A stretch of 30,819 nt of DNA from a virus, in IMG/VR virus record IMGVR_UViG_3300046028_002246, positions 1 through 30,819 of that record; one strand, 5' to 3'. This document shows, in pieces, positions 1-30,819 of the stretch (positions are counted from its first letter, which is position 1; each line of letters starts with the position of its first letter). Below the pieces are notes generated by a model that was not told the DNA's origin, ran no database searches, and worked only from the letters and a program-made list of their open reading frames with translations. Made by a program: the position numbers and the translations under genes.

Positions 1-126
1 GGTTAGTAAAAGAAATAGAGATAAAAGATAAACCAAACATTGAAATAAACGACCTTGTTTTCCCTATTGACATATTCCCTTTACCGATGCAGTCTTACAT
101 CATAGAATGTAATAAGACATTAAATA
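1..126. repeat. Terminal direct repeat, left copy
   Basis: These 126 bases are identical to 30691-30816. The identity ends where the left copy reads gct and the right copy ends ttc. The repeat lies inside one reading frame that continues across the junction, so it marks a closed circle of 30,690 bp, or a short terminal redundancy, rather than two separate loci. The length is close to a large assembler k-mer, which favours an assembly overlap of a circular or permuted molecule. Confidence 0.95.
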
Positions 127-1328
127 GCTCAGTGGATTACATGGGTTGCTCCATGCTTTGGTTAGCATCTGTAATAATTGGTAATAGTGTTGAGATAGAA
201 GTAAAAAAGGGGTGGACTGAAATAAGCACCTTATGGATAGCTTTGGTAGGTAAGGCCGGTATTGGTAAGACACCGAGCATAAGTAATATTATTAATCCTT
301 TATTAACTTTAAATAATAAAGAAATTAAGACTTACATAAAACAAAAAGAAAAATTTGATGCTTATGAGAAACTAGATAAAAAAGAAAAAGAATACAAAGA
401 GGAAATTAAAGATCCTAAGAAAACTCAATTTATTGCAAACGATATTACTATTGAGGCCTTAGTAGATTTGCACCAGGAGAGTAAAAATTCAGTTGGTGTA
501 TTTAAAGACGAATTAGCCGGGTGGTTTAAGGATATGAATAAATACAGAGCCGGTTCGGACTTAGAATTTTGGTTAAGTTCCTGGAGTGGTAAGGCAGTTA
601 ATTTAAACAGAAAGACAGCCAAGAGTTCATTTGTAGACAAGCCATGTGTACCGGTGTTGGGCGGTATCCAACCAAATATATTTAACTCTTTCTATACTGA
701 GGAGAATAAAGATAACGGCTTTGTAGATAGAATGCTTTTAAGTTACCCGGATTTGCATATTGATAAATACAGCGAAAAAGACATCGACAATGATTTATTA
801 GAATGGTTTAATAATTCAATTATAAACTTTTATAATACGATAAAATACAAGGTTATTAATTTTGATAATAACGGGGATATTGTTTCAAACACGGCTTACT
901 TTGATCAAGAAGCAAAAAAGGAATGGGTAAGAATTTTTAACGAGATAACAGAAATTCAAAATTCAGATGCTGAAAATGAATACATGAAAAGCATGTTACC
1001 TAAACAGAAAACTTATATACCGCGTTTTAGCCTACTTTTAAACGCTTTAAACAATCTTTACGACAATAATGGTAATATATTACTAGTTAATAAAGAAAGT
1101 ATTTTAAAAGCCGAGAAACTAAGTAAGTATTTTATTGCAATGGCTAAGAAGATAAAAATTAATAGTATTGATAACAACGAATTAAAGAAAGTAATTAATT
1201 TAAATCAAAACAAAACTATTAAAGATAAAGTTTTGGAAGTCTTTAAAGAAAACCCGGAGTTTAATAGGGCAGAGTTAGCAGAGATTTTAGGAGTTAGCAG
1301 GAAAACAATTTATAAACATTTAAAATGA
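1..1328 (+). CDS. Primase-polymerase/helicase, C-terminal part (DUF3987-like ATPase)
   Basis: This is the 3' part of a gene that begins at 29799 and crosses the circle junction; the first codon boundary here is base 3 (TTA). Residue numbers refer to the joined 739-aa protein. The first in-frame ATG in this part (base 87) is residue 327 and is internal, not a start. A P-loop, GKAGIGKT, lies at about 381-388 and a Walker B-like VFKDEL at about 464-469, as in DUF3987-type phage and plasmid helicases. The last 21 residues (LAEILGVSRKTIYKHL) form a helix-turn-helix that could recognise the origin. The likely role is unwinding and priming at the phage origin, with the host polymerase extending. The stop codon overlaps the next start (ATGA). 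Confidence 0.9.
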   Translation, partial: LVKEIEIKDKPNIEINDLVFPIDIFPLPMQSYIIECNKTLNSSVDYMGCSMLWLASVIIGNSVEIEVKKGWTEISTLWIALVGKAGIGKTPSISNIINPLLTLNNKEIKTYIKQKEKFDAYEKLDKKEKEYKEEIKDPKKTQFIANDITIEALVDLHQESKNSVGVFKDELAGWFKDMNKYRAGSDLEFWLSSWSGKAVNLNRKTAKSSFVDKPCVPVLGGIQPNIFNSFYTEENKDNGFVDRMLLSYPDLHIDKYSEKDIDNDLLEWFNNSIINFYNTIKYKVINFDNNGDIVSNTAYFDQEAKKEWVRIFNEITEIQNSDAENEYMKSMLPKQKTYIPRFSLLLNALNNLYDNNGNILLVNKESILKAEKLSKYFIAMAKKIKINSIDNNELKKVINLNQNKTIKDKVLEVFKENPEFNRAELAEILGVSRKTIYKHLK

Positions 1329-1519
1329 TTAAAAACGACAGATTCCGAACGTCCGACAACAGAACTTTTAAGATCGTAAATGTATGGTTCAGAGGTGGCA
1401 AGCCTTGCGATGTTGAGTTTATTGAGATCAAGGAGGAGCCGGAGCCGGTGGAACTAATAAGCCAGCCTTATAATATTATTCAAGAATTAGTTATTAATAA
1501 GAAAATTATATTAATTTAG
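1325..1519 (+). CDS. Hypothetical protein, 64 aa
   Basis: It starts at the ATG that overlaps the stop of the primase-helicase gene by four bases, which supports translational coupling. The protein is small, with a charged N-terminus (MIKNDRFRTSDNRTF), a central VWFRGGKPCDVEFI stretch that looks like beta strands, an acidic proline-containing segment (KEEPEPVE) and a hydrophobic C-terminus. I do not recognise a family. Its place in the unit with the replication protein and the sigma-like factor suggests an accessory or regulatory role, but nothing in the sequence proves this. Confidence 0.6.
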   Translation: MIKNDRFRTSDNRTFKIVNVWFRGGKPCDVEFIEIKEEPEPVELISQPYNIIQELVINKKIILI

Positions 1520-1523
1520 CACT

Positions 1524-1706
1524 ATGAAAGCGAGAATTAAATGGGAGCGCACTTTAAATTGGATTTGTGATGGCCAGGAACTTAATGATAAGTATAACGC
1601 AACAAAAGAAGAGGCAATAAAAAACTTAGATGAACTTTTACGACGTTATTACAAAAACAAGCCAGGACAAGGAATTAAAACAGATTTGCAAAAAAATAGG
1701 GGGTAA
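1524..1706 (+). CDS. Hypothetical protein, 60 aa
   Basis: A short basic protein starting four bases after the previous stop. Its last 77 bases overlap the start of the sigma-like gene in another frame. The sequence reads as a strand-rich N-terminus (MKARIKWERTLNW) followed by a helix containing ATKEEAIKNLDELLRR. I do not recognise the family. The long overlap means either this C-terminus or the N-terminus of the next gene could be shorter than drawn. I keep both because the sigma-like protein is convincing from its first residues, and this frame has a sensible start position. Confidence 0.5.
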   Translation: MKARIKWERTLNWICDGQELNDKYNATKEEAIKNLDELLRRYYKNKPGQGIKTDLQKNRG

Positions 1707-2103
1707 CCTAGCAGATGACTTATTCCAGGAGTTAATGCTCATCTTATTAGAATATAACCCTGAAAAGTTAGTATCAATATACAATAAAGGTTATTATAAA
1801 TGGTTCCTGGTTAAGACATTAACAAATCAATTTAATAGTAATAGTTCACCTTTTGCAAAGAAATACAGACCGAAAGAAATAGATTTTATTATTAGTGAAG
1901 ATTATAATCATGAGATTGATTTAACTATTGATAAGATAAATAAACAACTAGAGAAACTTCATTGGTATGATAGGGAACTATTTAAGGCCTATATTGATAG
2001 TGGAAGTTATCGCAAACTAAGCAAACAAACTAATATACCTTTTAACTCAATTAGCCGAACTGTAAACCATGTTAAAGACTTTATTCGAGATAATATCAAT
2101 TAG
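1630..2103 (+). CDS. Sigma-factor-like transcription protein
   Basis: 157 aa. Residues 28-66 (LADDLFQELMLILLE, then YYKWFLVKTLTNQF) resemble sigma-70 region 2: an acidic DL-QE-like helix followed by an aromatic core-binding helix. Residues 112-150 (WYDRELFKAYIDSGSYRKL, then SISRTVNHVKD) resemble a region 4 helix-turn-helix. The size and two-domain plan fit ECF-type sigma factors and the sigma-like proteins common in Bacteroidota phages. It would act with host RNA polymerase to direct middle or late transcription. Its targets may be the TGGTACA-N13-TATATTT elements at 12876 and 15299, which is inference. It overlaps its upstream neighbour by 77 bases and the downstream membrane protein by 35. 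A non-sigma HTH regulator cannot be excluded. Confidence 0.65.
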   Translation: MNFYDVITKTSQDKELKQICKKIGGNLADDLFQELMLILLEYNPEKLVSIYNKGYYKWFLVKTLTNQFNSNSSPFAKKYRPKEIDFIISEDYNHEIDLTIDKINKQLEKLHWYDRELFKAYIDSGSYRKLSKQTNIPFNSISRTVNHVKDFIRDNIN

Positions 2104-2314
2104 TTGCATAGCCTTCTTTATAACGACTGTAAGCGGGTGGATTAATCTAGTTAAACATTATACCGGGTTTAATCGTATTAAGCCTTTAGACTGTACCCCA
2201 TGCCTTTCATTTTGGATTGCTTTATCTTACTGCCTAATCAATTCACCGGAAAATATATTTATCATTATAGGGATAAGCCCCGTTTTAGGTTGGTACCTTG
2301 AAAATAAATTATAA
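2069..2314 (+). CDS. Small membrane protein, 81 aa
   Basis: It starts inside the end of the sigma-like gene. An N-terminal hydrophobic helix (residues 5-24, including IISISCIAFFITTVSGW) is followed by a polar stretch with a CTPC motif at about 42-45, then further hydrophobic segments (LSFWIALSYCLI and IFIIIGISPVLGW). Two or three membrane passes are likely. The LDCTPCLSFW motif looks conserved in similar phage proteins, but I cannot assign a function. It is not next to the lysis genes, so a holin role is unsupported. Confidence 0.6.
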   Translation: MLKTLFEIISISCIAFFITTVSGWINLVKHYTGFNRIKPLDCTPCLSFWIALSYCLINSPENIFIIIGISPVLGWYLENKL

Positions 2315-2444
2315 TGTGGAAACCGAAGATGTTTTTTATATTAAAATATTCCTAGATTATAGTTGCACACTTTATAAGAACGGCTATAATTACGATGCCG
2401 GATTGAATTTTAAATTTTGCTTCACCCAAATATCACTTAACTAA
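2298..2444 (+). CDS. Possible small protein, non-ATG start, 48 aa
   Basis: This frame fills the otherwise empty gap between the membrane protein and the next gene. It opens from a TTG at 2298 or a GTG at 2316 and ends in a TAA whose last A is the first base of the next gene's ATG (TAATG), the coupling seen throughout this genome. The product contains VFYIKIFLDYSCTLYKNG and an aromatic-rich C-terminus. There is no known family. The tight stop/start overlap is the main argument that it is coding. Confidence 0.4.
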   Translation: MKINYNVETEDVFYIKIFLDYSCTLYKNGYNYDAGLNFKFCFTQISLN

Positions 2445-2677
2445 TGAATGAGCAACAACAAAGAATAATTAAACATTATCAACAAGTTTGGGATAATTAT
2501 AAAATAGCTGGTTACATGAGCAACCTTGATATATATCAACTTAGAGAATTGGGAGGAGTACACAAAGAATTATATTCGGAACTACCTTTTCCTAACCTAC
2601 ATTGTAAAACTTGTATTATTGATATGTTTAAGAATTTATTTAACTTACTTAAGATAAAACAAGATGCCGAAGCCTAG
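2444..2677 (+). CDS. Hypothetical protein with CxxC, 77 aa
   Basis: A helical, glutamine-rich N-terminus (MNEQQQRIIKHYQQVWDNYK) is followed by an LYSELPFPNLHCKTCI segment with a CKTC pair at about residues 54-57, then an amphipathic C-terminal helix. The single CxxC could bind metal as a dimer or be redox active, but neither can be concluded from sequence. Its start overlaps the stop of the preceding small frame, and its end overlaps the HAD-like gene by 14 bases. It lies in the block before the packaging genes. Confidence 0.6.
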   Translation: MNEQQQRIIKHYQQVWDNYKIAGYMSNLDIYQLRELGGVHKELYSELPFPNLHCKTCIIDMFKNLFNLLKIKQDAEA

Positions 2678-3095
2678 ACAAGGAGAACAAAAAGGTGATT
2701 ATCTTATCAGATGTATGGATGACAATAAAATGAAACAAGATTATCCGGATAATATGCAACGTTACGCGGTATGTCAATCAATATACACAAATGAAAAAAT
2801 GGCAGTAGATAAAATTTCCTTTGACTTTGACGGTACACTATCAACGGCAGCCGGTCAGGAACTAGCCAAGTCTTTTAAAGATGCTCAGCTTTATATTATA
2901 TCAGCAAGAGACAACAAAGCAGAGATGTATAAGATAGCCGAAGAGGTTGGAATACCTACGTTTAGAATCTATGCAATGGGAAGCAATGACATGAAAGTTT
3001 TTAAAGTTAAAGATTTAGATATTAAAACACATTATGATAATAATCCCGATGTTATTAAACAACTGCCAGGAGTTGGCAAATTATTTACTATATGA
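2664..3095 (+). CDS. HAD-like phosphatase with a short phage N-terminal module
   Basis: 143 aa. Residues 1-41 (PKPRQGEQKGDYLIRCM, then YPDNMQRYAVCQSIY) form a small Cys-containing module that I recognise from phage structural and protease proteins. Residues 50-140 are a compact haloacid-dehalogenase fold: motif I DFDGT at 54-58 with Asp54 as nucleophile, motif II Ser80 in IISARD, a motif III lysine at about 114-116 and a DNNPD motif at 125-129. The length matches short phage HADs lacking a large cap. Likely activity is on a nucleotide or polynucleotide phosphate; the substrate is unknown. It precedes the terminase genes and overlaps the next start. The fusion of the two modules is unusual. 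Confidence 0.7.
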   Translation: MPKPRQGEQKGDYLIRCMDDNKMKQDYPDNMQRYAVCQSIYTNEKMAVDKISFDFDGTLSTAAGQELAKSFKDAQLYIISARDNKAEMYKIAEEVGIPTFRIYAMGSNDMKVFKVKDLDIKTHYDNNPDVIKQLPGVGKLFTI

Positions 3096-3490
3096 TACCA
3101 CAAGAATTTATAGATAAGCTTCCGGAATATGCTGAGGAATATATTAAAGTATGTTTAGATAATACAAAAGAAGTAGTTAGCGGATCCGGTAAGTTAGTAA
3201 ATCAAAGGGATAGACATATTCCTACTATATCTTACTTTCTTAATATTTGGCTTCCATTTAATAAAGGAAAATCAATAAATAGAAAGACTTATTATGAATG
3301 GTTGAAGTCTGAAAACACTAATAAAAGTAACACTATTAAAAGTATTGATGAGCTTTTTAAGTCTTTAGCCATTGATATCGTGGCCAATGAAGGCAAAGGT
3401 ATTTTCTATGCTAAGAACAAACTAGGCATGACAGATAAGCAGCAAGTTGATGGTTCAATGACATTCAAAGCAGACTTCGGAACTGAGTAA
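3092..3490 (+). CDS. terS: Terminase small subunit-like protein
   Basis: 132 aa, starting at an ATG that overlaps the previous stop. The N-terminal half is helical with a WLPFNKGKSINRKTYYEWL segment that looks like a DNA-binding helix-turn-helix. The C-terminal half contains the IVANEGKGIFYAKNKLGM pattern typical of phage small-terminase or DNA-packaging gp3-like proteins. It would recognise the packaging site and load the large subunit. Its place just upstream of the large terminase, separated only by the tRNA-like gene, supports this. The call rests on pattern and context. Confidence 0.65.
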   Translation: MIPQEFIDKLPEYAEEYIKVCLDNTKEVVSGSGKLVNQRDRHIPTISYFLNIWLPFNKGKSINRKTYYEWLKSENTNKSNTIKSIDELFKSLAIDIVANEGKGIFYAKNKLGMTDKQQVDGSMTFKADFGTE

Positions 3491-3497
3491 ATAAAAT

Positions 3498-3635
3498 AGT
3501 CAGGTGGCGGAATTGGTAGACGCAGCGACACTAAGTCATTAGAAAAAGGAATGTTCTCAGAGACCTACATTACCCTAATGATAAGGTTATAAATGAGGTC
3601 GTACAAATATACAGGTTCGAATCCTGTCCTGACTA
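3498..3635 (+). tRNA. tRNA-Leu-like gene with interrupted anticodon arm
   Basis: The cloverleaf ends are perfect: acceptor stem 3498-3504 (AGTCAGG) pairs with 3628-3634, a Leu-type D arm GCG/CGC lies at 3507-3523 with GGTAGA in its loop, and the T arm ACAGG/CCTGT encloses TTCGAAT at 3611-3627. The anticodon stem GCGAC (3525-3529) pairs with GTCGT (3598-3602, one G-U), but 68 nt lie between them. The 5' end of that span, ACTAAGT, would give anticodon UAA (Leu, codon UUA, very common here) if about 61 nt (3537-3597) were removed. C at position 33 and the 8-nt variable region are atypical for tRNA-Leu. No CCA is encoded. The insert contains short interleaved helices (see findings). It may be an intron-bearing tRNA, a decayed tRNA, or a tRNA-like RNA with another role. 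Confidence 0.7.
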
Positions 3636-3647
3636 CTAATAAATATT

Positions 3648-4853
3648 ATGTTAACACTTTACAAGCCACACGCCAAGCAGAGGGAGATACACAACGCCAT
3701 TAACACCGGCGGGCAAAAGTATTATGTTGTATCAATCGGAAGGCAGTTCGGGAAAACATTACTAGCAGAAAATCAGTTATTATACTGGGCTATTAATTAC
3801 TCAGGTTGTAAGATAGGATGGATAAGTCCGGTTTATTCTCAATGTAAAAAAGTTTATGGTGAAATATTCAAAGCCATTGCAAACAGTCCTTATATTAGTG
3901 AATCAAACAAATCAGACTTAATAATAACCTTTGCCAATGGTTCCACAATTCAATTCTTTAGTGCGGAGCGATACGACAATATAAGGGGTAATACATTTGA
4001 CTATCTTATTTGTGATGAGTTCGCGTTTATAAAAAAAGAGGCCTGGACGGAAGTTTTAAAAGCAACTGTACTCGTTAAGGGTAAAAAGGTATTAATCATT
4101 TCAACACCGAAGGGTAAAAATCATTTCTTTGAGTTGTTTAATCAATCGAAAGAAAACGAGGCTTATTATTCCATGGCCGGTACTTCCTACGATAACCCAA
4201 AGATAGACCCGTCAGAACTTGAAGACGCTAGGCGTAATTTACCAGATCATGTATTTAGGCAAGAATATTTAGCGGAGTTTCTAGACGATGGAAGCGCGGT
4301 ATTTAAGAACGTAAGAGAATGCGTTAAGTTATCCAATGCCACGCCTAACTGTTATGCCGGGATAGATTTAGGCCGTGCTGATGATTATACAGTCCTAACA
4401 ATAATTAACGAACGGAATGAAGTGTTTTATTGTGAACGATGGCGACATATGGAATGGAGCGCAATTATTAATAACGTGGTTAAGGTGTTGAATGTTTACA
4501 AGCCTAAAACATTAATAGAAACTAATGGAGCGCAAGATGCTATATTTGAGCAGATAAAGAACGCGGTTAATTACAATAAAAATCAAATACAACCATTCGT
4601 AACAACGGCCAAAAGTAAACAGTCTATTGTTGAGGAGTTAATCGTTAACTTTGAGAATCGAGAGATATCAATACCAGATAATAGCGACCTTATAGACGAG
4701 TTAAATTACTTTACCTATGAATACAACCTAAAGACTAGACAAATTCATTATAGCGCACCTAATGGCCTACATGATGACATGGTTATGAGTTTATGTATTT
4801 GTTTGAGGGCTAAAAAAGAAATGATATCAAGCGGAGTTTATTTAATTAGATAA
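3648..4853 (+). CDS. terL: Terminase large subunit
   Basis: 401 aa, the usual length for a compact large terminase. The ATPase domain has a Walker A variant GRQFGKT (residues 31-37), Walker B YLICDE (119-124) and coupling motif STPKG (152-156). The RNase H-like nuclease domain has GIDLGRADD (Asp240), Glu291 in LIETNG and the HDD pair at 375-377. The protein cuts concatemeric DNA and drives it into the prohead through the portal. The start is the first ATG after the tRNA-like gene. All catalytic residues are present. The portal gene is far downstream (16024), which is an unusual gene order. Confidence 0.95.
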   Translation: MLTLYKPHAKQREIHNAINTGGQKYYVVSIGRQFGKTLLAENQLLYWAINYSGCKIGWISPVYSQCKKVYGEIFKAIANSPYISESNKSDLIITFANGSTIQFFSAERYDNIRGNTFDYLICDEFAFIKKEAWTEVLKATVLVKGKKVLIISTPKGKNHFFELFNQSKENEAYYSMAGTSYDNPKIDPSELEDARRNLPDHVFRQEYLAEFLDDGSAVFKNVRECVKLSNATPNCYAGIDLGRADDYTVLTIINERNEVFYCERWRHMEWSAIINNVVKVLNVYKPKTLIETNGAQDAIFEQIKNAVNYNKNQIQPFVTTAKSKQSIVEELIVNFENREISIPDNSDLIDELNYFTYEYNLKTRQIHYSAPNGLHDDMVMSLCICLRAKKEMISSGVYLIR

Positions 4854-4885
4854 AAATCAATATCACAAATTATATATTTATTATT

Positions 4886-5491
4886 ATGAAGATTAATTTG
4901 CCAACAACCTGGGAAGCCGTGAATTTAAAACAATTCGCACAACTGCAAAGCAAGTTACAACAAGAAGACACCGACGCTATTGAGCGTTATATAGACATTA
5001 TTTCGATACTAAGCAATGAGAAGCCTGGTTTAATCATGAAGATGCCCATAAACGATTTAAAAAAGGCAATAGAATATATCTCATTCATAAATGAGTTACC
5101 GAAGGAAACAAAGATTAAGAATGTGATCAATATTAACGGGCAGACTTATAGGGGTGTGATTGATGTTACTAAGTTGACAGCCGGGCAATATATTGATATT
5201 AAAACATTTTGTAAAGATAGTGAACTGATATTTGAAAACTTAGCCAATATTATGGCGGTTATTTATATTGAGGAGGGGCAAGAGTATGACGGAATGAAGC
5301 ACGCCACTAGGGCGAGGGTATTCCAAGACAAACTAAATATTGCGGACGTATATGGATTCGCGCTTTTTTTTTCGAATCTATTAAAAGATTTGACGCTCGA
5401 TATACTAGACTTTACAATTCAGCAACAGAAGGCACTAGTAACAGAGATGACTCAAGCTTCAATCAACGATGGGGATGGTTTGGGGTACTAG
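4886..5491 (+). CDS. Tail assembly chaperone (G-like, short product)
   Basis: 201 aa. The N-terminus MKINLPTTWEAVNLKQFA and the following helical region resemble tail chaperones of Bacteroidota phages. These coat the tape measure protein while the tail tube assembles, as lambda gpG does. The frame ends at 5491, but after a run of nine T at 5364-5372 the -1 frame stays open to 5640 and encodes a conserved-looking second domain (separate entry). The pair matches the G/GT organisation of many long-tailed phages. A poorly defined A+T-rich promoter-like stretch lies just upstream (TATATTT at 4873-4879). Confidence 0.65.
   Translation: MKINLPTTWEAVNLKQFAQLQSKLQQEDTDAIERYIDIISILSNEKPGLIMKMPINDLKKAIEYISFINELPKETKIKNVININGQTYRGVIDVTKLTAGQYIDIKTFCKDSELIFENLANIMAVIYIEEGQEYDGMKHATRARVFQDKLNIADVYGFALFFSNLLKDLTLDILDFTIQQQKALVTEMTQASINDGDGLGY
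5364..5372 (+). other. Candidate -1 ribosomal frameshift site (nine T)
   Basis: In the zero frame this run is read CTT TTT TTT TCG, so both tRNAs can re-pair one base back. The -1 frame is open from here to 5640. Homopolymer slippery runs of this kind occur in tail-chaperone genes of other phages. I did not find a convincing stimulatory hairpin immediately downstream. Confidence 0.6.
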
Positions 5492-5640
5492 ATATGCTTG
5501 CCAAGGGTGATGTTTTGAAGTTTGAAGAATTGCTTAATAAAAATATAGTGTGGTTTTTAAATATGGTAGCATACTTTAAAGACAAAGCACAAGAGGAAAA
5601 AGAAATACTTGATCATGCCAAAAGGAAAAATAGATTTTAA
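5371..5640 (+). CDS. Tail chaperone GT-like extension, reached by -1 frameshift
   Basis: This is the -1 frame downstream of the T9 run. It reads FESIKRFDARYTRLYNSAT, then NQRWGWFGVLDMLAKGD, then an EELLNKNIVWFLNMVAYF helix and a charged tail. The RWGW-G...LAKGD pattern is one I recognise from the second domain of tail-assembly chaperones. An internal ATG at 5494 could start a separate 48-aa protein, but the conserved motif begins before it, so a fusion with the upstream product is the better reading. The joined protein would be about 251 aa (162 + 89). The longer form normally binds tube subunits during tape measure assembly. It ends inside the next gene. Confidence 0.65.
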   Translation, partial: FESIKRFDARYTRLYNSATEGTSNRDDSSFNQRWGWFGVLDMLAKGDVLKFEELLNKNIVWFLNMVAYFKDKAQEEKEILDHAKRKNRF

Positions 5641-6229
5641 TAAGGTTGGAGAGTTAGTGTTTGACTTCGCAAGTGATATTTTAAAGGATTTACAATCTAA
5701 TTTAAGAGATCGCGGTATAAATGCAACTGACAATTTAAGTCAATCTATTACTTTTGAGCCGTTACATATTTTAAAAACGGGAATAGTATTCGAGTTAATG
5801 CTTGATTCATATTATAAGTATGTAGACCAAGGGGTAAAAGGAAAAGATAGCTCATTAAAAGCACCTAATAGCCCCTATCAATACGGGGATAAATTACCAC
5901 CGGTTAGTAAATTAAAACAATGGATAAGAGATAAGCCATTAATGATTAAAACGTCAATAGATTTAATTAAAAGGGATTCAAAAGGAAACCCTATAATTAA
6001 TAAAAAGACTGGTAAAATAATTAAAAAAAGACCTTCAACAGTTGAAAAAGAAACTATCGAGGGCGAAATAGAAAAAGCAGCTTTTTTAATGGCCGAGGGT
6101 ATAAGGCGAAAAGGTTTAAAAGCCACTAACTTTTATTCAGATGTAGTTAACGAGGAGCGATTCGATAAATTTAGAAAAGACATAGCAGAGGCATTTAAAC
6201 AAGACGTAATAATTTCAATAAAAGAATAA
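5615..6229 (+). CDS. Putative tail or neck protein, 204 aa
   Basis: The start is set at the ATG at 5615; a TTG six bases earlier is possible but less likely. The middle contains LMLDSYYKYVDQGVKGKD and YGDKLPPVSKLKQWIRDKP, a pattern seen in phage tail-completion or gp10-like proteins (YWEYVDQG...P-I--WI). A lysine-rich insertion (around residues 115-140) follows. The gene begins inside the frameshift extension of the chaperone and its stop touches the next ATG, so it belongs to the tail operon. Assignment to a specific tail joint is not secure. Confidence 0.5.
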   Translation: MPKGKIDFNKVGELVFDFASDILKDLQSNLRDRGINATDNLSQSITFEPLHILKTGIVFELMLDSYYKYVDQGVKGKDSSLKAPNSPYQYGDKLPPVSKLKQWIRDKPLMIKTSIDLIKRDSKGNPIINKKTGKIIKKRPSTVEKETIEGEIEKAAFLMAEGIRRKGLKATNFYSDVVNEERFDKFRKDIAEAFKQDVIISIKE

Positions 6230-7461
6230 TGGCAATAACAGTACTACAAGAACCGATACAATACACGCCGGTTTATAACGATATTAATTATGTGTTGAGT
6301 TCTAACCAAACGGCACAGCCTAATTTTAATTATATCTTTGACGTTATAATTAACGGGGTAACTGTATCAAGGCATAGGATACCGGCAAGGCCTGACAATG
6401 GTTACGGGTTATTTAATGCTAAACGGATCGCTGAAAATTACGTTACTCAAAACTTTCCTTATAATAATATAACTGTTTTATCGGCAAGTTCAAGCATCTT
6501 AAAAATTAATATCACTTATGGTGAGGAGTACGGAACTACATTAACATATTATGCTGGAAGTACTTCACCAAATGTTTATTGCTGGACTGCATCACTTGAT
6601 CAGCCGGAATGGGTGGATTATACCTTTGTAAGCAAATATAGAATAATGGGTTCAGAAATTGGCATAAGTCAATTATTGACTAATAACTTAGCACAAAGAA
6701 TAAAGATAACAGAAAAGGCAAGCGTGGGTGCCTTAGTTGGTGAGATAGGCGCCGTTACAAACATAACTGTTTTGGCTTATAACGCTGCTGGTACCTTAAT
6801 TCAAACAACTTATATTAAGAATCCAAACGATGCTTTACTTCCTGGTTCCACCGCTGCAAGGTTTATAAATATACCGGCCGGAGCAAGTAACCTAAATAGT
6901 ATATTAAATGTTAATTTAGAATCTATTACCCAAAACCAAGGTAATATAATACCAAGCACAACGGCTTACTATATTATCAAGACATTTGGAACGGGAAGCG
7001 CGGAGAGTATTCCGGTTAGATTTAATATTGATACATCTTGCAGTAAGTACGAATCTAAAAGGATTTATTTTCTTAATAAGTTAGGGGCTTATGATGCGTT
7101 TACCTTTGATTTATTGAGTAGAGAAAACAACTCAATAGAAAGAAAGAAATACCGTCGTAATGTAGGGGGCTTTTCCGGGAGTAGTTATGTTTATACAGAT
7201 TTTCAAAGGGCTAACATTATATACGATACCCAAGTTTCTGAAACTATGATTTTAAATAGTAATTGGATAACCGAAGCGGAGTCAGCATGGCTTGAAGAGC
7301 TAATAAGCTCACCTATTACCTACATGGAAACGGCTAGCGGTATCGAAGTAGTTAATATAGTTGACACGGCATACGAGGTAAAGAAAACAGTTAACGATAA
7401 GTTGTTTAATTTGCAAATCACTATTGAAAAATCATATATAAAAACAAGACAACGTGGTTGA
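6229..7461 (+). CDS. Tail structural protein, 410 aa
   Basis: A beta-rich protein with many Asn, Thr and Tyr residues. The C-terminal half contains YFLNKLGAYDAFTFDLLSR and KKYRRNVGGF, a pattern I associate with conserved tail or baseplate proteins of Bacteroidota phages. It is placed between the chaperone and the large tail-tip protein, and its stop overlaps the next GTG start. A distal-tail or tip component is plausible from context. No enzymatic motif is visible. Confidence 0.55.
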   Translation: MAITVLQEPIQYTPVYNDINYVLSSNQTAQPNFNYIFDVIINGVTVSRHRIPARPDNGYGLFNAKRIAENYVTQNFPYNNITVLSASSSILKINITYGEEYGTTLTYYAGSTSPNVYCWTASLDQPEWVDYTFVSKYRIMGSEIGISQLLTNNLAQRIKITEKASVGALVGEIGAVTNITVLAYNAAGTLIQTTYIKNPNDALLPGSTAARFINIPAGASNLNSILNVNLESITQNQGNIIPSTTAYYIIKTFGTGSAESIPVRFNIDTSCSKYESKRIYFLNKLGAYDAFTFDLLSRENNSIERKKYRRNVGGFSGSSYVYTDFQRANIIYDTQVSETMILNSNWITEAESAWLEELISSPITYMETASGIEVVNIVDTAYEVKKTVNDKLFNLQITIEKSYIKTRQRG

Positions 7462-9808
7462 GTTATTTGTAAAGCCATTTGGGGCCACAAAATACCAAAG
7501 TTTAAATTTATTGGAAAACATAAGTTTACCGATAACTTATAGTATTGCAGATATTCGTAACCCGGAAAAGAGGGAGGGCACGTTTACCAAGACTATTGCG
7601 CTTCCTGGAACTAAGACAAATAATACTTTGTTTGCTAACATCTTTAATATTAGCAAGGTAACGCAATACGCCACGGATTTTAATCCTAACAAAAAAGCAG
7701 ATTGTTTAATTCTTGAGGATTCAGTAGAGATTTTAAAAGGATCTTTAAGGCTTGTTGATATTAGCTATTTAGAAAACGGTGAGATCGTTTATAATTGTGT
7801 GGTATTTGGTGAAACTTCCGATTTATTTTTTAGTATTAATAACGATAAGCTAACAGATTTAAATTTATCAGCTTATGATCACGACTGGAGCCAAGTTAAT
7901 ATAAGTAACTCATGGTCCGCAACAAAGGGCATAGGTTATGTGTACCCAATGATTGACTACGGGACTAACTTAGATCCTATGAAAGAACGATGGGACGTTA
8001 GGGACTTTTTTCCTGCCATTTATGTTAAACAATACATAGATACTATTTTTGCAAGTTCCGGTTATACCTATACAAGTGCTTTTTTTAATACCGATTTTTT
8101 CAAGTCTTTAATAATACCATTCAATAAACAAAATTTAAAATTAACACCAACTGATATATTACAAAGATCTGCATCGGTTAGTATGTTGGCAGATGATTTA
8201 AATACAGTTACTATTGGAAGGTATGATATATCACCAAAACGATTTTATTATGAGCATACTTTTTCATTTTGGCAATGGACAAAAGAGGTAAGCGATCCAA
8301 ATAATAATTTTGTTTTAACGGGATTTCAAGCGCCTAAAAATGGACTTTACGATATTAATTTGTTTTTCGACTGTTCAAGCAGCGATATTGTAACTTTTCC
8401 AACCGGAACAAGTGCAGTAGCTAACAGATATTTAGAATATAAAATAAATTTAAAGAATCTAACAACGGGGTTAACTTTAGCACAAGATAAACGAGTTTTA
8501 TTAATAAATGATGCGGTTAGTGTTTTGCCGGTAAAAACACCATGGCAACAACGGGTTTACTTAAATGCTGGAGATGTTATAAAAACAGAACTTCATGTTT
8601 TTAACCTTTGGGAGTTTACAACTGCAGCAAGTGGAACAACCGGGACGGCATCATTCGGAATTGATAACGATTCTTACTTTAAAGTAACCGCCGTTGAGCA
8701 ATTAAGTGAAAACTCACCTATTACAATAAGCTCAATTATACCGGAAAATGTATTTTGCAAAGATTTTATAAGCGGTATTATTAAGATGTTCAATCTTTAT
8801 ATTGAGCCGGACAAAAACAATATTAAAAACTTAATAATCAAACCAAGGGATACGTTTTATTCGGACGAAACAAACACGTTAAATTGGAGTGATAAAGTAA
8901 ATAGAGATACACCCTGGAAAATAACACCACTAGGTGAATTGGATTTTAAGAAATTAACTTTTAGCTATAAAGACGATCAAGACTATTACAATAAGAGGTA
9001 CAGAAACAGTTATTCCGAAAGTTACGGGACAAAACAATTAATTATAGATAACGACTTTTTAAATAATGAAAAAAAGATTGAGCCGTTATTTTCAGCAACC
9101 CCAAATTATAGACCAGATAAAGATTCTATAAGTCCAAGGATTTATCCTATTATCGTAAATGATAATATACAACGCACCGGAAGTAATATTAGGATTTTGC
9201 AATATGCGGGCTTAAAGTTTACCGAGCCATTCACGTTTTATAGCTCAATTTATGGAGGTGTTTTAAAAAACACCTACCCATTTGCCGGAATGATTAATGA
9301 TGCTGACAACCCAACAAGTGATTTATGTTTTGATGCGCCACAAGAAATCTATTGGACAATGAATCCGGCTAATTATACCAATAACAATCTTTATAATTTG
9401 TATTATTATAAAATGATCAGCGAGATTTCAGATGTTGACAGTAAGCTTGTGGAATTAGAGGTTTTATTGACTGCTCAGGATTTGTTTAATATCAATTTTG
9501 CAAAAAAGATATTTATAGATAATCAGTATTATATACTTAATAAAATTATTGATGCAGATAGGACACAAACACAACTTTGTAAAGTAGAGTTATTAAAATT
9601 AAAAGTTGGTAATCCATTTACCCCAAGTACAGGAGTAAGTAAGGGATACAACAATGCACAATCACAAGTCCCAACAGTTGAGGGCGGTGCCAATATGGTA
9701 GGTAGTTCATTAAATGGAAGCCCGGCAATAGTTGAAGGTGGGTTAAATGAAGTAAGAAGTATCAGCGCAACGAGCGAAATATTAATTGTAAATGGAGGAT
9801 TAAACTAA
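7454..9808 (+). CDS. Large tail-tip/baseplate-like protein, 784 aa
   Basis: It starts with GTG overlapping the previous stop. The N-terminus (LPITYSIADIRNPEKREG followed by TFTKTIALPGT) is a widespread opening in Bacteroidota phage tail proteins. The protein is beta-rich throughout, with a hub-like central region and a C-terminal low-complexity part with two related segments, VEGGANMVGSSLNGSP and VEGGLNEVRSISATSE, before a final NGGLN. It probably forms the tail tip and contacts the host surface through the fibre proteins. The length and position before the tape measure fit a hub or tip role. No hydrolase motif is visible. Confidence 0.55.
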   Translation: MVELFVKPFGATKYQSLNLLENISLPITYSIADIRNPEKREGTFTKTIALPGTKTNNTLFANIFNISKVTQYATDFNPNKKADCLILEDSVEILKGSLRLVDISYLENGEIVYNCVVFGETSDLFFSINNDKLTDLNLSAYDHDWSQVNISNSWSATKGIGYVYPMIDYGTNLDPMKERWDVRDFFPAIYVKQYIDTIFASSGYTYTSAFFNTDFFKSLIIPFNKQNLKLTPTDILQRSASVSMLADDLNTVTIGRYDISPKRFYYEHTFSFWQWTKEVSDPNNNFVLTGFQAPKNGLYDINLFFDCSSSDIVTFPTGTSAVANRYLEYKINLKNLTTGLTLAQDKRVLLINDAVSVLPVKTPWQQRVYLNAGDVIKTELHVFNLWEFTTAASGTTGTASFGIDNDSYFKVTAVEQLSENSPITISSIIPENVFCKDFISGIIKMFNLYIEPDKNNIKNLIIKPRDTFYSDETNTLNWSDKVNRDTPWKITPLGELDFKKLTFSYKDDQDYYNKRYRNSYSESYGTKQLIIDNDFLNNEKKIEPLFSATPNYRPDKDSISPRIYPIIVNDNIQRTGSNIRILQYAGLKFTEPFTFYSSIYGGVLKNTYPFAGMINDADNPTSDLCFDAPQEIYWTMNPANYTNNNLYNLYYYKMISEISDVDSKLVELEVLLTAQDLFNINFAKKIFIDNQYYILNKIIDADRTQTQLCKVELLKLKVGNPFTPSTGVSKGYNNAQSQVPTVEGGANMVGSSLNGSPAIVEGGLNEVRSISATSEILIVNGGLN

Positions 9809-10440
9809 TGAACATACTAGATTCGAGAATATTATTAAAGAGATCAACAACGGCCGGAGAGGTTCCAACAATACCGGCCACAAGTAACCATACAGACGGC
9901 ACCTGGACGGCAACAGATATTTATTCCGGTGAAACATTTGTTAATACAGTTGACCAACGGGCATTTGTAAGGCTAGGAAGTGATGTTAAAGAGATTCCTT
10001 TACAGAATAGCTTAATAGGGACTTATAAATATGCGCAAAGAACATTAACAAGTGCTGAAATCAAGTTATTAGGAACGACACCAATTACTTTAGTTCCTGC
10101 ACCTGGAGCTGGTAAATCAATTTGGCTTAAAAATGTTTATGCTCGTTTGAATTTTAACACGACTGCTTATAGTACTATCGGAACTATGTGGTTAAAAATT
10201 AATGGGGCAAGTAGTGAAATAGGAGAAATGAATCAACAATTTCTAGCTTCAACAGTTACAAGGTTTGGTAAATTTTATACTTATTTTGAATTTACTGATA
10301 ATGCCACAAATACCGGTATATTAGAAAATGCAGCTTTACAGATATACACATCAGCTAATCCAACACTAGGAAATAGCACTATTGATATATTAACAGAATA
10401 CCAAATTTTAGATTTTACTGATATATTTTTTTTTGAATAA
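9808..10440 (+). CDS. Fibre/adaptor-like tail protein, 210 aa
   Basis: The N-terminal part contains RILLKRSTTAGEVPTIP and IYSGETFVNTVDQRAFVRLG. This pattern is typical of short fibre or upper-baseplate proteins: a list-like module in which the product is given a start-up signature followed by a trimeric domain. The C-terminal part (GAGKSIWLKNVYARLNF onward) is beta-rich, like a small lectin or carbohydrate-binding fold. GAGKS here sits in a beta-rich context and is not a convincing nucleotide-binding loop. The start touches the stop of the tip protein. Confidence 0.55.
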   Translation: MNILDSRILLKRSTTAGEVPTIPATSNHTDGTWTATDIYSGETFVNTVDQRAFVRLGSDVKEIPLQNSLIGTYKYAQRTLTSAEIKLLGTTPITLVPAPGAGKSIWLKNVYARLNFNTTAYSTIGTMWLKINGASSEIGEMNQQFLASTVTRFGKFYTYFEFTDNATNTGILENAALQIYTSANPTLGNSTIDILTEYQILDFTDIFFFE

Positions 10441-10453
10441 TTATATATATTAA

Positions 10454-12298
10454 ATGGCAGATAAAGTAGTAAGTTTAGAATTTAACGTAAAGACTGCCGG
10501 AGCGGTTACCGAGATTAATAAGGTAACACAAGCCACCGAGGGCGCAACAGCTGCGACAAATGAATATGAAAAGCAATTATTAGACATAAAGAAGGCCACC
10601 GATGGAGCCGGGTTTAAGGAGCTTAATAAAGCTTTAAAACAATACCAGGATTTAGCTTTACAAGCGGGTGAAAATTCACCAATAGGAAGGCAAGCACTTA
10701 GCGAAGCCGGGGAGCTTAAAGATAGGTTATTGGATTTAAAAGCAGCGATTAAAACAACCGGGCAAGACGGGAGATCCTTACAAGCATCTTTGCAATTAGG
10801 AGGCGGGATAGTAGCAGGATTTGGAGCTGTCCAGGGTGTAATGGCCTTAGTTGGTAGTGAATCGGAGGATTTACAAAAAACTCTTGTTAAGTTGCAAGCT
10901 GTTCAAGCTACCTTGGCAAGTGTTGAGGAAATAAGATCTGTTTTAGAAAAAGAATCAGCGCTAAGAATCACTGCGATAACAATAGCAGAAAAAGGAAGGG
11001 CAGCGGCCACGGCAATAAGTACATTTGTTACTAATGGAGCTAGTTTAGCTTTAAAGGTATTCAAAGGAGCTTTAATTGCCACCGGAATTGGTGCCTTCAT
11101 AGTTGTGTTAGGTAGTGTTATTGCATATTGGGACGAACTAACCCAGGCAATAGGATTAACAACTAAATCAACTGAGGATTATACTGCAAAACTTGATTAT
11201 TTAGCAAAAAAAGAACAAAGTAGTTCAAATGATAAAATTGAACGTGCAAAAAACGAGTTAAAAATAGCTGAACTAAAAGGAGAATCTGATAAAGAACTTT
11301 TTGAAAGAGAATTAAAAATAAACGCTTTACAATTAGAAGCTAGAGAAAGACAAAGAGAAACTGATCAAATATTAATAGATTCTTATAAAAAAAGAAGAAA
11401 AGCTGGTGAAGAATTTTCAGATGATGAAAAACAAAGATTTGATCAATTAAGAGAAAATGAAAAAAATTATTATTCTGAAATTAGAAAAATAGAATTTGAT
11501 GAAAGAGTTATAAAAAATACTTTTTATAAAAGCGAAAGAGATAAAGAAAAAGAAAAAGCAAAAGAAGCAGCAGCAGAACTAAAAACAACTGCAGATGCTA
11601 GGAGAGCAAAAGAAAAAGAATGGCAAGCGGAATTACAAGCTGATAAAGATAAACTAGCCGAAGACGAAAAAGCTAAGGCCGATAAAAAGTTTGCAGATGA
11701 TCAACAAAGATCAATTGAATCCGCCAAGTTAGTTGAGGAGCAAGCAGCTGCGGAGCTTGAAACTAAGAAACTTTACAAAGAAGAGGAGCTTGCCGAAGAG
11801 ATAAGGGTTAGAGATGCAAAGGTACAGATAGCTAATGACTTACAGAGTACTTTAACATCATTGGGTAACTTAATCATTAATGATTCAGCTAAGGCGGTTA
11901 AATTCAACAAGGCAATGGCATTAATTCAAATCGGTATCGATACGGCCACGGCATTGAGTAAAGCTTTATCGGTAACACAATCACCTTCACCTGACAACGT
12001 GGCCACGGGTGGACTTGCCGGGGTTGCTAAGTATGCTGGTATCGCTGCAATGATTTTTGCTAACGCTGCCAAGGCAAAACAAATTTTATCAAGTGGTAAC
12101 GCGACCGGAACAGTTCCAACTTTAGGAGGTGGTGGAGCGCCAGGCCAACAGATGCAAACGGGCGCGCCTATTTTACCAGGAAGTCAATCTACAATGCTAA
12201 GGGAGCAAGTAACAACAGTTAAAGCCATTGTTGTTGAAAGTGATATCACAAGTACACAAAAACGAGTTAATTCAATCAAAGAAAACGCGACAATATGA
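10454..12298 (+). CDS. Tail tape measure protein
   Basis: 614 aa. The N-terminus (VSLEFNVKTAGAVTEINKV) is typical of tape measure proteins, which set tail length and pass DNA into the cell. Long helical and coiled-coil stretches rich in Ala, Glu, Lys and Gln fill residues 40-200 and 245-470. A hydrophobic segment at about 205-230 (GALIATGIGAFIVVLGSVI) is probably membrane-inserting during DNA ejection. The Gly-rich C-terminus contains GGGGAPGQQMQTG. It is short for the family, so the tail should be short. The middle third (about 11165-11585) uses much more A/T-ending codons than the flanks, suggesting an exchanged segment. Confidence 0.85.
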   Translation: MADKVVSLEFNVKTAGAVTEINKVTQATEGATAATNEYEKQLLDIKKATDGAGFKELNKALKQYQDLALQAGENSPIGRQALSEAGELKDRLLDLKAAIKTTGQDGRSLQASLQLGGGIVAGFGAVQGVMALVGSESEDLQKTLVKLQAVQATLASVEEIRSVLEKESALRITAITIAEKGRAAATAISTFVTNGASLALKVFKGALIATGIGAFIVVLGSVIAYWDELTQAIGLTTKSTEDYTAKLDYLAKKEQSSSNDKIERAKNELKIAELKGESDKELFERELKINALQLEARERQRETDQILIDSYKKRRKAGEEFSDDEKQRFDQLRENEKNYYSEIRKIEFDERVIKNTFYKSERDKEKEKAKEAAAELKTTADARRAKEKEWQAELQADKDKLAEDEKAKADKKFADDQQRSIESAKLVEEQAAAELETKKLYKEEELAEEIRVRDAKVQIANDLQSTLTSLGNLIINDSAKAVKFNKAMALIQIGIDTATALSKALSVTQSPSPDNVATGGLAGVAKYAGIAAMIFANAAKAKQILSSGNATGTVPTLGGGGAPGQQMQTGAPILPGSQSTMLREQVTTVKAIVVESDITSTQKRVNSIKENATI

Positions 12299-12873
12299 AA
12301 CTACCAATTTATAATTTAGAAATTAACGAAGACGATAAAGACACCGGGGTAAACTTTGTTGCACTTGTGGATAGTCCGGCAATAGAACGCAATTGGGTTG
12401 CGTTTAACAAGCAACAAACATTCATAGCTAATGAGGATAAACAGATTGTTTCTGGTCCGCTCATGGTGGCAGATTTACCGATTTACAGACAAGATGCAAT
12501 TTTAGGAGAATATTACGCGGTGTTTACTGCCGAAACTATTGAAAAAATAGTAAACAAGTTTTTTAAATCGGGCATGATTCACAATGTTAACCTTATGCAC
12601 GATGCTAGTCAAGTTGTTAAAGGGGCTTACATGATTGAATCATACATAATAAACAGAGATAAAGGTATTAATCCACCAAAAGGCTTTGAGGGTATTTCCG
12701 ATGGGAGTTGGTTCGGATCGTTTAAGGTAGAAAACGCGGATATTTGGAAACGAATAAAAGAGGGTGAATTTAAAGGCTTTAGTATCGAAGGGGCGTTTGA
12801 CCATTTATTTTATGTAGACAAAGAACAAAAGGCCATTAATGAGATAATAGAGATAATAAAGGCCATTGAATAA
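12295..12873 (+). CDS. XkdF-like prohead serine protease
   Basis: 192 aa. The ordered motifs are LMHDASQVVKGAYMIESY (His102), a DGSWFGSFKVENADIWKRI segment at 136-154, and GEFKGFSIEGAF with Ser163. This matches the XkdF-like putative serine protease family, which matures the prohead by cleaving scaffold and capsid. The gene overlaps the end of the tape measure gene and is followed by the scaffold and the capsid, as expected. The catalytic His and Ser are inferred from the motif positions; the third residue is not identified. Confidence 0.75.
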   Translation: MKLPIYNLEINEDDKDTGVNFVALVDSPAIERNWVAFNKQQTFIANEDKQIVSGPLMVADLPIYRQDAILGEYYAVFTAETIEKIVNKFFKSGMIHNVNLMHDASQVVKGAYMIESYIINRDKGINPPKGFEGISDGSWFGSFKVENADIWKRIKEGEFKGFSIEGAFDHLFYVDKEQKAINEIIEIIKAIE

Positions 12874-12875
12874 AA

Positions 12876-12902
12876 TGGTACATTTTTAATAATTATATAT
12901 TT
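12876..12902 (+). promoter_or_regulatory. Candidate late promoter, TGGTACA-N13-TATATTT
   Basis: TGGTACA (12876-12882) and TATATTT (12896-12902) are 13 nt apart and lie 18 nt before the scaffold ATG. The same two words with the same spacing occur at 15299-15325 before the portal unit. A host-type TTG box is absent at the right distance, so a phage sigma-like factor may be used. Confidence 0.5.
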
Positions 12903-12920
12903 TAAATTAAAAACATAACT

Positions 12921-13511
12921 ATGAACTTAAACGAAGCAATCGAAAAATTAAGCGGACTTGTAAGCAAGTTCAACGCTGAGCCAACAACCGAGCAAACATT
13001 TATTGATGCTAAGTTAATGGACGGAACTATAGTAAGATACGAAAGTCTTGAAGTTGGTATGCCTTTAATGGTTATTGACGAAGCAGGAAACGAATTGCCA
13101 GCGCCAGATGGTGAGCATGAGCTTGAAGATGGAACTAAGGTAAAAGTTGAAAGTGGAATAATTATCGAAGTAGAAAGCAAAGAAGAGGAAGCACCGGAAG
13201 CTGAAGAGGCACCAATTGAGCAACCAATGGCAGCTGTTGAATCAGTAAGTAAAGAAGATTTTGAAGCCTTGAAAAATGAAGTTTTAGATCTTAAATCTAA
13301 ATTTGAGGAGTTTAGCAAATCAAATGAAACTTTGTCAGCGGATAATGTAGCATTAAAAGAAATAGTAAAGGAAACATTTTCAATTGTTGAAAAGTTGGCT
13401 AACGTACCGAGCGAAAATCCGGTTGCAATAAGATCAAATAATCCTTTCAAAAAATCAATATCAAGAGAACAAGAATTGGACAATTTAATCAACAAATTTA
13501 AAAACAAATAA
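12921..13511 (+). CDS. Capsid scaffold protein
   Basis: 196 aa, very acidic. A beta-rich N-terminal half (FIDAKLMDGTIVRYESLEVG, then GHELEDGTKVKVESG-like strands) leads to an acidic spacer (EEEAPEAEEAP), then a coiled coil (SKEDFEALKNEVLDLKSKFE) and a basic C-terminus (NPFKKSISREQELDNLINKF). A coiled coil plus a basic tail that docks on the capsid protein is the usual scaffold plan. The gene lies between the protease and the major capsid genes, with its start 18 nt after the candidate late promoter. The protein is expected to be removed by the protease during maturation. Confidence 0.7.
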   Translation: MNLNEAIEKLSGLVSKFNAEPTTEQTFIDAKLMDGTIVRYESLEVGMPLMVIDEAGNELPAPDGEHELEDGTKVKVESGIIIEVESKEEEAPEAEEAPIEQPMAAVESVSKEDFEALKNEVLDLKSKFEEFSKSNETLSADNVALKEIVKETFSIVEKLANVPSENPVAIRSNNPFKKSISREQELDNLINKFKNK

Positions 13512-13512
13512 T

Positions 13513-14664
13513 ATGGCATTTTCAGTAGGTACGCTTGCGAATTATACAGACGAGCAAAGATTCCCATTAATTAGAAAAGCGGTTTTAAGTGCTAAAACTG
13601 CATCTTTATTAACTTTACAAGCTGGCGTTAAATCGGCTGCTGCTATTAACATCCTTGAATCAGATGCTATTTTCCAAGCCGATGGTTGTGGATTCAATGC
13701 TTCCGGTACAACTGCATTAACTCAAAGAGTTATAACAGTAGGTGCTATCAAAGTACAAGAGGCTTTATGCCCTAAAACTTTAGAGGCTAAATATATTCAA
13801 ACTCAATTAGCCCCGGGTTCAATGTATGATTCAATTCCATTTGAACAAATCTATGCAGAAGAGAAAGCATCTCAAATATCTAAGGCGGTAGAAGTTGCAT
13901 TATGGCAAGGTGATTTGGCTAGCGGAACGGCTAACCTAAATAAATTTGATGGACTTTTGAAAGTTATTGATGCTTCCTATTCAGCTGCTAACGTTAACGC
14001 TCAAAAAATCGTTGGAACTGTTGCAACCACTTCCGGTTCTGCAACTGTTACCGGTACTTCAACTTTATTTTTAACTCAAGTTGCTGCCGGAGATAAATTA
14101 GTTATCGGTGCAAATACTTACACTGTTTCAGTTGTAACTAACAATACTTCTATTACTTTAACCGGTAATGCTGCTGCATCTGTTTCTTTGGTTGTTGCAA
14201 AAGTTGTTAAAGCTGCATCTGATTTCTTTGCTGCCCCGGTTACTGCAATCACTGTTTCTAATGTTGTTGCTATAATTGACGCGGTTTACAAAACTATTCC
14301 GGTAGAAGTTTTGGATAAAGAAGATACTTTTATCGCTTGTGGAACTGATGTTTTCAGATTGTTTACTATTGCTTTAAAAACTGCAAATCTTTATCATTAT
14401 GGTGTTGATGCTATCAACTTCGAATTATTCATTCCTGGAACAAACATTAAACTAGTTGCTTTAAACGGTCTTAATGGTACTTCTAGAATAATTGCAGGTA
14501 GAAAATCTAACATGTTCATGGGTGTTGACTTAATGAATGAAGAAGAAAAATTTGAGATTTTCTTTGCAAAAGAAGCTGATGAGGTGCGTTTAATGTGTGC
14601 ATTCAAAATAGGAACTCAAGTTGCTTTCCCTTCACAAGTTGCAAACTTTGAATTAACTGCTTAA
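13513..14664 (+). CDS. Major capsid protein with inserted surface domain
   Basis: 383 aa, starting two bases after the scaffold stop. The N-terminal region (PLIRKAVLSAKTASLL) and the C-terminal FELFIPGTNIKLVALNG and IIAGRKSNMFMGVDL segments fit an HK97-type capsid protein of Bacteroidota phages. Residues about 167-230 (GTVATTSGSATVTGTSTLF, then DKLVIGANTYTV) are a Thr/Ser/Val-rich beta module resembling domains seen in fibres and decoration proteins, probably exposed on the shell. Codons differ from the neighbours (many GTT, ACT, GCT), consistent with very high expression. A strong terminator follows directly. Confidence 0.8.
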   Translation: MAFSVGTLANYTDEQRFPLIRKAVLSAKTASLLTLQAGVKSAAAINILESDAIFQADGCGFNASGTTALTQRVITVGAIKVQEALCPKTLEAKYIQTQLAPGSMYDSIPFEQIYAEEKASQISKAVEVALWQGDLASGTANLNKFDGLLKVIDASYSAANVNAQKIVGTVATTSGSATVTGTSTLFLTQVAAGDKLVIGANTYTVSVVTNNTSITLTGNAAASVSLVVAKVVKAASDFFAAPVTAITVSNVVAIIDAVYKTIPVEVLDKEDTFIACGTDVFRLFTIALKTANLYHYGVDAINFELFIPGTNIKLVALNGLNGTSRIIAGRKSNMFMGVDLMNEEEKFEIFFAKEADEVRLMCAFKIGTQVAFPSQVANFELTA

Positions 14665-14676
14665 TACTAACTTAAG

Positions 14677-14702
14677 AGGGGGTGTAAAATACCCCCTTTT
14701 TT
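14677..14702 (+). terminator. Rho-independent terminator after the capsid gene
   Basis: AGGGGGT (14677-14683) pairs perfectly with ACCCCCT (14691-14697) around a 7-nt loop, and a T run follows. This is one of the most G+C-rich stems in the window and separates capsid transcription from the tail-tube-like gene. Confidence 0.85.
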
Positions 14703-14715
14703 AAAACTTATAAAT

Positions 14716-15240
14716 ATGGCATGTGCAGTAATATCCGGTTTTTCGGTTGATTGCCGGGATTCAATCGGAGGTTTAAAAAAAATATTAATAGCTAGTTTTT
14801 CAAATTTAAATGCTACAACACCATACGTATTTACGTCTGACGTAATTACAACTGTATCAATGGTGGGAAGTACTAAATTTTGGGCTTATGATCAAGTGAA
14901 AGAAACATCTAGTTACAATGAAGCAATTCAAGTATCTGATGTTAACGGAACTAGAGGCTATGAGACAACTTTAACGGCTGTTTTCAATAAATCGGATACC
15001 CCGTTAAGAAATCAAATTAGATTATTAGCTCAAAATTCATTAGCTATTATCATACAAGATCGTAACGGTAAGTATTGGATGATGGGTCAATATGCTGGTG
15101 CAGAAATGGCACCTTCAAGCCATACATCTGGGACTGCAATGGCAGACAGAAACGGTTATGAGCTTACTTTCATTTCTAAGGAAGCCGAACCAATGTTTGA
15201 AATTTCAGCTGCTGCGGTTGCTGCGGTAACTGGAGCTTAA
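14716..15240 (+). CDS. Major tail (tube) protein-like
   Basis: 174 aa. The opening CAVISGFSVDCRDSIGGLKK and the following beta-rich sequence (KFWAYDQVKETSSYNEAIQV, then RGYETTLTAVFNKSD) resemble tail-tube proteins of Bacteroidota phages. The C-terminus is Ala/Val-rich (AAAVAAVTGA). The gene stands alone between two strong terminators. This fits a product needed in many copies, with any read-through from the capsid promoter tuned by the hairpin. It is separated from the main tail operon by the head genes. Confidence 0.65.
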   Translation: MACAVISGFSVDCRDSIGGLKKILIASFSNLNATTPYVFTSDVITTVSMVGSTKFWAYDQVKETSSYNEAIQVSDVNGTRGYETTLTAVFNKSDTPLRNQIRLLAQNSLAIIIQDRNGKYWMMGQYAGAEMAPSSHTSGTAMADRNGYELTFISKEAEPMFEISAAAVAAVTGA

Positions 15241-15262
15241 TATTTTTTTAAAGAATTTAAAG

Positions 15263-15299
15263 ACCGTAACATCTAATAGGTGTTACGGTTTTATTTTTT
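15263..15299 (+). terminator. Rho-independent terminator after the tail-tube gene
   Basis: ACCGTAACATCT (15263-15274) pairs with AGGTGTTACGGT (15278-15289) over 12 pairs, including one G-T, with a 3-nt loop. A long T-rich tract follows. It closes the capsid/tube transcription block. Confidence 0.9.
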
Positions 15300-15325
15300 G
15301 GTACAAAATCAATCATTTTATATTT
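15299..15325 (+). promoter_or_regulatory. Candidate late promoter, TGGTACA-N13-TATATTT
   Basis: TGGTACA (15299-15305) and TATATTT (15319-15325) have the same spacing as at 12876. The element starts where the terminator ends and lies 16 nt before the ATG at 15342, so it is well placed to start the portal-connector-fibre transcript. Confidence 0.5.
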
Positions 15326-15341
15326 ATAAATAAAAGACACT

Positions 15342-15494
15342 ATGAAAATCAAACCGGAGTATTTAGGACTTGAAATTTATTCAACTGTATTAGGCAATAA
15401 AATCGAAGTTAAAGAATCTAATATAGAACTATTAAAATCTTTAGGCATCAATTATATTTTTGAAGTAGAAGAATCACAACCAAAGAAAAAATGA
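15342..15494 (+). CDS. Small phage protein, 50 aa (paralogue of next gene)
   Basis: MKIKPEYLGLEIYSTVLGN starts 16 nt after the promoter-like element. The product ends NYIFEVEESQPKKK. Its plan (K-K-E-Y/F-L/I-G near the start, then an N-I-E-L/I-L/F-K segment and Y-x-F-E-V-E near the end) is repeated in the next gene, so the two are tandem paralogues. Proteins of this size and pattern are common near connector genes in long-tailed phages. The function is unknown. The last four bases (ATGA) overlap the next start. Confidence 0.65.
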   Translation: MKIKPEYLGLEIYSTVLGNKIEVKESNIELLKSLGINYIFEVEESQPKKK

Positions 15495-15664
15495 AATTAA
15501 AATCGGAATTTATCGGTAAGGATATGTTTAGCCAGGAGCTTAACAAGATCATAAAAATCAATGAGGAAAATATCGAGATATTTAAACAATATAAATATAC
15601 TTTTCTTTTTGAAGTTGAAATTAAAAAACCAAAACGTGATAAAATTAATAAAGAATCAAAGTAA
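15491..15664 (+). CDS. Small phage protein, 57 aa (paralogue of previous gene)
   Basis: MKLKSEFIGKDMFSQELNK opens at the ATG overlapping the previous stop. It shares the residue plan of the upstream 50-aa protein (K-x-K-x-E-F-I-G, then NIEIFKQYKYTFLFEVE) and adds a basic tail (KKPKRDKINKESK). This is probably a duplication that has diverged. Its 3' end overlaps the likely GTG start of the next gene. The role is unknown, perhaps a minor virion or connector-associated component judging by position. Confidence 0.6.
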   Translation: MKLKSEFIGKDMFSQELNKIIKINEENIEIFKQYKYTFLFEVEIKKPKRDKINKESK

Positions 15665-16031
15665 CATTATTGTTTTAACGCTAACTGAAAAGTGTACTTT
15701 AACAAATCCTTTGTTTTTGTTTAGATTTATCAATGATGAGTCTAAGATCAGTTATACATTTATTGCTCAAGATACTTCATTGCATACGGATCGTTATAAT
15801 AGGTTTACAATCACTGAAAAACTAAATCCAACATTGACATTATCGGAGGTTTATTTGCCTTTAAATGGGTTTTATTCTTACGAGATATACGAACAAAGTT
15901 CACCAACAAATTTAAATTATACTTTAGCAACCGGGATAGTTGAGGAGGGCAAAGTTAAAGTAATAGGAACGGCAAGCAGTACAACGGCTTACGATAACCA
16001 AACTAAAATAAATATAATCTATAATGGCTAG
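15636..16031 (+). CDS. Hypothetical structural protein, GTG start, 131 aa
   Basis: The frame is open further upstream (an ATG at 15561), but that start lies deep inside the preceding gene and adds a low-complexity basic stretch. The GTG at 15636 gives VIKLIKNQSNIIVLTLTEK, which matches the usual opening of a family common in Bacteroidota phages. The rest is beta-rich: FLFRFINDESKISYTFIAQD, then GFYSYEIYEQSSPTNL and a C-terminal KVIGTASS segment. A small virion component is likely. It overlaps the portal start by eight bases. Confidence 0.65.
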   Translation: MIKLIKNQSNIIVLTLTEKCTLTNPLFLFRFINDESKISYTFIAQDTSLHTDRYNRFTITEKLNPTLTLSEVYLPLNGFYSYEIYEQSSPTNLNYTLATGIVEEGKVKVIGTASSTTAYDNQTKINIIYNG

Positions 16032-17808
16032 CAATATACTTTACGTTAAATTAAACGCGTTCGAGATTCCAGAATTTAAGGAAAACAAGGGCAAAGAGTG
16101 GATAAGTTATGGAAACGATAATAACTTTCCTAATTTATTGCTAGACATGTACGACAACGCGCCAAAACATAGGGCTATTGTAGACGGCAAGGCGGATTTA
16201 ATTGCCGGTAAAGGGTGGAATGTAAACAACAAAGCTTTGAGTGTATTAAACGCTGCCAAATTAATAGAGTTTACACAGTCAATAAATCCAAGTGAAAGTT
16301 TATATGAGCTAACAAAAAAAATTAGTTTAGATTTAGAGTTATTTGGAGGTTTCTATATTCAAGCCATTTGGAATAATTTAAGAACTGATTTTGATTTATA
16401 TCATGTTGATTTTAGTAAGATAAGAACTAACAAAACACAAGATAAATTCTTTTTTAGTAACGATTGGAAGGCTTATAATCAATCATTTGATAAGACCGGA
16501 TTTAAAGAGATAGAAAAGTTTGATCCTGAAAATAAAACTAGCGGTATATTTTACTATAAAGCATATAGACCAAATCAAGGTGTTTACCCGTTACCGGGTT
16601 ATGTAGCAGCTTTGAAATATATTGAGATTGAGAAAGAAATCGCAAACTTCCATTTAAACAATATAAAGAACGGCTTTGTAGGCGGGACTTTAATCAGTTT
16701 TAACAACGGGCAACCTACATTAGAGGAGCAAAAAGAGATTGAAAAACAGATTAAAAACAAACATACAGGTACAGATAACGCGGGTGGTGTTGTGTTGGTA
16801 TTTAGTGAGGGAAAAGATAAAGAGCCGAGTGTAATTCCTTTAAGAACAAACGATTTTGACAAGGCATTTGAGGTACTTAATAAAACAGTTACACAAGAGA
16901 TATTCACCGGGCATAGAATTACAAGCGGTCAGTTATTTGGAATTGATGGAGAATCGGCATTTGCTAGGAATGTAATAAGAGATGCTTCCGAGTTTTTCCA
17001 AAATACTTATGTTACCCCGAAACAACAGACATTAGAGGGTGTAATAAATGACTTTGCGAATCTATTAAATATTGATGGCAAACTTAATATTATTCCTTTG
17101 GAGATTATAGGTGTTGATTATTCGGAGGCATTGATTCAGGCGGTTATACCAATAGAATTATTAAGAAAAAAAGTAGCTGAAAGGCTTGGTATTGATTTAA
17201 ATGAAACTCAAAAGTTTAGCAAAGAACTAACCGAAGCGGAAGCCCTGGAAGTATTCGATAAATACGGCGAAAGTTCGGAAGGGTATGAGGTTATACACGC
17301 GGAGGCTATTCCGGTAAACTTTGCCACGATAACAATCACAACACTAGACAAGTCAATTATAGACCTTATAAGCAACGATAATTTAATAAGCAATAAAAAC
17401 CTTGCAGAAGCTTTAAAAGTTGACGTAAAGACAGTAGAAGAGGCCTTATTAAAGTTATCCGATAACGGCATGATTCAGACAGTAGATAACGAAAGGAATT
17501 TAACTAAAAAAGGCGAAAGTATTAAGAAATTAGATTCACCGGTTGAGGAAATTTTAGTTAGATATAAATATGCTTTAAAGCCAGGGATTGAGGGTAAACC
17601 TTTACTAGATACAAGCAGAGATTTTTGTAAAAAAGAAATAAAAGATAATAAACATTATACACGCCAAGAAATAGAAGCTTTAGAAAATGATTTAGGAACT
17701 AATGTATGGTTAACGCGTGGCGGTTGGTATCACAATCCTAAAACGGGATTAACGAGTACATCATGTAGGCATATTTGGCAGCAAGTTTTATTAAGAAAAA
17801 AAGCATAA
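16024..17808 (+). CDS. Portal protein with winged-helix and MuF-like C-terminal parts
   Basis: 594 aa. The N-terminal two thirds match portal proteins: WISYGNDNNFPNLLLDMYDN, KHRAIVDGKADLIAGKGW, and later VTQEIFTGHRITSGQLFGI. The portal is the dodecameric DNA gate at the capsid vertex. Residues about 451-503 (ISNKNLAEALKVDVKTVEEA, then GMIQTVDNERNLTKKGESI) read as a winged helix-turn-helix, unusual for a portal. Residues about 509-594 (VRYKYALKPG, SRDFC, YTRQEIEAL, WLTRGGWYHNP, SCRHIW) form a MuF-like or XkdF-associated domain. The portal is separated from the large terminase by about 11 kb. Confidence 0.8.
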   Translation: MASNILYVKLNAFEIPEFKENKGKEWISYGNDNNFPNLLLDMYDNAPKHRAIVDGKADLIAGKGWNVNNKALSVLNAAKLIEFTQSINPSESLYELTKKISLDLELFGGFYIQAIWNNLRTDFDLYHVDFSKIRTNKTQDKFFFSNDWKAYNQSFDKTGFKEIEKFDPENKTSGIFYYKAYRPNQGVYPLPGYVAALKYIEIEKEIANFHLNNIKNGFVGGTLISFNNGQPTLEEQKEIEKQIKNKHTGTDNAGGVVLVFSEGKDKEPSVIPLRTNDFDKAFEVLNKTVTQEIFTGHRITSGQLFGIDGESAFARNVIRDASEFFQNTYVTPKQQTLEGVINDFANLLNIDGKLNIIPLEIIGVDYSEALIQAVIPIELLRKKVAERLGIDLNETQKFSKELTEAEALEVFDKYGESSEGYEVIHAEAIPVNFATITITTLDKSIIDLISNDNLISNKNLAEALKVDVKTVEEALLKLSDNGMIQTVDNERNLTKKGESIKKLDSPVEEILVRYKYALKPGIEGKPLLDTSRDFCKKEIKDNKHYTRQEIEALENDLGTNVWLTRGGWYHNPKTGLTSTSCRHIWQQVLLRKKA

Positions 17809-17811
17809 GTT

Positions 17812-18387
17812 ATGGCAGTTATATTTATAAGCGAGCAAGCCTTAAAGGATAACTCGATAATTAACGAGAATGTAGACATGAAAGTTTTGCTGCCGGTTAT
17901 TAAATTGGCACAAGAAAAATTCATGTTACCTATATTAGGCACCGGACTTTATAATGAAATCAAAGCACAAGTTAGCGCAGTAACTGTATCAGTTTTAAAT
18001 AAAACTTTATTAGACGATTATATTCAACCGGCTTTAATTTGGTGGATTATGGCGGAGGCGCCTATGCCTTTGACTTACAAGTTTATGAATAAGTCAGTGG
18101 CCACAAGATCAAGTGAAAACGCAAGTCCTGCCAGCCTTAATGACTTGTTAAAGTTAGAGGAGCGATTTAAAGATAACGCGCAATGGTATAGCCAACGTAT
18201 TACTAACTATCTTTTAGAAAATTCAACATTATACCCTTTATATTTAAATCCTGGTAATGGCATAGATACTATTGTACCCAAGAAAACAATGTATTCGACC
18301 GGAATGTATCTTGGTAGCACAATAAATAAAAACTTACCTTTTAGCGATAGATTCCAAGGAAACTATGATTCAAACTGTCTTGATTAA
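17812..18387 (+). CDS. Head-tail connector protein (DUF6712-like)
   Basis: 191 aa. The N-terminal FISEQALKDNSIINENVDMK and KVLLPVIKLAQEKFMLPILG segments, then DYIQPALIWWIMAEAPMPL, match helical head-tail adaptor proteins of Bacteroidota phages. These dock under the portal. The gene follows the portal by three bases and its stop overlaps the ATG of a tiny frame downstream. The assignment comes from pattern and position; the fold is not proven. Confidence 0.65.
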   Translation: MAVIFISEQALKDNSIINENVDMKVLLPVIKLAQEKFMLPILGTGLYNEIKAQVSAVTVSVLNKTLLDDYIQPALIWWIMAEAPMPLTYKFMNKSVATRSSENASPASLNDLLKLEERFKDNAQWYSQRITNYLLENSTLYPLYLNPGNGIDTIVPKKTMYSTGMYLGSTINKNLPFSDRFQGNYDSNCLD

Positions 18388-18512
18388 TGGCGTACACAAA
18401 GAACGAAAACAAACTAAAAATATTCCTTCAAAAACTTGATAATGAAAAGAACATTAAACCAAATAAACGAGCTATTAGAGGGAATAGCAACGGCTCATCA
18501 GCAAATAAATAG
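18387..18512 (+). CDS. Possible very small protein, 41 aa
   Basis: The ATG overlaps the connector stop (TAATG), the coupling pattern used throughout this genome, and reads MAYTKNENKLKIFLQKLDNE before a basic, Ser/Asn-rich tail. More than half of it overlaps the next gene in another frame. Tiny genes at this point occur in related phages, but here only the start position and the lysine-rich helix argue for coding. Confidence 0.35.
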   Translation: MAYTKNENKLKIFLQKLDNEKNIKPNKRAIRGNSNGSSANK

Positions 18513-19074
18513 CTACGGGATAGGGGATCTTTACGACCTTGTTGCCAATGGTGCGGTTACTTATCCTTTGATGTTTACTGTAATAAATCCAGGGCAGATA
18601 CAAGGCAAACAAATGAGCCTTAATTTATCTTTGTTATTCATGGATTTAGTTCATAAAGACCAAAGAAATGAGCTTGAAGTATTAAGTGATCAATTACAGA
18701 TAGCTACTGATGTTGTGGCCCAATTACGCGCGCCATTATATGAGGACTTTTTTTTTGTGGGAGAATCGGTATCATTTGAAGATTTTACCGAACGATTCAA
18801 TGACGAAGTAGCTGGATATAAGATAGATATTACCCTAAATTTATCGGAGCAATTTAATCTATGCGCTTTACCAATAGTGGGCGCACCGGAAGGGCCTAGC
18901 GAGTGTTCACCTAGTTTGGTACAAAATAGCGATTTAAGCTATTTAGTTTATGTGGCGAGTGGAAGTACATTAACTTTACCCGATACAACGATAAACTTTA
19001 ACGTCGGCGGTAATATTACAACAACAACAATTCCAACTTTAAAGAATACAGTAATTAACGTAGTATGGCAATAG
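18442..19074 (+). CDS. Tail-terminator-like protein with beta-rich extension, 210 aa
   Basis: The ATG at 18442 is preferred over the TTG two codons earlier. Residues 1-145 (LNQINELLEGIATAHQQIN, YPLMFTVINPGQIQGKQMSL, then LVHKDQRNELEVLSDQLQIA) look like the alpha/beta fold of tail-terminator proteins that cap the tube. Residues about 155-210 (SPSLVQNSDLSYLVYVASGS, then TLPDTTINFNVGGN) form a separate Thr/Asn-rich beta extension like those on adhesins. The gene sits between the connector and the fibre, as expected for a terminator. It overlaps the fibre start by ten bases. Confidence 0.5.
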   Translation: MKRTLNQINELLEGIATAHQQINSYGIGDLYDLVANGAVTYPLMFTVINPGQIQGKQMSLNLSLLFMDLVHKDQRNELEVLSDQLQIATDVVAQLRAPLYEDFFFVGESVSFEDFTERFNDEVAGYKIDITLNLSEQFNLCALPIVGAPEGPSECSPSLVQNSDLSYLVYVASGSTLTLPDTTINFNVGGNITTTTIPTLKNTVINVVWQ

Positions 19075-20768
19075 ATATTAATATTCCTTCGCAAGTTGCT
19101 CAGACCATAACCAACGGGGTAACCGGAACGGCACCAAGCCAGGACGCGGTTTTTGATGCTTTGGCGTTAAAAGAAAATGCGATAAACAAAGGCTTAGCGA
19201 ATGGATATGCGCCTTTAAATGCTTCAACAAAAATAGATTCCACATATTTGCCTTCATACGTAGATGACGTAATTGAAGTTGCTAATTATGCAGCTTTACC
19301 GGTAACGGGTGAAACGGGTAAAATATATATTACACTTGATACTAATTTGATTTATAGATGGTCAGGCACTGTTTATATTCAAGTGGGTGCCGGTGGTGTT
19401 GGTGGGGCAACCTGGGGTACAATAACCGGGGATCTTATAAATCAAACAGACTTACAATCAGCTTTAGATGCAAAAGTACCTTATACCGGGGCGACAACTA
19501 ACGTAAACCTAGGTGAATGGCAATTGTCAGCTGGGCAAGTTACATTTGATCAATCACCTACGGGAACGGCTGGTGTTGGTGTAATGAGATGGAATGATAC
19601 AGATGGAACTGTTAACCTAGGATTAAAAGGAGGTCAAAGTACATTAAAGATAGGGCAAGAAACAGTTGCACGTGTTGTTAATGGTGCCGGTGCGAATCTA
19701 TTAGCTTCTCAATATAAAGTTGTTAAGGTAACGAGCGCACAAGGGCAGCGATTACAAGTTAATTTGGCTCAAGCAAATAACGATAACAACTCAGTTGACA
19801 CAATAGGTATTGTTAGCGAAAATATAAATAACAATCAAGAGGGTTATATAAAGATATTAGGCCAAATAGAAGAGATTAACACAACGGGTTCGCTACAAAC
19901 AGAAACGTGGGCAGATGGGGACGTATTATATCTTAGCACAACAGTAGCCGGAGCAATAACGAACATCAAACCAATTGCAACGTCCGGGCATATTGTAGTA
20001 TTGGGATATGTAGAATATGCGCACGCTATACATGGTAAGATATTTGTTAAGATTATGAACGGCTGGGAGATAGACGAACTTCACAATGTTTATATTAATC
20101 CTGCCACGCAAGCCAACAACGATTTATTAGTTTACAATAGTACATCTCAATTATGGGAGAATAAAACAGTTGTTTCGGCATTAGGTTACACGCCAGCAAA
20201 TCAAACTATAACTATAAGTACTACAAGCCCTTTATCTGGCGGAGGTGATTTGTCAGCAAATAGAACTTTATCAATAGCAAACGCTGCCGCAGATGGAACA
20301 ACTAAGGGAGCAGCAACATTTACAGCAAGTGATTTTGATTCAACATCTGGGTTAATATCAATAGATTATACAAATGGTCAGGCAGCATCAACAACTAATA
20401 AAGGTTTTTTAACTGCTACAGATTGGAATACCTTTAATGCAAAAGCGGATATAAACCCACGAGTTCAGACAGTAACAAGCGCGGCAACAGTAACACCAAC
20501 AAGTTTAAATGATTTAGTTGTTATAACGGCGCAAGCGGCAGGATTAACAATAGCTAACCCTACCGGGACAATGGTGCAAGGCCAAGCATTAATGATAAGA
20601 ATTAAAGATAATGGAACGGCAAGAACAATTGGTTTTGGAAATAATTATAGAGCCATTGGGATTACTTTACCTACAACAACAGTAATAAGTAAAACATTAT
20701 ATTTGGGTTGCATTTGGAATAGTACAGATACTAAATTTGATGTGGTAGGATTAAATCAGGAGGCATAA
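19065..20768 (+). CDS. Tail fibre protein, 567 aa
   Basis: Trimeric-fibre features run through the sequence: QDAVFDALALKENAINKGLA, GYAPLNASTKIDSTYLPSYV, a repeat-like DLQSALDAKVPYTGATTNV segment, and the typical STTSPLSGGGDLSANRTLSI and DWNTFNAKAD motifs near residues 385-465. Gly, Thr, Asn and Ala dominate and there is no enzyme motif. The start overlaps the previous gene. It would project from the virion and position the lectin-like protein encoded next. Fibre tips are fast-evolving, so the receptor cannot be inferred. Confidence 0.75.
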   Translation: MAIDINIPSQVAQTITNGVTGTAPSQDAVFDALALKENAINKGLANGYAPLNASTKIDSTYLPSYVDDVIEVANYAALPVTGETGKIYITLDTNLIYRWSGTVYIQVGAGGVGGATWGTITGDLINQTDLQSALDAKVPYTGATTNVNLGEWQLSAGQVTFDQSPTGTAGVGVMRWNDTDGTVNLGLKGGQSTLKIGQETVARVVNGAGANLLASQYKVVKVTSAQGQRLQVNLAQANNDNNSVDTIGIVSENINNNQEGYIKILGQIEEINTTGSLQTETWADGDVLYLSTTVAGAITNIKPIATSGHIVVLGYVEYAHAIHGKIFVKIMNGWEIDELHNVYINPATQANNDLLVYNSTSQLWENKTVVSALGYTPANQTITISTTSPLSGGGDLSANRTLSIANAAADGTTKGAATFTASDFDSTSGLISIDYTNGQAASTTNKGFLTATDWNTFNAKADINPRVQTVTSAATVTPTSLNDLVVITAQAAGLTIANPTGTMVQGQALMIRIKDNGTARTIGFGNNYRAIGITLPTTTVISKTLYLGCIWNSTDTKFDVVGLNQEA

Positions 20769-20769
20769 A

Positions 20770-21555
20770 ATGTATTATAGTTTAATATCTTCAATGAAAA
20801 AGTCTAGCGTTGACGCAGATGCTCAAGCATTTATAACTGCTGCTGCTATAACTAATGCAACACAACAAACTGCTATTAATACTTTAGTAATATCCCTTAA
20901 ATCATACGGGATATGGACTAAAATGAAAGCTTTATATCCATTTGTTGGCGGAACAGCAGCTTCACACAAGTTTAATTTAAAAGACCCTAGAGATTTAAAC
21001 GCTGCCTTTAGATTAATTTTTAACGGAGGGTGGACACATTCAAGTAATGGAGTTGTACCGAATGGAACAAATGGATATGCGGATACTTATTTTAACCCTA
21101 ATAATTTTAATCAAGATAATTTAGCTTTTGGGTCTTATTTAAGAAATACGGGTTCTTATAATTGTTATATTGGCGCATTTGACACTTATAGAACTTATCT
21201 ATTACCAGTAAGTACTTCGTATTATGGACAGATAAATTCATCTGGTTTTGCATTTACAACAATTACAGCAAGTCAAACAACTAAATTGCATCTTATTACA
21301 AGAACAACAGCCACAACTGCAAGTATATATATAAATGGAACATTATTATTTAATGACAATATTCCTTCTAATGGAAAAACAAATAGAAATATATGGATAG
21401 GGGCGTTAAATAATGCAGCTGCATCTCCTGATTATTATTATTCAACCAATCAGCAAGCATTTTCATTTATTGCAGACGGATTAAATTCAACAGAAATAAC
21501 TAATTTAACAAATATAGTACAAGCCTATCAAACAAGTTTATCAAGACAAGTATAA
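20770..21555 (+). CDS. Lectin-like receptor-binding protein, 261 aa
   Basis: The N-terminus (SSVDADAQAFITAAAITNAT, then LKSYGIWTKMKALYPFVGG) is a conserved attachment module in Bacteroidota phage adhesins. The remaining residues (HKFNLKDPRDLNAAFRLIF, then strands including LHLITRTTATTASIYINGTL) fit a laminin-G/concanavalin-like beta sandwich that binds glycans. It follows the fibre gene by one base and is the best candidate for host recognition. No catalytic residues of a depolymerase are apparent. Confidence 0.65.
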   Translation: MYYSLISSMKKSSVDADAQAFITAAAITNATQQTAINTLVISLKSYGIWTKMKALYPFVGGTAASHKFNLKDPRDLNAAFRLIFNGGWTHSSNGVVPNGTNGYADTYFNPNNFNQDNLAFGSYLRNTGSYNCYIGAFDTYRTYLLPVSTSYYGQINSSGFAFTTITASQTTKLHLITRTTATTASIYINGTLLFNDNIPSNGKTNRNIWIGALNNAAASPDYYYSTNQQAFSFIADGLNSTEITNLTNIVQAYQTSLSRQV

Positions 21556-21557
21556 TC

Positions 21558-21809
21558 ATGAAAATAACAGACATAACAAGAGAACAATACACTACATATG
21601 TAGGTTTATTGACATTAGAGCAAAAAGAATTATTAGTAGGTCAATTATATACTATTGATTCTTTTTTTAATCCGATTCAAGACATTGCAGATAATTGGGT
21701 TATTTCTATTGAAGAAATGGAATACTGCAATAATCCTGAGTTTATTTGGGTTAAAGATTTAGAATTAATATTATATGTGCCTAAAGAAGTAATAAATCCA
21801 TTTATCTAA
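21558..21809 (+). CDS. Hypothetical protein linked to the adhesin, 83 aa
   Basis: An acidic protein: REQYTTYVGLLTLEQKELL, then NWVISIEEMEYCNNPEFIWV and a short DLELILYVPKEVINPFI tail. It starts two bases after the adhesin stop and its own stop overlaps the next ATG. A similar small gene often follows lectin-like adhesins in related phages. A fibre chaperone or a small virion subunit are the obvious possibilities; the sequence decides neither. Confidence 0.55.
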   Translation: MKITDITREQYTTYVGLLTLEQKELLVGQLYTIDSFFNPIQDIADNWVISIEEMEYCNNPEFIWVKDLELILYVPKEVINPFI

Positions 21810-22411
21810 TGTGGGATAACCTAGCCAATATTTTAAAGGCAATCAATAAGTTAAGATTTGAAATAATTATAATTTTATTTATAACGATCTTGATTTATTG
21901 GTTTAAGAATGACATTTCTAAACTATTGACTAGTGAAAAGATTAACAAAGATATTAGCAATAATGTTTTGATAAATCGAATGCTTAATGATTTGCTTGTA
22001 AAATATTCAGCGGATAGGGCTTATATCTTTCAATTCCATAATACTATAAAGTTTTACGATGGAACGCACAAAAACCATCAATCATGCACGTTTGAAGTTG
22101 TTAATTTAGGCATTTCAAGAGTATCAAGCCAACAGCAAAACATTCCGGTAAGTTTATTTCCGGTATTCCTTCAAGATGTTATGTTTAATAAAATGCACTA
22201 TCAAAACATTGAGAACATGGAGGAGACAACCACCAGGATTGAGCTAACAAATCAAGGGGTAAAGTCTTTATATATAGCACCTTATTTTAAAGATGGGCAG
22301 TTTGTGGCATATATCGGAGTGGATTACGTTAAAGACACTATGAAAACAAATATTAACTACCTACAATTCCAGGGATATACTAATCAAATCGGTAACTTAT
22401 TGACGCAATAA
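21809..22411 (+). CDS. Membrane-anchored GAF-like domain protein, 200 aa
   Basis: One N-terminal membrane helix (residues about 17-34, FEIIIILFITILIYWF) is followed by a soluble domain: LLVKYSADRAYIFQFHNTIK, then SCTFEVVNLGISRVSSQQQN and FVAYIGVDYVKD near the end. The DRAYIFQFHN...FVAYIGVDY pattern resembles GAF sensor domains. The gene lies directly before the M15 peptidase and the holin-like gene with touching stop and start codons. A role in timing lysis or sensing the cell envelope is therefore attractive, but this is inference. No ligand-binding residue can be assigned. Confidence 0.55.
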   Translation: MWDNLANILKAINKLRFEIIIILFITILIYWFKNDISKLLTSEKINKDISNNVLINRMLNDLLVKYSADRAYIFQFHNTIKFYDGTHKNHQSCTFEVVNLGISRVSSQQQNIPVSLFPVFLQDVMFNKMHYQNIENMEETTTRIELTNQGVKSLYIAPYFKDGQFVAYIGVDYVKDTMKTNINYLQFQGYTNQIGNLLTQ

Positions 22412-22821
22412 TGGAAAACATATCTAAACACATAACATTTTTAGAGGCCACACAATCACCAACGGCGACAAAGTTAGGTATTAACAACGTACCGGATAAA
22501 ATGCAGTTAGAAGCGATGATTTTAGTTGCTAATAAGTGTTTTGAGCCATTGCGTTTATGGTATGGGAAACCGATTAAGGTAAACAGTTTTTACCGAAGTG
22601 ATCTTTTGAATCGTGCGGTTAAGGGTAGCTTGACAAGCCAGCATAAAAAAGGCGAAGCGATTGACCTAGATGCAGGTAGTAAAGAGGAGAATAAAAAGCT
22701 TTTTGAGTGGATTAAAGCTAATTTAGTGTTTGATCAGGTAATAAATGAATATAACTACTCATGGGTTCATGTTAGTTATTCTAAGGTAAAAAATCGTAAA
22801 CAAATACTCATTATAAAATGA
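22411..22821 (+). CDS. M15-family peptidase (endolysin)
   Basis: 136 aa. The SQHKKGEAIDLD motif (residues 76-87) provides His78 and Asp85 as zinc ligands, and SWVHVSY (117-123) provides His120, as in M15 D-Ala-D-Ala-type peptidases. A preceding PIKVNSFYRSDLLNRAV segment is also typical. It would cut peptidoglycan cross-links at lysis. There is no signal peptide, so it needs the downstream holin-like protein or another route to the periplasm. Its stop overlaps the next start. Confidence 0.85.
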   Translation: MENISKHITFLEATQSPTATKLGINNVPDKMQLEAMILVANKCFEPLRLWYGKPIKVNSFYRSDLLNRAVKGSLTSQHKKGEAIDLDAGSKEENKKLFEWIKANLVFDQVINEYNYSWVHVSYSKVKNRKQILIIK

Positions 22822-23024
22822 AAATAAAAGAAAGATTTTTAGCACCAACGCCGAAGTTTTGGCGCAAAGTAAGGAATTTAATGTTAGGAATTGGAACGGT
22901 AAGCGGTGCTATTATAGCTACCCCGGCAATGTTACCGGCCGGCATTGTAGCACTTGCAACCTATGGGTTAACAGTTGGAACAATCGGAGCAGCACTTAGT
23001 CAGTTGACAGTAGAACAAAAATAA
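22818..23024 (+). CDS. Holin-like small membrane protein, 68 aa
   Basis: A basic N-terminus (MKIKERFLAPTPKFWRKVRN) is followed by two hydrophobic segments, LMLGIGTVSGAIIATPAML and AGIVALATYGLTVGTIGAAL, and a short polar tail. The size, topology and position directly after the peptidase fit a holin that forms the membrane lesion for lysis. A strong terminator follows. Small proteins of this type vary too much for a class assignment. Confidence 0.65.
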   Translation: MKIKERFLAPTPKFWRKVRNLMLGIGTVSGAIIATPAMLPAGIVALATYGLTVGTIGAALSQLTVEQK

Positions 23025-23038
23025 TTAGATTGATTATT

Positions 23039-23069
23039 AAGTAGTTAGAGAAATTTAACTACTTTTTTT
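23039..23069 (+). terminator. Rho-independent terminator after the lysis genes
   Basis: AAGTAGTTA (23039-23047) pairs perfectly with TAACTACTT (23056-23064) around an 8-nt loop, and a run of T follows. It ends the late transcript just before the early promoter. Confidence 0.85.
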
Positions 23070-23085
23070 ATGTTTTGATGCAAAT

Positions 23086-23119
23086 AAATTTGTTAGTATT
23101 AAATTTGTTAGTATATTTG
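23086..23119 (+). promoter_or_regulatory. Early promoter with duplicated operator-like element
   Basis: TTTG (23089-23092) and TATATTTG (23112-23119) are 19 nt apart, matching the Bacteroidota promoter pattern. AAATTTGTTAGTAT occurs twice in tandem (23086-23099 and 23101-23114), covering both boxes. The 18-base word AAATTTGTTAGTATTAAA (23086-23103) recurs exactly at 24685-24702. Start of transcription is expected near 23124-23127, ahead of the ATG at 23150. Confidence 0.75.
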
Positions 23120-23149
23120 TATCAGAAACAAACACTAAAACTAAACGTT

Positions 23150-23299
23150 ATGACAAATAAAAAAATTTATATCGAGTATTTAAATAAAGATAAAAACTTT
23201 AATAAAGATAAAATATACTTTAATACTTATAACGATGCCGTTAATTGGGGCAAAGAAAACTTTGAAAATTTCAATTTTGATTTTATAAGATTTGAATAA
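23150..23299 (+). CDS. Hypothetical early protein, 49 aa
   Basis: This is the first gene after the early promoter. The frame is open back to an ATG at 23075, but that start precedes the promoter, so the ATG at 23150 is chosen. The product (MTNKKIYIEYLNKDKNFNK, then FNTYNDAVNWGKENFENF) is small, aromatic and charged. I do not recognise it. Short first genes behind an early promoter often act on host functions. That is a general expectation and not evidence here. Confidence 0.6.
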   Translation: MTNKKIYIEYLNKDKNFNKDKIYFNTYNDAVNWGKENFENFNFDFIRFE

Positions 23300-23321
23300 T
23301 TAACCTTTAATCCTTACAATT

Positions 23322-23450
23322 ATGAAAACAAAAACTATAGCAAAAACAGTTAAGCCCGCAAGAATTTGTCAAAATTTCAATCATTGGGCAGAATATATCA
23401 AAGAAACAGTACAAACTTTAAAACTTAAACAAAATGAAAACAGTAAATGA
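23322..23450 (+). CDS. Small basic early protein, 42 aa
   Basis: It reads MKTKTIAKTVKPARICQNFN followed by HWAEYIKETVQTLKLKQNEN, ends at a TGA inside the next gene (overlap 17 bases), and fills the gap between two early genes. The N-terminal third is strongly basic and the rest is helical. No family is recognised. The spacing and overlap support coding. Confidence 0.5.
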   Translation: MKTKTIAKTVKPARICQNFNHWAEYIKETVQTLKLKQNENSK

Positions 23451-23454
23451 ATTA
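23418..23454 (+). repeat. 37-nt direct repeat, copy 1 (second copy at 23651-23687)
   Basis: The two copies differ at 2 of 37 positions. Each carries the end of one coding frame, a short A-rich leader and the start codon with the first codons (M-K/T-T-V-N-E/K-L) of the next gene. This is a footprint of duplication in the early region. Confidence 0.8.
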
Positions 23455-23661
23455 TTAATTGATATAAAAATAATTAATGAATATAACATAAATGAATATA
23501 ATGATTTTATTAATGATTTAAGAGCTAAAACTAAATTTTATGATCAGCATAATTTACAAGAAGAACATCGGATATCACTTTTAAAATTAGAATTAATTGA
23601 AGATATTTTTAAAGATTATGAATTAATGTATAATGATATAATTAAATTAATTAAAACTTAA
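23434..23661 (+). CDS. Hypothetical early protein, 75 aa
   Basis: A helical, Asn/Asp/Ile/Leu-rich protein (VNELLIDIKIINEYNINEYN, then EEHRISLLKLELIEDIF). Codons end almost only in A or T, more so than in most neighbours. Its start lies within a 37-nt repeat that also begins the next gene, so the leader and first codons were probably copied together. No family is recognised. Confidence 0.55.
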   Translation: MKTVNELLIDIKIINEYNINEYNDFINDLRAKTKFYDQHNLQEEHRISLLKLELIEDIFKDYELMYNDIIKLIKT

Positions 23662-23687
23662 ACAAAATGACAACAGTAAATAAATTA
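23651..23687 (+). repeat. 37-nt direct repeat, copy 2 (first copy at 23418-23454)
   Basis: This copy contains the end of the 75-aa gene and the start of the 86-aa gene. It is nearly identical to copy 1, with both mismatches inside the coding start. Confidence 0.8.
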
Positions 23688-23927
23688 AACCAAATTAGCT
23701 CATTAGCTATAAGGATTCAAGAAATGGGACTAGGTTCAGTTAATGTATGGTATTGCGGCCATGTGGATCAAATAAGTATAGATTTATATCCTGGAGGGTG
23801 GCATAAGAATATAGAAACAAGGATTAATAAGTACTTCTATTGTGATCAGCCCGATTCAGATGTTAATTTTTTAAAATTGATTAACTACCTTCAAACATGT
23901 ATAATTAACAACGAGATAAAGCCATGA
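23667..23927 (+). CDS. Early protein A of a tandem paralogue pair, 86 aa
   Basis: It reads KLNQISSLAIRIQEMGLGSV, then NVWYCGHVDQISIDLYPGGW, and ends LQTCIINNEIKP. The next gene has the same plan: K-L-N-x-I-S, Y-x-G-H, LYPG-WH, YLQ-CIIN and a final IKP. A small alpha/beta fold is likely. The pattern is common in Bacteroidota phage early regions but I know of no function. Its stop overlaps the next ATG. Confidence 0.6.
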   Translation: MTTVNKLNQISSLAIRIQEMGLGSVNVWYCGHVDQISIDLYPGGWHKNIETRINKYFYCDQPDSDVNFLKLINYLQTCIINNEIKP

Positions 23928-24196
23928 CAGCAAAAGAAAAGCTAAACAAAATTAGTGAGTTATTATTTAAAATTGAATCTTTAGAGCTTGCTGCTGTTTT
24001 CTTTAAGTATTCCGGACATACTAAAGATATTAATATAAGTCTTTACCCCGGCAAATGGCATCAAGACTACCCCGATAAAGAAATAATATACATCACACAT
24101 TATGATTCCGAAAAAGCTCATAAAAACATTTTGTATAAAGATTTAATAATTTACTTACAAGAATGTATTATAAATCAAAAAATTATAAAGCCATGA
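23924..24196 (+). CDS. Early protein B of a tandem paralogue pair, 90 aa
   Basis: It reads EKLNKISELLFKIESLELAA, then FFKYSGHTKDINISLYPGKW, and ends LQECIINQKIIKP. It is clearly homologous to the preceding gene along its length but well diverged, so the duplication is old compared with the 37-nt repeat nearby. Its TGA overlaps the ATG of the DnaA-like gene, which sets that start. Confidence 0.6.
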   Translation: MTAKEKLNKISELLFKIESLELAAVFFKYSGHTKDINISLYPGKWHQDYPDKEIIYITHYDSEKAHKNILYKDLIIYLQECIINQKIIKP

Positions 24197-24510
24197 ATTA
24201 CTTTAGTATACCAGGAGTTGTAAAAGTAGATATAAACCCGGAAAATGTTTTTAAAGCAGTTGAAAAAGTTACCGGTATAAACAAAGATGTATTAAGATCA
24301 CCGGCAAGGCAAAGGCCAATAGTAGAAGCAAGATATATTTTCGCTTATATTATAAGAAACAAAACTACTATGCAACTTCAACAAATCGGTGATTTAATAA
24401 ACAAAGGGCATAGCTCAATAATATTTTACAATAAAAAAATGGATTTCTTTATTCAAAATGATAAACACTTAATTAATCTTTACAATAAAACAGCAGCTTT
24501 ATTATGGTAA
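24193..24510 (+). CDS. DnaA domain IV-like DNA-binding protein, 105 aa
   Basis: The ATG at 24193, overlapping the previous stop, is preferred over one at 24163 inside the previous gene. Residues 20-83 (VEKVTGINKDVLRSPARQRP, then VEARYIFAYIIRNKTTMQLQ, then GHSSIIFYNKK) align with the C-terminal DNA-binding domain of DnaA, including the HS-x-I signature region (GHSS in place of DHST). There is no AAA+ domain. It could bind DnaA-box-like sites in host or phage DNA, either to recruit or to block replication initiation. It forms a unit with the XRE-type gene. The family is clear; the role is inferred. Confidence 0.8.
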   Translation: MNYFSIPGVVKVDINPENVFKAVEKVTGINKDVLRSPARQRPIVEARYIFAYIIRNKTTMQLQQIGDLINKGHSSIIFYNKKMDFFIQNDKHLINLYNKTAALLW

Positions 24511-24695
24511 CATTAGAACAAATGATGTTCAAAGCATCGGAGCATAGAAAGAAAAAGTTAATATCCAAAAACTCAATAGCGGTAAAGATGGGAGTAAGCC
24601 CACAAAGAATAACGGCCTGGGAGAATGGCAAAAACAAACCAAGAGCAGATTATTTTCTACAATATTTATCATTAATAGGGTACAAAATTTGTTAG
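24504..24695 (+). CDS. XRE-family helix-turn-helix regulator, 63 aa
   Basis: A single HTH domain: SKNSIAVKMGVSPQRITAWE followed by NGKNKPRADYFLQYLSLIGY. This is the Cro/CI type without a C-terminal dimer or peptidase domain. It overlaps the DnaA-like gene by seven bases. Its last codons (K-I-C-stop) lie inside the 18-base element repeated at both early promoters, so the gene contains part of its probable operator. It likely controls the promoters at 23086 and 24685. With no integrase in the window, it is not good evidence for lysogeny. Confidence 0.8.
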   Translation: MVTLEQMMFKASEHRKKKLISKNSIAVKMGVSPQRITAWENGKNKPRADYFLQYLSLIGYKIC

Positions 24696-24718
24696 TATTA
24701 AACTTATTATTATCTTTG
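24685..24718 (+). promoter_or_regulatory. Second early promoter, near-leaderless
   Basis: TTTG (24688-24691) and TATCTTTG (24711-24718) are 19 nt apart. The upstream box lies in AAATTTGTTAGTATTAAA, identical to 23086-23103. The next ATG is at 24723, only five bases after the TAnnTTTG box, so the transcript should start at or very close to the start codon. Confidence 0.7.
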
Positions 24719-24722
24719 AACT

Positions 24723-24911
24723 ATGGAAGACTACGAGAGACATATTTATGAGCAGAATATCTGGCATAAGAAAAACAAAGCTTATGAATTAAACCAGATT
24801 ATGTTACAAATTGAGGAGAAACAAAACGAATTAGAATTTTTGCAATCTGAAATAAATTACTTGAAAACTCAATATGACGATTTAAACACCACTAACGAAT
24901 TTGATCTATGA
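24723..24911 (+). CDS. Coiled-coil early protein, 62 aa
   Basis: It reads NQIMLQIEEKQNELEFLQSE then INYLKTQYDDLN, a clear heptad-type coiled coil, with a charged aromatic N-terminus. It is the first gene behind the 24685 promoter and precedes the recombination genes. The start lies so close to the promoter that translation is probably from a leaderless message. No family is recognised. Confidence 0.65.
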   Translation: MEDYERHIYEQNIWHKKNKAYELNQIMLQIEEKQNELEFLQSEINYLKTQYDDLNTTNEFDL

Positions 24912-25381
24912 AAACACTAACAGACAAATTACTTGAATTTCAAAAGCAGATTTCAGTAATTAAAAAAGATGCTAAAAACCCACATTTTAAAAATACTTAT
25001 GCCACTTTAAAACAAGTATTGAGCGAAGTTAAACCGATATTAAACGAAGTAGGTTTATTGATAACACAGCCTATTGACGAACGCGGAATAGGAACAGTTA
25101 TAACAGACGGCAAGGATTCAATAAGTAGTTTTATACCTATACCGGTAGGCTTAGCGCCTCAGCCATTAGGAAGTGCGATTAGTTACTTTAGACGTTACAC
25201 TATCTGTTCGTTATTAGCTTTAGAAATTGATGATGATGATGCCCACATGACAACTACGAGCAAGCCAATAGCTACCAAGGAAAACATTGATAAAGCTAAG
25301 CAAGGTAATTTCACAATACAACAAATCAAACAACACTATACAGTAACTAAAGAAATGGAGGTATATTTTGAATCTTTATAA
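24908..25381 (+). CDS. erf: ERF-family single-strand annealing protein
   Basis: 157 aa. KNPHFKNTYATLKQVLSEVK (residues 22-41) and LGSAISYFRRYTICSLLALE with the following acidic IDDDDAH are hallmarks of ERF recombinases. These anneal complementary strands in phage recombination, repair and genome circularisation. The C-terminal 50 residues form a short variable tail. It lies in a block with Gp157-like, SSB-like and VRR-NUC genes. The final 14 bases overlap the next gene. Confidence 0.85.
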   Translation: MKTLTDKLLEFQKQISVIKKDAKNPHFKNTYATLKQVLSEVKPILNEVGLLITQPIDERGIGTVITDGKDSISSFIPIPVGLAPQPLGSAISYFRRYTICSLLALEIDDDDAHMTTTSKPIATKENIDKAKQGNFTIQQIKQHYTVTKEMEVYFESL

Positions 25382-25844
25382 TATTAAATCGGAATACCTA
25401 GCAATAGCCCAGGAACTTGCAGAAGGTGAATTAACACCGGAGCTTGAACAAGCTTTAATAATAACCGAAGCAAACTTGCAAGAGAAGGCCATAAACTACG
25501 GTTATGTGATTAAAAACTTTGAAAGTGAAGTGGATATAATAGAAACAGAAATAAAGCGCTTAAATGAGCTTAAAAAGGCTCGTGTAAATGCAATTGAAAA
25601 GCTTAAGAGTAATATATCAGATGCGATGCAGTTGTTCGGGATCCTGGAAGTAAAAGCACCCACGTTTAAAATGAATTTCAGAAAGTCTGAATCAGTTGAA
25701 ATCTATGAGGGATTAAGCAATGAATATATTACTGAAAAAATAAGTTACCAACCAGACAAGATAGCAATAAAAAACGCTATAAAAGAAGGCAAAGAAGTAA
25801 GAGGAGCAGTATTATTAACTAACTATAATTTACAACTAAGATGA
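25368..25844 (+). CDS. Siphovirus Gp157-like protein, TTG start, 158 aa
   Basis: It matches Gp157-type proteins: an N-terminal helical part (SEYLAIAQELAEGELTPELE), a KAINYGYVIKNFESEVDIIE coiled coil and a C-terminal beta part including VKAPTFKMNFRKSESVEIYE. The start is TTG, supported by a GGAGG at 25358-25362, one of the few clear Shine-Dalgarno sites here. The function is not established; the family travels with recombination genes. The overlap with the ERF gene suggests a joint role. Confidence 0.75.
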   Translation: MNLYNIKSEYLAIAQELAEGELTPELEQALIITEANLQEKAINYGYVIKNFESEVDIIETEIKRLNELKKARVNAIEKLKSNISDAMQLFGILEVKAPTFKMNFRKSESVEIYEGLSNEYITEKISYQPDKIAIKNAIKEGKEVRGAVLLTNYNLQLR

Positions 25845-26038
25845 TACCTAGAGATAAAGCCGTAGATCTAATAATAGATTTCAAACAAGGAAACAAGCCT
25901 ATTAATGAGGCCAAGGAAAACGCATTAATAACAGTAAAAAACATATTAGAAAATAAAACATACATAACAGATGAATGGCAAAAATCAAAGTATATTAGTT
26001 ATTGGAATGATGTTAAACAATTTATTGAAAAGTTATGA
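25841..26038 (+). CDS. Small paralogous early protein, 65 aa (copy 1 of 3)
   Basis: It reads MIPRDKAVDLIIDFKQGNKP, then EAKENALITVKNILENKTYI, ending in YWNDVKQFIEKL. The plan of K/A-x-x-L near the start, an A-L-I/T-V helix and a C-terminal YW--VK--IE-L is shared with the next gene and more weakly with the 74-aa gene at 29155. Proteins like this are frequent in Bacteroidota phage early regions. The function is unknown. Confidence 0.6.
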   Translation: MIPRDKAVDLIIDFKQGNKPINEAKENALITVKNILENKTYITDEWQKSKYISYWNDVKQFIEKL

Positions 26039-26265
26039 ATCCACAAGAAAAAGCAAATGAGTTATTTAATAAATATTTATCAATAAATTTATCACAAGTA
26101 AATGATTTAGTTGATGGAATTAGAATATCATTATCCAAAAAATGTGCTTTAATAGCAGTACAACAAATATTAAATTCTAATCCCCATAGCAACCCATTTA
26201 ATACAGAAATTCATTCAACTTATCCTTATTGGGAAAAAGTTAAATTAGAAATAGAAAAGTTATGA
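26035..26265 (+). CDS. Small paralogous early protein, 76 aa (copy 2 of 3)
   Basis: It reads MNPQEKANELFNKYLSINLS, then SKKCALIAVQQILNSNPHSN, ending in YPYWEKVKLEIEKL. It is homologous to the preceding protein but written with more A/T-ending codons, so the two copies probably have different histories. Its start and end overlap the neighbouring genes by four bases each. The function is unknown. Confidence 0.6.
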   Translation: MNPQEKANELFNKYLSINLSQVNDLVDGIRISLSKKCALIAVQQILNSNPHSNPFNTEIHSTYPYWEKVKLEIEKL

Positions 26266-26453
26266 ATCAATTAAAACAATACGTATATTATAAAATCTTT
26301 AAATGCCTGGTGTATTTTGATACATTTTTAGAAAAGTTTATTAAAGATGAGCATAAATCAATCGGAAGCAGTGGCATAAAATACACTATATGCACAAAGG
26401 GAAACAAATTTTATAAATCATGTAAATGTGGCTCAGTCACGGGGAGGTGTTAA
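26262..26453 (+). CDS. Hypothetical protein with Cys-rich tail, 63 aa
   Basis: An aromatic helix (QLKQYVYYKIFKCLVYFDTF) is followed by a charged linker and a C-terminal CTKGNKFYKSCKCGSVTGRC containing four Cys residues, spaced like a small zinc-binding knuckle. The function is unknown. Its 3' end overlaps a GTG that would open the next frame, but the next gene more likely begins at 26455. Confidence 0.5.
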   Translation: MNQLKQYVYYKIFKCLVYFDTFLEKFIKDEHKSIGSSGIKYTICTKGNKFYKSCKCGSVTGRC

Positions 26454-26454
26454 T

Positions 26455-26760
26455 ATGAATCCATCAATCGAAGTAAATATATTAGTTGCATTATTAAGGG
26501 CTGCAACGGACCAAACAAGGATGCTTAACGGGCATTTTAAACATAAAAAGAAGCTTTCATTTAGCAACATGCAAGAGGCTTGCGAACATTGGCTTAAATT
26601 GAGTGATATGAATGCAAAATATACACCCGAGGAACAAGAATTCACAGATAATTTAACAGATGCTATTCATGAGGTATGTGATTACCTACGCGAAGAAATG
26701 GCTAAAATAATAAAACAAAATGAAGGACAAGATAGTGCAACAAGTGATAAGCAAGTTTGA
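26455..26760 (+). CDS. Hypothetical early protein, 101 aa
   Basis: The ATG at 26455 follows GGGGAGG (26441-26447) at a good distance, so it is preferred over the GTG at 26428. The product is helical: EVNILVALLRAATDQTRMLN, then NMQEACEHWLKLSDMNAKYT and an acidic C-terminal helix. I do not recognise a family. It lies between small paralogues and the nucleotide-hydrolase genes, and its last part overlaps the next start by 41 bases. Confidence 0.6.
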   Translation: MNPSIEVNILVALLRAATDQTRMLNGHFKHKKKLSFSNMQEACEHWLKLSDMNAKYTPEEQEFTDNLTDAIHEVCDYLREEMAKIIKQNEGQDSATSDKQV

Positions 26761-26920
26761 GCAACGCTCAGAGTTAGGGATTAAAAAGTATGGCACGACA
26801 TTAGAAGAGAATAACAACGATGACTTTATAAATCACCTGCAGGAGGAGCTAATGGATGCTATACTTTACCTAGAAAAAATTAAATCAATTAAACAAAGGA
26901 CTCAATATTATGGTTGTTAA
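26720..26920 (+). CDS. Small helical protein of the KYGTTL-EENN type, 66 aa
   Basis: It reads VQQVISKFEQRSELGIKKYG, then EENNNDDFINHLQEELMDAI. The RS--G--KYGTTL...HLQEELMDAILYLEK pattern is common in phage genomes and resembles one half of an all-alpha NTP pyrophosphohydrolase (EE--D/E helix). It directly precedes and overlaps a MazG-like gene by 11 bases, so the two may work together on nucleotide pools. It is probably not active alone, since only part of the metal-binding set is visible. Confidence 0.65.
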   Translation: MKDKIVQQVISKFEQRSELGIKKYGTTLEENNNDDFINHLQEELMDAILYLEKIKSIKQRTQYYGC

Positions 26921-27194
26921 AGTTTTAGAATGGGCAAAGGAGCGCGGAATATTGATTCCGGACAATGCCACAAAACAGATGCTCAAATTAAGTGAGGAAG
27001 TTGGCGAGCTAGCCGGAGCAATAGCAAAAAATAACAAAGTGGATCAAATAGACGCAATAGGCGATATTCAAGTGGTTTTAATAATACTTAGTGAACAATT
27101 AGGGATAAACTATAAAGAAGCCTTAGAAAGTGCGTATAACGTGATTAAAGAAAGAAAAGGGAAAACAATTAACGGAATATTTATTAAATACTAA
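26910..27194 (+). CDS. MazG-like nucleotide pyrophosphohydrolase, 94 aa
   Basis: LKLSEEVGELAGAIAKNN (Glu29, Glu30, Glu33) and QIDAIGDIQVVLIIL (Asp48, Asp52) are the metal-binding EExxE and D--GD motifs of MazG-type enzymes, which hydrolyse NTPs or dNTPs. Phage copies may cleanse nucleotide pools or lower stringent-response alarmones. The overlap with the previous gene suggests a unit. The substrate cannot be told from sequence. Confidence 0.75.
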   Translation: MVVKVLEWAKERGILIPDNATKQMLKLSEEVGELAGAIAKNNKVDQIDAIGDIQVVLIILSEQLGINYKEALESAYNVIKERKGKTINGIFIKY

Positions 27195-27207
27195 ACAAAC
27201 TAAAACT

Positions 27208-27528
27208 ATGGCACAAATTATTAATGCATCAATCGATTTGAGTAAAATTGATAAAAGCAAAATTGTAGAAGGTAAAAACGGCGCTAAATATTATAATTTT
27301 AGCATCACAGTAAATGACGAAAAAGATCAGTTCGGAAACGATGTTAAGTTAACCGCGCAACAATCTAAGGAGGAGCGAGAAGTTAAAACACCTAAGGTTT
27401 ATATTGGTAACGGTAAAACTTCCTGGAAGTCCGGCGAAACGATAACAGTAGGAGCTTTAAAACAACAGATGAGCGAAACAATGGGTAACGCTATTGCAGA
27501 TAGTTATGATTCGGGACTACCTTTTTAA
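27208..27528 (+). CDS. Single-stranded DNA-binding-like protein, 106 aa
   Basis: IINASIDLSKIDKSKIVEG, then YYNFSITVNDEKDQFGNDV and KTPKVYIGNGKTSWKSGET, are consistent with a small OB-fold protein. The C-terminus DSYDSGLPF mimics the acidic SSB tip (D-D-x-P-F) that recruits replication and repair partners. It follows the MazG-like gene by 13 bases and precedes the nuclease and methylase genes. Direct evidence for DNA binding is lacking; the tail and context are the argument. Confidence 0.65.
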   Translation: MAQIINASIDLSKIDKSKIVEGKNGAKYYNFSITVNDEKDQFGNDVKLTAQQSKEEREVKTPKVYIGNGKTSWKSGETITVGALKQQMSETMGNAIADSYDSGLPF

Positions 27529-27550
27529 CCATTTTAAACTTTTTAATTCA

Positions 27551-27558
27551 TATCTTTG
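27551..27558 (+). promoter_or_regulatory. Possible promoter -7 box of the HNH gene
   Basis: TATCTTTG fits the Bacteroidota -7 pattern and lies 24 nt before the HNH start codon in a 54-bp gap. A TTG box at the usual 19-nt distance is missing, so the promoter is weak or uncertain. A private promoter would fit a recently inserted mobile gene. Confidence 0.35.
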
Positions 27559-27582
27559 TAATTATAACTAAAAAAGATAATT

Positions 27583-28080
27583 ATGAAGATATGTTTTAAA
27601 TGTAATGTAGAAAAAAAATTAAATGATTTCTATAAACATAAATTAATGGCAGATGGACATTTAAATAAATGTAAAGAATGTAATAAAATAGATGTTAAAA
27701 AAAATTATTTAATTAAAAGCAAAGATTTTAATTTTATTGTAAAAGAAAGGGAAAGATCAAAAGAAAAATATCATAGATTAAATTATAAAGAAAATCAAAA
27801 ATTATGGGATATTAATAAACCATGGAAAAAAACTACAATTTATAAAGGATTAAGAAAATTATATAAAGATTTACCAAAAAATTATGAATTACATCATTGG
27901 AATTATAATAATGAATTTTTAACTGATATTATTATAATTGAAAAATTTAATCATAGAAGATCACATAATTTTTTAATTTTAGATATTGATAAAAAAATAT
28001 TTAAAGATTTAAATGGTAATTATTTAAGTTCTAAAGAAGATCATATCAATTATTTATTAACTAAAAATATTATAATTTGA
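27583..28080 (+). CDS. HNH-type homing endonuclease-like protein
   Basis: 165 aa. The N-terminus has a zinc ribbon: CFKC (Cys4, Cys7) and CKEC (Cys30, Cys33). Residues 102-107 (ELHHWN), followed by an Asn-rich loop and FNHRRSHNF at 122-130, fit an HNH-like nuclease core with His104/His105 and His124/His128. Codons end almost only in A or T, unlike the flanking genes, and the gene interrupts the SSB-like/VRR-NUC neighbourhood. It is probably a free-standing homing endonuclease that entered recently. Its stop overlaps the TTG that starts the next frame. Confidence 0.75.
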
Positions 28081-28535
28081 AACCATTGCAGATATTAAAT
28101 GAAATGGCTTTCGAGAGATTGAGAGCCATTTCAACAATGCCAGCACATTGTATTCCAAAACCTAAGTTTACCGATAGTTCAGCAAACAATCTTACCAAGG
28201 CTATTATCAAGTACATTGAGCTTATGGGTTACCAAGCAGAGCGGATAAACAACACCGGGCGGTATATTGATAACACAAAAAAAGTAAAGAACATACAAGG
28301 GCAGACAGTTCAGATAGGATCCGGGCAATATATTCCAGGCACCGGTACAAATGGAACGGCCGACATTAGCGCAACTATTAAAGGTAAGTCCATCAAGATA
28401 GAAGTAAAGTACGGGAAGGATAGGCAGTCAGAGGCACAAAAGGAATATCAAACAATCATTGAAAGATCTGGAGGGGTTTATTATATCGCAAAAGATTTTG
28501 AATCATTTTATCAATTTTATCAAACATTATGCTAA
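28077..28535 (+). CDS. VRR-NUC-type nuclease (resolvase-like), 152 aa
   Basis: [20 protein letters not shown] (Asp96, Glu109, Lys111) and SEAQKEYQ (Gln121 region) form the D...ExK...Q core of VRR-NUC/PD-(D/E)xK nucleases. In phages these cut branched DNA. The start drawn is a TTG overlapping the HNH stop. An in-frame ATG at 28104 would remove nine residues and is equally plausible. The odd start suggests that insertion of the HNH gene replaced the original leader. Its end overlaps the methylase gene by seven bases. Confidence 0.7.
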
Positions 28536-29158
28536 ATATAACAAATGAGGATAACATGAAGCTTATGGCTAGGTATCCAGATAAACATTTTGAACTTGCT
28601 ATTGTAGATCCGCCGTATGGAATAGGATATGATGGTGCTAAAAAAACAAGCGGAAGCCACGGAGGGAGAAAAGCACACAAGTTTAAAGGATGGGATAGTT
28701 CAATTCCTGAAAAAGAATATTTTGAAGAACTTTTTAGAGTTAGTAAAAATCAAATTATTTGGGGAGCAAATTATTTTACAAAACATTTACCTAGTTCAAT
28801 GGGGTGGATTGTATGGAGAAAAGACAGAGGAGAATTTTCAAGCAGTGACGCAGAATTAGCATACAGTTCTTTTAATAGAGCGTTAAGGGAATATACAAAA
28901 AACCCTATTGTTTTAGTTCGCGAAGGCGGTACTATACATCCCACTCAAAAACCAATAGTTTTATACAAATGGATATTAGACAAATACGCCAAACCAGGCG
29001 ACAAAATTTTAGACACCCATCTAGGCAGCGGAAGTATAGCGATAGCTTGCCACGATTATGGCTTTGATCTTACAGCGTGCGAACTAGACAAAGAATACTT
29101 TGATAAAGCGATGCAAAGAATTAATAACCATACTAAACAATTAAATCTATTCAAATGA
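28529..29158 (+). CDS. DNA adenine methyltransferase (N6, DPPY type)
   Basis: 209 aa. The catalytic motif DPPYG (27-31) comes first, HPTQKP lies at 137-142 and the AdoMet-binding LDTHLGSGS motif at 161-169. This order fits the beta group of amino-methyltransferases. No restriction partner is nearby except the non-specific nucleases, so it is probably a solitary methylase that protects phage DNA or marks regulatory sites. The recognition sequence cannot be predicted. It overlaps both neighbours. Confidence 0.9.
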   Translation: MLNITNEDNMKLMARYPDKHFELAIVDPPYGIGYDGAKKTSGSHGGRKAHKFKGWDSSIPEKEYFEELFRVSKNQIIWGANYFTKHLPSSMGWIVWRKDRGEFSSSDAELAYSSFNRALREYTKNPIVLVREGGTIHPTQKPIVLYKWILDKYAKPGDKILDTHLGSGSIAIACHDYGFDLTACELDKEYFDKAMQRINNHTKQLNLFK

Positions 29159-29379
29159 CAACTAAAGCAAAAGCAAAAGAAATCTATGATGAAGCTTATA
29201 GATTATTATATTTAGAAGGTAATACACCGTTAGTAAATAATTTATCCATGAATGTATCAAGGGCAATAATTAACCGATTTATTAACTATTTTGAAGCCGA
29301 GTGGGTAGGTAACTACGGGAAGTCTGAAGTTGTGTTATATTGGGAAGAGGTTTTATATGAGCTTGAAAATTTGGAGTAG
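29155..29379 (+). CDS. Small paralogous early protein, 74 aa (copy 3 of 3)
   Basis: It reads TTKAKAKEIYDEAYRLLYLE, then SRAIINRFINYFEAEWVGNY, ending in VVLYWEEVLYELENLE. The N-terminal AKE-x-Y/L and C-terminal YW-EV--E-E-L plan resembles the 65- and 76-aa proteins at 25841 and 26035, but divergence is large. It is the last gene before the replication control region; its final bases lie next to the first repeat unit. Confidence 0.6.
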   Translation: MTTKAKAKEIYDEAYRLLYLEGNTPLVNNLSMNVSRAIINRFINYFEAEWVGNYGKSEVVLYWEEVLYELENLE

Positions 29380-29628
29380 TTTGTTACCTTGTTACCTCAT
29401 AGGGGTTACAAAAAAAACTCAATGATACCAAGGGATTCAGAAGGTTTGTTACCTTTTACCGGGGGTAACAAAGAATATTTAAAAAATAAAAAATAATAAA
29501 ATAAAATATTTTTTTCTATTTAGGGGTGACAAAGGTAACAAAAACGCTGTAAGTCACGTGGCACTAAGAAAAGATTTGTTACCCCCTGGTGAATTAGGGG
29601 TGACAAAAAGGTAAATAGGGGTAACAAA
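29380..29628. repeat. Iteron-like array (GGGGTRACAAA), candidate replication origin
   Basis: Ten near-identical units in a gene-free stretch. In the + orientation (GGGGTRACAAA or shorter) they lie at 29402, 29462, 29523, 29534, 29597 and 29618. In the - orientation (TTTGTTACC or longer) they lie at 29380, 29389, 29445 and 29575. Pairs at 29445/29464 and 29575/29597 are inverted and could form hairpins. An A+T-rich block (29473-29520) lies in the middle and could melt. The array precedes the primase-helicase promoter. Binding by the helix-turn-helix at the helicase C-terminus or by the DnaA-like protein is possible but untested. Confidence 0.7.
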
Positions 29629-29657
29629 ATATATATAGTATATTTTTTTATAAAGTA

Positions 29658-29687
29658 TTGTTTTTTTAATTATTTATATTATATTTG
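29658..29687 (+). promoter_or_regulatory. Promoter of the primase-helicase gene
   Basis: TTG (29658-29660) and TATATTTG (29680-29687) are 19 nt apart, the same spacing as the two early promoters. Transcription should begin near 29692-29694, exactly where the first leader hairpin starts. Confidence 0.7.
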
Positions 29688-29692
29688 TAATC

Positions 29693-29790
29693 AGTTACCA
29701 TCTCACATTATAGTAACTTAAGATATTAAGCCTTATTAAATGCGTGTAGAAGTGAGATGCTACATAAGTTTTTTAAGGCTAATTTTTTTT
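29693..29790 (+). ncRNA. Structured leader with complementary hairpin loops
   Basis: Hairpin 1: AGTTAC (29693-29698) pairs with GTAACT (29713-29718). Hairpin 2: GTGTAG (29744-29749) pairs with CTACAT (29760-29765, one G-U). The loop of hairpin 1 holds CATCTCAC (29699-29706) and the loop of hairpin 2 holds GTGAGATG (29752-29759), an exact 8-base complement, so the loops can kiss. AGCCTTA (29729-29735) also pairs with TAAGGCT (29774-29780), enclosing hairpin 2 and followed by eight T, which looks like a terminator. It lies directly before the primase-helicase start and probably controls its expression. Confidence 0.65.
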
Positions 29791-29798
29791 ATATAATT

Positions 29799-30819
29799 AT
29801 GAAGATTCCAATAGAACGATGTAATAGGTTACTAGATAGTAATCTTTCATTAATACCAATAGGGGATAACAAAAAGCCTTCCATACTTTGGAAAAAACAC
29901 CAAAGTGAGATAATAAGCAAAGAGGAGTTTATCAAACATTATGATAGTGCAAAAGGAATAGGTATAATAACCGGATTTAATAACCTGGAGGTAATAGACG
30001 TAGATTTAAAAGTTTTATCTAGCCTTAAGGAACAGCAAGATTTTTGGAATGAATTGATATCTTTTTGTAAGGATAATATTGATGACTTTGATAAAAAGTT
30101 TGTAATCTATAAAACTATAAACAAAGGGTATCATATTATTTATAGATGCAATAAAATAGAAGGTAATAAAAAGATAGCCAGGCTAAAAGGTCAAACCGAG
30201 GCCATTATAGAAAGCCGTGGTATTGGTGGATATGTTTTTGTTTATGATAATCAAATCAGTGAGTTAAGCTATACCGATATTAAAGAAATAGATGAGCAGG
30301 ATAGGGAGATACTTTGGCAGATATGCAAAACTTTTAATTATCAAGAGGATACAATTAAACCGGAGCCAAAGATAGAAAAAGAGTATAAAGAACAAGATGT
30401 TAGTACATGGAATGATTATAACGAAAAAACATCAATATTTGATATTATAAGCAATGATTTTGATATAATTAGGACTTTATCCAATAAGTATATTATTAAA
30501 AGGCCAGGAAGTAAATCATTACATAGCGGTTATGTTTATAAGGATTCCGGGTGTATGTTTTTGTTTTCAACGGCTACATGTTACCCACATGAAAAGCTTT
30601 TAAGTCCTTTCGCTGCATACACTTATAAGAATCATAACGGGGATTTTAAAGCCTCATCAAGTGATTTATACCATAAAGGTTTTGGTAGTAGGTTAGTAAA
30701 AGAAATAGAGATAAAAGATAAACCAAACATTGAAATAAACGACCTTGTTTTCCCTATTGACATATTCCCTTTACCGATGCAGTCTTACATCATAGAATGT
30801 AATAAGACATTAAATATTC
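29799..30819 (+). CDS. Primase-polymerase/helicase, N-terminal part
   Basis: The gene starts at the ATG at 29799 and runs off the right end, continuing at base 3 of the window; the joined protein is 739 aa. Residues 1-150 form a primase-polymerase domain of the archaeo-eukaryotic type: VIDVDLK (65-71) with the catalytic Asp pair, TINKGYHIIYR (106-116) with the conserved His, and AIIESRGIGGYVF (135-147). Residues about 225-310 (FDIIRTLSNKYIIKRPGSKS, then FLFSTATCYPHEKLLSPFAA) are the linker domain common in such phage proteins. The helicase part is described at 1-1328. It synthesises primers and opens the origin; its control region lies immediately upstream. Confidence 0.9.
   Translation, partial: MKIPIERCNRLLDSNLSLIPIGDNKKPSILWKKHQSEIISKEEFIKHYDSAKGIGIITGFNNLEVIDVDLKVLSSLKEQQDFWNELISFCKDNIDDFDKKFVIYKTINKGYHIIYRCNKIEGNKKIARLKGQTEAIIESRGIGGYVFVYDNQISELSYTDIKEIDEQDREILWQICKTFNYQEDTIKPEPKIEKEYKEQDVSTWNDYNEKTSIFDIISNDFDIIRTLSNKYIIKRPGSKSLHSGYVYKDSGCMFLFSTATCYPHEKLLSPFAAYTYKNHNGDFKASSSDLYHKGFGSRLVKEIEIKDKPNIEINDLVFPIDIFPLPMQSYIIECNKTLNI
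30691..30816. repeat. Terminal direct repeat, right copy
   Basis: Identical to bases 1-126. The last three bases of the window (ttc, 30817-30819) differ from the left copy (gct) and are best treated as unreliable end bases or a rare variant. Confidence 0.95.

Follow-up and report, generated by a model that had tools for sequence, protein, structure and literature searches.

Sequence Comparison Points to Kissing-Loop Leaders over Putative Terminators as a Widespread RNA Control Element in Bacteroidota Phages

Introduction

The RNA I/RNA II pair of plasmid ColE1 and the CopA/CopT pair of plasmid R1 form loop-loop contacts of about 6–8 base pairs. Their partners derive from opposite strands, and the loops vary among related replicons. 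In the RepZ systems of IncI/IncB plasmids, a pseudoknot frees the ribosome site of repZ in a process that depends on a leader peptide. The put RNA of HK022 forms two hairpins of conserved sequence near the 5′ end of the early transcript, and these hairpins act on the polymerase. In phage P4, RNA pairing inside the leader transcript of the replication operon (CI RNA/seqA-seqC) ends transcription before the replication genes (PMC4825925). In Gifsy-1, one promoter gives rise to a short RNA by termination (IsrK) and to a message by read-through (PMC4825925).

Little has been described about how RNA governs transcription in phages of Bacteroidota. In this work, we analyze a leader (positions 29693–29798) in a 30,819-base virus contig, which we call the window. 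Like the ColE1 and R1 pairs, this leader and its relatives would make contacts of some 6–8 base pairs through variable loops; unlike those RNAs, both loops lie on the same strand in one leader. The long-range pairing of loops ahead of a replication gene resembles IncI/IncB RepZ. This comparison, drawn in a preliminary description of the locus, fails on the features looked at, as the leaders contain no conserved leader peptide and the pairing involves the apex of a putative terminator. As with put RNA, two 5′ hairpins of an early phage transcript would be concerned with termination, but here the loops differ in sequence, and their partner is the terminator itself. In lysogeny, P4 relies on an RNA that is processed and acts in trans, whereas the two partners considered here belong to a single short leader, which contains an intrinsic-type terminator and occurs in phages described as virulent, before many kinds of genes. 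IsrK differs in that it base-pairs with an ORF further downstream, over a stretch of about 30 nt, and has its effect on translation; a contact between a loop and a terminator apex is not described there.

RNA-controlled termination in leaders is already known, and by these comparisons the new feature would be the kissing contact with the terminator apex. Kissing loops associated with phage leader terminators were not found in the literature searched, mainly open-access journal papers, which is weak evidence for novelty. The data presented below point to a widespread RNA control element, with Bacteroidota phages often opening their messages with two kissing hairpins over a built-in stop. This element is compact and repeated. 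No more than the DNA sequence is needed to recognize and predict its defining contact, and it flags the promoters and candidate attenuators of many genes whose function is unknown.

Results and Discussion

The window leader is placed between promoter and gene, as initially described, with a Bacteroidota-type −7 box upstream and an ATG at 29799 (Table 1). Judging from this box, transcription would start a few bases 3′ of it, placing hairpin 1 at the 5′ end of the RNA. As to an antisense RNA from the opposite strand, as in IncI/IncB control, the minus strand has one sigma-70-like match (29706–29678); Bacteroidota promoters differ from this type, and chance matches are common.

Table 1. Features of the window leader and the gene that follows
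Feature	Sequence	Position	Strand	Basis
Bacteroidota-type −7 box	TATATTTG	29680..29687	+	read from sequence
Hairpin 1	AGTTAC[CATCTCACATTATA]GTAACT = AGTTAC[CATCTCAC ATTATA]GTAACT	29693..29718	+	RNA fold and homologues
Kissing octamer 1	CATCTCAC	29699..29706	+	exact reverse complement of 29752–29759
Terminator-like hairpin	outer arms AGCCTTA (29729–29735) / TAAGGCT (29774–29780)	29729..29780	+	sequence, fold, geometry
Hairpin 2 (apical part of terminator hairpin)	TGTAG[AAGTGAGATG]CTACA = TGTAG[AA GTGAGATG]CTACA	29745..29764	+	fold
Kissing octamer 2	GTGAGATG	29752..29759	+	sequence, homologues, covariation
T8 tract of terminator	T8	29783..29790	+	sequence; after TAAGGCT arm and AA
Prim-Pol (PF09250) primase gene		29799..30819	+	domain match; gene cut by contig end

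The preliminary description had reported two hairpins with exactly complementary 8-base loops. The complementarity is exact, but neither loop has eight bases: loop 1 comprises 14 nt, with the octamer as its 5′ part, and loop 2 comprises 10 nt. The third pairing around hairpin 2 and the eight T that follow it are present in the sequence. RNA folding recovered both hairpin 1 and the two-part terminator hairpin, with a folding energy that is mildly unusual (z = −1.46) in a calculation that is blind to loop-loop pairing. This unremarkable energy is what one could hold in favor of chance complementarity. Among 10,000 dinucleotide shuffles of the leader, however, the full architecture with at least six complementary loop bases appeared in 3, with at least seven in 1, and with at least eight in 1. 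The combination of hairpin, terminator, and loop complementarity in the window leader is not due to chance; together with the covariation and the two loop-blind searches described below, the shuffles refute this reading, to which we assign a negligible probability. A stable hairpin followed by a T-rich tract characterizes intrinsic (Rho-independent) terminators. The window leader has both, and it likely contains a terminator of this type. A strict consensus terminator scan with a loop limit of 8 did not list the window's terminator hairpin.

We then compared this leader with those of related primases. The window primase also matches a PHROG DNA polymerase/primase family. Its relatives (51–66% identity, with many more found by profile search) have open frames of about 740–780 amino acids when full-length. 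Their leaders often cannot be aligned to that of the window, yet they present the same order of elements: −7 box, hairpin 1, an AT-rich linker, and a terminator with an apex that complements loop 1. Examples of loop pairs are GTGGAAG/CTTCCAC (L051), TTTGGAG/CTCCAAA (L049), TGTGCG/CGCACA (L031), and ACCGCCAT/ATGGCGGT (L025). A promoter-anchored but otherwise sequence-blind scan of phage contigs for kissing pairs of 6 nt or more that are directly followed by an ORF returned 39 true complements, compared to 9, 4, and 4 for the false-complement controls (complement, reverse, same sequence). By construction, all members of this set contain TAnnTTnG 0–16 nt before hairpin 1. Since the phages were picked via the primase, the count per kilobase is not a fair rate, whereas true and false complements can be compared fairly. 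In 40 samples of 20 kb from Bacteroidota chromosomes (800 kb), we found 0 elements with a following ORF, and the idea that the device is borrowed from the host was rejected on this basis. Phages phi38:1, P12024L, and 6H contain no convincing element, hence the device is not universal in Bacteroidota phages.

Two further searches covered all viral contigs with a fixed hairpin scaffold and a loop of eight free bases. With the hairpin-1 scaffold of the window, each of the 8 distinct promoter-linked leaders, among them the window's own, has a perfectly complementary 8-base stretch further downstream. These eight leaders display six different loops (CATCTCAC, GCTCTCAC, GCTTCGAC, GGTTTGGC, CGTCTCAC, and GGTTCAAC), and in all of them the TATATTTG box precedes hairpin 1, though the search did not require a promoter. 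The remaining four matches lack the promoter box, and their best complements span 5–7 nt. The hairpin-1 stem is part of the search pattern, so its invariance in these homologues is not independent evidence; the inner stem GTAG/CTAC of hairpin 2 lies outside the pattern, and it is kept in 7/8 homologues. An 18-codon ORF that opens at 29740 in the window lacks its start codon in L197 and L196 and contains an early stop in L198 (read by eye). Attenuation by a leader peptide was discarded because this ORF is not conserved among the leaders with this scaffold.

The second search used a scaffold present in Flavobacterium phages described as virulent, among others. Perfect 8-nt complements were present in 21 of the 25 distinct matches, with four different loops, while the false-complement controls gave 0. 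One of the 21 positives has no obvious −7 box, and the other 4 matches are located in unrelated sequence. Cultured phages are among the carriers. The loops GTGGAACG in mumin, GTGAGACG in hemulen, and GTGAGAAG in morran each have their matching partner, and the cultured Tenacibaculum phage Gundel_1 contains one leader with the scaffold of the window, about 20 nt before an annotated anti-repressor gene. The two interchangeable loops of the element allow a direct mutate-and-compensate test. On the strength of these comparisons, we assign the window leader to a recurring family of 5′-leader RNAs in Bacteroidota phages.

The preliminary description had made its proposal depend on compensatory changes in related phages. 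Such changes were found, and no kissing pair was broken. In the family of the window (A11, 7 sequences), 6 of the 8 kissing pairs are changed on both sides; the corresponding counts are 3/8 for A7, which has the second scaffold, and, in further groups, 3/7 for A3 and 1/7 for A4. Every cell of these four kissing helices holds a standard pair (100% paired), and in total 13/30 pairs are changed on both sides. The covariation score of A11 was reached by 0/500 shuffles, and sliding the partner abolishes covariation in the kissing helices. The aligner had set one leader (L196) a single base out of register, for which reason A11 does not include it; the complement within L196 is perfect. Two loops that pair, with the pairing kept by compensatory change, make a kissing-loop RNA, and we regard the kissing structure itself as nearly certain. 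The A4 leaders (L067, L069–L072, L074, L076, L077) are peculiar in that the complement lies beside an extra inner hairpin instead of at a simple apex. Two members of A4 are nearly without a T tract, and their kissing pair still covaries.

The kissing pairs also change more readily than the stems around them. In the pooled families, 13/30 kissing pairs but only 4/43 pairs of neighboring stems have changed (Fisher p = 0.0014), a count of stems that omits the A11 hairpin-1 stem because it was fixed by the search pattern. Without A11, the trend stays but is not significant (p = 0.08), and since related sequences are not independent, both p-values are guides only. Loops that are more changeable than the adjoining stems are not explained by pure structural support. 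Variation of the loops on stems that stay is one reason to consider that the leaders act in trans. The terminated leader would then be a small antisense RNA directed at sibling leaders, either for self-limiting feedback or for the exclusion of related phages, and the loops would have diverged for separate specificities. P4, where leader RNA pairing ends transcription before replication genes (PMC4825925), provides a precedent, and among the leaders found the loops within one phage all differ. On the other hand, loops of random sequence would be expected to differ within a phage as well, the invariance of the A11 hairpin-1 stem is due to the search pattern, and kissing in cis enjoys a large advantage in local concentration. 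Lysogenic immunity in particular does not fit: mumin, hemulen, and morran are among phages reported to be virulent (PMC7077304), and bacterial genomes hardly contain the primase family, with 4 loci among 84,980 species. Immunity in the style of P4 is disfavored on these grounds, with the host and lifestyle of the window's own phage judged from its relatives. Overall, we consider action in trans unlikely. We are similarly doubtful about the broader idea of a modular recognition code, in which scaffolds would be kept and moved between genes and phages while octamers are swapped, each leader or phage answering to its own RNA. If the loops do act between RNAs, they would constitute a recognition system among virulent phages, and under such a code co-infecting lytic phages would escape having their early genes terminated by one another, or would impose such termination.

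The geometry of the leaders bears on how the kissing contact may work. In 33 elements, the complement is centered in the terminator, at 0.52 ± 0.06 of its length, a position that was not imposed by the scanner. In the same elements, the complement has an unpaired probability of 0.87, compared to 0.32 for the whole hairpin. Because the complement is unpaired at the terminator apex, kissing and terminator look compatible and could coexist, which argues against a simple either-or switch. From the earlier suggestion that the two forms are alternative or cooperative states, the alternative part is thus not supported. The end of hairpin 1 is separated from the complement by 37 ± 6.6 nt, and the distance from the hairpin to the start codon is 9–27 nt in all but two of the listed elements. 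A correlation between linker length and stem height (rho = −0.57) was set aside, because a one-base shift of the stem boundary moves both values in opposite directions.

We propose that these leaders are kissing-loop terminators that act in cis. Transcription would begin just before hairpin 1, which would fold first and display its loop. About 37 nt further on, the apex of the intrinsic terminator would display an exact complement of 6–8 bases of loop 1, and the two loops would kiss in cis. The terminator would then end the RNA some 10–27 nt upstream of the next start codon. The resulting loop-loop helix of 6–8 base pairs could draw the flanks of the loop together and so help the terminator hairpin to form or to hold. 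In this way, the leader may serve as a throttle: many transcripts would stop after about 100 nt, and expression of the gene would depend on the extent of read-through. Sequence and comparison show the pairing and its covariation, the apical position, the T tract, the location of the leader behind a promoter and ahead of a start codon, and the lack of such elements in the chromosomes sampled; we infer that termination occurs, that kissing favors it instead of opposing it, and that something regulates it. We give this proposal, that kissing aids termination and throttles read-through into the gene, about even confidence.

The opposite effect is also conceivable. Hairpin 1 could seize the emerging terminator apex and delay closure of the stem, so that kissing would mark an antiterminated state with the gene switched on. 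The complement does emerge ahead of the 3′ arm of the terminator, which would allow the kissing helix to form first, and the fairly constant distance between hairpin 1 and complement is what a kinetic device might need. Yet the complement occupies the apical loop and not the arms of the stem, so that both structures can exist together. To our knowledge, known antiterminators compete for stem bases, unlike the apical contact described here. This role of the contact strikes us as improbable.

Neither loop-blind set was selected for T, and both have T-rich tails. The eight bases that follow the stem contain on average 5.6 and 5.9 T in the two sets, and five or more T in 24 of the 27 loop-blind matches. 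The T tract is poor in L208, L206, L209, L072/L074, and L118, and such members indicate that termination may not be the common function. These few leaders, and the hairpin close upstream of the start codon, would agree with a folded RNA that shields the message or the short RNA from nucleases, or that tunes translation, with the terminator being incidental. Given the T tracts of most loop-blind matches, we find such a role very unlikely.

The element had been tied to a replication gene, a link that did not hold, as other members of the family precede non-replication genes. Kissing leaders are followed by primases, DUF3127 proteins (which carry a single-strand DNA binding protein annotation in other phages), a NUMOD4-HNH endonuclease, T5orf172 and DUF3223 proteins, and small unknown ORFs. 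Because genes of so many kinds follow, we regard the kissing leader as a general device that is not bound to replication. Nor is it essential to the primase gene: when 68 distinct primase leaders were put to a loose test that ignores T, only 34 qualified, against 13, 9, and 5 in the controls. The leader before the endonuclease gene (L055, 11655–11790, GTCGTCG/CGACGAC) is at least 99% identical in 34 Flavobacterium phage records.

Iteron-like repeats of AGGGGTNACAAA and its reverse complement immediately precede the primase leader in the window (29399–29631). Several relatives carry different phage-specific repeats at the corresponding position (GTGTAAAGT in L003, GTGTAACATGTTACAC in L004, GTGTGCAAATTTGCACAC in L005). 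These repeats are possibly a replication origin. A replication primer or origin RNA was considered for the leader in view of the repeats, but rejected as other members precede non-replication genes.

A second type of leader occupies the last ~110 bases before the primase start in L082, L088, L091, L097, L098, L125, L132, and L110. These leaders share the core GGTTGG..GGCA..CCGTAAAA, and the loop of a terminator-like hairpin complements a segment between the T tract and the start codon, directly after the former (for example, TATACGTT/AACGTATA, GCACGT/ACGTGC, AGCGTT/AACGCT). This second type gave no match to Rfam in the loci searched. Rfam 15 found only tRNAs in the window and in L110, and no match at the kissing leaders searched, even at permissive E-values. 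The window contains a tRNA gene at 3498–3635 (Rfam, 39.5 bits) that ARAGORN missed; it has about 60 extra bases in the anticodon arm, which may represent an intron or mark a tRNA-like remnant.
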